Source of the DNA: Cryomorphaceae bacterium | GTDB lineage: Bacteria > Bacteroidota > Bacteroidia > Flavobacteriales_D > Sanyastnellaceae | Direction of reading: 5' to 3' | Length of the DNA stretch: 47,683 nt | Assembly: GCA_016124575.1 (NCBI GenBank) | Contig: WGNM01000059.1 | Span: 1 to 47,683, forward strand | In this document: positions 1 to 47,683 of the stretch, piece after piece | How positions within the stretch are numbered: the first letter of the stretch is position 1 | Layout of the letters: each line of letters starts with the position of its first letter | Notes under the pieces: model-generated | Told to the model about the DNA's origin: nothing | Database searches by the model: none | Seen by the model: only the letters and a program-made list of their open reading frames with translations | Position numbers and translations under genes: made by a program

Positions 1-1
1 A

Positions 2-163
2 TGCAAGCTCAAGGGTGTGCATCATTTTGTGATGCCTTATTACTTGCAACTCTATATCGATGAATTTGCCTTTCGCTACAACCTGAGAGATGAATCTCAA
101 ATCTTCAAAATCGCGGTTGAAAACCTGATTCGGTCCTTGGGCACGATTGCGGATAATCAATAA
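2..163 (+). mobile_element. C-terminal fragment of an IS1595-family (ISXO2-like) transposase, cut by the window edge
   Basis: The frame open from base 2 to the TAA at 161-163 gives 53 residues with no start inside the window. It contains KGVHHFVMPYYLQLYIDEF followed by AFRYN-x-R. The pattern of a His pair, then a Y-x-D-E-F-x-F-R-Y-N run close to the C-terminus, is that of ISXO2/IS1595-type DDE transposases. The rest of the element lies to the left of the window, so intactness cannot be judged. I could not recognise its right terminal inverted repeat in the 184 bases that follow. The family call rests on pattern memory only. Confidence 0.7.
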
Positions 164-347
164 AAGTCGCAAATGGACCAAATCATTAACCTTCCACCTC
201 CCCGAGAGCAACCAACCACACCAAATCCCCTGAGAAAACGAAATTAAATGACAAAATCCTGTCAACACCTTCAACGTCATAACATTTCCCAAAACGGCTC
301 GTTTCTTGTCTGAGAAGTGCGATTTTTAGTGTGCGATTTTTAAGCCT

Positions 348-3300
348 ATGAAACGAGTAGTATTAAATGTGGTTTTTATGCTGTGTTGCTTGTCAGCAGT
401 GCACGGACAAAAAAAGAAGGAGTTTTCGAAGATTCCAGATGAATTTGTAAAAGAGCTAGCAAATTTACTGGGAGACTCGAAAAAAGAAGGCAAAAAATGG
501 GCTGAAGAAGAGTTCGGTCCAATCTTTATGTCGGGTGCCATAACCCCTCTGATGAAGTCGAAAACCGTTGAAGCATGCAATAAGTTCCAAGATGCTAAAT
601 TGTCTGCATATCCCGTTTTCTATGAATATCTGAGGGCGGTCATGTATTACCCGCGTTCGCGGAAACCGGAAGAGTTTTTTATGACTTGGCACGACTTCAT
701 GTATAAGATGCTCGATGATAAAAAACTTAAAAAACAACTGCCCGGATTTATTGAGACGTCAGCTTCTCTATATGAACGCCAAGCTTTTTATGCAACAGGT
801 GCCGTCGAATGGAAGTTTTCGAATGCTAGCTACGATTTTGTCTTTGACTCAATTCCATCCATCGTTTTCCCTGGCGGTAACCTGATCGGATTGTCGAAAG
901 GTGATAGCACGGTAATCTACGATACAAAAGGTATTTATTATCCTTTAACCAATAAATGGGATGGTGATGGAGGGCGCGTGCAATGGGACCGGGCGGAATT
1001 TGATCCAACAACAACCTATGCGGAATTTGGAAAATACGATGTACGGATCAAAGGAACGACGTACATCATTGATAGTGTGCTGTTTTACAATGAATATTTT
1101 GATAAACCGCTGATCGGACAACTAACAGAAAAGGTGTTGGCGGATAAAACGGCAGAAGATGCCAGCTATCCGCGTTTTGAATCGTACAACAAAAGGCTGC
1201 AAATCAAGAACATTTTTGAAAATGTAGACTACGACGGTGGTTTCACCATGCGGGGTAGCAAATTGGCAGGAACTGGCACTACTGAAGAACCTGCGATGCT
1301 GCGTTTCTACAGAGATGGAAAACCATTTCTCGATGCCCGTTCTCTGGAATTCGTTATTCGCCCTGATCGATTCAATTCCCCTCACACTTCTGTAGAATTT
1401 AAAATCGAGGAATCTATTATCACTCACCCTGATGTGTCGCTGAAATTCGATCGTACTTCTCGTGAATTGGTGCTTATCAGAAGCGATGAAGGTCTTTCTA
1501 AAAGTCCGTACATAAACACATACCATAACTTGGATATGTTCTTCGAAGCGCTATATTGGAATATCGATGATCCTCTCATTGAAATGGGTTCGATCTTTGG
1601 ATCAACACAACATTATGCTGCTTTCGAATCAAACACTTTTTTCAAGGAGGAACGCTACGATAACATGATCGGATTTAGCAATCTGCATCCGCTGATTGAA
1701 GTGAGCGATTACATAAAAAAGAACAACAAAGACAGTTTTTATGCCTATGAACTGGGCGGCTATATGCGGTTGTCAGAAGAACAGTCGGAAGTGCTGCTTA
1801 TCAATATGGCCAACACGGGTTTTGTAGATTATGATTTGAATACGAAGTACTGTGTGGTGCAGCAAAAACTCTTCAACTACATCGAAAATGCAAGTGGCAA
1901 AAGAGACTATGATGTGCTGCTCTTCAACAGTGAAACCGATGGTAGAACGAAGAATGCTCAGTTGAATCTGCTCAACTACAATCTCTTACTGAAAGGGATT
2001 AAAAGAATCCAATTGTCTGATTCTCAGAACGTAACGATCAATCCTTCTAACGAGGAGGTGATCGTAAAGAAAAACAGGGATTTCAAATTTGGCGGACGTG
2101 TATGGGCAGGTAATTTTGAGTTTATTGGAAAGGATTATTTCTTCAATTATGAGGAATTTAAAATCGACCTTCTCGCTGTTGATAGTTGCCGCATTTATGT
2201 GGAAGACGAAGAAGGTCCCGTGGGTTTAGATGGCAAACGTCCGCGCTCACGTGTCAAAAACGTATTGGAAGATATCTCTGGAACCCTGCGAATCGATTCG
2301 CCAACGAACAAGTCTGGAACGCAATCGAAAGTCTATCCTCAATACCCAATTTTCAATTGTGAACGGAATTCTTACGTCTATTACGACAATAGCCGCATCC
2401 AAAAAGGAGCCTACAAACGCGATAAGTTCTACTACCAAATTTTGCCGTTTACAATCGATAGCCTCGATAATTTCTCTAAAGGGGATCTCAAATTCAATGG
2501 TTCGCTGGTGTCGGCAGGTATCTTCCCCGAAATAACTGAACCTTTGGTTCTGATGGAGGATAACGCGCTTGGATTTGATCTTACCACCACAGGAAGTGGA
2601 TTGCCGCTTTACAAAGGTGTAGGTAAGTTTACGACAGATATCAAACTCAATTACAATGGGTTGCAAGGAAATGGTGCTGTCGATTACCTCACTGCAAACG
2701 CTGAATCTGACCAGTTTATATTTTTACCAGATTCAACAATTGGTCGGACAAGACGATTTGAAAACAAAGAGAAACGCGGGGGAAAAGAGGTGCCGAGAGT
2801 AATGGGTGGCGCTACTGATCTTGTGTTCAAACCCTACCAAAACTTCCTGACTTCTACAACTACCAAAGATGAACCGCTGACCTTCTTCAATGATGAGGCT
2901 GTTTTGAAGGGTACCCTCAAACTAGAGCCTGAAGGCATGACAGGGAATGGGGATATGGAGTTCTCGGAATCTGTTCTGGGCTCAGAAAAATTCAGGTACA
3001 CAGCGAGGAAAATTCTTGCCGACACATCAAACTTTGAGCTCTCAAATGTAGATCTAGGAGCCTTGGCTTTCAAGACTGATAACGTAAGCGCAGATGTCGA
3101 TTTCGATAAGCGAATGGGGCAGTTTAAATCCAATGGCGGTGAAACGAAAATCGAATTCCCAGCAAACCAATACATCTGTTTCATGGATGAGTTTAAGTGG
3201 TTTATGGATAAGAATGAAATGGAACTTAGCTCAAACAGAAAACCAGCTGAAGACTTCGTTATCGATACGGCTGAAGATCAGACTTTGAGCAATTTCTTCT

Positions 3301-4817
3301 CCGTGCATGAGACCCAAGATTCACTTAACTTCCTCGCTCCTAATGCGTTGTATGATGTTAAAACGTCAACAATCCGTTGCCGCAAGGTGAAATTCATCAC
3401 GGTGGCCGATTCTCGTGTGCTTCCTGATAGCGGTATGGTTTATATCCGCAAACGTGCCGCGATGGATCCGCTAACAAGGGCGACTGTCATCTCAAACTAT
3501 GTAACGCAATACCACAGGGTGTTCGACGCTAACATCGAAATCAAAGGGAAGAAGGAATACTACGGCGATGGCATGTACACGTACGTGGATGAAAACAAAA
3601 TGGAGCAAATCATTAAAATCGATAAAATTGAGGTCGATAGCACGCTCCAAACAATTGGCAAGGGCGCTATCGCGGATGATGCAGCATTTATGCTTTCGCC
3701 TTTCTTCGAATACCAAGGTAAGTTCGAACTGTATGCAAATGCACAAAACTTAACGTTCGAAGGGGGAACTCGCATTATGCAAAACTGCGCGAACATCGAG
3801 CGTGGTTGGTTTAAATTCCGCTCTGAAATTAACCCAAAGGAAATCTATATCCCTGTCGATACCAATATGCGCGACATCGGCATGGCCAAGCTAGGTGCGG
3901 GTGTCATGGTGGCCGATGACACTCCAATTGATGTCTATGGTTCGTTCCTATCTCGTAAGAAAGATAGAAACGATGCCCCTCTAATCGAGGCCATTGGGTT
4001 CTTGTTTTACGATAAGCCGACTAAAACTTATAAAATCGGTAGCAAGGAGAAAATCAAACAACCGAAATTGGCGGGTAACCTAGTAACGTTCAATACTGAA
4101 AATTGTATGATCAAGGGTGATGGAGAAATCAATTATCAATTGGATTTCGGACACGTGAAAGTGAAATCTTTCGGTGATATCGAAAACAATACAAATACCG
4201 ACTCTATCGCAGTAAGCGGAACGATGTCGATCGATTTTTTCTTCGATGAAGGCATGCTGAAACGTATGACGGAACAGTTGGAGCAATGGCCTGGTTTGCA
4301 GCCGGTAGACATAACAAAAACGAATTATGAGAAAACCATTCGCGAGGTGATGAGCCAGGAAGAATCTGATAAGGTGATTTCTGAATTAACGCTAAACGGA
4401 CAGTTCAAACGTATTCCGCAGGAGTTGCAAAAAACCTTGTACTTGGCTGATGTTCATTTCATTTGGGATGATGTCGAAGAGTCGTTCATATCCCAAGGTC
4501 CTATTGGTATTGCCTCACTAGACAAAAAACAGGTGTTCAAATACGTAAAAGGGAAAATCGAAATGGTGAAGTCGCGTAGTGCCGATGTTCTACGTGTCTA
4601 TATCGAACTGGATCCAGGTACTTGGTATTTCTTTGAATACAAACTCGGAATCATGAATATCACTGCTACCGACCAAGATTTCATAAATACGTTGACTGAA
4701 TTGAAAGATGACAAACGAAAGGTGAAGGATGAAGCAGGTGAAAAGTTTGTTTTCCAATTGGTGGCGTCGAAAAAGAAGCGCAACGATTTTGTCGATCGTT
4801 TCCCTGATCTCAACTAA
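348..4817 (+). CDS. Very large secreted protein of unknown function (1489 aa), beta-rich
   Basis: I do not recognise this family. The protein starts with a Sec signal peptide (residues 1-21: basic start, hydrophobic VVFMLCCLSAVHG, then Q), so it is exported. Residues about 22-140 look helical. The remainder is rich in alternating hydrophobic/polar residues, as in extended beta structures. A motif G-x-G followed by a short beta strand recurs: LQGNGAVDY (about 772), MTGNGDMEF (864), YYGDGMYTY (1071), IKGDGEINY (1255). This might mark repeats of a beta-helix or OstA/LptA-like fold, but that is inference. There is no type IX secretion C-terminal domain, lipobox or obvious catalytic motif. The next gene begins 9 bases after the stop, so the two are probably co-transcribed. 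The start at 348 is the first ATG and is followed at once by the signal peptide. Confidence 0.85.
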   Translation: MKRVVLNVVFMLCCLSAVHGQKKKEFSKIPDEFVKELANLLGDSKKEGKKWAEEEFGPIFMSGAITPLMKSKTVEACNKFQDAKLSAYPVFYEYLRAVMYYPRSRKPEEFFMTWHDFMYKMLDDKKLKKQLPGFIETSASLYERQAFYATGAVEWKFSNASYDFVFDSIPSIVFPGGNLIGLSKGDSTVIYDTKGIYYPLTNKWDGDGGRVQWDRAEFDPTTTYAEFGKYDVRIKGTTYIIDSVLFYNEYFDKPLIGQLTEKVLADKTAEDASYPRFESYNKRLQIKNIFENVDYDGGFTMRGSKLAGTGTTEEPAMLRFYRDGKPFLDARSLEFVIRPDRFNSPHTSVEFKIEESIITHPDVSLKFDRTSRELVLIRSDEGLSKSPYINTYHNLDMFFEALYWNIDDPLIEMGSIFGSTQHYAAFESNTFFKEERYDNMIGFSNLHPLIEVSDYIKKNNKDSFYAYELGGYMRLSEEQSEVLLINMANTGFVDYDLNTKYCVVQQKLFNYIENASGKRDYDVLLFNSETDGRTKNAQLNLLNYNLLLKGIKRIQLSDSQNVTINPSNEEVIVKKNRDFKFGGRVWAGNFEFIGKDYFFNYEEFKIDLLAVDSCRIYVEDEEGPVGLDGKRPRSRVKNVLEDISGTLRIDSPTNKSGTQSKVYPQYPIFNCERNSYVYYDNSRIQKGAYKRDKFYYQILPFTIDSLDNFSKGDLKFNGSLVSAGIFPEITEPLVLMEDNALGFDLTTTGSGLPLYKGVGKFTTDIKLNYNGLQGNGAVDYLTANAESDQFIFLPDSTIGRTRRFENKEKRGGKEVPRVMGGATDLVFKPYQNFLTSTTTKDEPLTFFNDEAVLKGTLKLEPEGMTGNGDMEFSESVLGSEKFRYTARKILADTSNFELSNVDLGALAFKTDNVSADVDFDKRMGQFKSNGGETKIEFPANQYICFMDEFKWFMDKNEMELSSNRKPAEDFVIDTAEDQTLSNFFSVHETQDSLNFLAPNALYDVKTSTIRCRKVKFITVADSRVLPDSGMVYIRKRAAMDPLTRATVISNYVTQYHRVFDANIEIKGKKEYYGDGMYTYVDENKMEQIIKIDKIEVDSTLQTIGKGAIADDAAFMLSPFFEYQGKFELYANAQNLTFEGGTRIMQNCANIERGWFKFRSEINPKEIYIPVDTNMRDIGMAKLGAGVMVADDTPIDVYGSFLSRKKDRNDAPLIEAIGFLFYDKPTKTYKIGSKEKIKQPKLAGNLVTFNTENCMIKGDGEINYQLDFGHVKVKSFGDIENNTNTDSIAVSGTMSIDFFFDEGMLKRMTEQLEQWPGLQPVDITKTNYEKTIREVMSQEESDKVISELTLNGQFKRIPQELQKTLYLADVHFIWDDVEESFISQGPIGIASLDKKQVFKYVKGKIEMVKSRSADVLRVYIELDPGTWYFFEYKLGIMNITATDQDFINTLTELKDDKRKVKDEAGEKFVFQLVASKKKRNDFVDRFPDLN

Positions 4818-6827
<2,010 letters not shown>

Positions 6828-7553
6828 TTATTCCTCACCACGCAAGGCGATAACTCGCTGACGGGCAATCTCAGCAAGGTCTTCTGTGGTTTTGTATTCC
6901 ACTTCCGACGGACGAAATGGCTCGCCGATGGTGATCTCAACAAGTCCTGATCGGGTGAAATATGATTTCGGGGGCAGACATTCAAACGCGCCTTTGATGG
7001 CGATTGGGGTAATGGGAATGTCTGCACGCTCGGCAATGAGAAAAGATCCTCTGCGGAAAATCTTCACTTTACCGTCTTTTGACCGCGTTCCTTCAGCATA
7101 GGCCAATACACTTCGTCCGTTTGCTATTCGCTCTGCCGCCAAATTCATGCTGCGCATGGCAGCGTCTTTGTCTGATCGGTCTATAAATATCTGTCGGGTA
7201 GCAGAAACATACCAGCCTACGACGGGACTCTTTTTTAATTCCTGTTTTACGATGAAATTCAGATTGACTGGTATCGACATGACACAAACGGGGATGTCGA
7301 TTTGAGAGCTGTGGTTGGCGACGTAAATCGATGGACCTTTCTTGTTCGCATTTTCTTTACCCGTTACTTTTACGCGGATGCCAAGCAGAAACAAAATCAC
7401 TGGGGCCCACATCTTACCGGGGACAAACCGCAGCGTGAGGTCAGGTTGCTGAAATATCCCAGCGATAATCATCCCCGTGAAACCTGAAATGATGGTCCAC
7501 AATATCACAAGTGGATAAACAAAAATGATGTGAATAGCGCGGAGAATAACCAT
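6828..7553 (-). CDS. plsC: 1-acyl-sn-glycerol-3-phosphate acyltransferase (PlsC family)
   Basis: The product (241 aa) would transfer an acyl group to lysophosphatidic acid, making phosphatidic acid for membrane lipids at the inner membrane. The N-terminal 30 residues are a hydrophobic anchor. The catalytic motif NHSSQID (H81 and D86 of HxxxxD) and the substrate-binding AEGTRS (about 153-158) are both present and correctly spaced. A third conserved block, FIDR, is at about 123-126. The stop codon touches that of fadH with no base between them. The pseudouridine synthase gene lies just upstream on the same strand (2 bases between its stop and this start), so the two form an operon. Specificity for a particular acyl donor or lysophospholipid cannot be read from the sequence. 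Confidence 0.88.
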   Translation of the reverse strand: MVILRAIHIIFVYPLVILWTIISGFTGMIIAGIFQQPDLTLRFVPGKMWAPVILFLLGIRVKVTGKENANKKGPSIYVANHSSQIDIPVCVMSIPVNLNFIVKQELKKSPVVGWYVSATRQIFIDRSDKDAAMRSMNLAAERIANGRSVLAYAEGTRSKDGKVKIFRRGSFLIAERADIPITPIAIKGAFECLPPKSYFTRSGLVEITIGEPFRPSEVEYKTTEDLAEIARQRVIALRGEE

Positions 7554-7555
7554 TG

Positions 7556-8167
7556 CTATCGGCGTTTTGGCGACATGCGCAGCTTTTCATACACCTCACT
7601 GCCATCAATCTCACGGAACTCACCTGGCTGCAATCCATCCAAGCTCATGCCGGCCATGCCTTCTCGAACCAATCGCAAAGCAGGGAAGCCAACTTGTGCC
7701 GCCATCTTTCGCACTTGTTGGTTTTTGCCTTCCCGAAGCTCGAGACGTATCCAACTGGTAGGTTGCGATTTTCTAAAACGGACAGGTGGATTTCTTTCAG
7801 GTAGATCAGGCTCTTCAAACAAGCGCTCACACTTCGATGGAAGCGTTCTGTAAAGCTTTGTCTTGAGGTTTATCTCCATCGGTATTTCTAGTAATTGCAC
7901 GGCCTGTGGAGTAATATCTCCTTCCACTTGTATGAGGTAGGTACGCCAATGTCCGATTGTTGGATCAAGCACTTGCTTGTTCAATCGTTTGTCGTCGGTA
8001 AGCAACAACAATCCTTCACTCTCGGCCTCCAACCGTCCGACAGGATATACGTGAGGCGGAAAATTAGCAACACTCGCTATGCCCTCACGGTTTCCTTCGT
8101 CGGTAAACTGCGCAAGTATGCCGAATGGCTTGTAAAAAATGAAATATCGAAATCCTGATTCTAACAT
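7556..8167 (-). CDS. RluE-like 23S rRNA pseudouridine synthase with Glu in place of the catalytic Asp
   Basis: The 203-aa protein has the fold signature of the RsuA/RluB/RluE family: YFIFYKPFGILAQF at the start, YPVGRL-x-A-x-SEGLLLLTDD in the middle, and EGKNQQVRKM near residue 160, the loop conserved in this family. RluE modifies one uridine of 23S rRNA in E. coli. There is no N-terminal S4 domain, as expected for RluE. Residue 47, which is the catalytic Asp of GRLD in all active pseudouridine synthases known to me, is Glu here (codon GAG on the minus strand, top-strand bases 8027-8029). All other motif residues are intact. It heads a two-gene operon with plsC. The promoter-like motif GTTCTTTG stands just before the ATG, mirrored in front of the divergent DUF493 gene. 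Confidence 0.82.
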   Translation of the reverse strand: MLESGFRYFIFYKPFGILAQFTDEGNREGIASVANFPPHVYPVGRLEAESEGLLLLTDDKRLNKQVLDPTIGHWRTYLIQVEGDITPQAVQLLEIPMEINLKTKLYRTLPSKCERLFEEPDLPERNPPVRFRKSQPTSWIRLELREGKNQQVRKMAAQVGFPALRLVREGMAGMSLDGLQPGEFREIDGSEVYEKLRMSPKRR

Positions 8168-8170
8168 GCC

Positions 8171-8262
8171 GCAAAGAACGGTTAATTTCGAGAAATTTTG
8201 CTGGGTATTGTCTGCATTTTGACTTACACCAATCGTCGAATGTGATTTTTCCCGTTCTTTGC
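8171..8262. promoter_or_regulatory. Mirror-image divergent promoter region with a perfect 11-bp inverted repeat
   Basis: GCAAAGAACGG at 8171-8181 and CCGTTCTTTGC at 8252-8262 are exact inverted copies. In each direction the motif ends three bases before the ATG (rluE-like gene leftward, DUF493 gene rightward). GTTCTTTG resembles the Bacteroidota -7 box TAnnTTTG, so both genes may use equal, nearly leaderless promoters. No convincing -33 TTG at the usual spacing was seen on either side. The inverted repeat could alternatively be a shared operator. Confidence 0.45.
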
Positions 8263-8265
8263 ACC

Positions 8266-8550
8266 ATGAGCGAAAATGAAGATGAAGAACGCTTAGATGC
8301 GTTGCGCAAACGTCTCGATGAAATCCACCATTGGCCGTCGATCTACATGTTTAAATTCGTTATCCCCAACGATCCAGAGAAGGTGAAAACGCTGATTCAA
8401 ATTTTTGGTGAATCGGCTGAGTTTAGATGGAGAGAAAGTGGAAAAGGCAACTACGTAGCCGGTACCATTCGAGCTATGATGCTCAATGCGGATCAAATAT
8501 TTGATTTTTACCGGGAAGCTTCTAAAATTGAAGGCATTATCTCTTTGTAA
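8266..8550 (+). CDS. DUF493 family protein (YbeD-like)
   Basis: The 94-aa product is a small cytoplasmic protein of the DUF493 family, an ACT-like ferredoxin fold whose role is not established. The visible family pattern is WPSIYMFKFVIPN, then a V-x-x-L-I-x-I-F-G helix, R-x-S-x-x-G-N-Y-V-A-x-T strand and the closing FYREASKIEGIISL, which is typical. I start it at the ATG at 8266 (MSENEDEE). The same frame is open eight codons further up, but that extension is not family-like and overlaps the promoter motif. The next gene starts 1 base after its stop, so the two are co-transcribed. The divergent neighbour is the RluE-like gene. Confidence 0.85.
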   Translation: MSENEDEERLDALRKRLDEIHHWPSIYMFKFVIPNDPEKVKTLIQIFGESAEFRWRESGKGNYVAGTIRAMMLNADQIFDFYREASKIEGIISL

Positions 8551-8551
8551 T

Positions 8552-8923
8552 ATGGAGCAGTATTTAATTTACGGACGAGATGCTTTGCTGCTGATGCTGG
8601 TGGCACTGCTGGCTTTTGTGCTTTACAAGCGTTTGGTAAAATTTCTTTCTAAAGACAATGTAGGAACTGCCCAATATGCAAGCATCGATGAAAATGGGTT
8701 GCAAGAGATAGACGGGGAGGTGATTTGCTCTTTTACCTTGCCTGCGAGTATGCGGGTGAAAGCTGAGATTGTAACCGACAACAGCGTGATAGAAGTTTGC
8801 AATTCCGATTTCGAGGGCGGACAGCACACGGTGCGCTCCAATCACGGTTTGCAGGCCGGAAGGTACACCTTTCGCATGGTCACCAACAATCAAAAATTGG
8901 AGCGTTTCTTCAGGGTTTCATAG
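8552..8923 (+). CDS. Small membrane-anchored protein with a periplasmic beta-sandwich-like domain, function unknown
   Basis: I do not recognise a named family. The 123-aa product begins MEQYLIYGRDALLLMLVALL, one transmembrane segment (about 8-26) with basic residues after it. Residues about 55-123 are beta-rich: FTLPASMRVKAEIVTDNS, GGQHTVRSNHGLQAGRYTF, ending RFFRVS. The pattern (beta strand, turn, G-x-H, L-x-x-G-x-Y-x-F, final R-F-x-V) resembles FlgD-like or type IX C-terminal domains, but here it is fixed to a TM segment. That is inference. It follows the DUF493 gene after 1 base. I chose the ATG at 8552 because upstream codons of the same frame lie inside the DUF493 gene. Its stop is 7 bases from the convergent argS stop, leaving no room for a terminator. 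Confidence 0.7.
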   Translation: MEQYLIYGRDALLLMLVALLAFVLYKRLVKFLSKDNVGTAQYASIDENGLQEIDGEVICSFTLPASMRVKAEIVTDNSVIEVCNSDFEGGQHTVRSNHGLQAGRYTFRMVTNNQKLERFFRVS

Positions 8924-8930
8924 ACCTGTG

Positions 8931-10718
8931 TTACATTCTTTCAGGCATCGCTACGCCTAAAAGCTCCATGCCTGCTTTCACTATTTTTCCGGTCTGCTCA
9001 GTGAGTGATAAGCGCATACTGCGGATGTTCGGGTCTTCTTCTTTCAAGATGGGCGATACTTGGTAGTATGAGCTGTACTCTTTAACAACGTCGTATACAT
9101 AGTTTGCAATCTGCGATGGATCTAATGTTTGAGCAGCGGTGGCAAGGATGTCTGGGAATTCGTACAACTTCTTTATCAAGGCGCGTTCAGCATCTGAAAG
9201 GTTGTCTATGTGCCAGTCTGCTTTTAAATCAGCAGCATCCGCTTTGCGCAATATAGCCCGTGTACGGACGTAGTTAAATTGTATAAATGGACCTGTATTA
9301 CCGATGAAGTCGATGGATTCTTTCGGGTCGAACAACATTGTTTTGCGCGGGTCTACTTTCAATAAGAAGTACTTCAAAGCACCGTATCCGATGGTTTTAT
9401 AGAGAACGGTTTTTTCATCTGCTGATACATCTTCGAGTTTACCTTGCTCTTCAGCGATGGCTTGGGCAGTAGCTGCCATTTCTGCCAATAAATCGTCGGC
9501 ATCAACTACTGTTCCCTCGCGGGATTTCATTTTCCCTTCAGGTAGTTCAACCATACCATAGCTGAGGTGTACACAGTTTTCAGCACCCGGAATACCCAGT
9601 TTTTTCAAGATGAGGAAAAGCACTTTGAAATGGTATTCTTGCTCATTTCCTACAGTGTAAATCTGCGAAAGCAAACCGGGGTATTCTCTAAAACGCATGA
9701 TGGCTGTCCCAATGTCTTGAGTCATATATACTGCTGTACCATCCTTGCGAAGCAAGAGTTTTTCGTCGAGTCCGTCTCCCGTCAAATCGCACCATACCGA
9801 ACCATCTTCACGTCGGTAGAATACTCCTTTTTCCAAACCGAGATCTACGGTTTCTTTTCCGAGTAAATAGGTGTCTGATTCGTAATATAACTTATCGAAG
9901 TCTACGCCCATTTCGCGGTATGTGGCATCAAACCCTTCATACACCCAGCCGTTCATGGTCTTCCATAGGGCAATGGTGTCAGGGTCTTTTTGTTCCCATT
10001 TGAGCAACATCTCTTGGGCAGCCAGCATGATTGGAGCAGAAGCTTTTGCCTCATCTTCTGATTTGCCAGTCGAAATGCCTTCAGCGATTTCAGCTTTGTA
10101 GGCTTTATCGAAGGCTACGTAGTACTTACCGGCGAGCTTATCTCCCTTCAAGCCACTGCTGGCGGGTGTTTCACCATTCCCAAAGCGCTGCCATGCAAGC
10201 ATGGATTTGCAAATATGAATGCCACGGTCGTTGATGATCTGCACTTTCGCAACTTCATGTCCGTAAGCTTCTAATATGCGCGCCACACTGTATCCCAAAA
10301 AGTTGTTGCGCAGATGTCCGAGGTGCAATGGCTTATTGGTATTCGGCGATGAATATTCTACCATGATCGGTCCGCGAGATCCTTTCGCTCCAAATCCAAA
10401 TTTCTCGTGTGAGCTCATTTCCTTCAAAAAGGAAGTCCAAAAAGTAGCCTTCAATTCAATGTTCAAGAACCCTTTAACTACGCTGAAAGCATCCGCGCTA
10501 GCGAAATGAGAAAGAATATATGTGCCGATGGACTCAGCAGTAGCTTCGGGTGATTGCTTCGAAAGTCTGGTCAGCGGAAAAACGACAATGGTGATGTCGC
10601 CTGCGAATTCTTTTCTTGTCTTCTGAAACTGGATCTGCTCACCAGAAGCAGCTTGACCAAATAACTCTTGCGTTGCCGTTATAACAACTGCTCTTAAAAT
10701 ATCTTCTATTCGCTGCAT
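8931..10718 (-). CDS. argS: Arginyl-tRNA synthetase
   Basis: The 595-aa enzyme charges tRNA-Arg with arginine in the cytoplasm (class I synthetase). The class I HIGH motif appears as HLGHLRN (132-138), preceded by EYSSPNTNKPLHLGH as in other ArgS. The KMSKS loop is replaced by KMKSREGT (the MKSREG form common in this family). The anticodon-binding alpha-helical domain closes with GMELLGVAMPERM. I start it at the ATG at 10718 (MQRIEDIL), 4 bases after the ctlX stop codon. The 19 codons further upstream in frame overlap ctlX and are not ArgS-like. It is the last gene of the rocF-ctlX-argS run, linking arginine breakdown and arginine charging in one transcript. Confidence 0.95.
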   Translation of the reverse strand: MQRIEDILRAVVITATQELFGQAASGEQIQFQKTRKEFAGDITIVVFPLTRLSKQSPEATAESIGTYILSHFASADAFSVVKGFLNIELKATFWTSFLKEMSSHEKFGFGAKGSRGPIMVEYSSPNTNKPLHLGHLRNNFLGYSVARILEAYGHEVAKVQIINDRGIHICKSMLAWQRFGNGETPASSGLKGDKLAGKYYVAFDKAYKAEIAEGISTGKSEDEAKASAPIMLAAQEMLLKWEQKDPDTIALWKTMNGWVYEGFDATYREMGVDFDKLYYESDTYLLGKETVDLGLEKGVFYRREDGSVWCDLTGDGLDEKLLLRKDGTAVYMTQDIGTAIMRFREYPGLLSQIYTVGNEQEYHFKVLFLILKKLGIPGAENCVHLSYGMVELPEGKMKSREGTVVDADDLLAEMAATAQAIAEEQGKLEDVSADEKTVLYKTIGYGALKYFLLKVDPRKTMLFDPKESIDFIGNTGPFIQFNYVRTRAILRKADAADLKADWHIDNLSDAERALIKKLYEFPDILATAAQTLDPSQIANYVYDVVKEYSSYYQVSPILKEEDPNIRSMRLSLTEQTGKIVKAGMELLGVAMPERM

Positions 10719-10722
10719 CACT

Positions 10723-11643
10723 TTATAATTTTGGCAAGAATACTTCGCACAGCATGCATCTTGCGCTGCCGCCACCGTGGCGTTCGATTGTTTGAATATT
10801 AACAGGTACGATTTCGGCGTATTTCTGTATGGCCGATACTTGTCCTGCGTTAAGGGAGTCGACGCCCGTTTTCGACATGATTAGAAATTTCCCTCCGTCT
10901 TCGTTGTATACTTCGAGGGCATTGCAAGCGAAGCTGCGCATCTGTTCTATAGTAAGATAAATGATTTCACGCTCACTCTGCGATAGACTGTTGATTACAA
11001 GTTTTCGCTCTTCTTCATCGGAGATAACGTCGCTGCATAATAAAACAAAGTCTGTGGCTATCGACATCATAACATTTGTATGGTAGATCGGTGAGCCATC
11101 GAGCAATGTGTCGAAGAGGATACCTTGATATGCGAATTCATCACAGAATATCCGCGCAGCCTTTTCATCTGTCCGCTCGCTCAACGCAGCGTACACCATT
11201 TCATTTTGTCGGTCAATAACCAAGCTGCCCGTGCCTTCTAGATAGCTTTCATGATCTTCGAACTCAGAGAAATCCATGATTTCATCCAACGCTAAACCCA
11301 TGTGGTTTACAATCTCTTCAATGAGGTATTCGCGTTTCTCTAACCTGCGATTTTCGGCCATCATGGGGTATATGGCTATGACGCCATTTTCATGAAAACT
11401 GATCCAGTTATTAGGGAAAAGCGCATCTGGCGTATCGAGGTCGTCGGTGATTTGTCCGACATATACTTTAATCCCTTTTTCTTCCAAAACATGCACAAAG
11501 CCATCAAATTCTGCCTGGGCCTCGGTTGTTAGATCAACAGGTTGTTCGGCTCCTGTTTGGAATTTATTGTCTGATGCAGTTTCTTCATTCGCACGAAACA
11601 TTTTCGGACGCAACATGAAAAGGAGGGAGGCCGATTGTCTCAT
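10723..11643 (-). CDS. ctlX: CtlX-type citrulline hydrolase (amidinotransferase fold)
   Basis: The 306-aa protein belongs to the guanidino-group modifying (arginine deiminase/DDAH/amidinotransferase) fold. It closely matches the Bacteroidota proteins called citrulline utilization hydrolase CtlX, which are thought to split citrulline to ornithine. Visible family markers are LLFMLRPKMFRANEET at the start, TPDALFPNNWISFHENG (71-87), EGTGSLVIDR (136-145), the catalytic His H188 in IYHTNVMM, and the nucleophile Cys C296 in GGGSARC. Its ATG overlaps the arginase stop (ATGA, 4 bases), and argS follows after 4 bases. With arginase next to it, two routes to ornithine are encoded together. An amidinotransferase or dimethylarginine hydrolase activity cannot be excluded from sequence alone. 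Confidence 0.85.
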   Translation of the reverse strand: MRQSASLLFMLRPKMFRANEETASDNKFQTGAEQPVDLTTEAQAEFDGFVHVLEEKGIKVYVGQITDDLDTPDALFPNNWISFHENGVIAIYPMMAENRRLEKREYLIEEIVNHMGLALDEIMDFSEFEDHESYLEGTGSLVIDRQNEMVYAALSERTDEKAARIFCDEFAYQGILFDTLLDGSPIYHTNVMMSIATDFVLLCSDVISDEEERKLVINSLSQSEREIIYLTIEQMRSFACNALEVYNEDGGKFLIMSKTGVDSLNAGQVSAIQKYAEIVPVNIQTIERHGGGSARCMLCEVFLPKL

Positions 11644-12605
11644 TTACCGAAATAGGTTTTTTCAACCTTTCCTACCACTTGTTCCAGAAGGTCAAAAGCC
11701 GTTTCGGCCATCTTGTTCCCTTTGTCGTCAAGCGTGGGGTTGATTTCTACGAACTCCACACAACAAACGGGCAATCGGTCGATCATGGTCTCCATCAACA
11801 ACTGCGCTTCGCGCGGAGAGAAGCCGTGAGCAACTGGTGTGCCTGTTCCGTTTGAAACATCTTCTGGGTCCATGCTATCGACATCGAAAGAGATGTAGAC
11901 AAGGTCGCAATTTGAAAGGCGCTTTTCAGCATCGCTGATCACTTCGCCAATTCCGCGTGAGCGGACTTCATCTACCGAGTAGTTGCGGATTTCCATTTCA
12001 GTGATGGCAGCATCCTCTTGTATCTCTGTGTCGCGCACACCGAAGAAGAGCACATCTTCAGGTAAAACTTTGGGTTGAATGTCCCATATGTTTTTAATCT
12101 TATTCCATTCCTCAATGGTTTCTTGAACGGGAGTATTTCTGCGGTGATGGGCATTGTCTATACCAAGCAAAATACCAAGTGGCATGCCGTGCAAATTGCC
12201 AGAAGGTGTGGTGTATGGAGTATGAATGTCGGCATGCGCATCAATCCAAATTACCCCAATGCGCTTGTCTGGATACGCTTTTTTAATTCCCGAAACAGTA
12301 CCAGCAGCTACAGAATGGTCGCCGCCAATAACAATTGGGAAACGTTTCTGGTTGAAAAGGTCTGCCAATGTTTCGGCTGTGCGCGCAAAAACCTCACATA
12401 TCGCCGCGATGCGATGTCCGTAGGGATTGCGGTCTGGCTCGTACAACTCATAATTGTTGTCGGCTATGTTAATAAGCGGATAGCGATTCAATAGGTCGCT
12501 TCCCTTTTTCCATCCAGCAACTTGCATGGCTGCAAATCCCAAACTTGCGCCCCGTGTGCCTGCTCCGGCTTCACTGGGATTATTTATGATTGTAATCGGT
12601 TCCAT
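11640..12605 (-). CDS. rocF: Arginase (ureohydrolase family)
   Basis: The 321-aa enzyme would hydrolyse arginine to ornithine and urea using two Mn ions. All metal ligands can be seen: H97 in GGDHS, D122, H124 and D126 in DAHADIHTP, and D241 and D243 in SFDVDSMDP. The loop TTPSGNLHGMPLG (about 132-144) is the substrate-binding block of true arginases rather than agmatinases. It is the first gene of the minus-strand operon, and ctlX overlaps its stop by 4 bases. A -7 box TACATTTG lies about 50 bases before the start. Formiminoglutamase and agmatinase share the fold, but the loop and the neighbours favour arginase. Confidence 0.9.
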   Translation of the reverse strand: MEPITIINNPSEAGAGTRGASLGFAAMQVAGWKKGSDLLNRYPLINIADNNYELYEPDRNPYGHRIAAICEVFARTAETLADLFNQKRFPIVIGGDHSVAAGTVSGIKKAYPDKRIGVIWIDAHADIHTPYTTPSGNLHGMPLGILLGIDNAHHRRNTPVQETIEEWNKIKNIWDIQPKVLPEDVLFFGVRDTEIQEDAAITEMEIRNYSVDEVRSRGIGEVISDAEKRLSNCDLVYISFDVDSMDPEDVSNGTGTPVAHGFSPREAQLLMETMIDRLPVCCVEFVEINPTLDDKGNKMAETAFDLLEQVVGKVEKTYFGK

Positions 12606-12655
12606 AAGGTTGATCTGCCCTTTGAAGGGTCGGTTCAGAGGCTCGAAATGCTACG

Positions 12656-12663
12656 CAAATGTA
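12656..12663 (-). promoter_or_regulatory. -7 promoter box before rocF
   Basis: On the minus strand this reads TACATTTG, an exact match to the Bacteroidota -7 consensus TAnnTTTG, 50 bases upstream of the rocF ATG. No clear -33 TTG is found 17-23 bases further up, so it is a single-element call. Confidence 0.5.
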
Positions 12664-12696
12664 GCCAATCGGGTTTATTCATACAGGGTATTACAA

Positions 12697-12704
12697 TAAC
12701 TTTG
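12697..12704 (+). promoter_or_regulatory. -7 promoter box before the lipoprotein gene at 12760
   Basis: TAACTTTG matches TAnnTTTG exactly, 55 bases before the ATG at 12760. The -33 region has no good TTG. Together with the rocF box it makes this 154-base gap a divergent promoter region. Confidence 0.45.
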
Positions 12705-12759
12705 ATAACAGAGTTTTTAACTTCGAAGTTTTACTTGCATCTTGCGCTCTGTAACTAAA

Positions 12760-13464
12760 ATGATAAGCTTGACACTTTTTAAAGTACGACTGATTCTGCT
12801 GCCCGCATTTATTAGCCTTTTATCCTGTAATCGTCCGGGTGGACCCGATGAGGGTGTTATCTATTACGATGTAACCTTTCCTTTTCTCGAAGAAAGTGTG
12901 CTGGTTAACGTTTTTCCGGAAGAACTTGTGGTTACGTTTAAAGACAACGAAGTTCGTGGTACTTTGCGTGCTATTGGAGGCATCGTGACAACCGAGTTCA
13001 TTGCCGACAATGAAGAACATCTACTCTATCAAGTCCTTAAATCATTTCAAGATAAGAGCTTCTGTAAGTTGTCTGAAAATGAAGTTGTTAAGCGTCTAAG
13101 CGAAATGCCCATTTTTGAATACGAGCAGACAGATGACGTTGAAATGGTAGCTGGCATTCCATGCAAAGTGACCTTCGCTAAATTTACTACCGATAGCATG
13201 CCGCCTATCCGTTTGTTGCACACCGATGCGCTAGGTTTGGAAAACCCGAATTGGTTCACGCAATATCATCAAATTGAAGATGTGCTCTTAGGATATGAGA
13301 TTGAGCACTTCGGTATGCGCATGAAACTTACAGCGCGTAAATTCGAAAACATCGAGGTGTCTGAAAAAGATTTCGAAATTGATGTCGCGTACAAACAAGT
13401 CTCACCAAATGAAATGGATCAACTCTTCTCTGGTTTGATGAATGAGTTTACTGACCAGCCTTAA
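12760..13464 (+). CDS. Lipoprotein of unknown function
   Basis: The 234-aa product starts with a lipoprotein signal: hydrophobic LILLPAFISLL and a lipobox LLSC (Cys at about residue 23), followed by NRPGGPDEG. It should be lipid-anchored in the outer membrane or periplasm. The mature part is mixed alpha/beta. VIYYDVTFPF, then a strand pair, GIPCKVTFAKF (a single internal Cys), and a C-terminal acidic helix are visible; I recognise no domain with certainty. The outline (GxIxYxVxF..., later a D-V-E-x-V-A-G-x-x-C-K) recalls the Bacteroidota lipoproteins related to GLPGLI/DUF4412, but that is a weak guess. I start at ATG 12760; a TTG six codons upstream is possible. Its last 17 bases overlap the end of the convergent lipoprotein gene. 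Confidence 0.75.
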   Translation: MISLTLFKVRLILLPAFISLLSCNRPGGPDEGVIYYDVTFPFLEESVLVNVFPEELVVTFKDNEVRGTLRAIGGIVTTEFIADNEEHLLYQVLKSFQDKSFCKLSENEVVKRLSEMPIFEYEQTDDVEMVAGIPCKVTFAKFTTDSMPPIRLLHTDALGLENPNWFTQYHQIEDVLLGYEIEHFGMRMKLTARKFENIEVSEKDFEIDVAYKQVSPNEMDQLFSGLMNEFTDQP

Positions 13465-14128
13465 GGCGCTTATTCTGCACTTCTTCGTATTGTTTCAGCG
13501 GGAAAACGATATCATAAGTCAACAGGTTAGCCAAATCACGACTGTGCAAATACTGATCGTTCAAAAAAGTGAAGTTTATCTCTTTTTTGTCGGTAATGGC
13601 ATACATGCGAGATATCGTTGAAATATCATACTCCCGTTTAACCGGATCGTAGGTATACGAATCAGTTCCGTACTGACTTCTGATCATGGGTGTTAGCTCC
13701 GCCGGGTCACCCGCATATGCCTCCCCAAAAATAATTTTGTGCTTAACATTCATCATGACAAGCGCATAATACTGCGTTGAATCTTCAACAAATGGCGATA
13801 GATAAACCAATTTGAACGATTCGGTGACGTTTCGAACACCCATATCAAGGAATTCTTGCATCATTTTAATTGATAATGCTTTCGAAGAATCGGTGAGGAA
13901 AACAGCGGGGTAAACCAATTCAACGTAGTCTTCAAAACGTTCTTCAGACATCGTTTTAAAATACGCGTCTAAGTTGGTTACCAAAGGAGCGATGTATTGT
14001 TCAGGCATTTCAATAACTGCTTTGTCATCGAAATGTGCTTGGTCTACACTGTTGTCACAGCCTTTACAACCAGCCAACAAGGCAATTGCGATTATAGCAA
14101 AGCCGAAAAATGAAAGATTCTTTCCCAT
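13448..14128 (-). CDS. Lipoprotein of unknown function
   Basis: The 226-aa product has a lipoprotein signal peptide (FFGFAIIAIALLAGC, lipobox LAGC with Cys about residue 21), followed by a KGCDN stretch. The mature part holds QYIAPLVTNLDAYFKTMSEE and a repeated pattern of short strands. The fold is probably a small alpha+beta barrel of the NTF2/cystatin type; this is inferred only from length and helix-then-strands order. No catalytic residues are recognised. A full promoter (TTG, 20 bases, TATGTTTG) ends five bases before the ATG, so its mRNA is predicted to have almost no leader. The gene is monocistronic and overlaps the neighbouring lipoprotein gene tail to tail by 17 bases. Confidence 0.75.
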   Translation of the reverse strand: MGKNLSFFGFAIIAIALLAGCKGCDNSVDQAHFDDKAVIEMPEQYIAPLVTNLDAYFKTMSEERFEDYVELVYPAVFLTDSSKALSIKMMQEFLDMGVRNVTESFKLVYLSPFVEDSTQYYALVMMNVKHKIIFGEAYAGDPAELTPMIRSQYGTDSYTYDPVKREYDISTISRMYAITDKKEINFTFLNDQYLHSRDLANLLTYDIVFPLKQYEEVQNKRLKAGQ

Positions 14129-14132
14129 GCAG

Positions 14133-14163
14133 CAAACATAATCAATAAGCGTTGTTTCGACAA
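14133..14163 (-). promoter_or_regulatory. Complete -33/-7 promoter of the lipoprotein gene 13448-14128
   Basis: Minus-strand TTG (top 14161-14163), 20 bases, TATGTTTG (top 14133-14140). Both elements and the spacing fit the Bacteroidota consensus. The -7 box ends 4 bases before the ATG, which puts the predicted transcription start at or next to the start codon. Confidence 0.7.
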
Positions 14164-14321
14164 TACAGCCCGACTGAATAAGAAAAAGTTAAAATCGTAA
14201 TGTTCTTGTAATCAATGTTTAATGTGTATTTCGAAGATAAAAATGTGGAATTTTAATAAAAAAACATCTTTTTAATGAACCATCTCGAACGTGAGGTGTA
14301 CAGCACTCAAAATACTCCGAA

Positions 14322-15140
14322 ATGACAACAGCCATTCTAAAAAAGACAATCAAAATGCCGATTGTCTTCACCGATCCCAGGCTATTTCAAATCTGCGCCC
14401 TCAGTTCGTTTCTGATTTTTGGAATCATTCAACTGGGCTGGAGTGATCAAATTGAATCGTATTTTCTGATTATCTCTTTCGCTCTGGTCACGCAAGCAGC
14501 GTGGATGTTGGGGCTAGGCCTAAAAGCGGATACGCTGAAGAGCGGATTAATTACCGGTCTTGGATTGTCGCTTCTTTTCCACTCGTCGAACCCGCTACTT
14601 TGGGCCGCAGCGCCAATTCTAGCAATAAGTTCAAAGTACGTCATTCAGTGGAAAAAACGCCACATTTTTAATCCTGCAAATTTTGGAATCATTGTCCCCA
14701 TTTTACTCTTTGGTGATTCGTGGATCAGTCCGGGACAATGGGGTAGCAGCGCAGTATTGCTCTTCTTTTTCGGTTCAGCAGCAGCGATGGTGTTGTTAAA
14801 GGTCGGACGTATAGATACTTCTCTTGCATTTCTCGGTACGCTCTTTTTATTGGAATTTTTGCGAAATGTGGTATTTCTCGGCTGGGAATGGGATGTCGTG
14901 ACTCATAAATTCACAAACGGTAGTCTACTGCTCTTCGCATTTTTCATGATCACAGACCCCAAAACAACCCCAGGTGGTTGGTTGGCAAGAATGCTTTGGG
15001 GTGTGGGTATTGCTCTGTTGACTTTCATTCTGACAAGCAAGTTCTACATCCATACTGCTCCAATGTGGGCTTTGTTTTTCGCAGCACCAGTTACTGCATT
15101 GCTCGATAATTGGTTTCGCGGACGACATTTCAGCTGGTAA
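14322..15140 (+). CDS. RnfD/NqrB-like integral membrane protein (NQR2_RnfD_RnfE family)
   Basis: The 272-aa protein is almost entirely hydrophobic, with about eight to nine predicted membrane segments. The best family marker is NGSLLLFAFFMITDPKTTP (about 207-225), which matches the AFFMATDPVT-P block of RnfD/NqrB subunits of ion-pumping electron transport complexes. HIFNPANFGI (about 115) matches another conserved loop. I see no clear S-x-A-T type flavin attachment motif, and at 272 aa it is shorter than RnfD (about 350). No other rnf or nqr genes are nearby. It is followed after 63 bases by a DUF2330 membrane protein gene, with which it probably works. It could be a stand-alone flavin-binding or electron-transfer membrane protein; its substrate is unknown. 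Confidence 0.72.
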   Translation: MTTAILKKTIKMPIVFTDPRLFQICALSSFLIFGIIQLGWSDQIESYFLIISFALVTQAAWMLGLGLKADTLKSGLITGLGLSLLFHSSNPLLWAAAPILAISSKYVIQWKKRHIFNPANFGIIVPILLFGDSWISPGQWGSSAVLLFFFGSAAAMVLLKVGRIDTSLAFLGTLFLLEFLRNVVFLGWEWDVVTHKFTNGSLLLFAFFMITDPKTTPGGWLARMLWGVGIALLTFILTSKFYIHTAPMWALFFAAPVTALLDNWFRGRHFSW

Positions 15141-15151
15141 ACACTCAACAT

Positions 15152-15168
15152 CCGCCCCGTGTGGGCGA
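15152..15168. repeat. Copy 1 of a short GC-rich dispersed hairpin (CGCCC-loop-GGGCG)
   Basis: The gap between the RnfD-like and DUF2330 genes contains ACATCCGCCCCGTGTGGGCGA. CGCCC (15153-15157) pairs with GGGCG (15163-15167) across loop CGTGT. The same 20-base sequence, differing at one loop base, occurs at 24482-24503. In this A/T-leaning intergenic DNA such a repeat is unlikely by chance. It has no T tract, so it is not a classical terminator for the gene before it. Confidence 0.5.
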
Positions 15169-15203
15169 AAACAATAAATAATAAAACGAAATAACAAGGT
15201 AAC

Positions 15204-16637
15204 ATGACAAAATACAAGCACTTACTCGTTGCAATTCTGATCGTTGTAACGTCAATTCAATCGTCGGCATTCTGCGGCTTCTATGTCGCTAAAGCGGATG
15301 CAAAACTGTTCAATAAAAAAAGCGAAGTCATTTTGGTTCGGGATGGCGAGCGGACAGTTGTTACGATGTCGAACGACTTTTCAGGTGAAGTGAACGACTT
15401 TGCTATGGTAGTTCCTGTGCCGGTGGTCTTGCGAAGAGAGGATATCAAAGTGGTGAACAGGTCTATTTTTAATACGCTCGACGATTACTCAGCCCCTCGT
15501 CTGGTAGAATATTACGATGAAAATCCGTGCACTCCAAGGTTTGAATATTCGATGCAAGAAAGCGTTCAATTAACTTCTATGGCAATTAATGAATTCGCTC
15601 CTTCTGCAAACATGGTTCGCAAAGATTACCAAGTAACCATTGAGGCGCGATACGAAGTTGGTGAATATGAAATCCTCATTCTATCAGCAAAGGAATCGGA
15701 TGGTTTGAAACGTTGGCTAACCGATAATGACTACAAAATTCCAGAATCGGCCGAAGAGGTGCTTGATCCTTACATCAAATCAAACATGAAGTTTTTTGTT
15801 GCGAAGGTAAATCTGGCAACATTCAAAGGCACGAATAGCGAGTTTTTATCGCCTTTGCAAATCACGTTCAATTCAGACAGGTTTATGCTGCCTATCCGTT
15901 TGGGTATGGCAAACGCTAATGGGTTTCAAGATATGATTGTGTATGCGTTAACTCGTGAAGGACGGGTGGAGTGTACCAACTACCGCACTGTAAAGCTGCC
16001 AACCGATCGCAATATTCCTCTGTTTGTCCAGCCTGAATTTGGAGAATTCTACAAAAAACTATTCGAAAAAGCCTATACCCGAGAAGGTGAAAATGCTGTG
16101 TTCCTCGAATACGCTTGGGATGTTAGTCCTAGTGCGGGCGTGAAATGCGATCCGTGCATCGGTCCGCCGCCTATCGCTCAAGATCTTGTCCAAGCCGGTG
16201 CCTCTTGGATCGCCAACAACAGTTGGAATGAACGCGCTTTTTTTACCCGTATGCACGTGCGATACGATAGGGAAAACTTCCCGCAAGACTTGTTCTTTCA
16301 GGTTACTCCTAACCAAGAACGCTATCAGTGTCGATACATTTTGACGCATCCTGCGCAAGGTGATTTGAGCTGCGAGGGCGGACAACGTTACATCGAAGAG
16401 TTGAACATGCGTCGCAAAAAGGAAATGGATGAGTTGGTGGCTCTTACCGATTGGAAAGGCAAATATGGCTCGAACTACATCAATCAATACGAGAATCAAA
16501 AGAATGAAAAGAAAAATTGGATCATTCCGGTTTTAGGTGGCAGCACTCCATGGACGTTGCCTCTGGCTTTCGGACTGATGGTGCTGTTGATAGGTGTTTT
16601 GAATAAAATCTTCACCCGTCGTGCTGCAACGCACTGA
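15204..16637 (+). CDS. DUF2330 domain-containing membrane protein
   Basis: The 477-aa product has a signal peptide (LLVAILIVVTSIQSSA, then FCGFYVAKADAKLFNKKSEV), a large extracytoplasmic domain and one C-terminal TM segment (about 447-467, PLAFGLMVLLIGVLNKIF) with a basic tail. FCGFYVAKADAKLFN, VILVRDGERTVVTMSNDF and FAMVVPVPVVLRREDIKVV are the characteristic opening of DUF2330, a family of unknown function. A C-D-P-C pair occurs at about 315. It is anchored in the inner membrane facing the periplasm, or is exported and retained. It lies 63 bases after the RnfD-like gene and ends with a good terminator. A joint role with that redox-type membrane protein is inferred from position only. Confidence 0.85.
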   Translation: MTKYKHLLVAILIVVTSIQSSAFCGFYVAKADAKLFNKKSEVILVRDGERTVVTMSNDFSGEVNDFAMVVPVPVVLRREDIKVVNRSIFNTLDDYSAPRLVEYYDENPCTPRFEYSMQESVQLTSMAINEFAPSANMVRKDYQVTIEARYEVGEYEILILSAKESDGLKRWLTDNDYKIPESAEEVLDPYIKSNMKFFVAKVNLATFKGTNSEFLSPLQITFNSDRFMLPIRLGMANANGFQDMIVYALTREGRVECTNYRTVKLPTDRNIPLFVQPEFGEFYKKLFEKAYTREGENAVFLEYAWDVSPSAGVKCDPCIGPPPIAQDLVQAGASWIANNSWNERAFFTRMHVRYDRENFPQDLFFQVTPNQERYQCRYILTHPAQGDLSCEGGQRYIEELNMRRKKEMDELVALTDWKGKYGSNYINQYENQKNEKKNWIIPVLGGSTPWTLPLAFGLMVLLIGVLNKIFTRRAATH

Positions 16638-16656
16638 TGCGTGTTGTTTCGGAGAG

Positions 16657-16683
16657 AAGGGGGCTTATAGCCTCCTTTTTTTT
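16657..16683 (+). terminator. Rho-independent terminator after the DUF2330 gene
   Basis: AAGGGGGC (16657-16664) pairs with GCCTCCTT (16670-16677), one G-T pair, loop TTATA, followed by a run of eight or more T. It ends the RnfD-like/DUF2330 unit. Confidence 0.85.
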
Positions 16684-16889
16684 GTTTAAAGTGTCCGGCT
16701 CTAATCGGCAGTCAGATTGTGCTTTCTGAGCTCTAGCACTGAGTCTCGATGCCGAATTCATGATGATGAGTAGGAGAGTGGTACATAAAAATAAGATGTA
16801 GGTCATTCATATATAATCATATAAATGTTCTTTTGAAAGTCGATATGTTCTTAGTTTAGAGATTCACGACGTTTTCTTACTTTCAACGT

Positions 16890-17345
16890 ATGAAAGTCCA
16901 ATTCTCTACTGTCAACGACTATGTAAATGCGCTCGAGCCAGACCGTAAAATCGCTGTCCAAAAGCTTAGAGATGCTGTGAATGCAGCACTGCCGAAAGAT
17001 TTCGAAGAGTGTATTTCTTACAACATGATTGCCTATGTGGTGCCTCATTCTGTTTACCCAAATGGCTACCATTGTGACCCGAAAATACCCTTGCCTTTCA
17101 TGAATATCGCTTCTCAAAAGAATTTTATCGCCCTCTACCACATGGGTATCTATGCGGATAATTCTTTGCTCGATTGGTTCGTGTCGGAATATGGTAAACG
17201 GGTGCCCGGCAAATTAGACATGGGGAAAAGCTGTATCCGTTTCAAGAAAATCGATCAAATACCTTTCGATCTGATATCAGAACTGGCGTCTAAAATATCA
17301 GCCCAACAATGGATCGATATCTATGAAGGGCGTATCAAAAAATAA
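16890..17345 (+). CDS. DUF1801 domain-containing protein (YdhG-like)
   Basis: The 151-aa cytoplasmic protein matches the DUF1801 pattern: N-terminal TVNDYVNALEPDRK followed by a helix, ECISYNMIAYVVP, then FMNIASQKNFIALYHMGIY, and GKSCIRFKKIDQIPFDLI towards the C-terminus. The family fold is related to the iron chaperone frataxin/YdhG group, and its function is not settled. The gene stands alone between a terminator and a convergent gene. No strong -7 box is seen. The stop codon overlaps the U-rich tail of the terminator that serves the convergent repeat-protein gene. The 252 bases before it hold only the preceding terminator and no recognisable gene. Confidence 0.85.
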   Translation: MKVQFSTVNDYVNALEPDRKIAVQKLRDAVNAALPKDFEECISYNMIAYVVPHSVYPNGYHCDPKIPLPFMNIASQKNFIALYHMGIYADNSLLDWFVSEYGKRVPGKLDMGKSCIRFKKIDQIPFDLISELASKISAQQWIDIYEGRIKK

Positions 17346-17370
17346 AAGGGAGAATCCGAAAATCCTCCCT
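17336..17370 (-). terminator. Terminator of the 1604-aa repeat-protein gene
   Basis: Read on the minus strand: AGGGAG, a 12-base loop, CTCCCT (top pairing 17347-17352 with 17365-17370), then TTTATTTTTT. The T tract is on the minus-strand side, so it mainly serves the gene ending at 17380. It overlaps the last codons of the convergent DUF1801 gene. Confidence 0.7.
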
Positions 17371-17379
17371 CTCTGATCT

Positions 17380-20300
17380 TTATTCACAACTGGTGCCTAT
17401 GCCTCCAAGCATGGTCAGTAAGTCGGAGACGTTGGTAACACCGTCGCCGGTAATGTCGGTTGGACAGCTGTTGACGCCTCCTGTAGTATACAAGCAGAAT
17501 CCATCGTCGATTGTAGCAAGTGGATTGTAGTTGTATGCGTCGCTGTCCATACACCCGCTTATGTCACATTGTCCGTTGTCGATGTTCACAGTCACTTGAT
17601 CGGTGGCTGTACATCCGTTGACGTCGGTAACTGTTAAGTTATACGTGGTGGCGGTTGTGGGCTGTGCCAATGTGGTCGCAGCAATAGGATTTGATAATCC
17701 GGTTGTCGGACTCCAAGAATAGCTTACACCGCCACTTCCTTGCAAGTAGGTGCTGCCGGTGCTGCAAATGGTAATGTCTTGACCTGCATTGGCGATCGGT
17801 CCTGTAATGGTAAAAGCGACGTTGCTTTGATCGTTGTAAATCAAGCTATTATGGTCGCTAACGCGGATGTATGCATTGGTGGTGTTGGCGTTCGGAACAG
17901 TCCATGTATAGGTTTTCGATGTGCTGAAATAATTGGTGGTTATTTCGATCCATGTAGATCCTCCATCCAAGGTGTAGGCTAGGTCATAATAATCGCTGGT
18001 GCCTAAACTGCTCCATGCAATGGTATGTTGTGTGCACCCTGCCCAAACTTCCTGTCCGTTCGGTGAGTTCATGACGATACTGACCTGCTGGGTAGAGCTA
18101 ACGCTAAATGGACTGTCAGAAATGTCGCTTTTGCAATTATTTACGTTGTCGCGGACTCGAATTACGTAGTTGGAACCTATGTTTCCAGGCACTGTCCATA
18201 AATACTGTGAGCTTGGAAGGTAGGTGTTAAAAACGATGTTGGTCCATGTGCTGCCTCCATTGATGGAGTAGTCGATGTCTATGTAGTTTGTGGCTCCCTC
18301 ATTCAACCAACTGATCAAAACTTGCTCGCCAACACCCAAGGTTTCCCCTCCATTTGGCGCCAAAACGGTCAAAGCGGGTGCTATGGTGAAGGTGTTGTCG
18401 CTGATGTCGTTTTGACTAGAGTTAAACTTGTCTTCAACGCGCACCAATGCAGCTGGGGTGTAATCACTCGGTAAAATCCAGTTGTAGGCGTTGTTGAATC
18501 CTGGTGAATAGTAGTTGTTGTTCAAACTAATCCAGGTGGTGCCGTTGTTTGGACTGTAGGAAATTTTAAAATAATTCGAGGTGCCTCCTGATGTCCATGT
18601 AATGGTGGTTTCGGTGCATACACGCCATTCCTGCACGCCGTTATCGCCGTTAGGTGATGTAATCTGAATGGGTGTTGCTATACTGAAGGTAATGTCGCTC
18701 TGATCGGTAAACGTTGGTTGCAAATAGTCTGTTACGCGCACCAATGCCATGGTGCTCGAAATGGCCGGAATCAACCATGAATATGAACCGTCATTGGTCT
18801 CTGCTGCGCTAATGGTTGTCCAGGTAGATCCTAAGTTCAAGGAGTATTCAATCACCACAAACTGAGAAGGATAGGTATTGCTAATCCAGTTGATAGAAAT
18901 TGTTTGACCTTGATAGTAGGTCTGTCCGCCATTCGGCGCCAAAACGGTTGGCTGCGGCTGAACAATCGAAAACACTGCGTCTGAAATGTCATATCTACAA
19001 TTTCCGTTCTCGTTGTCTCTGACTCTCAATCGGCACTGCGTGGATGGTGTGTTTGGTATGGTCCAGTTAAACAGTCCGTCGCTGTTCTCATAGGTGTCAA
19101 TAGCGATCCAAGTAACGCCGTTGTCGGTTGAGTAGTAGAGGTCGACGTAGTTTACGGGTGCTGCATCGGCCCATGTGATGTTGTGTGTTGTTCCTACTTC
19201 AAGCGATTCTCCTCCGTTGGGTGATGTTACGATGATGTCGTTGTTCTGCAGGATGTTGATGCTTTGACTTACTTCGAAGTTGGTATCGAGGTTGTTGTAA
19301 TCAGCAACTTTTATGAGTACGGGTCCGCTAAATGGTGGGTATGTCCATGTGTAGGATCCTGTAGTAGAAGTTCCGTAAACAGATGTCACGATGGTTGCCC
19401 ATGTAACACCTCCGTCGATAGAATAATACAGTCTGAATCTGCTATTTGATGTCCCACCGTGGTTCCAGTTGATGTTGAAGTTCACGCATTGTGTTTGTAC
19501 GTCAGCTGTGGTCGGGTAGGTGATGTCGATAAAGGGCTGGCGGACAGCAAAGGTGAAGTCTGAGATGTCTTCAACGGCCGATCCTACTTCTCTCACGCGG
19601 TACCTGCATGTCTCTGAATAAATGGCAGGAAGCAGGTGCGCATAGGTTCCGTCGTTCTCGGTTGCTGCAATGAGGTTGGTGTAGGTGGCTCCGTTGTCGT
19701 AGCTCAAATCAATGGCCACAAAGGGCGATGTGAGGTAGCCCGATGTCCATGTAACGTTGTAATTCAACCCGCTGTAATACACGCCGTTGACTGTGTTTCC
19801 TGGCGATACGTTGTCGATATATGGTGTGGGCGGCGCAATGGTAAACACTGCGTCTGATATGTCGAACCTACAATTTCCGTTCTCGTAGTCTCTCACTCTC
19901 AATCGGCACTGCGTGGATGGTGTGTTTGGTATGGTCCAGTTAAAAAGTCCGTCGCTGTTCTCATAGGTGTCAATAGCAATCCAAGTAACGCCGTTGTCGG
20001 TTGAGTAGTAAAGGTCTACGAAGTTTACGGGTGCTGCATCGGCCCATGTGATGTTGTGTGTTGTTCCTACCTCAAGCGATTCTCCTCCGTTGGGTGATGT
20101 TACGATGATGTCGTTGTTCTGCAGGATGTTGATGCTTTGACTTACTTCGAAGTTGTTGTCGAGGTTGTTGTAATCAGCAACTTTTATGAGCACGGGTCCG
20201 CTAAATGGTGGGTAGGTCCATGTGTAGGTTCCTGTAGTAGAAGTTCCGTAAACAGATGTCACGATGGTAGGCCATGTAACACCTCCGTCGATTGAATAAT

Positions 20301-22194
20301 ACAGTCTGAATCTGCTATTAGATGTCCCACCGTGGTTCCAGTTGATGTTGAAGTTAACGCATTGTGTTTGGACGTCGGCTGAGGTCGGGTAGGTGATGTC
20401 AATAAAGGGCTGGCGGACAGCAAAGGTGAAGTCTGAGATGTCTTCAACGGCCGATCCTACTTCTCTCACGCGGTACCTGCATGTCTCTGAATAGATGGCA
20501 GGAAGCAGGTGCGCATAGGTTCCGTCGTTCTCGGTTGCTGCAATGAGGTTGGTGTATGTGGCTCCGTTGTCGTAGCTCAAATCAATGGCCACAAAGGGCG
20601 ATGTGAGGTAGCCTGATGTCCATGTAACGTTGTAATTCAATCCGCTGTAATACACGCCGTTGGCTGTGTTTCCTGGCGATACGTTGTCGATATAAGGTGT
20701 AGGTGGCGCAATGGTAAACACTGCGTCTGATATGTCGAACCTACAATTTCCGTTCTCGTAGTCTCTGACTCTCAAGCGGCACTGCGTGGATGGTGTGTTT
20801 GGTATGGTCCAGTTAAACAGTCCGTCGCTGTTCTCGTAGGTGTCAATAGCGATCCAAGTAACGCCGTTGTCGGTTGAGTAGTAGAGGTCGACGTAGTTTA
20901 CGGGTGCTGCATCGGCCCATGTGATGCTTTGTGTTGTTCCTACCTCAAGCGATTCTCCTCCGTTGGGTGATGTTACGATGATGTCGTTGTTCTGCAGAAT
21001 ATTGATGCTTTGACTTACTTCGAAGTTGTTGTCGAGGTTGTTGTAATCAGCAACTTTTATAAGCACGGGTCCGCTAAATGGTGGGTAGGTCCATGTGTAT
21101 GTTCCTGTAGTCCCTGTCCCGTATACAGATGTCACGATGGTAGGCCATGTAACACCTCCGTCGGTTGAATAGTACAGTCTGAATCTGCTATTTGATGTCC
21201 CACCGTGGTTCCAGTTGATGTTGAAGTTCACACATTGTGTTTGGACGTTAGCCGACGTCGGGTAGGTGATGTCGATAAAGGGTTCAGCAATATTAAACGG
21301 ACTTGATAAGTCGAATGTGTTAGGGTTTGCGAGGTCTGTTACGCGTATAAAACAGTTGTTAGAGACAACAGTTGGTGGTATCCATGAAAAAGTTCCGTCA
21401 TTCTCAGTTAGGGTAGAAAGGTAGGTCCATGTTGCTCCGCCGTCAGTAGAAAGTTCTATTTGGACTTGGTTTGAGATAACATATTCAGAAAACCAAGTGA
21501 TGGAATAGTTTACTCCCGAATAATATATTCCATTGTTAACGGGGTTGTAAATAGAGATGCTAGGTGTTGCAGCGAGTATGGTGAAGGTTGCATTGCTTTG
21601 GTCTGTTTTGCAGGGTGCGTTGTAATCTCTTACACGGACAAGTGCACTAGTTGAAGGAGTGTTTGGAACCGACCAACTGTAGTAACCATTGGTGTTGTAC
21701 AAGTAGGAATTGATGCTGATCCATGAAGACCCTCCATCAAGTGAATAGTCGAGCACGTAATAGTTCGAAGTTCCTGTTGCTACCCACGTAATGGCATGTG
21801 TGCTGCCGCCTGCCCATGCCTCTCCACCATTTGGTGAGGTCACAATGAGCGGGGCTATCATCGAAAAAACAGAGTCTGAAACATCCTGAATCAGGTTGTT
21901 ATTTGAATCTTGAATCCGAATCAAGGCTTGTGTGCTTTGGATATTCGGAACCGTCCACGCATACGAACCGCTTGTGGTGTTATAAAATGTGGCTATCGAT
22001 GTCCATGATGCGCCATTGTCTGTCGAATAGTCAATGGTATAAAAGTTCGAAGTTCCATTATCAACCCACGTGATGTTCTGTGTAGTACATCCCTGGTAAA
22101 TATTCCCTCCGTTGGGGGTTAATATGGTGATGGATTGGCTAAAAAGTAGCACAGAGCTAATAAGCCCTAGAATGGTTAAAAGTAGTTGCTTCAT
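17380..22194 (-). CDS. Giant secreted protein of fifteen Ig-like repeats with Cys-rich and half-dockerin C-terminal modules
   Basis: The 1604-aa product has a signal peptide (MKQLLLTILGLISSVLLFSQ). Then come fifteen domains of about 95 aa with the pattern SPNGGE-x5-G-x3-I-x-W, Y-Y-S-x-D-G-G-x-x-W, Y-x-W-x-V/I-P and A-L-V-R-V-x-D, ending in D-x-S-D-x-x-F-x-I. These resemble Kre9/Knh1-type or other Ig-like surface modules. Domains 4-11 are nearly identical in sets of three. After them a PKD-like domain follows (ANAGQDITICSTGS onward), then a module GCMDSDAYNYNPLATIDDG, then DITGDGVTNVSDLLTMLGG. The last contains one calcium-loop-like D-x-T-x-D-G-x-x-N-x-x-D between two Cys. No type IX sorting domain of the usual A or B kind is seen at the end. 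Likely a surface or matrix protein. A -7 box TAACTTTG is 17 bases before the ATG, and a terminator follows the stop. Confidence 0.9.
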   Translation of the reverse strand: MKQLLLTILGLISSVLLFSQSITILTPNGGNIYQGCTTQNITWVDNGTSNFYTIDYSTDNGASWTSIATFYNTTSGSYAWTVPNIQSTQALIRIQDSNNNLIQDVSDSVFSMIAPLIVTSPNGGEAWAGGSTHAITWVATGTSNYYVLDYSLDGGSSWISINSYLYNTNGYYSWSVPNTPSTSALVRVRDYNAPCKTDQSNATFTILAATPSISIYNPVNNGIYYSGVNYSITWFSEYVISNQVQIELSTDGGATWTYLSTLTENDGTFSWIPPTVVSNNCFIRVTDLANPNTFDLSSPFNIAEPFIDITYPTSANVQTQCVNFNINWNHGGTSNSRFRLYYSTDGGVTWPTIVTSVYGTGTTGTYTWTYPPFSGPVLIKVADYNNLDNNFEVSQSINILQNNDIIVTSPNGGESLEVGTTQSITWADAAPVNYVDLYYSTDNGVTWIAIDTYENSDGLFNWTIPNTPSTQCRLRVRDYENGNCRFDISDAVFTIAPPTPYIDNVSPGNTANGVYYSGLNYNVTWTSGYLTSPFVAIDLSYDNGATYTNLIAATENDGTYAHLLPAIYSETCRYRVREVGSAVEDISDFTFAVRQPFIDITYPTSADVQTQCVNFNINWNHGGTSNSRFRLYYSIDGGVTWPTIVTSVYGTSTTGTYTWTYPPFSGPVLIKVADYNNLDNNFEVSQSINILQNNDIIVTSPNGGESLEVGTTHNITWADAAPVNFVDLYYSTDNGVTWIAIDTYENSDGLFNWTIPNTPSTQCRLRVRDYENGNCRFDISDAVFTIAPPTPYIDNVSPGNTVNGVYYSGLNYNVTWTSGYLTSPFVAIDLSYDNGATYTNLIAATENDGTYAHLLPAIYSETCRYRVREVGSAVEDISDFTFAVRQPFIDITYPTTADVQTQCVNFNINWNHGGTSNSRFRLYYSIDGGVTWATIVTSVYGTSTTGSYTWTYPPFSGPVLIKVADYNNLDTNFEVSQSINILQNNDIIVTSPNGGESLEVGTTHNITWADAAPVNYVDLYYSTDNGVTWIAIDTYENSDGLFNWTIPNTPSTQCRLRVRDNENGNCRYDISDAVFSIVQPQPTVLAPNGGQTYYQGQTISINWISNTYPSQFVVIEYSLNLGSTWTTISAAETNDGSYSWLIPAISSTMALVRVTDYLQPTFTDQSDITFSIATPIQITSPNGDNGVQEWRVCTETTITWTSGGTSNYFKISYSPNNGTTWISLNNNYYSPGFNNAYNWILPSDYTPAALVRVEDKFNSSQNDISDNTFTIAPALTVLAPNGGETLGVGEQVLISWLNEGATNYIDIDYSINGGSTWTNIVFNTYLPSSQYLWTVPGNIGSNYVIRVRDNVNNCKSDISDSPFSVSSTQQVSIVMNSPNGQEVWAGCTQHTIAWSSLGTSDYYDLAYTLDGGSTWIEITTNYFSTSKTYTWTVPNANTTNAYIRVSDHNSLIYNDQSNVAFTITGPIANAGQDITICSTGSTYLQGSGGVSYSWSPTTGLSNPIAATTLAQPTTATTYNLTVTDVNGCTATDQVTVNIDNGQCDISGCMDSDAYNYNPLATIDDGFCLYTTGGVNSCPTDITGDGVTNVSDLLTMLGGIGTSCE
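18970..21279 (-). repeat. 873-bp in-frame tandem repeat (2.6 copies) inside the repeat-protein gene
   Basis: Matching points (codon for F in FIDITYP) lie at 21279, 20406 and 19533, exactly 873 bases apart. Each unit encodes three Ig-like domains (291 aa). Copy 1 is 21279-20407, copy 2 is 20406-19534, and copy 3 is partial, 19533 to about 18970, with only two domains. Copies differ at scattered, mostly synonymous positions, pointing to recent duplication or gene conversion. An assembler could miscount such copies. Confidence 0.9.
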
Positions 22195-22211
22195 TTGGTA
22201 AAAGTCTGCCG

Positions 22212-22219
22212 CAAAGTTA
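22212..22219 (-). promoter_or_regulatory. -7 box of the repeat-protein gene
   Basis: Minus-strand TAACTTTG, exact match to TAnnTTTG, 17 bases before the ATG at 22194. The -33 region lacks a clear TTG. Confidence 0.55.
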
Positions 22220-22307
22220 CCAAGAAGTGAGCGATTCTAAACTTTATATTCTGCAATACTTGCGATGTTAACCACAATAACTTGATAAGATAACTGGGAC
22301 TGTTGTT

Positions 22308-22335
22308 TTGTTAGACAGTAAAAATCGTTACTTTG
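22308..22335 (+). promoter_or_regulatory. -33/-7 promoter of the gene at 22368
   Basis: TTG at 22308-22310, 17 bases, TTACTTTG at 22328-22335 (one mismatch to TAnnTTTG). This predicts a leader of about 27 bases. Confidence 0.5.
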
Positions 22336-22367
22336 TCGAATCAATGAAACCTTAAGAAAAAACGAGC

Positions 22368-22805
22368 ATGCGAATGACTTCGGACAATGTACAGTTTCTC
22401 AAAGAGAACGAAATGTACCGAAGACTCGATTATTTCTGGATAGCCTTGATTGTGGCGGTTGGATTTTTGACGGGATTGGCTTTTTTAGGAAAAGGACGTG
22501 CACAACGTCTTGACTTGTCGAGTCATTTTTACAATAACTTACCAGTAGAGGAGAGGATTGAATCTAGCTTCTACAATTGGCGTGACACGAAATCGATTGA
22601 ATTTGAGTTGAACAGCCCAATTGCAGGCATGGTCAATCTACGTGCAAGCAATGGTGAAATTCTGTTTCAAACTTATTTAGAAGCGGGAATCATTGAAGAG
22701 CTCTCAATCGATCTGCCCAATGATGTAGATATGGTTCTGATAGAATACAGGCACCAGATTGAAAGAGTGAATATAGACGCTAATCACATAGCACTATCAT
22801 ATTAA
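22368..22805 (+). CDS. Small single-TM protein with a periplasmic beta domain, function unknown
   Basis: I do not recognise a named family. The 145-aa product has a short cytoplasmic start (about 23 aa) and one TM segment (about 25-42, FWIALIVAVGFLTGLAFLG). A periplasmic part follows: a linker with ERIESSFYNWRD, then a beta-rich stretch, IEFELNSPIAGMVNLRASNGEILFQ, and a LSIDLPNDVDMVLIEYRHQ end. That outline (E-F-x-L-x-x-P, V-x-L-x-x-x-x-G-x-x-x-F, I-x-I-D-L-P) is like the beta-sandwich of type IX C-terminal domains, as in the small protein at 8552, though here it is not a sorting tail. ATG at 22374 is an alternative start. It has its own promoter and shares a strong two-way terminator with the GAPDH gene. 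Confidence 0.7.
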   Translation: MRMTSDNVQFLKENEMYRRLDYFWIALIVAVGFLTGLAFLGKGRAQRLDLSSHFYNNLPVEERIESSFYNWRDTKSIEFELNSPIAGMVNLRASNGEILFQTYLEAGIIEELSIDLPNDVDMVLIEYRHQIERVNIDANHIALSY

Positions 22806-22836
22806 AAAAAAGCCCCGCAAACGCGGGGCTTTTTTC
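22804..22836. terminator. Strong bidirectional terminator between the 22368 gene and gap
   Basis: AGCCCCGC (22811-22818) and GCGGGGCT (22823-22830) form an 8-bp stem around loop AAAC. A tract of A stands before it and a tract of T after it, so it works in both directions. Confidence 0.92.
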
Positions 22837-24294
22837 TTAGTAGTAAATATTTCTTCTGACCTTCGAAATGTACTTCGCGAGTCGAATAACTTGCTTGGTG
22901 TAGCCATATTCGTTGTCGTACCAAGTGTACAAAACAACGCTGTTTCCGTCGTTTCCAATAATGGTGGCCGGACTGTCATAAACGCTGCAACATTCATTGC
23001 CTATGATATCGCTAGATACCAATTCAGGGTTGATTGAATAGTAAATCTGGTTTACCAAATCGCCTTCTAAAGCAGCTTTGCGCACCATGTTGTTGACGTC
23101 TTCTTTGTTGGTCTTTGTCTTCAACTGCAGGTGCAATATAGCCAACGATCCGTTTGGAGTTGGAACACGCACTGCATTGGCTGTCAACTTGTTCTCCAAA
23201 CCTGGAATAACTTTGGTAACTGCCTTGCCCGCGCCGGTCTCCGTTATCACCATGTTGATGGCTGCTGAACGTCCACGACGCTCTTTGCTGTGCATGTTGT
23301 CTAACAGGTTCTGATCATTGGTGTATGCGTGAACTGTTTCTATGTGTCCGCTCAAAATGCCCAATTTGTCTTCTATGACTTTCAGAATCGGACTAATCGC
23401 ATTGGTGGTGCATGACGCGGCTGAGAATATATTCTGATTTTCAATGTCCAAGTCGCGGTGGTTGATACCATAAACGATGTTCGGAACTCCTTTACCCGGG
23501 GCAGTGAGCAATACTTTGCTAACGCCTTTCGACATGAGGTGTTTCGACAATTCTTTATCGTCTCTCAAGGTGCCTGTGTTGTCTATCACAATGGCATTCT
23601 TGATTCCATAAGCTGTATAGTCAACAGCAGATGGATCTGGCGCCCCAATGAAATGTACACGCTGTCCGTTGCAAATCAAACTCTGTGTCGAGGTATCCAC
23701 ATCTATTGTTCCTGCAAATCGTCCGTGAACGGAGTCGTTGGCCAACATTGATGCGCGCTTCACCAAATCAGTATCATTCACCGATCTTACAACGATAGCT
23801 CTCAATCGCAACTGCTGTCCTTTTCCTGCTTGCTTGATCAACTCCCGCGCTGCCAAACGTCCGATACGACCAAAACCGTATAAGATAACGTCGCGTGGCT
23901 CAAAGCCGTGGTTGCCCTCAGTCATGAAGTTCTGCAGCTTACCTGTCAAGAAATCTTCCATGCTGTGCACGCGGTCGCGCTCTGCTAACCACTCACTGGC
24001 CAACTTGCCGATGTCGATTTTAGCTGGAGCAAGATCCAACTCGTAAAGGGTACGCGCTAAATCAGCAGTGTCGAAAATGCTGATCGGACGATTCACCACT
24101 TCCGCGGCGTATTTGTGCAATCTTAATATCTCGGATACGGATGTATCAACAAGGTGATTGCGGAAGATGACAAGCTCTATCGACTTGTCGAATAATAGCT
24201 TCCCAACAGAATTCAACAGGTCAACTGCTGCTTTCTCTTGATTGACATAAACCTGCAGTTCATTGCTGTAGGCGTCGTTCATGTTGTTTGACAT
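22837..24294 (-). CDS. gap: Glyceraldehyde-3-phosphate dehydrogenase, long Bacteroidota form
   Basis: The 485-aa enzyme oxidises glyceraldehyde-3-phosphate in glycolysis or runs in reverse in gluconeogenesis. The NAD(P)-binding motif GFGRIG is at 140-145 and the catalytic Cys is C295 in SAASCTTNA. The final WYDNEYGYTKQVIRLAKYI is family-typical. An N-terminal extension of about 130 residues precedes the Rossmann fold (KSIELVIFRNHLVD, ISIFDTADLA, KIDIGKLASEW). This long form is known from Bacteroidota, and the role of the extension is not clear to me. The frame is open for 54 codons above my start, but those are not family-like and contain the promoter. I use ATG 24294 (MSNNMNDAYS). It is monocistronic: complete promoter upstream, two-way terminator downstream. 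Confidence 0.93.
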   Translation of the reverse strand: MSNNMNDAYSNELQVYVNQEKAAVDLLNSVGKLLFDKSIELVIFRNHLVDTSVSEILRLHKYAAEVVNRPISIFDTADLARTLYELDLAPAKIDIGKLASEWLAERDRVHSMEDFLTGKLQNFMTEGNHGFEPRDVILYGFGRIGRLAARELIKQAGKGQQLRLRAIVVRSVNDTDLVKRASMLANDSVHGRFAGTIDVDTSTQSLICNGQRVHFIGAPDPSAVDYTAYGIKNAIVIDNTGTLRDDKELSKHLMSKGVSKVLLTAPGKGVPNIVYGINHRDLDIENQNIFSAASCTTNAISPILKVIEDKLGILSGHIETVHAYTNDQNLLDNMHSKERRGRSAAINMVITETGAGKAVTKVIPGLENKLTANAVRVPTPNGSLAILHLQLKTKTNKEDVNNMVRKAALEGDLVNQIYYSINPELVSSDIIGNECCSVYDSPATIIGNDGNSVVLYTWYDNEYGYTKQVIRLAKYISKVRRNIYY

Positions 24295-24332
24295 ATTGTG
24301 ATTTGAGTTTACATTGGTGCGATTTCGCAGGG

Positions 24333-24363
24333 CAAAAGTAGATACATCTGCTTGAATAGACAA
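24333..24363 (-). promoter_or_regulatory. Complete -33/-7 promoter of gap
   Basis: Minus strand: TTG (top 24361-24363), 20 bases, TACTTTTG (top 24333-24340). It matches the consensus fully and predicts a leader of about 33 bases. It also shows that the upstream part of the open frame is not translated from this transcript. Confidence 0.75.
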
Positions 24364-24425
24364 CCTGTTACAAGGCCGAATACGAACATGTTTTTTACAT
24401 GGTTTTAGAGGGGAGGGAAACGAAA

Positions 24426-24453
24426 CAAGGCTGCCTTTTTCAAGACAGCCTTG
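24426..24453 (-). terminator. Terminator after the HtrA gene
   Basis: On the minus strand CAAGGCTG and CAGCCTTG form an 8-bp stem around a 12-base loop, followed by TTTCGTTT. It lies about 70 bases beyond the htrA stop and just upstream of the gap promoter. Confidence 0.7.
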
Positions 24454-24481
24454 CATTCACCTCAACCACGCAGTGGGTATT

Positions 24482-24503
24482 GACATCCGCCCCGTGAGGG
24501 CGA
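24482..24503. repeat. Copy 2 of the short GC-rich dispersed hairpin
   Basis: ACATCCGCCCCGTGAGGGCGA: CGCCC (24488-24492) pairs with GGGCG (24498-24502). It is identical to the copy at 15152-15168 and its flank apart from the last loop base. It lies in the gap between the htrA stop and its terminator, so it would be in the 3' end of that mRNA. Confidence 0.5.
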
Positions 24504-24521
24504 TAATTTTAGAAGGTCACC

Positions 24522-25958
24522 CTACAATCCCAATCCATAATAGGCTTTCGAACCGTTCGGATACACGCCTTCAATCAATACGCCACCACTTTTACCAATC
24601 AACGCTTGTTCAAATTCTGCTTTGGAGTATACACGTTGTCCGTCAACCTTCGCAATAATAAACCCTTCTTTTACTCCGCTGTCTTTCAATTTCCCATTAT
24701 CCAATTTCTCCACTTTTACGCCGCCAGGCAATCGTAAAGTTGTTCGCTCTTTCTCGCCAATATCTTTCAAAACCGCTCCCAATGAGGCACTGGCAATAAC
24801 AGTTTCTTTGTCTGTAAGCGCGGTATTGCCATCTTTGTTGGTCAGGGTAAGTTCTACTTGCTTGTATGCGCGATCGCGCCAAAGTGTGAGTTGCAACTTG
24901 TCGCCAGGGCGGTAGCGAGATACTTGTTCTTGCAATTCAGGTACTGAGCGTACTTCGTGATCTGCGACTTTAACAATGACGTCGCCTTCTTCTATTCCCG
25001 CCTCACTGGCAGCGCCCGATTCAACAATGCCTGAGATATACACTCCTGATATCTGATTCATACCGGTTTCTTCGGCTATGTCTTGCGTTACATCACTAAT
25101 CTGCACTCCTATGAATGCGCGTTGCACCATGCCGAATTCTCTGATGTCGCGGACAACTTTCTCAACGATGGCGCTGGGAACGGCAAACGAATAGCCACTG
25201 TACGACCCCGTTTGCGATGCAATGGCTGTGTTGATGCCTACAAGTTGTCCGTTGGTGTTCACAAGCGCGCCTCCGCTATTTCCCGGATTCACAGCGGCAT
25301 CGGTCTGAATGAACGATTCTATAGGAAAAATCTCCCGGTTCGAATTCCCACGTAACAGGTTGATATTTCGGGCTTTGGCTGATACTATTCCGGCCGTTAC
25401 GGTAGAGGTCAAATCAAATGGATTACCGACGGCCAAAACCCATTCTCCAATGCGGATGTCATCTGAATTGCCAAAGGATACTGTCGGTAATGCGTTGGCT
25501 TCAATCTTGAGGACTGCGATATCGGTCGATAAATCCGTGCCTACCAAGGTCGCTTCGTAGGTTTTATTGTTGTTCAGTGAAACGGTGATCTTTTGCGCTC
25601 CGTCTATCACGTGGTTGTTGGTTACAATGTATCCACTTTCATCAATAATTACTCCCGATCCGCTGCCATGCTGCACTTGTGGTCCGGCTTGGTAGCCAAA
25701 TAAATCGAGCCATGGGTTGTTGACAACGGGGTCGAAGGTGCTTTCTGTCTTCACATGGACAACAGCGTTCACGGTTTTTTCAGCCGCAATCGTAAAGTCC
25801 ATGTTGCCAGCAGGAGCGAAGTTCACCGTTCGAATAGGGGCAGTGTTCATAACCTGATCAACAACCAATGGTGTTTCACGATCGATCATGGTAAAGGCTG
25901 CTACGGCAAATGTGCCTCCCAGTGCAGCCACCAAAAACATTCCAAGTATACGTTTCAT
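24522..25958 (-). CDS. HtrA/Deg-family periplasmic serine protease with two PDZ domains
   Basis: The 478-aa protein degrades or refolds damaged proteins in the cell envelope. A signal or anchor segment is at residues 5-24 (LGMFLVAALGGTFAVAAFTM). The trypsin-like triad is complete: H116 in TNNHVIDG, D146 in STDIAVLKI and S228 in NPGNSGGAL. PDZ1 spans about 265-355 (FIGVQISDVTQDIAEE, GDVIVKVADHEV) and PDZ2 about 390-475 (KEGFIIAKVDGQRVYS, GGVLIEGVYPNG). I start at ATG 25958: an AAGGAG sequence sits 6 bases upstream, one of the few real Shine-Dalgarno sites in the window, and a TAATTTTG -7 box lies 33 bases upstream. A longer frame (16 codons more) runs through that box. Single-gene transcript. 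Confidence 0.92.
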   Translation of the reverse strand: MKRILGMFLVAALGGTFAVAAFTMIDRETPLVVDQVMNTAPIRTVNFAPAGNMDFTIAAEKTVNAVVHVKTESTFDPVVNNPWLDLFGYQAGPQVQHGSGSGVIIDESGYIVTNNHVIDGAQKITVSLNNNKTYEATLVGTDLSTDIAVLKIEANALPTVSFGNSDDIRIGEWVLAVGNPFDLTSTVTAGIVSAKARNINLLRGNSNREIFPIESFIQTDAAVNPGNSGGALVNTNGQLVGINTAIASQTGSYSGYSFAVPSAIVEKVVRDIREFGMVQRAFIGVQISDVTQDIAEETGMNQISGVYISGIVESGAASEAGIEEGDVIVKVADHEVRSVPELQEQVSRYRPGDKLQLTLWRDRAYKQVELTLTNKDGNTALTDKETVIASASLGAVLKDIGEKERTTLRLPGGVKVEKLDNGKLKDSGVKEGFIIAKVDGQRVYSKAEFEQALIGKSGGVLIEGVYPNGSKAYYGLGL

Positions 25959-25960
25959 AG

Positions 25961-25998
25961 TTCTCCTTATTTTGTGTCTGACGTGTGTCCCAAAATTA
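25961..25998 (-). promoter_or_regulatory. htrA -7 box and Shine-Dalgarno sequence
   Basis: Minus strand TAATTTTG (top 25991-25998) fits TAnnTTTG exactly; no convincing -33 TTG is seen. AAGGAG within top 25961-25968 precedes the ATG by a few bases and decides the start codon. Confidence 0.55.
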
Positions 25999-26108
25999 AC
26001 GGGCATCTTTTTTTTTGGTATCTAAACCTCCTTTAAAAAGTGTTAAAGCAAGTGTGAAGAAATGTGATTTCAATTTTCGCGCCATCCGCCTTTTGGCGAC
26101 CTTTGAAT

Positions 26109-26654
26109 ATGAATATTGCTGTGAATATTGCCCTCATCCCGCGCTCAGCGGAACTTTTGATGTCGCTGAGCCATCAACTGTGCAGTGAGCATTTTCGCCT
26201 TTCTCAAGATGCTTTTCCGCACGTATCGTTGGCTATGAACTTTGTAAATGAAGGACGTGTAAAAGAAATCGCAGATGAAATAAGGCATTGGGAGGCGATT
26301 GCGATTCAATGCACGCAAATGGTCATTGAACCTTCAGGCAGTGCTTCGAATATTTTACTTCAAGTGCGACAATCAAATGAGTTGCGAAATCTTCACGAGC
26401 AGGCGATGTCGCTGCTTTATAATTTTCGCGCGCACGGCGCGGATGATGCTTCTTTTGTAGGCGATGTATCGATTTCAACCGTTAACTACGTCGCAAACTT
26501 CGAATCGTATGCTTTTGCTCAATTCTCTCCACATTTCACGCTCGGAGAAGCAAAAACGAGTGAACTGACTGATGATTTTCCCAAATCGCTGATCGCGGAT
26601 GTGGCACTTTTCCAACTTGGAGATCGCTGCACATGCGCGAAAAGACTTGGTTAG
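26109..26654 (+). CDS. 2H phosphoesterase superfamily protein (2'-5' RNA ligase-like)
   Basis: The 181-aa cytoplasmic protein carries the two H-x-S/T motifs that define the 2H superfamily, at the right distance: H38-V-S40 in FPHVSLAM and H142-F-T144 in SPHFTLG. The ending VALFQLGDRCTCAKRL also fits LigT/CPDase-like members. These proteins act on 2',3'-cyclic or 2'-5' phosphodiester bonds in RNA or nucleotides; the natural substrate here is not known. I start at ATG 26109 (MNIAVNIAL); the frame is open 15 codons earlier but that part reads through a CTTTG promoter-like motif next to the ATG. The gene overlaps the convergent YeeE small-half gene by 4 bases. Confidence 0.8.
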   Translation: MNIAVNIALIPRSAELLMSLSHQLCSEHFRLSQDAFPHVSLAMNFVNEGRVKEIADEIRHWEAIAIQCTQMVIEPSGSASNILLQVRQSNELRNLHEQAMSLLYNFRAHGADDASFVGDVSISTVNYVANFESYAFAQFSPHFTLGEAKTSELTDDFPKSLIADVALFQLGDRCTCAKRLG

Positions 26655-27064
26655 CGAGGCAGTCTCTTCTCTAAGATTCCGTACAACAAGGTTCCAAGCA
26701 AAGCGCCAACAATGGCGATGAGGATGGGAAAGTACCCGTTGCCGATGAGGATGAAGAGGGGGGCCGGACAAGCACCAATAAGCGCCCAACCAAATCCGAA
26801 GATGGTGCCGCCAAAGATGTACTTTTTCCAACCTTTGGGGTAATTCGCAAAGCGAAGATGTCCACCATCCAAAGCCGTCCACTTGAAACGTTTCGAAAGT
26901 GCAATAAATATGGCGCTAACTGCAATGGCACTGAAGATGGTTCCGAACATGTGGAAACTGTCGAAATGAAACATCTCGATGATACGGTACCATGAAATTA
27001 TCTCTCCTTTGGTTAGCACGATGCCGAAGAGGATGCCGAAAAGTAATACGCTGATCTGCTTCAT
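26651..27064 (-). CDS. YeeE/YedE-type sulfur transporter, small half (DUF6691-like)
   Basis: The 137-aa membrane protein has four predicted TM segments. The key motif is WALIGACPAPLFILIGNG (about 99-116), with the conserved Cys in G-A-C-P-x-P-L, as in the small partner of split YeeE/YedE proteins. The N-terminal MKQISVLLFGILFGIVLTKGEIISWYRI is also typical. With the adjacent larger half it should form one channel-like carrier for thiosulfate or a related sulfur compound through the inner membrane, the Cys passing the sulfur along. It starts 1 base after the stop of the large half. It is the last gene of the sulfur operon. Confidence 0.85.
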   Translation of the reverse strand: MKQISVLLFGILFGIVLTKGEIISWYRIIEMFHFDSFHMFGTIFSAIAVSAIFIALSKRFKWTALDGGHLRFANYPKGWKKYIFGGTIFGFGWALIGACPAPLFILIGNGYFPILIAIVGALLGTLLYGILEKRLPR

Positions 27065-27065
27065 G

Positions 27066-27626
27066 CTATGAGAATATGAGTGGGAAAATGAACCATACCA
27101 TGGTCAATCCTCCAATGAAAAATCCGATGATGGTGATGAGAGATGGCAGCTGCAAATTTGCCATGCCACTAATGGCGTGTCCAGACGTGCATCCATCCGC
27201 GTAGCGTGAACCAAAGCCTATGAGAGCCCCGCCCAATAGCAAGATAACAATGGCTGATAAATTGCCCCAAACGCCGCTTCCAAACAACTCACTGGGTTGA
27301 AAAGTCGACCCGGGATTTTCGAATCCCAAATTTTCTAACCGTTCAACAGTGCCGGCGGCCAAATCAACGGCGGCGTCGGCATTCATGAAATTGTGAGCTA
27401 CATACCCGCCAACCACTGTGCCTACCAAAAACAAGAGGTTCCAGGTCTGTGCCTTCCAGTCAATGTCGAAGTAATCGCTAACCTTTTTCGCGCCTCCAAT
27501 GGCACACATGGTGCGGAAATTTCCTGAAAATCCCAAGCTACGCCCCACCAACAACAATAAAATCATGGTGAGTGAAATCATCGGGCCTGCTATGTACCAT
27601 GGCCATGGTGAGTTCAATAAATCCAT
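27066..27626 (-). CDS. YeeE/YedE-type sulfur transporter, large half
   Basis: The 186-aa integral membrane protein has about five TM segments. GFGSRYADGCTSGHAISG (about 138-155) is the diagnostic YeeE/YedE motif with its conserved Cys, and a second Cys is in FRTMCAIGG near residue 40. Split two-gene versions like this are common in Bacteroidota and Proteobacteria; E. coli YeeE carries thiosulfate. The start codon follows directly after the stop of the MBL-rhodanese gene (no gap), so translation is likely coupled. The neighbours suggest import or export of reduced sulfur that the dioxygenase/rhodanese enzyme handles. Confidence 0.87.
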   Translation of the reverse strand: MDLLNSPWPWYIAGPMISLTMILLLLVGRSLGFSGNFRTMCAIGGAKKVSDYFDIDWKAQTWNLLFLVGTVVGGYVAHNFMNADAAVDLAAGTVERLENLGFENPGSTFQPSELFGSGVWGNLSAIVILLLGGALIGFGSRYADGCTSGHAISGMANLQLPSLITIIGFFIGGLTMVWFIFPLIFS

Positions 27627-29036
27627 TTATTTTCCGCTGTTAGGACAAACGTAAGTAGTGATTGGTAAGCTTGTTTGCGATATGGCTTTGAAACCGCCTG
27701 CAACATCGATCAAGTTGTGATAGCCGCGTGCTTTCAAAATGCTCGAGAAAATTACTGATCGGTAACCTCCAGCGCAATGCACATAATAGGTATCGGTGGT
27801 GTTCAACTTCGCAAATTCTTCATTGATGAAGTTCAATGATACGTTCTCAGCACCTTCTACGTGCTCAGCTTCGTATTCGCTGGCTTTGCGGACGTCTACA
27901 ATCTTGATGTCGCCTTTCGAAAGTTCTGCCAATTGCTCCGCGGTCACCTGCTCCAAACTGTCGGTTTCTTTGCCTGCTTTCTTCCAGGCTTCAATGCCAC
28001 CAGACAAGAATCCAAAGGTATTGTCGTAACCAACACGTGAAAGTCGTGTTACAACTTCTTCTTCTCGTCCGCTCTGACACAAGAAAACTATCGGTTGGTT
28101 CAAATCTGTAATGAGCGCTCCAACCCACGGGGCGAAGCCTCCATCGATACCAATAAATATGGAGTTTGGTATGTGTGAAGCAACAAAATCGCTTTCCGGA
28201 CGGGTATCAAGAACCACGGCGCCTTCATGGTTTGCCATGGCTTCAAAGGTGTCGGCATCAAGTGCTACGTTTCCTTTTTTGAGGACGTCTTCAAACGAGG
28301 CATAACCGGTTTTGTTCATGGCTACATTGCCCGCAAAATACTGTGGCGGAGGCAATATTCCGTCTGTAACTTCTGCTATGAATTCCTCCTTTGTCATGTC
28401 TGACCTCAAGGCATAGTTGGTTGCTTTTTGGTTGCCCAAGGTGTCCCAAGTTTGTTTGCTCAGGTTCTTACCACATGCAGACCCTGCTCCGTGTGCGGGG
28501 TAAACGGTGATGTCATCTGCCAAAGGCATGATTTTGTTTCTGAGGCTATCGAAAAGCAATCCTGCGAGTTGCTCCTGTGTCATTCCTGTTGCTCCTTGGG
28601 CAAGGTCTGGTCTACCAACATCACCTATAAACAAGGTGTCTCCGCTAAAGAGGGTAGTGGCGGTACCATTTTCATCGGTCAACAAGTAACACGATGACTC
28701 CAATGTATGCCCGGGTGTATGCAAAACAGTTATGGTGATGTCGCCAATTTTAAACTGCTCGCCATCTGTTGCTTCGTGCATGTCATACCCTGTCTTCGCT
28801 GTTGGTCCAAACACAATGGTAGCTCCTGTTTTCTTTGCAAGATCGATGTGTCCAGAAACGAAATCCGCATGGAAATGCGTCTCGAAGATGTATTTTATGG
28901 TAGCACCATCTTGTTCTGCTTTCTCGATGTACTGATCGGTTTCTCTCAGTGGATCGATGATGGCTACTTCTCCTTTGGATTCAATATAATATGCTCCCTG
29001 AGACAGACAGCCGGTGTAGATTTGTTCAATTTTCAT
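27627..29036 (-). CDS. Metallo-beta-lactamase-fold persulfide dioxygenase fused to two rhodanese domains
   Basis: The 469-aa cytoplasmic enzyme starts with an ETHE1-like MBL domain (1-230): H54, H56, D58 and H63 in THFHADFVSGH, H110 in HTPGHT, D133 in FSGDTLF and H182 in PAHGAG. Such domains oxidise persulfides (for example glutathione persulfide) to sulfite with one Fe. Two rhodanese domains follow (about 265-360 and 370-465). Both keep the active Cys: C320 in FLCQSGRE and C421 in VHCAGGYR. The overall layout is like CstB, whose middle domain is usually described as lacking the Cys. It would convert persulfide to sulfite and pass it to thiosulfate. TauE (sulfite export) lies upstream and YeeE halves downstream. 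A conserved-looking Cys is also in the last six residues (CPNSGK). Confidence 0.88.
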   Translation of the reverse strand: MKIEQIYTGCLSQGAYYIESKGEVAIIDPLRETDQYIEKAEQDGATIKYIFETHFHADFVSGHIDLAKKTGATIVFGPTAKTGYDMHEATDGEQFKIGDITITVLHTPGHTLESSCYLLTDENGTATTLFSGDTLFIGDVGRPDLAQGATGMTQEQLAGLLFDSLRNKIMPLADDITVYPAHGAGSACGKNLSKQTWDTLGNQKATNYALRSDMTKEEFIAEVTDGILPPPQYFAGNVAMNKTGYASFEDVLKKGNVALDADTFEAMANHEGAVVLDTRPESDFVASHIPNSIFIGIDGGFAPWVGALITDLNQPIVFLCQSGREEEVVTRLSRVGYDNTFGFLSGGIEAWKKAGKETDSLEQVTAEQLAELSKGDIKIVDVRKASEYEAEHVEGAENVSLNFINEEFAKLNTTDTYYVHCAGGYRSVIFSSILKARGYHNLIDVAGGFKAISQTSLPITTYVCPNSGK

Positions 29037-29089
29037 GGCGTGAAATTACTTTCGATTTTAAAGCGCAAAAACGATATAACGAATATTAA

Positions 29090-29887
29090 CTATTTCAATT
29101 CGACAAACAAAACAACCAACCCCATGGCAAGGGTAAACCATCCGAATGCCTTTTTAAGCTTGTCGCCCGAAATACGAAGCGACAATTTGTTGCCCACAAA
29201 GATACCTACAATTGCGAGTGCTGATAGACTAAGTATGAATGTCCAGTCGATGGTTAATCGCTCGATATCACCCACAAACCCAAGTAGCGATTTTGTTGCA
29301 ATGATCAAAAGTGAAGTCCCTACGGCGATTTTCATGGGCAATCCTGAAATTTTAACCAAGGCAGGAATGATGAGAAATCCACCACCTGCGCCCACCAATC
29401 CTGTCAGTGTGCCAACTACCAATCCTTCTGCTAATACCCAATGATATTTGGTTGCTTTTTTCGAAACTGTAATTTCTTCTTTGTCTTTTCCGCGAATCAT
29501 CGAAATACTCGCAGCTACCATCAACAAGGCAAACAATCCCATTACAAGCAGCCGCTTCGATAGCTCGTAATCTCCAATGTGAATGATGTCGGGAATTGAT
29601 GGCACCAATGAGTGACGTGTGAGATAAACAGCTACTACAGAGGGAATTCCAAAAAGTAAAAACACTTTGATGTCGACCAGTTTCTGACGAAATTTCTGAA
29701 TGCCGCCAACTAAAGCGGTTATTCCGACGATAAAAAGTGAATAGGCAGGGGCGTAGTCGCCAGCTCCGATGTGGAAGAAATAAACCAAAATGGGCAATGT
29801 GAGAATTGATCCGCCGCCTCCAATCAGTCCGAGTGCAACGCCGATAAGCAAGGCTCCAATATATCCCAGTATTGTAAATAGCTCCAT
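29090..29887 (-). CDS. TauE/SafE family sulfite/organosulfonate exporter (first copy)
   Basis: The 265-aa inner-membrane protein has about eight TM segments in two halves. Each half begins with the family glycine motif: GLIGGGGSILTLPILVYFF (about 21-39) and GLVGAGGGFLIIPALVKIS (about 163-181). It is the first gene of the operon that goes on with the persulfide dioxygenase and YeeE/YedE halves, so export of sulfite is a sensible role. A -7 box TATCTTTG is 20 bases before its ATG and a Crp-type site lies about 43 bases before the predicted transcript start. The dioxygenase gene follows after 53 bases. Confidence 0.85.
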   Translation of the reverse strand: MELFTILGYIGALLIGVALGLIGGGGSILTLPILVYFFHIGAGDYAPAYSLFIVGITALVGGIQKFRQKLVDIKVFLLFGIPSVVAVYLTRHSLVPSIPDIIHIGDYELSKRLLVMGLFALLMVAASISMIRGKDKEEITVSKKATKYHWVLAEGLVVGTLTGLVGAGGGFLIIPALVKISGLPMKIAVGTSLLIIATKSLLGFVGDIERLTIDWTFILSLSALAIVGIFVGNKLSLRISGDKLKKAFGWFTLAMGLVVLFVELK

Positions 29888-29906
29888 AGCGGTTCTTTCG
29901 TTTTGG

Positions 29907-29914
29907 CAAAGATA
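29907..29914 (-). promoter_or_regulatory. -7 box of the sulfur operon (leftward)
   Basis: Minus strand TATCTTTG fits TAnnTTTG exactly, 19 bases before the first TauE ATG. There is no good -33 TTG at normal spacing, which would suit a promoter that needs an activator at the neighbouring GTGA-N6-TCAC site. Confidence 0.55.
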
Positions 29915-29936
29915 GCCCTCACAACAGTGAACGTAA

Positions 29937-29950
29937 GTGACCTATATCAC
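29937..29950. promoter_or_regulatory. Crp/Fnr-type binding site between the divergent TauE genes
   Basis: GTGA-CCTATA-TCAC is a perfect inverted repeat of the Crp-family form. Its centre (29943.5) lies about 43 bases from the predicted leftward start and about 70 from the rightward one. These are close to the class II and class I distances known for Crp. The regulator gene is not in the window. The site type is established for Crp/Fnr proteins in general; its use here is inference. Confidence 0.5.
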
Positions 29951-29977
29951 GTTGAGATGTTTCACTTTTGGCAATCC

Positions 29978-30007
29978 TTGCAAGGTGCGTCTTTTGAACT
30001 AATTTTG
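29978..30007 (+). promoter_or_regulatory. Complete -33/-7 promoter of the second TauE gene
   Basis: TTG at 29978-29980, 19 bases, TAATTTTG at 30000-30007. The -7 box ends 5 bases before the GTG start at 30013, so the transcript should be leaderless or nearly so. Confidence 0.65.
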
Positions 30008-30012
30008 ATGTC

Positions 30013-30783
30013 GTGGAACTGCATTTCTTATCCGATAACCTCTTTTGGCTGGTGCCCGCCTTTTTCGCTATTGCTGTATTGTATAGCAGTGCAGGATTTG
30101 GCGGGGGTACGGGCTACTTGTCTATGATGGTTATAACAGACGTCGATCAGTCGATTGTCCGCTGGGTGTCGTACATGTGCAACATCACTGTAACGGGCTT
30201 CTCAGGTGTCAGATATGGCTTTCGTAAGGTGCTGACATTCAATGAGATCTGGCCTTGGGTATTGGGCAGTGTGCCTTTGGCGTTTGTGGGCGGACAATTG
30301 AAATTGGCAGATCGGTTGTATTTTATCCTTCTGGGAATACTATTGTTAATGGCCGCCATGCTGCTACTGTTTCAAAAGCGCAAACGGGAAATAAGAGTCA
30401 ATGGGGTGTTCAACACCCTTGTCGGACAATTCAGCTTGGGTGCTGTTATCGGTTTGCTATCGGGAATGGTAGGTGTGGGTGGAGGCATCTTTCTATCACC
30501 AATTTTACATTTGGTAGGGTGGAAGACGCCACAAAAAATAGCTGCCCTCAGCACATTTTTCATTTTTGTAAATGCCCTTTCAGGTGCCATTGCTTTTGCA
30601 ACACGCAACGCCTTTCAGGTGCCTATATACGATGCGGGTATCCTGATGGCCGCAGTACTTTTTGGTGCGGTGATAGGGACAAATTTCAGCCTTTCCGAAA
30701 AAGGAAAAAAACGCATCCGCTCCATCACAGGTGTCCTCGTGGCTATTGTTGCCTTTCGTTTGCTTTGGCAGCATTTGGGGTGA
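30013..30783 (+). CDS. TauE/SafE family exporter (second copy, divergent)
   Basis: The 256-aa membrane protein again has two homologous halves. The first begins YSSAGFGGGTGYLSMMVI (about 22-39) and the second has GMVGVGGGIFLSPILHLVG (about 150-168). It is only distantly like the first copy, so it is not a recent duplicate. The start is GTG at 30013: an in-frame stop at 29995-29997 leaves no ATG option, and the promoter places the transcript start on this codon. It shares the regulatory gap with the sulfur operon and could export sulfite or another sulfur anion. No terminator was recognised before the NlpC/P60 gene 83 bases downstream. Confidence 0.85.
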   Translation: MELHFLSDNLFWLVPAFFAIAVLYSSAGFGGGTGYLSMMVITDVDQSIVRWVSYMCNITVTGFSGVRYGFRKVLTFNEIWPWVLGSVPLAFVGGQLKLADRLYFILLGILLLMAAMLLLFQKRKREIRVNGVFNTLVGQFSLGAVIGLLSGMVGVGGGIFLSPILHLVGWKTPQKIAALSTFFIFVNALSGAIAFATRNAFQVPIYDAGILMAAVLFGAVIGTNFSLSEKGKKRIRSITGVLVAIVAFRLLWQHLG

Positions 30784-30866
30784 TATGAAGCGAGTCAATT
30801 CTCACAGATTGTACCTTTAACAACTCATTAACCTCTCACAAAATCTTTTACAGCTATTTTCGCGGT

Positions 30867-31400
30867 GTGAGATCGGTTATATTTTTCTTATTTCTATGTG
30901 TGTCAGACTTTGCAAGTGCATCATCAGATTCGCTTATTGTAGTGTCTGACTCGCTTGCGCAACCTGAGTTGCATTGGTGCGATAGTATGCGCATCGATCT
31001 GCTGGTTACGGCTGAGTCTTTTTTGGGGACGCCGTATCGGTATGGCGGACAATCGCATGAGGGCATAGATTGCAGTGGTTTTGTCTGCACTGCTTACCGC
31101 GCAATAGGTGTTGAGCTGCCACGCTCAAGTGTTGATATGCTCGGACATGGTCGCGAAATACTTTTAGAAGAAGCCATGCCAGGCGATATCCTCTTTTTCT
31201 CAAATACAAATCGCCGCCGCAAGGGGGTCGGACATGTGGGGATTGTTACCAAGGTTGAAAATGGTGACGTAACTTTTATTCACGCGTCATCCAGCAATGG
31301 TGTGCGCTACGATTCGATGGAAATGGATTACTACAAACGCCATTTCTATAAGGTTGAACGACTGCCTTTGTTCGACGATTTTACCTTTTTACAAGACTAG
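30867..31400 (+). CDS. NlpC/P60 family cell-wall peptidase
   Basis: The 177-aa protein has a signal peptide (VIFFLFLCVSDFASAS) and a C-terminal NlpC/P60 domain (about 45-165). The catalytic residues are C69 in GIDCSGFVC, H123 in VGHVGIVT and H139 in FIHASSSNG. Such enzymes cut peptidoglycan stem peptides (usually D-Glu to diamino acid) in the periplasm. FLGTPYRYGGQS before the Cys is family-typical. The start is GTG at 30867, since no ATG fits before the signal peptide; a TATTTTCG motif (one mismatch to the -7 box) ends a few bases before it, so this mRNA may be leaderless. The helicase gene converges from the right, with 9 bases between the stops. Confidence 0.88.
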   Translation: MRSVIFFLFLCVSDFASASSDSLIVVSDSLAQPELHWCDSMRIDLLVTAESFLGTPYRYGGQSHEGIDCSGFVCTAYRAIGVELPRSSVDMLGHGREILLEEAMPGDILFFSNTNRRRKGVGHVGIVTKVENGDVTFIHASSSNGVRYDSMEMDYYKRHFYKVERLPLFDDFTFLQD

Positions 31401-31409
31401 TCACTTCGC

Positions 31410-33704
31410 TTACGGCTCTGTTACCGAGGCAATCACAAATTTGATTTCGTTGTATGAATAGCGCTCTCCCAAAAGCTCTTTTATAGGCATCAATTTATCC
31501 GTGCCTGCCTTTGCTATCGCTTCTTTGATGTGCTGTATCTTGCTCTCACTCACCAATCGTGTGATGTCGATCTCGCCTGTATGCAGATAATCTACAAGGT
31601 GTCCTTCTATGGTTGAATTAGAGAGCTTGCGCATCATGGCGATCTCACTTATGCCAATGCCTTCCTTGAAAAGTATGAAGGTTTCTTCAGCAGAACTGAT
31701 CTTCTTAGCTGCTGGTTTTTTCTCTTTTTTCTTGTACTTCTCGCTCTTGCGAATCACTTTTTCTACGAGGTCGTCGGTGGTTAAAATAACGCGGTTTTTA
31801 TCTGCTCCCAATACTTTCTCTCGCAATGCTATCAATGATTTATCGTCGTCGATGAGTTTTAAACTCTCACGACTCAACTCACTGTTAGACGTCAAGGCCT
31901 GAGCCAATCCTGCCGCGCGTTTTATCAAGGTCAACTGATCCGATACAAGTTTTTCAATTTCCAAAAGCTCCTGTTTGAACTGCTTCACACCTTTGCTCGC
32001 TCCAAGCGCTAAAACCCTTTCCAATAGGCTCGTTGCTATCTTGCGAAGCAATGGGGCGAAATGGGTGTGGGCTTTTTCCAAGCGGATTTCAATGGCTGAT
32101 ACCTCGGCTCGCTTTTGTACCAGCGAATGCAGCTCGCCTAGAAAACGATCGGCGATAAGCTTCAATTCTTCAATCTCACCAGTAGTTTCTATAGCCCATG
32201 CTTTGCTATGCTGCTTCTGCGATCGCGTTTCTTCTTTGTCGTAGGTTTCTACATGCAGCTTGAACTCTCTCAATAGTGACGAGAAGCTATAGGCGTGCAA
32301 TATGTTGTTTACGAAGTACTTATAGCTTTCATCGTCAATCAAATCTAACAACTGCTGCGGCTCGGGCTTTTTCTGGGCATACGCCAAAACATGTGCGTCG
32401 GTAAAAAGCGAATCATGCTTGATGTTCGAGGTAAGAATCAAACCGTCTAACGATCGCAATCGCGACAGTGCAACGTACACCTGTCCGGCTGAAAAGGCAC
32501 CTTCCACATCCACGATGGCTTTCTCGAAAGTAAGTCCCTGACTTTTGTGCACGGTAATCGCCCAGGCGAGTTTCAAGGGGAAATGTGAAAAACTGCCAGC
32601 GACAACAGACTCAATCTCATTTGTTATTTCGCTAAAGCTGAAGTGGTTGTTCTCCCACTCATAGCGGTCTACACGAATGGAGTTGCTGTCGTCGGTGCAT
32701 TTAACGAATACTTCGTCTGAACTCAAATGGGTGACGGTTCCAATTTTTCCGTTGTAAAATCGTCCGCTGCCACTTGGGTCGTTTTTGATATACATTACTT
32801 GCGCACCAACCTTCAATTTCAACTTCCGATCAAGGGGGTATTGGTGCTCTGGAAAGTCTCCGACGATTTCAGCGTCGTACGTAAATTCCCGCTCTTTGAG
32901 CGACGCCAATGCGCTAGAATTCAATTGATCAGCTTTGTAATTGTGAGTCGTAAGCGTAATGATGCCTTCGTCTGGACGTGCCTGGTAGCTGGGCTTGTAA
33001 TGCTGGTTGAGCAACAAGGCGTCTTCAGATGTTATGGTGTTCTTGCGCAGATTATTCAATAAACCTATAAAGCGGTCGTCGCTCTGTCGGTAAATCTTTT
33101 CTAACTCCACATATACCGGCGTGTCGTAATGCAACGCGCGTGCGTCGAAAAAAAACATGGAGTTGTAATAACTCCGCAACTCTGCCCACTCATCGTCTTT
33201 TACCACGGGCGGCAATTGCAACATATCGCCAATAAATAGTATCTGAACTCCTCCAAAAGACTCTTGCATGCGTCTGCGCACCATGCGCAAAATGAAATCA
33301 ACGGCATCAAGCAAGTCGGCCCGCAACATGCTCACTTCGTCGATAATCAAGAGCTCCAAATTCTGCAAAACTTTGCGCTTGGTTTTATTCATGCGCATGT
33401 TCTTTACAAGGGAGTCGTTATCGTGCAATTTACCCATCAAGAATGGTGGCAGACTCGCATTCCTTACAGGTAAAAATCCACCAAAAGGCAGGTGAAACAT
33501 GCTGTGCAAGGTAACTCCCCCAGCATTCAACGCTGCTATTCCTGTAGGCGCAACGATGGCTGTCTGCTTGTAGGTGTGTTCTACAATATGACGCAAAAAG
33601 GTGGTCTTTCCGGTTCCTGCGTTGCCGGTAAGAAATATGTGGCGCGAGCTGTTGTTAATGAGTCGCGAGGCGCGGGTGGCTGGGTCGTTTTTTTGATACT
33701 GCAT
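31410..33704 (-). CDS. PIF1/RecD-like helicase with a C-terminal helix-turn-helix domain
   Basis: The 764-aa protein is a superfamily 1B DNA helicase. Walker A is GNAGTGKT (27-34), Walker B IIDEVSML (120-127), and motif III GDMLQLPPV (about 160). The later TVHKSQGLTFEKAIVD block with VYVALSRLRSLDGL are the closing motifs V and VI. Residues about 470-640 are helical, probably coiled. The end (AEETFILFKEGIGISEIAMM to KFVIASV, about 670-760) matches the HTH_40 type domain also seen at the end of some RecQ and PIF1-like proteins of Bacteroidota. It likely acts in replication or repair, for example resolving G-quadruplexes or R-loops. It stands alone. Its start is the ATG at 33704; two 14-base direct repeats lie 58-92 bases upstream. 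Confidence 0.9.
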   Translation of the reverse strand: MQYQKNDPATRASRLINNSSRHIFLTGNAGTGKTTFLRHIVEHTYKQTAIVAPTGIAALNAGGVTLHSMFHLPFGGFLPVRNASLPPFLMGKLHDNDSLVKNMRMNKTKRKVLQNLELLIIDEVSMLRADLLDAVDFILRMVRRRMQESFGGVQILFIGDMLQLPPVVKDDEWAELRSYYNSMFFFDARALHYDTPVYVELEKIYRQSDDRFIGLLNNLRKNTITSEDALLLNQHYKPSYQARPDEGIITLTTHNYKADQLNSSALASLKEREFTYDAEIVGDFPEHQYPLDRKLKLKVGAQVMYIKNDPSGSGRFYNGKIGTVTHLSSDEVFVKCTDDSNSIRVDRYEWENNHFSFSEITNEIESVVAGSFSHFPLKLAWAITVHKSQGLTFEKAIVDVEGAFSAGQVYVALSRLRSLDGLILTSNIKHDSLFTDAHVLAYAQKKPEPQQLLDLIDDESYKYFVNNILHAYSFSSLLREFKLHVETYDKEETRSQKQHSKAWAIETTGEIEELKLIADRFLGELHSLVQKRAEVSAIEIRLEKAHTHFAPLLRKIATSLLERVLALGASKGVKQFKQELLEIEKLVSDQLTLIKRAAGLAQALTSNSELSRESLKLIDDDKSLIALREKVLGADKNRVILTTDDLVEKVIRKSEKYKKKEKKPAAKKISSAEETFILFKEGIGISEIAMMRKLSNSTIEGHLVDYLHTGEIDITRLVSESKIQHIKEAIAKAGTDKLMPIKELLGERYSYNEIKFVIASVTEP

Positions 33705-33761
33705 GTGGACAATGTCACGACCCGCAAGTTAATGGCTCTGGAGGCTTTGACGGGTGTCATC

Positions 33762-33796
33762 GACAAACTTTTAATGCACAATGACAAACTTTTTAT
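33762..33796. repeat. Pair of 14-base direct repeats upstream of the helicase gene
   Basis: GACAAACTTTTAAT (33762-33775) and GACAAACTTTTTAT (33783-33796) start 21 bases apart, two turns of B-DNA. They lie in the 156-base gap between the helicase (-) and moaD (+) starts. Such phased repeats often bind a protein on one DNA face, but nothing shows which gene they would serve. Confidence 0.4.
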
Positions 33797-33860
33797 CACT
33801 TCGTGGATGTGAATGTCTTCACCACCTTTTTTGCTGATCGAATATTTGTTTCTTTGCCTC

Positions 33861-34103
33861 ATGCATATTCAACTTTTTTGTTTTGGTCAGGTGAAGGAGG
33901 CTATAGGTGCCAACCTTGTCGATTTCGAATGTGATGAGGGTGATTCTGTAAAAGCTCTGAAAATGAAGCTTTTAAATGTCTATGGTGGATTAAAAGAGGT
34001 TCCCGATTTCCGTTTTGCTGTCAACCAAGAATATGTTGGTGAAGACTATGAGTTGTCTGAAAATGATGAAGTTGCAATCATTCCACCAGTCAGCGGCGGA
34101 TGA
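33861..34103 (+). CDS. moaD: Molybdopterin synthase sulfur carrier subunit
   Basis: The 80-aa ubiquitin-like protein carries the sulfur as a C-terminal thiocarboxylate for molybdopterin synthesis. It ends in the required double glycine (AIIPPVSGG) and has the family outline: IQLFCFGQVKEAIG, a helix, FRFAVNQEYV and LSENDEVAIIPP. The ATG at 33861 gives a protein of normal MoaD length. The frame is open 16 codons earlier but that stretch contains a TTTCTTTG -7-like box, one mismatch from TAnnTTTG, ending 4 bases before this ATG. Its partner moaE is 1.6 kb downstream on the same strand, beyond the repeat array; in most genomes the two are adjacent. Confidence 0.88.
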   Translation: MHIQLFCFGQVKEAIGANLVDFECDEGDSVKALKMKLLNVYGGLKEVPDFRFAVNQEYVGEDYELSENDEVAIIPPVSGG

Positions 34104-34167
34104 TGATCCGTTTCTAAGTCTTTAGTGGATGAATTGATAATTGTTCATTCACCGTATCAGGGCTTTC

Positions 34168-34290
34168 AAAATTCCTCTCTTTTTTACTCTTTTTTCGTTT
34201 GGTTATGGAATAGTCGTCGCCCAAGAGTGGGTGTCTTTGTCGTGGATAAAATCGATAAACAAAGGGGTATGAGAGTGGGATTGAGAATAA
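34168..34290. repeat. Partial, diverged copy of the moaD-moaE repeat unit
   Basis: It corresponds to the middle of the full unit: a T-rich stretch, TTCGTTTGGTTATGGAATA, and ATCGATAAACAAAGGGGTAT followed by the purine-rich tract. It is more diverged than the other copies. Its AAAATTCCTCTCTTTTTTAC start also reappears at 35584-35605 after the truncated copy. Confidence 0.7.
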
Positions 34291-34371
34291 GAAAAAGAGT
34301 GGAAGTGAGAAAGTAAGAGAGAAAGAGTAAGAAATAGGAACTGAGTAGTTTGTGAAAGAATTAAGGGTCTG

Positions 34372-34855
34372 AAAATCAATGGGTTTGCGCCCTGCGGGCC
34401 CTCCCTCCCCCGCGCCGTCAACACCGTGCACTGCAAAGGTAAGCTCTCAAAAAAAGCTTGTCAATAGGCACTTTGTGTGTGCAGACGAAAACTTTGTATT
34501 TGCACGTTTTCAGCCGTTTTTTTGGAGATAAAACGAAGTTGAGTTTCATGTCTCGTTCCCAGAACTTGAAACCACGTAAATCAATCCATCTGGTCGTTCG
34601 AAATTCTTCGTTTTTTTACTCCTTTTTCGTTTGGTTATGGAATACTCGTTCCAGCATGAGCGGGGTGACCTTGTTGTAGAATAAATCGATAAACAAAGGG
34701 GTATGAGAGTGAGAGTGGGAAATGGAGTGCTATTACTAGAAAAATCCGACATCGACAATCCAATGCAGGACATAAATCAACCATGTAAATCCATGGAAGT
34801 GCTTAGTCAATAATCTGTAAACTTACTTTAGGACGGGTCATATTTTAGGAGGGTT
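34372..34855. repeat. Full repeat unit A (484 bp)
   Basis: Unit order: AAAATCAATGGG, GC-rich block TTTGCGCCCTGCGGGCCC, the CAAAGGTA promoter box, a block around TTTGCACGTTTTCAGCCG, a T-rich block, TTCGTTTGGTTATGG, a purine-rich tract, CCATGTAAATCCATGG, and GGACGGGTCATATTTTAGG. It is nearly identical to unit B apart from the length of the purine tract. Confidence 0.88.
34434..34464 (-). promoter_or_regulatory. Leftward -33/-7 promoter in repeat unit A
   Basis: Minus strand: TTG (top 34462-34464), 20 bases, TACCTTTG (top 34434-34441), a full match to the Bacteroidota consensus. The predicted transcript starts near 34428, runs through the GC-rich block and heads towards moaD in antisense. Confidence 0.6.
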
Positions 34856-35358
34856 AAAATCAATGGGTTTGCGCCCTGCGGGCCCTCCCTCCCCCGCGCC
34901 GTCAACACCGTGCACTGCAAAGGTAAGCTCTCAGAAAAAGCTTGTCAATAGGCACTTTGTGTGTGCAGATGAAAACTTTGTATTTGCACGTTTTCAGCCG
35001 TTTTTTTGGAGATAAAACGAAGTTGAGATTCATGTCTCTTTCCCACAACTTGAAACCACGTAAATCAATCCATCTGGTCGTTCGAAATTCTTCGTTTTTT
35101 TACTCCTTTTTCGTTTGGTTATGGAATACTCGTTCCTGCATGAGCGGGGTGACTTTGTTGTAGAATAAATCGATCAACAAAAGAGTATGAGAGTGGGAAA
35201 TGGGAATGAGAGTGAGAATGAGAAATGGAGTGCTATTACCAGAAAAATCCGACATCGACAATCCAATGCAGGACAGAAATCAACCATGTAAATCCATGGA
35301 AGTGCTTAATCAATAATATATAAACTTATTTTAGGACGGGTCATATTTTAGGAGGGTT
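34856..35358. repeat. Full repeat unit B (503 bp)
   Basis: Same order as unit A. The 19-base difference in length comes from the purine-rich tract (GGGAATGAGAGTGAGAATGA added). Single-base differences are scattered through the rest. Confidence 0.88.
34918..34948 (-). promoter_or_regulatory. Leftward -33/-7 promoter in repeat unit B
   Basis: TTG (top 34946-34948), 20 bases, TACCTTTG (top 34918-34925) on the minus strand. Both boxes and the spacing are unchanged from unit A, although bases between them differ. Confidence 0.6.
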
Positions 35359-35539
35359 AAAATCAAAGGGTTTGCGCCCTGCGGGCCCTCCCTCCCCCGC
35401 GCCGTCAACACCGTGCACTGCAAAGGTAAGCTCTCAGAAAAAGCTTGTCAATAGGCACTTTGTGTGTGCAGACGAAAACTTTGTATTTGCACGTTTTCAG
35501 CCGTTTTTTTGGAGATAAAACGAAGTTGAGATTCATGTC
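35359..35539. repeat. Truncated repeat unit C (about 181 bp)
   Basis: Identical in order to units A and B from AAAATCAAAGGG to GAGATTCATGTC, then diverges. It keeps the GC-rich block and the promoter but lacks the T-rich, purine-rich and CCATG parts. A short T-rich piece like the partial copy follows at 35584-35605. Confidence 0.85.
35421..35451 (-). promoter_or_regulatory. Leftward -33/-7 promoter in repeat unit C
   Basis: TTG (top 35449-35451), 20 bases, TACCTTTG (top 35421-35428) on the minus strand, the third unchanged copy. Confidence 0.6.
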
Positions 35540-35675
35540 CATAGCCCCAACTTGAAACGACGCGTATCATTCAATCCAGTCGCACAAAATTCCTCTCTTT
35601 TTTACTTCCAATTACTCAAGCTGAACCAAGCAGCAACCGACCTATAGCAATTCCCTCAAAAGCTCAATTCTGCCT

Positions 35676-35683
35676 TATCTTTG
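35676..35683 (+). promoter_or_regulatory. -7 box of moaE
   Basis: TATCTTTG matches TAnnTTTG, 31 bases before the moaE ATG. No clear -33 TTG. It shows that moaE can be transcribed on its own, apart from moaD. Confidence 0.55.
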
Positions 35684-35714
35684 CATGCGTTATTAAGTGC
35701 ATATTGCCAACTAA

Positions 35715-36128
35715 ATGAGTATTCAAATTGTATCTTCTGAAATTGATGTGGAGGCGTGTCGCAAAAGCGCAGCAGCCGATGCGGCAGGCGCTGTGGTGGT
35801 GTTTGTAGGTGCGGTAAGAGACAATACGAAGGGCAGGGAGGTGGTCAGGCTGGAGTATGAGGCCTATGTTCCTATGGCGATCAAGGTGCTCGGTCAGATT
35901 TGCGAGCGCGCGGAGTCGATGTTCGGATTGCTCAAAATAACGGTCCATCACCGCATTGGGATTCTCAATGTGGGCGATACTGCTGTGGCAATCGCTGTGT
36001 CGGCACCGCACCGTAAAGCGGCGTTCGATGGCTGCCAATTCATTATCGATGAGCTGAAAAAGGATGTCCCTATATGGAAAAAAGAGTGCTTCACCGATGG
36101 TGAAGCATGGCTCACTGACCGTCCTTAA
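35715..36128 (+). CDS. moaE: Molybdopterin synthase catalytic subunit
   Basis: The 137-aa protein joins with MoaD to put the dithiolene sulfurs into precursor Z, giving molybdopterin. Family residues are visible: FVGAVRDNTKG (30-40, with R35), EYEAY (48-52), HHRIG (78-82), APHRKAAF (97-104) and the catalytic lysine region PIWKKE (119-124). The start at 35715 gives the family's usual N-terminus. It has its own -7 box. Its 3' end overlaps the end of the convergent mobA gene by 17 bases. It is the first gene after the repeat array that separates it from moaD. Confidence 0.93.
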   Translation: MSIQIVSSEIDVEACRKSAAADAAGAVVVFVGAVRDNTKGREVVRLEYEAYVPMAIKVLGQICERAESMFGLLKITVHHRIGILNVGDTAVAIAVSAPHRKAAFDGCQFIIDELKKDVPIWKKECFTDGEAWLTDRP

Positions 36129-37248
36129 GATTCAATTTTTCTAAATCTTCTGGGGTGTTGAGGTTGAACAGTTTCTGCGGGTCGGTAGGCGCAATGAGGT
36201 GGGTCGGGGTGTTGATGAGCACTTTGCGCGGACAACTATAGCCTTTACTCAAGAAATGAAGGAGGTCGGGGTAGATGTTGGGCTCATACAAGGCACAAAG
36301 TGGATCGGCAAATCCAGTGATGGGATTCAAAAAGGCGGTGGCATTGTGCGCCAATGAGCGGTTCGAAAGGAGTTCGCTCAAATGGTGGCGATCTACCAAG
36401 GGCATGTCTGACGCCAATACGAGCCAGGCGGCGTTGGGATGGGTGGCAAAGGCTGTCAAAATAGCGCCAAAGGGCCCAAAGTCGATAAACCGGTCTACTA
36501 AAGCAGGGAGCTGCTTGTCGTTGTTTTCTGAACCGACACTCAAAAAGGTTTTTTCACACAGGCCTGAAAGCATCTCAAATGCATGCTGGTACTGCGGTTT
36601 GCCGTGGTGCGCGATTCGGGTCTTGTCATAGCCCATGCGGGTCGATTTGCCTCCCGCTAACACCAATCCGTAAATTGGTGGGGGGGTGTATAGACTTGCT
36701 ACGATTTGCGGCAATCGATCGTCGTCGGGGTGCACGATTTGAATGTCTGCAGAGAATTCGTTGCGCAAGTCGAGGGGTATGTTTTCAATATCGGTTGCGA
36801 CAATAATTTTGCAATTTTTGCGTTGTAGGTGGCGTTTGCGGACACTCGCTTCTTTTTTTTGATTCCAAATCCATACGGTTTGAGCGGTTTCGAAATGATT
36901 GGCATTGACAAATGCGATGTTGGTCCTGTGATTTACAATCGATGATAAGTCGCTGATAGACAAGTCTATGTGTAGCGATGATTGAAGTCCTTGATCAATA
37001 ATTTCTTGTCGAAATGCGGCGTCGCTGCGGTTGCAAAAATCTGGTGCGTCAAAGGCGGTGTGGTCGGCGTCAACGTAGGTTGTGCTATGCTGTATTTCTC
37101 TGGCAATTTTCGCGCATACAGCGCGGATGTGATCGCAATCGCTGCCGAAGAAGCCGATGTCTACATTACCAAACTTGCCTCTCAAAGGCTTCTCCAATCC
37201 TGCATGTCTACCCACGATGAAAATCTTTTTTACCTCCTGTCTTCTCAA
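36112..37248 (-). CDS. mobA: Molybdenum cofactor guanylyltransferase (MobA-like) with an extra N-terminal domain
   Basis: The C-terminal half (about 190-378) is a MobA-type nucleotidyltransferase, with GLVLAGGKSTRMGYDKT (194-210), then SVGSEN, and the metal-binding ASDMPLVD (D281). It would attach GMP (or a similar nucleotide) to the cofactor. The first 190 residues are not MobA: IFIVGRHAGLEKPL, IGFFGSDCDHIRAVCAKIAREI, TYVDADH. They look like a MobB-like P-loop domain that has lost the G-K-S/T loop; this is inference. Its start overlaps the moaC end by 41 bases, and it is the last gene of the minus-strand moa operon. The tail overlaps moaE by 17 bases. Confidence 0.82.
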   Translation of the reverse strand: MRRQEVKKIFIVGRHAGLEKPLRGKFGNVDIGFFGSDCDHIRAVCAKIAREIQHSTTYVDADHTAFDAPDFCNRSDAAFRQEIIDQGLQSSLHIDLSISDLSSIVNHRTNIAFVNANHFETAQTVWIWNQKKEASVRKRHLQRKNCKIIVATDIENIPLDLRNEFSADIQIVHPDDDRLPQIVASLYTPPPIYGLVLAGGKSTRMGYDKTRIAHHGKPQYQHAFEMLSGLCEKTFLSVGSENNDKQLPALVDRFIDFGPFGAILTAFATHPNAAWLVLASDMPLVDRHHLSELLSNRSLAHNATAFLNPITGFADPLCALYEPNIYPDLLHFLSKGYSCPRKVLINTPTHLIAPTDPQKLFNLNTPEDLEKLNLKDGQ

Positions 37249-37681
37249 GCAACATGAGGTCGGTGATGCGGATGTCGTGCGACAGTGCTTTGGTCATGTC
37301 GTAAATGGTAAGGGCCGCTATGGATGCGGCGGTAAGTGCTTCCATTTCAACTCCGGTTCCTGCTGCAATGCGCGCTGTAGCAATGATTCGGATCTGCTGT
37401 GCCCCAATTTCAAACTGTACTTCGCAATGGGTGATGGGCAGGGGGTGACACAAGGGTATGAGGTGTCCGGTTTGCTTGGCGGCCAAAACGCCTGCTATCG
37501 ATGCGGTTTGGGTAATGGGGCCTTTTGGTGTCGAAAATCCGTCGCGTTCCAGTATATCCCACACGTCTTGCGGAAAGGTAACCAGGGCCTGCGCTTTGGC
37601 TTCTCGCACTGTTTGTGGCTTTTCTGAAACATCCACCATCTGCGGTGCGCCGTCTTTGATATGACTCAATTTTTCGCTCAT
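37208..37681 (-). CDS. moaC: Cyclic pyranopterin monophosphate synthase
   Basis: The 157-aa enzyme, with MoaA, makes precursor Z from GTP. Conserved residues are present: KGPITQTASIAGVLAAKQT (with K53), LIPLCHPLPITH (C78, H79), AGTGVEMEALTAAS (108-120) and IYDMTKAL with D128 and K131, which match the catalytic Asp and Lys of E. coli MoaC. The C-terminal KTGGK is also typical. Its start codon overlaps the moeA stop (ATGA). Confidence 0.95.
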   Translation of the reverse strand: MSEKLSHIKDGAPQMVDVSEKPQTVREAKAQALVTFPQDVWDILERDGFSTPKGPITQTASIAGVLAAKQTGHLIPLCHPLPITHCEVQFEIGAQQIRIIATARIAAGTGVEMEALTAASIAALTIYDMTKALSHDIRITDLMLLEKTGGKKDFHRG

Positions 37682-38865
37682 CGAAAGGGGTAATAGGGGT
37701 GTGCTTCTCCTTCGTTAAAGGTAGTGGTTTCTTCGTGTAACTCTATAAAGCCATCAGCGCCAATGAGTTGTATGAAATCGCCTGATCCGTTGCCGCGTAT
37801 GGGGGTGGCCACAAGTTGTCCGCCGATGACGCTGCTTTTAACGGGTAAAAACAGGGTGAGCGGCGACTCAAATTGATGATCGGTGGTGATGACGGCGGAA
37901 GCGGGACGAGTTTTGACGTTGGTAGATCTCAAAAGCCAAGGCAAAACGTAACGTACGGTGCACATAAATGCACTGAGTGGATTTCCGGGCAGACCAAATA
38001 CGGTAACTGCTTCTGTTGATCCGAAGTAAAATGGTTTTCCCGGTCGCTGCTTTACTTTGTGAAAGTGCTTTGTGATGCCCAATACATCTAAAATGGTTGG
38101 CAAAAAATCGCGCTTTCCTTTCGATACGCCGCCTGAAAATACCAATACGTCGTAATTCTGCATCAGTGCAGATACGCTGTCGGTCAATTGGTTGACGTTG
38201 TCTGCTATGTGGTAGGCATCAACTTCAAAATGCTGCATCAGCAGCGATGCGATGGCCCGCGTGTTCGATCGGCGTATCTGATGCGGAAGGGGTGTTTCGT
38301 CTTCGTCAACGAGCTCGTCGCCGGTAGATATGATAGCGATGCGGGGTTGACTGTATACTGTTAGCTCGAGGTGCCCGAAAGAGACTGCTGCGGCCAATTC
38401 GGCGCTGCCTAGCTGGCGGCCAGCTTCTATCACAACTTCTCCTGCTTTCAAATCGCTGCCGGTGCGATGTATGTTTTTGCCCATTTCAAAGGCGAAATCA
38501 CCGAGGGTGAACTGTTCGCCTTCTGCATGCATCCATTCGTAGGGGATAATGGTGTCTGCCTCCAAGGGCAATGCAGCGCCGGTAGCTGTTTCTATGCAAA
38601 AACCGGGGGCGCTATTGAGTGTAAGTTGCTGTTCTCCAGCAAATTGCTGTGCTTGCAGTTTGTAGGTGCGTATGCCGTTTTCGAAATCTTTAAACCGTAT
38701 GGCTATCCCGTCCATGGTGACGCGGTCAAACGGGGGTTGGTCGCGGTCGGCATGCAGGTCTTCAGCCAATACTCGTCCGTACGCTTGGTCGATGTCGATG
38801 CTTACTTTCTCGGTCTTAAAAAGGTGGTCGTGCAGTATCTGATCTGCTTGGTGAACGCTAATCAT
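37678..38865 (-). CDS. moeA: Molybdopterin molybdotransferase
   Basis: The 395-aa enzyme inserts molybdate into adenylylated molybdopterin. Visible markers are the N-terminal AYGRVLAEDLHADRDQPPFD and VTMDGIAIR, TGAALPLEADTIIPYEW, GHLELTVYSQPRIAIISTGDEL, VFSGGVSKGKRD, and KVKQRPGKPFYFG followed by VFGLPGNPLSAF. All four structural domains appear complete. Its ATG overlaps the last base of the moaA stop, and its stop overlaps the moaC start. Confidence 0.95.
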   Translation of the reverse strand: MISVHQADQILHDHLFKTEKVSIDIDQAYGRVLAEDLHADRDQPPFDRVTMDGIAIRFKDFENGIRTYKLQAQQFAGEQQLTLNSAPGFCIETATGAALPLEADTIIPYEWMHAEGEQFTLGDFAFEMGKNIHRTGSDLKAGEVVIEAGRQLGSAELAAAVSFGHLELTVYSQPRIAIISTGDELVDEDETPLPHQIRRSNTRAIASLLMQHFEVDAYHIADNVNQLTDSVSALMQNYDVLVFSGGVSKGKRDFLPTILDVLGITKHFHKVKQRPGKPFYFGSTEAVTVFGLPGNPLSAFMCTVRYVLPWLLRSTNVKTRPASAVITTDHQFESPLTLFLPVKSSVIGGQLVATPIRGNGSGDFIQLIGADGFIELHEETTTFNEGEAHPYYPFR

Positions 38866-39848
38866 TATCCTCCAATTGCAGCCATGGTGTTGTGGCTTTT
38901 GTTGCTCAATAACATTTGTTCTTCTGCTTTATGTCCGTTTACTGGCTTTTTACTCACTGCGCTTAAAATAGCTGCTCTCAGTTCAACATCCGTGGCGTTG
39001 CCACGAAGAAGGGTAAACAATGAGGCTTCTGGCGCGCTGTACAAACAGGTAGCAATTTCTCCTTTCGGATTGATTCTGAGGCGATTGCATGTGCCGCAAA
39101 AGGTGCGACTGTAAGCGGGAATGATGCCGATTTTGCCTTGCTTGCCTGCGATGCGATAGCGCATGGCGGTGCCGTTGTTCTCAAAGCCTTCGGGATGGAG
39201 GTCGAACGCTTGTGAGAGATGGAGCAAGATGCGCTGGTAATTCCAATAGTTGCTGTTTATTTCGCCTTTGCCGTTGAAGGGCATTTCTTCTATAAAGCGG
39301 ACTTCAATGGGGTGGTTTTCAGCCATGCGTCCCATGGGTATGAGGTCGTCGGTGTTTTTGTCAGACAACACAACGGTGTTGATGCGTGTGGGTATGTTGT
39401 GTGCAAGGGCCGCATGAAAGGTTGCCATGACTTGGTCGAAATTATCGCGACCGGTGATGGCTTTAAAATGCTCGGCGTTGGCGGTGTCGAGACTGATGTT
39501 GATGCCAGATATTCCCAATGCTGCTAGGCGAGGAATGTGGGGCGCGGCAAGCACGCCGTTGGTGGTGATGTGTAGCTTTTCGAAGAGCTTTCTGGCGTGT
39601 ATTTCTTCGATGAGGGTCATGAGGTCGGCGCGGACAAATGGTTCACCGCCGGTGATGCGCAATTTTTTGATGCCCAGGGCCGACAAATTGGTGAGCATGC
39701 GCAATAGCTCTTCGTATGTGAGGAGGTCGGTGCGTGGTAAGAAATTGGTGAAGCCTTCGGGCAAACAATAGGTGCAGCGCAGGTTGCAACGGTCGGTTAC
39801 CGCCAGGCGCACATAGTCAATTGTTCTTCCGTGGGTGTCTTTTATCAT
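38865..39848 (-). CDS. moaA: GTP 3',8-cyclase (radical SAM)
   Basis: The 327-aa radical-SAM enzyme opens molybdenum cofactor synthesis from GTP. Its N-terminal cluster is C21-x3-C25-x2-C28 (DRCNLRCTYCLP), and the second, substrate-binding cluster is C251, C254 and C268 (FCGTCNRLRI, ATC). ITGGEPF is the S-adenosylmethionine motif. The protein ends in Gly-Gly (AIGG), needed for activity in this family. It overlaps the gene before it by 4 bases (ATGA) and shares one base with moeA. Confidence 0.96.
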   Translation of the reverse strand: MIKDTHGRTIDYVRLAVTDRCNLRCTYCLPEGFTNFLPRTDLLTYEELLRMLTNLSALGIKKLRITGGEPFVRADLMTLIEEIHARKLFEKLHITTNGVLAAPHIPRLAALGISGINISLDTANAEHFKAITGRDNFDQVMATFHAALAHNIPTRINTVVLSDKNTDDLIPMGRMAENHPIEVRFIEEMPFNGKGEINSNYWNYQRILLHLSQAFDLHPEGFENNGTAMRYRIAGKQGKIGIIPAYSRTFCGTCNRLRINPKGEIATCLYSAPEASLFTLLRGNATDVELRAAILSAVSKKPVNGHKAEEQMLLSNKSHNTMAAIGG

Positions 39849-40204
39849 GCATCGTCGTCTGGCAAATCGTCGTCCAGATCATTCTTTTGCAAACATGCAA
39901 AATCTTTCTCTACAAGGATGCGTAAAAACTTACCATTTCCAACGCCCATGCGATAGTCGATGCCAACCTGCGGCGATTCTGCCCATTTTTCGAATACATG
40001 TGGAGGCAACGATACCAGTACGGTGTTGCTTTTCAAATCTGCCTCTATCTCAACTACGTTTACGATCTGTATGCCATACCTGAAGGGCTCCATGGCAGCG
40101 CCAAAACTGGTTTCACATTGTATGATTCGCTCACTTTCAAGCAGGTCTACTTCGTCCGCACTCAATCGTAGTCGGATGCTGTTATCTTTAAATCGTAGCT
40201 TCAT
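39845..40204 (-). CDS. Small DUF7009-like protein in the moa operon
   Basis: The 119-aa cytoplasmic protein begins MKLRFKDNSIRLRLSADEVD and ends in an acidic tail (DLDDDLPDDDA). The N-terminal pattern (K-x-R-x-K-x-N-S-I-R-L-R-L-x-x-x-E-V) is that of the Bacteroidota family DUF7009, of unknown function, which I recall near moa genes. It is beta-rich in the middle (YGIQIVNVVEIEADLKSNTVLVSLPP). It overlaps the oxygenase gene and moaA by 4 bases on each side, so it must be expressed with them. A link to the cofactor pathway or to the oxygenase is likely but not shown. Confidence 0.75.
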   Translation of the reverse strand: MKLRFKDNSIRLRLSADEVDLLESERIIQCETSFGAAMEPFRYGIQIVNVVEIEADLKSNTVLVSLPPHVFEKWAESPQVGIDYRMGVGNGKFLRILVEKDFACLQKNDLDDDLPDDDA

Positions 40205-41160
40205 TTTTTGAGACCGATCTCGGCCAAGCGTTCGTTCAAATATTCTCCGGCTGTGATGGGCTCGTAGTTCGGCTTTTCACCAGCATGAATGCAGTTTGGC
40301 AAGCAGTCGAGAGACATTTCAGAACGGGGATGCAAAAAGAAGGGTATGGAGTATCGCGGTGATCCCCATTTCTCTCGCGGTGGATTGATGACGCGGTGTG
40401 TGGTAGATTTTAAGCGGTTGTTGGTGAGGCGCTGCAACATGTCGCCCACATTCACTACGATGTGATCTGGCAAGGCGGTAACGTCTACCCATTCGTTCTT
40501 TTTGTTCAATACCTGCAATCCTTCTGCTGAAGCTCCTATCAATAAGGTGATGAGATTGATGTCTTCATGCTGTCCTGCCCGAACGGCCGATTTTGGCTCG
40601 CTGGTGATAGGAGGGTAGTGTATCGGACGTAATATGCTGTTTCCGTTGTGAATCTTTGAGTCGAAATAAAACTCATCCAACCCCAAGAACAAGGCGATGG
40701 CACGCAACATCTGCCTTCCTGTTTCTTCCAAATCTTTGTATGCTTTCATTCCTACCTTGTTGAATTCAGGTAGTTCAGAAACCACAATGTTATCTATGTA
40801 CTCGCTGCGAATGGGGTCGTCGCCCTCAACATCCTGGCCGAAGTGCCAAAACTCTTTTAAATCGCCAGCATTGCTATCTTTCGCGTGCTCTTTTCCAAAG
40901 GAGGTATAGCCCCTTTGTCCGGCAATAGTTAGGTCTTCGTACTTTTTCTTTACTTCAACCGGTAGGTCAAAAAACTGCTTTACCTCTTTGTACAAGTGGT
41001 CAACGGTTTCTTCGTTAATCAGGTGATTCTTAAGGGCTACAAAGCCAATATTCTCATAGGCAGCGCCTAGTTCAGCTACAAATTTATTTCTGCGAGTTGC
41101 ATCGCCACTCATCCAGTCAGCGAGGTCAACGCTCGGAATTCCCATGATGGTATCGTTCAT
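40201..41160 (-). CDS. 2-oxoglutarate/Fe(II)-dependent oxygenase, isopenicillin N synthase family
   Basis: The 319-aa enzyme belongs to the plant-type/IPNS-like dioxygenases. Iron ligands are H198 and D200 (GQHEDINLITLL) and H255 (STTHRVINP). The oxoglutarate-binding R269-x-S271 (RYSIPFFLHP) is present. The N-terminal IPSVDLADWMSG and IGFVALKNHLINEE are also typical of the family. The substrate is unknown; members act on amino acids, hormones and antibiotics. It overlaps the DUF7009 gene by 4 bases and therefore appears to be the first gene of the moa operon, an unusual place for this family. No good -7 box was found in the 52 bases before it. Confidence 0.85.
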   Translation of the reverse strand: MNDTIMGIPSVDLADWMSGDATRRNKFVAELGAAYENIGFVALKNHLINEETVDHLYKEVKQFFDLPVEVKKKYEDLTIAGQRGYTSFGKEHAKDSNAGDLKEFWHFGQDVEGDDPIRSEYIDNIVVSELPEFNKVGMKAYKDLEETGRQMLRAIALFLGLDEFYFDSKIHNGNSILRPIHYPPITSEPKSAVRAGQHEDINLITLLIGASAEGLQVLNKKNEWVDVTALPDHIVVNVGDMLQRLTNNRLKSTTHRVINPPREKWGSPRYSIPFFLHPRSEMSLDCLPNCIHAGEKPNYEPITAGEYLNERLAEIGLKK

Positions 41161-41212
41161 GATATCGTATTTGTTGTGCTAAATTACAAAATGAAGGATG
41201 ATTGCCGACGGT

Positions 41213-42385
41213 CTAAAATTTTATTCCAAACATGATTTCTGTCAACAACTTTGATGAGGCTGTCCAACTGAATTTTTCTTGCACAAATTCCCGTCCGCTC
41301 TTGCCCATTTCTTTCCGCAAATGGGGATTTTCGAGCAGGCGAACTGTCTCATTTGCAAATGATTGTGGGTCGCTGCAAACAAATAGCTGTTCGCCATGCT
41401 TGCCGTCAAGGGCGTTGTTGGCCAATTCGCTGGTCAAACAAGGCAACTCCATGCTCATGGCTTCGAGTAGCTTGTTTTGCAATCCGGTGCCTATGCGCAT
41501 GGGGGCGACAAATATGGTGGATTTGGAGTAGGCGTGGCGTATGTCGTCGAGCCACCCTGAGACTTCTACGTTGCTGCTTGCCAATGCTTTAACACGCTGA
41601 GAGGGGGTGGCCCCGGCAAGTAAAACTTTGGTTTGCGGCCGCTGAATGAGGATGAGTGGCAGTATGTCGCGAACCAAATACTCGGCGCTGTCGACGTTGG
41701 GCAGGTACGACATGTTGCCGGTAAATACGATGTCGATGGTTCGCTGGCTGTCTGTAGGTGCGAAAAAACTGGTGTCTACGCCGTTTGGCACGACGACAAT
41801 CTTTTTTCTGTTCTGATGGTAAATGAGCTGTTTGTCTTGCTCTGAAATGATGGTGTGGTGATCGAAATAATCGAAAATCAAGTTTTCATAGCGCACCAAT
41901 CGCTTTGCTTCGGCAAGCCAAAATTGTCTTTTAAACCAGTTCGATACCGATGCCAATCGTTCCATTCCTTTGTTAAACGCATCCATGTAATCGATGGTTT
42001 TTGGAATGTGGTGTATGTGCTTTACGTACTCGCTGCAGCGTATGAGCTGACAATAGATGTGGTCAGGGACATGCTGGTCGATCAATTGGTGAATTTTCCG
42101 CCGGGCGGGATGTTGATAGAAGTAGTGCACCTGAAAGGGTCTGCTCGAGAAAAGCGCAAACAGCAAGCGAAAGGGTATCATGAGCGGATTGAGGGTCACG
42201 ACTTCTACGGTGCAGATTTCGCGAAGATGGGCAACGGCTTTTTCATCGGCTTTGCCAATTGACAGACAACAAAGCACCACGTCGTATGTTTTGCTCAACT
42301 CCTTCAATTGATGGTATGCCCTGAGTTTATCGCCTTTTTCGAGCGGATAGGGTATGCGTGAAACAAGAAAAAAGATCTTCGCCAT
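41213..42385 (-). CDS. Family 4 glycosyltransferase
   Basis: The 390-aa protein has the GT-B fold. The N-terminal half begins FFLVSRIPYPLEKGDKLRAYHQLKEL. The C-terminal half has VVVPNGVDTSFF (about 199-210), IVFTGNMSYLPNVDSAEYLV and the donor-binding VAPMRIGTGLQNKLLEAMSMELP (E-x7-E-like). It resembles the TIGR03087 group of exopolysaccharide transferases, but acceptor and sugar are unknown. It shares the TGATG junction with the other GT gene, so I use the ATG at 42385 rather than the TTG one codon earlier. The oxygenase gene starts 52 bases downstream. Confidence 0.85.
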   Translation of the reverse strand: MAKIFFLVSRIPYPLEKGDKLRAYHQLKELSKTYDVVLCCLSIGKADEKAVAHLREICTVEVVTLNPLMIPFRLLFALFSSRPFQVHYFYQHPARRKIHQLIDQHVPDHIYCQLIRCSEYVKHIHHIPKTIDYMDAFNKGMERLASVSNWFKRQFWLAEAKRLVRYENLIFDYFDHHTIISEQDKQLIYHQNRKKIVVVPNGVDTSFFAPTDSQRTIDIVFTGNMSYLPNVDSAEYLVRDILPLILIQRPQTKVLLAGATPSQRVKALASSNVEVSGWLDDIRHAYSKSTIFVAPMRIGTGLQNKLLEAMSMELPCLTSELANNALDGKHGEQLFVCSDPQSFANETVRLLENPHLRKEMGKSGREFVQEKFSWTASSKLLTEIMFGIKF

Positions 42386-43584
42386 CAACGCGTTAATTCG
42401 GTGTAAAAATCGACAAGATCCTGAATGATTTTACCATTGTCGAAACTCTGCTCTGCCAATTTTCGCGCGGCCTGTCCCATAGCAATCAATCGGTCTTGGT
42501 CACCAACTAGCTGCAATATGGCGCGGGCAAAGTCTTCGGGCTCGTCGGCAATCTCTACTTGGGTGCCGCCAACGGCGTCGATGCCTTCTAATCCAATGGT
42601 GGTGGTGACGATGGCTTTTTGCAATGCCATGCCTTCTATGGTTTTTACGCGAATCCCCCCGGCAGTTAGCAATGGCACGATCATGATGTCGTTGCTTTGC
42701 ATAAAGGCTTTGGCATCTGCTACTTCGCCCATCAATCGTACGTTTTTGATGCCTGATGGCAAGAGGTCGTCATTCAATCCTCTTCCGGCAAGCACGAGCT
42801 GTATGGCTGAATTTGCTTCCATCACCAGTGGCCATACTTCGTCTAAAAACCACAACAATCCTTCTACGTTGGGTGTCCAATCCATCGCTCCGATGTGAAA
42901 CAGGGTAGGCGGGGTGTTGAGGTGATTGTTCGGCTGGTAGGCGCTCAAATCGATGCCAAAGGGTACTGTTTTCAGGGGAACCGGACAATCCAACTCTTTG
43001 AATCGCTCTTCGTCAGAATGCGATATGGCGGCTATGCCATCTACGTCGTGCATCACGCTCAACTCGTATTCTTTAAGTTTTCTTGAGAGGTACTTCACAT
43101 AGGCGCGCTTCGCGGGGTTGCGGGTGCCACTGGCCATGCGCTCCCAAATAACATGCTCCAAATTGTGCGATCGCAGTATTATTTTCGCCTTCGATCGTCT
43201 GCGTATGGTGCCTATGTAAGGGGTCATAAACAAACTCTCTAAATGCACGATATCGAACTTGGTTTTGTTCAATATCCGCGTCAGCGCACTATCAAAATCG
43301 GGTGAGAAAAAGCGGTTTACGTTGTACGAGTCTTGTGTCACCAAGCTCGAAAAGGCATCTACCAAGTTTACTTTTGTATCCACAAATACGCCTTCTATCT
43401 GTGTTTGCTCCATGTACGTTTCACCCATGGCAAGCGGCTCAAAGCCGTGCTTGTGGGTAACGATGGTGAGTATTTTCACGTCGTGTCCCAATGCCAGCAA
43501 TCCGCGTGTTACGTTGTTCATGGCAATGCACCCGCCGTCGCGAGCGGGCAAGGGGGGCTTAAGACACAGTTGTAGAATCCGCAT
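42385..43584 (-). CDS. Family 4 glycosyltransferase
   Basis: The 399-aa GT-B protein begins MRILQLCLKPPLPARDGGC. Its C-terminal half has TVPFGIDLSAYQP, LFHIGAMDWTPNVEGLLWFL and the donor site PLLTAGGIRVKTIEGMALQKAIVTT. It is likely to act with its neighbour on a surface polysaccharide or glycan. Its start lies inside the end of the lptF gene (26 bases overlap). A longer in-frame reading (16 codons) would overlap further and is not GT-like. Together with lptF this suggests an envelope glycan role, but acceptor and sugar cannot be told. Confidence 0.85.
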   Translation of the reverse strand: MRILQLCLKPPLPARDGGCIAMNNVTRGLLALGHDVKILTIVTHKHGFEPLAMGETYMEQTQIEGVFVDTKVNLVDAFSSLVTQDSYNVNRFFSPDFDSALTRILNKTKFDIVHLESLFMTPYIGTIRRRSKAKIILRSHNLEHVIWERMASGTRNPAKRAYVKYLSRKLKEYELSVMHDVDGIAAISHSDEERFKELDCPVPLKTVPFGIDLSAYQPNNHLNTPPTLFHIGAMDWTPNVEGLLWFLDEVWPLVMEANSAIQLVLAGRGLNDDLLPSGIKNVRLMGEVADAKAFMQSNDIMIVPLLTAGGIRVKTIEGMALQKAIVTTTIGLEGIDAVGGTQVEIADEPEDFARAILQLVGDQDRLIAMGQAARKLAEQSFDNGKIIQDLVDFYTELTR

Positions 43585-45010
43585 TTTTCTTTTTGAAGAG
43601 TTTTCTAATCCATGCTGTGTAAATCTCGGCATTCATGATGCTCGAGTCGGTAGCAGCTTTGTAAGATAGGAATATACTCAATGGAAACAAGACTACGGTG
43701 CTTATCCACATGCCTACCCAGGGCTCTATGGCGCCTGATTTGGCCATGCGTTCACCAACAATGGTAATGATGTAATAAACGAGGAACAAGCCGATGGCTA
43801 TTACGGTTGGCAGTCCCAATCCGCCTTTTCGAATGATGGCTCCCAACGGGGCGCCGATGAAAAACAGTACGATACACGAAAAGCCGAGAAAAAACTTGCG
43901 GTGCCACTCTATGAGGTGGCGGTCGAGCATGCTGCCTCTCGAGTCGATCTCTTCCAAGGCGGTGTTCAAACTCTTGATGTTGTTGCGGGTTAGCTCCATG
44001 GCCATCTCTAGGGCGCGCTGCTGCTGGGCGTACGACAAATCGAGCATGAAATATTTGTTCGACCCGAGGCTGTCTGCAGCGGCTTTCGATAAATCAATGC
44101 TGTCTCTGGTGAGCGCCAAGGTGCTCACGCCATACGATGAAAGATCTGTTTTCTTGCGCGCTATCTGACTGCGGATGGAGTCGGATGCTGTAGACAACTG
44201 TGACACGTTCATCATCTCATACGCACTCTTAAAAAGGTCTTCGTCGGCTTTGTTGAAATCCAACGACGATAAATCGATTCGCAATATTTCTTGCGCAAAA
44301 TGGTTGCTGATATGAGGGTAGGTGCGCAGCTCCAGTTTCCGCTTTTCTTGCTCTTGCTCGTCGTATGAATGTCCGTCGTACAAGGTCAAAACCAAATACC
44401 GTTTGTCGTCGGTTTGCTTCATTTCTCCTCGCGCTGCGCGGATGACGGTGCGGCTGCCTGCCCCGGGGTCGCGGTGATCGTAAATCAACACGTCTGATAA
44501 CTCATTGGTTACAGGGTCTTTACGTCCGGCCCTGATGGAAAAATTCTCAATGCCGTTGTAAAATACGCCGTCGGTGAGGTTCAAGGCTGGCTTTTGCTTG
44601 GTAACGCTATACAGCAGGGTGCGAAACTTCAAATTGGTGATGGGCCAGATGTTGTTGGAAAAGAAGAAGGCGCCAACGCCGATGATGCAGATGAGGACGA
44701 TGAGCGGACGAATGATACGAATCAGTGAATAGCCGGCGCTCTTCATGGCGGTGAGCTCGTAATGCTCGGCCAAGGCGCCCATGGTCATGATCGACGACAT
44801 CAATATCGCCAGCGGCAATGCCATGTTCACCAGTCGGGCTGATGCGTAGATCATCAACTCCAAAATAACGGTCAACTCCAGTCCTTTGCCCATCAAATCA
44901 TCGACATATACCCAGAGAAATTGCATATCTAAGATGAACAGCGCTATCAAAAAGGTAACGATGAACGGACCAACGAAGGAGCGTATGAGTAAAATTGCTA
45001 GTTTCTTCAA
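43559..45010 (-). CDS. LptF/LptG-family permease
   Basis: The 483-aa inner-membrane protein is a subunit of the LPS export ABC transporter. N-terminal KKLAILLIRSFVGPFIVTF and LFILDMQFLWVYVDDLMGKGLEL match Bacteroidota LptF; two TM segments follow (about 55-130), then a large periplasmic part (about 130-360), and the last TM segments (HRKFFLGFSCIVLFFIGAPL onward). I start it at the TTG at 45010: the family begins right at M-K-K-L, and the only ATGs in frame lie 25-52 codons upstream, beyond a TATATTTG box and overlapping the divergent peptidase gene. The start is thus inferred from homology, length and the promoter. It is the first gene of the lptF-GT-GT run. Confidence 0.87.
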   Translation of the reverse strand: MKKLAILLIRSFVGPFIVTFLIALFILDMQFLWVYVDDLMGKGLELTVILELMIYASARLVNMALPLAILMSSIMTMGALAEHYELTAMKSAGYSLIRIIRPLIVLICIIGVGAFFFSNNIWPITNLKFRTLLYSVTKQKPALNLTDGVFYNGIENFSIRAGRKDPVTNELSDVLIYDHRDPGAGSRTVIRAARGEMKQTDDKRYLVLTLYDGHSYDEQEQEKRKLELRTYPHISNHFAQEILRIDLSSLDFNKADEDLFKSAYEMMNVSQLSTASDSIRSQIARKKTDLSSYGVSTLALTRDSIDLSKAAADSLGSNKYFMLDLSYAQQQRALEMAMELTRNNIKSLNTALEEIDSRGSMLDRHLIEWHRKFFLGFSCIVLFFIGAPLGAIIRKGGLGLPTVIAIGLFLVYYIITIVGERMAKSGAIEPWVGMWISTVVLFPLSIFLSYKAATDSSIMNAEIYTAWIRKLFKKKNADSTTVS

Positions 45011-45026
45011 GAATCCTGCTTTGGGG

Positions 45027-45034
45027 CAAATATA
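45027..45034 (-). promoter_or_regulatory. -7 box of lptF
   Basis: Minus strand TATATTTG, exact match to TAnnTTTG, 16 bases before the TTG start at 45010. No clear -33 TTG. Confidence 0.55.
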
Positions 45035-45113
45035 ATGGGGTCTTTTGGTAGATTGACCCTGTAGGCTGTTGAAATTTGCTAATTTGGCCGAGCATTTATC
45101 AACCAAATTCAAC

Positions 45114-47189
45114 ATGAGAAAATTTGTAGGATTCTTTGTGGCTGCTGCTATGTTGGCTGCATGCACGAGTCAAGCCCCTGAAACAACAGAAGTTATAGTA
45201 CCTGAAGATTGGCAAGCAGCCGATACTTTGGCGGTAAAATCCATCGTCGACGAAGAGGGTTTTGCCTGGCAAACAGAGCAATTTGCCGACATCAAAATCG
45301 TCCGCTACCAAATTCCAGGGTGGGACAAGCTTTCAGCGAAGCAAAAAGAGCTGGTGTACTACCTTACACAGGCAGGTTTGTGCGGTCGCGACATCATGTA
45401 CGATCAAAACAACCGCTACAACTTACGCGTACGTCGCGCCCTAGAGACCATCTATACGACCTACAACGGCGATAGAAACACGAAAGGCTGGCAGCGTTTC
45501 GAAACCTATTTGAAGCGTGTATGGTTTTCAAATGGTATTCACCACCACTACGCCAATGTGAAGTTTGCTCCTGAGTTTTCACGCGAATATTTCGCTGAAA
45601 TAGCTGGTGCTACAGGCGTTTCCCTCGATGAAGAGGTGATGGATGTTATCTTCAACCCTGGGGTGCAAGCCAAAAAGGTTGAGCAAGATGCTGCAAAGGG
45701 GTTGGTAGAAAATTCTGCCATCAACTTCTACGGTCCGGGCATCACTACGGCTGAAGCCGAAGCGTACTTCGAATCGATCATCGATAAAAACGACCGCGCT
45801 GCGATATCGTATGGATTGAACTCGCGTTTGATGAAAGATGCGGAAGGAAAAATTTACGAGGACGTCTACAAAGTTGGCGGTCTATACTCTGCCGCTCTCG
45901 AAAAAGTGATCTACTGGCTCGAGAAAGCTGAATCGGTTGCTGAAACCGACAAACAAGCCGCAGCGTTTAGAAACCTGATTGAGTTTTACCGCACCGGCGA
46001 TTTGCGCAAGTGGGACATCTACAACATCAACTGGGTGCAAGCTACCGAAGGCGACATCGACTACATCAACGGATTTGTGGAAGTGTACAACGATCCACTC
46101 GGATACACAGGGTCGTACGAAACGGTGGTACAGATCAAAGATTTCGCAGCGTCAGACCGCATGAAAGTGCTTATGGACAACGCCCAATGGTTTGAAGACA
46201 ACTCACCGCTATTGCCACAGCACAAAAAAGCGAAAGTAGTAGGAATTACCTACAACGTAGTGAACGTGGCAGGCGAAGCGGGCGATGCATCACCATCCAC
46301 GCCGATTGGCGTGAACCTTCCGAATGCGAACTGGATACGCGTAAAATACGGCTCTAAGTCTGTAAGCCTCGGTAACATTGTTGATGCCTACGAAAAAGCT
46401 AGCGGAACAGGCTTTTTGCAAGAGTTTGCCCACGATGAAGAGGAAATTGCGCGCGCTGAAGCGCACAGTGAAGTAGCAGGACAACTGCATACAGCATTGC
46501 ATGAAGTGATTGGCCATGCCAGCGGACAAATTGAAGATGGAGTAGGGACACCGAAAGAAACCTTGAAAGAACATGCATCAACGCTTGAAGAAGGACGTGC
46601 CGACTTGGTAGCCTTGTACTACATGCTCGACCCGAGATTGGTTGAAATGGGCTTGATGGCAAGTCTCGAAGTAGGAAAAGCGGAGTACGACAACTACATC
46701 TTGAACGGCATGCTGACGCAGCTTCGTCGCTTGGAGCAGGGAGCCGACATTGAAGAAGCGCACATGCGCAACCGCGCCTGGGTAGCAGGTTGGGTTTTCG
46801 AAAAAGGCAAGGCCGACAACGTAATTGCCCGCATTGAGAAAGAAGGCAAAACCTATTACGACATCCAAGACTACGAAAAACTACGTGTTTTATTTGGCGA
46901 ATTGCTTCAAGAGGTGCAACGCATCAAATCGCAAGGCGACTACGCTGCTGCCAATGCCCTGGTGCAAACCTACGGCGTAAAGGTTGACCCAGCGATACAC
47001 AAACAAGTACTCGACCGTGCTGAAAAGCTTGGCACAGCCCCTTACGGCGGATTCATCAACCCAGTACTCGTACCTGTTGCCGATAGCACCGGCACCATTA
47101 TCGACGTAAAAGTTGAATACCCCGACAACTTCACCCAGCAAATGCTTTACTACTCAAAAGAGTACAGCTTCTTGCCCGACGTGAACTAA
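45114..47189 (+). CDS. Dipeptidyl-peptidase III family lipoprotein (M49 zinc peptidase)
   Basis: The 691-aa protein starts with a lipoprotein signal (MRKFVGFFVAAAMLAAC, Cys17), so it is anchored in the envelope. M49 peptidases remove dipeptides from the N-terminus of short peptides. The zinc motif is HEVIGH (463-468) and the second motif EEGRAD (492-497); the family form is H-E-x2-G-H and E-E-x-R-A-E/D. The upper lobe contains NRYNLRVRRALETIYTTYNG and IHHHYANVKFAPEFS, seen in bacterial members. The in-frame extension upstream of ATG 45114 (15 codons) is not signal-like. It is divergent from lptF with about 100 bases between the starts, and is followed by a terminator. Confidence 0.92.
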   Translation: MRKFVGFFVAAAMLAACTSQAPETTEVIVPEDWQAADTLAVKSIVDEEGFAWQTEQFADIKIVRYQIPGWDKLSAKQKELVYYLTQAGLCGRDIMYDQNNRYNLRVRRALETIYTTYNGDRNTKGWQRFETYLKRVWFSNGIHHHYANVKFAPEFSREYFAEIAGATGVSLDEEVMDVIFNPGVQAKKVEQDAAKGLVENSAINFYGPGITTAEAEAYFESIIDKNDRAAISYGLNSRLMKDAEGKIYEDVYKVGGLYSAALEKVIYWLEKAESVAETDKQAAAFRNLIEFYRTGDLRKWDIYNINWVQATEGDIDYINGFVEVYNDPLGYTGSYETVVQIKDFAASDRMKVLMDNAQWFEDNSPLLPQHKKAKVVGITYNVVNVAGEAGDASPSTPIGVNLPNANWIRVKYGSKSVSLGNIVDAYEKASGTGFLQEFAHDEEEIARAEAHSEVAGQLHTALHEVIGHASGQIEDGVGTPKETLKEHASTLEEGRADLVALYYMLDPRLVEMGLMASLEVGKAEYDNYILNGMLTQLRRLEQGADIEEAHMRNRAWVAGWVFEKGKADNVIARIEKEGKTYYDIQDYEKLRVLFGELLQEVQRIKSQGDYAAANALVQTYGVKVDPAIHKQVLDRAEKLGTAPYGGFINPVLVPVADSTGTIIDVKVEYPDNFTQQMLYYSKEYSFLPDVN

Positions 47190-47206
47190 CAAGCTTCAAC
47201 AACAAG

Positions 47207-47234
47207 AAAGGGACTTTTATAGGTCCCTTTTTTT
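47207..47234 (+). terminator. Terminator of the M49 peptidase gene
   Basis: AAAGGGAC (47207-47214) pairs with GTCCCTTT (47223-47230) across an 8-base loop, followed by more T (47231-47234). Confidence 0.88.
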
Positions 47235-47683
47235 GTGGCTTTTTTACTTGCACGTTCACCTTAAGCTGTTCTGAATATAAGAGTGCGTATAAATACTGTG
47301 GAAATACAGTGAAAATACAGGTTTGGTTTTTAATGGAAACTGTAATTTGGAGCGTGAATAAATCCTTCTGCACACTCATATTGAAGCATGCTTGTCATTC
47401 TCGCTGCGAGATGGCTGATATGTTGAATAGGTTTTCGAGTTATTTTCTAAATGCTAGGTCTGCTCAGCACTTGAACCGCTTGAAATCTCGCTGACTTCAT
47501 ACGAAAAAGAGGGTAGAAGAGGTGATGAAAAATTGATGAGTTGTGAAGTGGTCGGGATTGTTTGGACAAGATCTTATATACAAATATAACAGTTAAAACC
47601 ATAGTAATGAGGGGGTTTGGGGGAGACTCATAACTTAGTGTTTTTGTTCATTTCTAGGCTGCTTGTTTGTAAACCTTAGCTGG
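47235..47683. other. Right-end region without a recognisable gene
   Basis: Only short frames are open and none has a start, family pattern or codon use that I can support. A run of G (GGGGGTTTGGGGGAG) is at 47609-47623. The last 30 bases, on the minus strand, read out as PAKVYKQAA followed by a stop at 47654-47656, which may be the tail of a gene that lies beyond the window, but nine residues are too few to name it. Confidence 0.4.

Follow-up and report, generated by a model that had tools for sequence, protein, structure and literature searches.

The repeated DNA that separates moaD from moaE in the Cryomorphaceae bacterium studied here is, as judged from sequence comparison, an array of three tandem copies of a dispersed element of ~165 bp. 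This element forms a family whose members keep a G-quadruplex (G4) motif with an adjoining hairpin, hold a recurrent geometry in the genera g1 and g16, and share their operator with insertion sequences (IS) of the IS1595 type. The layout of the copies, the T runs that follow the hairpin in g16 and the orientation of the next genes lead us to hold a multicopy family of G4 small-RNA genes as the most likely explanation, i.e. activator-controlled units that would make a short G4 RNA, a reading in which our confidence falls just short of even. We infer the activator, the transcription, the RNA and any target from this layout.

In the window, by which we mean the whole stretch of 47,683 nucleotides analysed, the array comprises ~1.45 kb of direct repeats with start-to-start spacings of 484 and 503 bp and partial units on both sides (Table 1). 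The first-pass annotation had described such 484- and 503-bp units with their partial neighbours, together with a GC-rich block, a T-rich block and a purine tract of varying length; all of these can be seen in the sequence, the start of the array lying nearer 34156 than 34168. The unit delimited in this way is nevertheless not the element, as only ~165 bp of it are conserved and the rest is local flank and an IS-end-like module that were co-duplicated. Because the left neighbours of the core differ between loci and the module behaves like an IS end, the 484/503-bp unit is best taken as a compound of core, local flank and IS remnant, duplicated together. Array units matched a 300-nt reference at 96% (spacing 484) and 74% (spacing 503), and the three window cores are 98.6-99.3% identical to each other and at most 91% to other loci. 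The small CCATG/CATGG inverted repeat, previously counted among the parts of the unit, is indeed present, twice only (34781-34796 and 35284-35299), and belongs to the separate module, not to the core; this module looks like a decayed IS end distinct from the core element. Four stretches matching the module end were found near contig ends in genome G023, their inner sequence being the same and their outer flanks different, which is IS-end-like.

Table 1. Features of the moaD-moaE interval, with positions in the window.
Feature	Position	Strand	Basis
Whole repeat array between moaD and moaE	34156..35607	.	sequence, direct-repeat search
Core element copy 1	34382..34548	- (read on minus strand)	sequence comparison, profile
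Core element copy 2	34866..35032	-	sequence comparison, profile; 98.6% identity to copy 1
Core element copy 3	35369..35535	-	sequence comparison, profile; 99.3% identity to copies 1 and 2
Operator copy 1: two ACAAAGT boxes, 21 bp start to start	34470..34503	-	sequence
Operator copy 2	34954..34987	-	sequence
Operator copy 3	35457..35490	-	sequence
Predicted promoter copy 1: TTGACA (34459-34464), 17 nt, TACCTTTG (34434-34441)	34434..34464	-	sequence
Predicted promoter copy 2	34918..34948	-	sequence
Predicted promoter copy 3	35421..35451	-	sequence
G-quadruplex motif copy 1, GGGGGAGGGAGGG...GGG, and hairpin GCCC-GCA-GGGC	34389..34411	-	sequence
G-quadruplex motif and hairpin copy 2	34873..34895	-	sequence
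G-quadruplex motif and hairpin copy 3	35376..35398	-	sequence
IS-end-like module, end ACTTTAGGACGGGTCA, adjoining core copy 2, containing CCATG/CATGG	34740..34840	.	sequence
IS-end-like module, second instance, adjoining core copy 3	35243..35343	.	sequence
Purine-rich tract, length varies	34268..34340; also ~34695-34729, ~35179-35231	.	by eye
21-bp direct repeat flanking the array	left 34168..34188, right 35586-35606	.	sequence
moaD-like gene (ThiS family)	33813..34103	+	Pfam E 2e-14
moaE	35715..36128	+	Pfam E 1.1e-39

A search of the genome and of relatives, as proposed in the first-pass annotation, found the unit dispersed in the former and present in the latter. In its own genome (G000; 3.68 Mb, 61 contigs) the array had 23 matches including itself, i.e. 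22 further ones rather than a single occurrence, and most of these consist of the ~165-bp core, limited by GGTTTG[C/A]CCCT at one end and GGAGATAAAACGAAG at the other. A sequence profile built from 29 copies retrieved from G000 at least 23 element copies at 17 loci, one of them cut by a contig end, and at least 4 partial matches in IS1595 ends; from G001, a genome of the same genus, it retrieved 10 elements (one cut) among 15 matches. Elsewhere the profile matched 11 times in G016, eight times in G033, five times in each of G012 and G031 and twice in G002, and four further genomes of the family, among them G011, G072 and G131, gave one weak match each; at E 0.01, 11 of the 114 genomes of the family had matches. 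A strict hairpin-plus-C-tract pattern occurred in 7 of 399 genomes sampled from the order, all in one family (reversed control, 0), and 22 times in G000, where one place was counted twice. No match was obtained in plasmids and phages with blastn of 200 bp, nor in viral contigs with an exact 22-base pattern. Two of 11 genome-scan matches fell outside the family (L063 in Sphingobacteriales, L070 in Chryseobacterium) and were judged to be chance, having the pattern alone in common, and a match in g6 (L146) is without G4. No description of the element was found in the literature searched, which left out most subscription journals and all preprints.

Five of the 17 loci in G000 carry tandem cores (C17, C55, C9, C38 and the window). 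To the left of the core the neighbours vary by locus, being either a purine-rich tract or a module ending in TTTTAGGACGGGTCA, and purine-rich tracts similar to those of the window lie upstream of other core copies. To the right, the loci share little sequence except between orthologues, between tandem units, in L044/L045 (56 bp) and in L046/L049/L050 (up to 199 bp). Across genera one gap is common, beside an M23 peptidase gene (L028/L052 and L137/L138), and L038/L139 have a common neighbourhood with the element in a different gap; on a rough estimate, such positional sharing scarcely exceeds chance. Some neighbourhoods hold further repeats: in L042 (~3285-3470) the purine tract preceding one core is, by eye, a ~37-bp tandem repeat of ~5 copies, and at L046 (2100-3300), L041 and L233 the flanks are intergenic islands rich in other short repeats (of the GGTGGCTGAGG.ACTCG.ATAA and GCTTCGACAAGCTCAG types), and these islands show strong differences between the two species. 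Downstream of the core, g12 has a second half-copy (TTGTCAATAGG and boxes, without G4), which is retained in both species (L132/L133).

All 53 copies counted, which come from four genera, have the G4 motif, defined as at least four tracts of at least three G; in mononucleotide shuffles the mean was 12.9 such copies and no shuffle exceeded 23 of 53. The motif has four or five tracts, which stay constant while the loops between them read A, C, T, AA, AAA, ATA, CTA, ACTA or TCTA. A hairpin stands at the end of the G4 in all 53 copies, the outer pair being G-C in 40, A-T in 9, C-G in 2 and unpaired in 2, and the loop GCA in 22, GCGA in 18, GCAA in 8, GCCA in 3 and GACA or GCTA in the remainder. 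These counts, and those of the boxes, cover 22 of 23 copies in G000, 9 of 10 in G001, 7 of 11 in G016, 8 of 8 in G033, 3 of 5 in G031, 2 of 5 in G012 and 2 of 2 in G002, copies within a genus and orthologues being non-independent; L132 of G012, in which the G4 letters are visible, was left out because of its duplicated hairpin.

Ordinary RNA folding of six copies gave no gain over dinucleotide shuffles (z -1.0 to +1.0), and RNAalifold on 43 sequences returned only two invariant pairs, with tri- and tetraloops misaligned in A2. When ten copies were folded with quadruplexes, two from g16, one from g12, one from g2 and two of g1 subtype B beat mononucleotide shuffles (z -2.3 to -5.2), and four of g1 subtype A stayed near them (z -0.7 to -1.6). 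In g16, 9 of 15 copies have a run of at least five T no more than 50 nt beyond the hairpin (shuffled mean 2.25; 9 was reached in 1 of 2000 shuffles), as expected of a short terminated RNA if the unit is transcribed; in g1 such runs are not enriched (4 of 31, shuffled mean 4.1). Of the readings offered by the first-pass annotation, an array of small RNA genes is the one that the anatomy favours most, since the order and spacing of operator, -7 element and G4 are constant in two genera and G4 plus hairpin recur in four, but it draws nothing from ordinary RNA folding, which is no better than shuffles.

Read on the minus strand and aligned by the G-rich part, the copies follow the order two boxes, -7 element, G4 and hairpin. 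Both boxes have the consensus nYACAAAGT, and the ACAAAGT boxes recur at a period of 21 bp, at which the box-pair score reaches 12.94 in g1 (31 copies) against 9.4-10.5 at the other periods from 16 to 27, 12.33 against 8.9-10.1 in g16 (15 copies) and 10.2 against 8.0-9.2 in g12 (5 copies); in g2 (2 copies) the peak is less clear, 10.5 against 8.0-10.0. Shuffled means were 7.8-7.95, with maxima over 200 rounds of 8.29, 8.60, 8.80 and, for g2, 10.0. The distance from box 2 to the best TAnnTTyG (-7 element), counted without a preferred distance, is 35 bp in 29 of 31 g1 copies, the other two being ties that include 35. In g16 it is 34 in 3 of 15 copies, 44-45 in 8 and 25 in 2, with two ties that include 44, and the longer spacing of 44-45 bp amounts to one helical turn more. 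Only two of the five g12 copies have the -7 element at 35 (two have it at 40 and one at 60), and in g2 it lies at 45 and 57, so that these genera have a weaker promoter geometry with the G4 kept. TTGACA is found in g1 and g12 and not in g16, and in the window it lies 17 nt ahead of the -7 element. G000 contains 14 strict box pairs and the reversed control none; eight lie within elements, five before IS1595-type genes and one before another gene. The strict pair was not found in G016, and in g12 it did not exceed the reversed control (1 vs 1 in G012, 0 vs 2 in G031).

LytTR regulators recognize repeats of 9 bp, and in the window 12 bp separate the 9-bp boxes and 5 bp lie between box 2 and TTGACA. 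The direct repeats bound by LytTR proteins are described as mostly 12 bp apart and, in Streptococcus mutans, 4-11 bp upstream of the -35 (PMC6193735), and the sigma-A consensus reported for Flavobacterium psychrophilum is TAnnTTTG at -12 to -5 (PMC9723704). Two direct repeats with a 21-bp period, a few bp upstream of the -35, are what is found in g1; g16 has them without TTGACA and mostly with the longer gap. Judging by these motifs, the element is laid out like an activator-dependent promoter. The next gene ahead is opposite in direction at 27 of 37 loci (orthologues included, ORFs of at least 100 aa; 28 with moaD, which lies below the length cut-off), which argues that the element is not its promoter and that the product is no mRNA leader; a simple promoter for the next gene was rejected on this ground. 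Parts of the arrangement also occur by themselves: a comF-like gene, named by eye (L131 1850-2060, G001:C249), has element-like boxes and TTGACA without a fitting -7 element, and in g16 an apparent stop codon is directly followed by a box pair that has neither a G4 nor a clear -7 element (L159, G033:C52:28523).

The same operator precedes transposase genes. In all eight IS1595-type genes scored in G000 and G001 (6 lineages) the best 21-bp box pair lies 81-96 bp before the ATG, the shuffle p being at most 0.026 in seven and 0.19 in L196, the orthologue of L190. The eight were drawn from 13 IS1595 matches; of the remaining five, four are 3' ends lying at contig ends and one (G001 C14) has a strict pair; the C4 and C14 genes fall below Pfam's own cut-off for PF12762. 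In other genera 10 of 13 matches were scored, L267, L269 and L270 being broken or cut so that their upstream regions are effectively untestable, and the 7 testable loci gave p 0.006 for L273 and 0.175 to 0.999 for the remaining six. Either this operator was acquired by the IS within the genus, or such an IS is the source of the element's right half. The window itself starts with the 3' end of an IS1595-type transposase (2-160, +) with the terminal repeat GCGGATAATCAA. Elsewhere in G000 a gene is preceded by a lone IS1595-type operator pair, perhaps a solo IS end serving as promoter, but no IS gene follows (G000:C52:69583; L195 2084-2112).

Comparison of orthologous loci informs on constraint and movement. 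Seven same-subtype pairs in g1 and g12 have cores 90-99% identical and 200-bp flanks, partly coding, 57-98% identical, one flank of L056/L057 being as identical as the core. Between G012 and G031 the core is 98-99% identical, and the copies there are few and unlike, so that they offer little material for gene conversion. Of two g16 pairs, L143/L145 has a core of 72% against flanks of 54% and 40%, with the stretch from G4 to -7 nearly unchanged, and L137/L138 a core of 57% against flanks of 76% and 60%, with little retained beyond hairpin and G-tracts. Next to a gene named by eye as valS-like, G001 has a 1.4-kb repeat island with one core where G000 has plain intergenic DNA, and at L041 the gap contains two cores in G000 but other sequence and no core in G001. 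A check for target duplication met no clean single-element empty site, the G001 island differing by 1.4 kb. Among five orthologous pairs compared for exchange, L035/L044 is clearly mosaic, 86% identical in the box half and 64% in the G4 half, where each member matches other loci at 96-98%, and it looks as if it had been exchanged in the G4 half only; L030/L051 is ambiguous (56% and 72%), and three pairs agree throughout.

Several known classes of sequence were considered and set aside. The first-pass annotation had held that the repeats neither code for protein nor are CRISPR, and both statements stand: minus-strand frames are open in some copies, but the subtypes differ by frame-shifting indels (by eye) and both members of the outer hairpin pair change, and the units are ~0.5 kb with related spacers, not short repeats with unique spacers of constant length. 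REP elements with their RAYT transposases do not fit either, as the Y1 transposase (PF01797) had no match in G000 and G001 and one each in G012 and G031, and the conserved unit is ~165 bp rather than a 20-40 bp palindrome with a GTAG-type foot; 'atypical' structures are described for Bacteroidetes TnpAREP of subclass 2.6 (PMC6006769). A classical MITE was rejected, there being no inverted pairs of length 20 in 33400-36600 and the element ends GGTTTG and GGAGATAAAACGAAG not matching each other. No Rfam RNA reached the gathering score in the window, and a relaxed scan of 33700-36200 gave two chance-level matches (E 4.6 and 7).

Mobility and recombination were the two other possibilities raised by the first-pass annotation. 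The copies could be non-autonomous mobile elements related to the IS1595 of the genus and moved by its transposase, their conserved parts being transposition signals and their maintenance purely selfish, which we consider unlikely. They are dispersed, and the 1.4-kb island of G001 with nothing in its place in G000 is an insertion polymorphism; 7 of 8 IS1595-type genes in the genus have a clear box pair, and the right half of the G000/G001 element is, by eye, collinear with the IS1595 left end (terminal sequence, ~40 bp, box, 21 bp, box, TTGTC, TAnnTTCG). However, neither terminal inverted repeats nor a dedicated transposase were found, no IS counterpart was seen for the G4 end, the orthologous g1 and g12 copies remain constrained after insertion, and in other genera six of seven tested IS1595 loci are without a clear box pair, yet the g16 elements have boxes. 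We regard it as quite unlikely that the element is a starter of recombination of the pilE kind, in which transcription would free the G-rich strand, the G4 would fold and trigger strand exchange between copies, and the RNA would be idle. Loops of the GNA and GNNA types are stable in DNA, and all hairpin loops are of these types, 5 of 53 (GCCA, GACA, GCTA) not being RNA GNRA loops. By sequence, a predicted promoter lies beside the G4 and would read its G-rich strand, the orientation reported for gonococcal pilE (PMC3547852). Tandem copies at 5 of 17 loci and the one clear segmental exchange between subtypes (86% vs 64% in L035/L044) may point towards a recombination hot spot; only one in five orthologous pairs is clearly mosaic, which gene conversion of any dispersed repeats or re-insertion at an old site could explain, and g12 has only a few diverged copies, which have stayed stable between two species.

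Decayed repeats without present function, alike through gene conversion and amplified by slippage, are to our mind still less probable. Their location in islands with several other kinds of repeat, the plain local flank contained in the 484/503-bp units and the divergence of L137/L138 throughout would suit such an origin, but the spacing in g1 and g16 is constant despite changing letters, the G-tracts are retained in 53 of 53 copies and the G012/G031 core is 98-99% identical. Very doubtful, too, is a joint scheme in which one activator would switch IS1595-type transposases together with dozens of G4 units, the resulting genome-wide opening of G4 DNA amounting to programmed, signal-dependent intergenic remodelling; that this opening would coincide with the making of transposase and recombination factors is an equally speculative part of the scheme.

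If the small-RNA reading that we prefer is correct, a LytTR-type activator would bind the box pair and recruit sigma-A RNA polymerase, transcription would start ~18 nt ahead of the G4, in copy 1 near 34429, and the product would be a short non-coding RNA with G4 and hairpin as its conserved body. In this genus the family would multiply, spread via intergenic repeat islands and sometimes swap segments. The array would be a local tandem triplication of one copy of this dispersed ~165-bp transcription unit, having arisen when a ~0.5-kb segment with IS remnant and local flank was duplicated to give the three copies between moaD and moaE.

The identity of the flanking genes as a ThiS/MoaD-type protein and MoaE is confirmed by Pfam, and the view that the two are usually adjacent holds among relatives. 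A search of 60 genomes, own genome counted, yielded moaE in 31, and in 19 of 29 other moaE loci inspected a moaD-like gene is co-directional and no more than 82 bp away; the array therefore breaks a usual neighbourhood. At the remaining loci the moaD-like neighbour is convergent in one, farther (641-1173) in five and missing from the stretch in four, these genes being recognized in relatives by their C-terminal motif only and L244, at a contig end, judged by eye. Neither moaD nor moaE as array flank was found in G001, the only other genome of the genus in the comparison, whose assembly is 85% complete. Transcribed as predicted, the three copies would be read in the direction of the moaD 3' end, antisense to that gene. 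A PIF1-like helicase with an HTH_40 domain (31410-33704, -) adjoins moaD close to the G4 array; PIF1 helicases unwind G4 DNA, and their proximity here is probably a coincidence.

Should the layout be real, the family would provide a natural multicopy set of promoter plus quadruplex with comparative evidence for selection on the quadruplex, because the G-tracts persist in every counted copy, with loops that differ in both letters and length. It would offer a second bacterial setting for asking about the role of a transcribed G4, with a defined operator for finding the regulator, and this host-type operator is linked to a set of IS1595-type transposase genes.

Among known systems, the IS1595-family IS of the same genus resemble the element in the operator and promoter layout before the transposase gene, and differ in having terminal repeats and a transposase, with no G4 or hairpin seen there. 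The LytTR-type operators, as described in PMC6193735, are alike in the two direct repeats, the 12-bp gap and the short distance to the -35, whereas the box sequence of the element is its own and g16 has a second spacing one helical turn longer. FopS of Bacteroides thetaiotaomicron, with 14 members (PMC11697453), is by its description a comparable case from the same phylum of paralogous non-coding units scattered in one genome; unlike such families, the element has a G4 as its conserved body and no Rfam match. The GGGNATC repeats of Xanthomonas and Nostoc (PMC4692102) are likewise intergenic G4-forming repeats spread across a bacterial genome, but they are heptamer repeats, and the abstract speaks of neither a promoter nor an operator belonging to them. 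In the G4-associated sRNA of pilE in Neisseria gonorrhoeae, as described (PMC3547852), a promoter likewise gives a short non-coding RNA with the G-rich RNA strand at a G-quadruplex; that start lies within the G4, whereas the element, dispersed in at least 23 copies and equipped with an operator of 21-bp period and a hairpin, has its predicted start ~18 nt before it.
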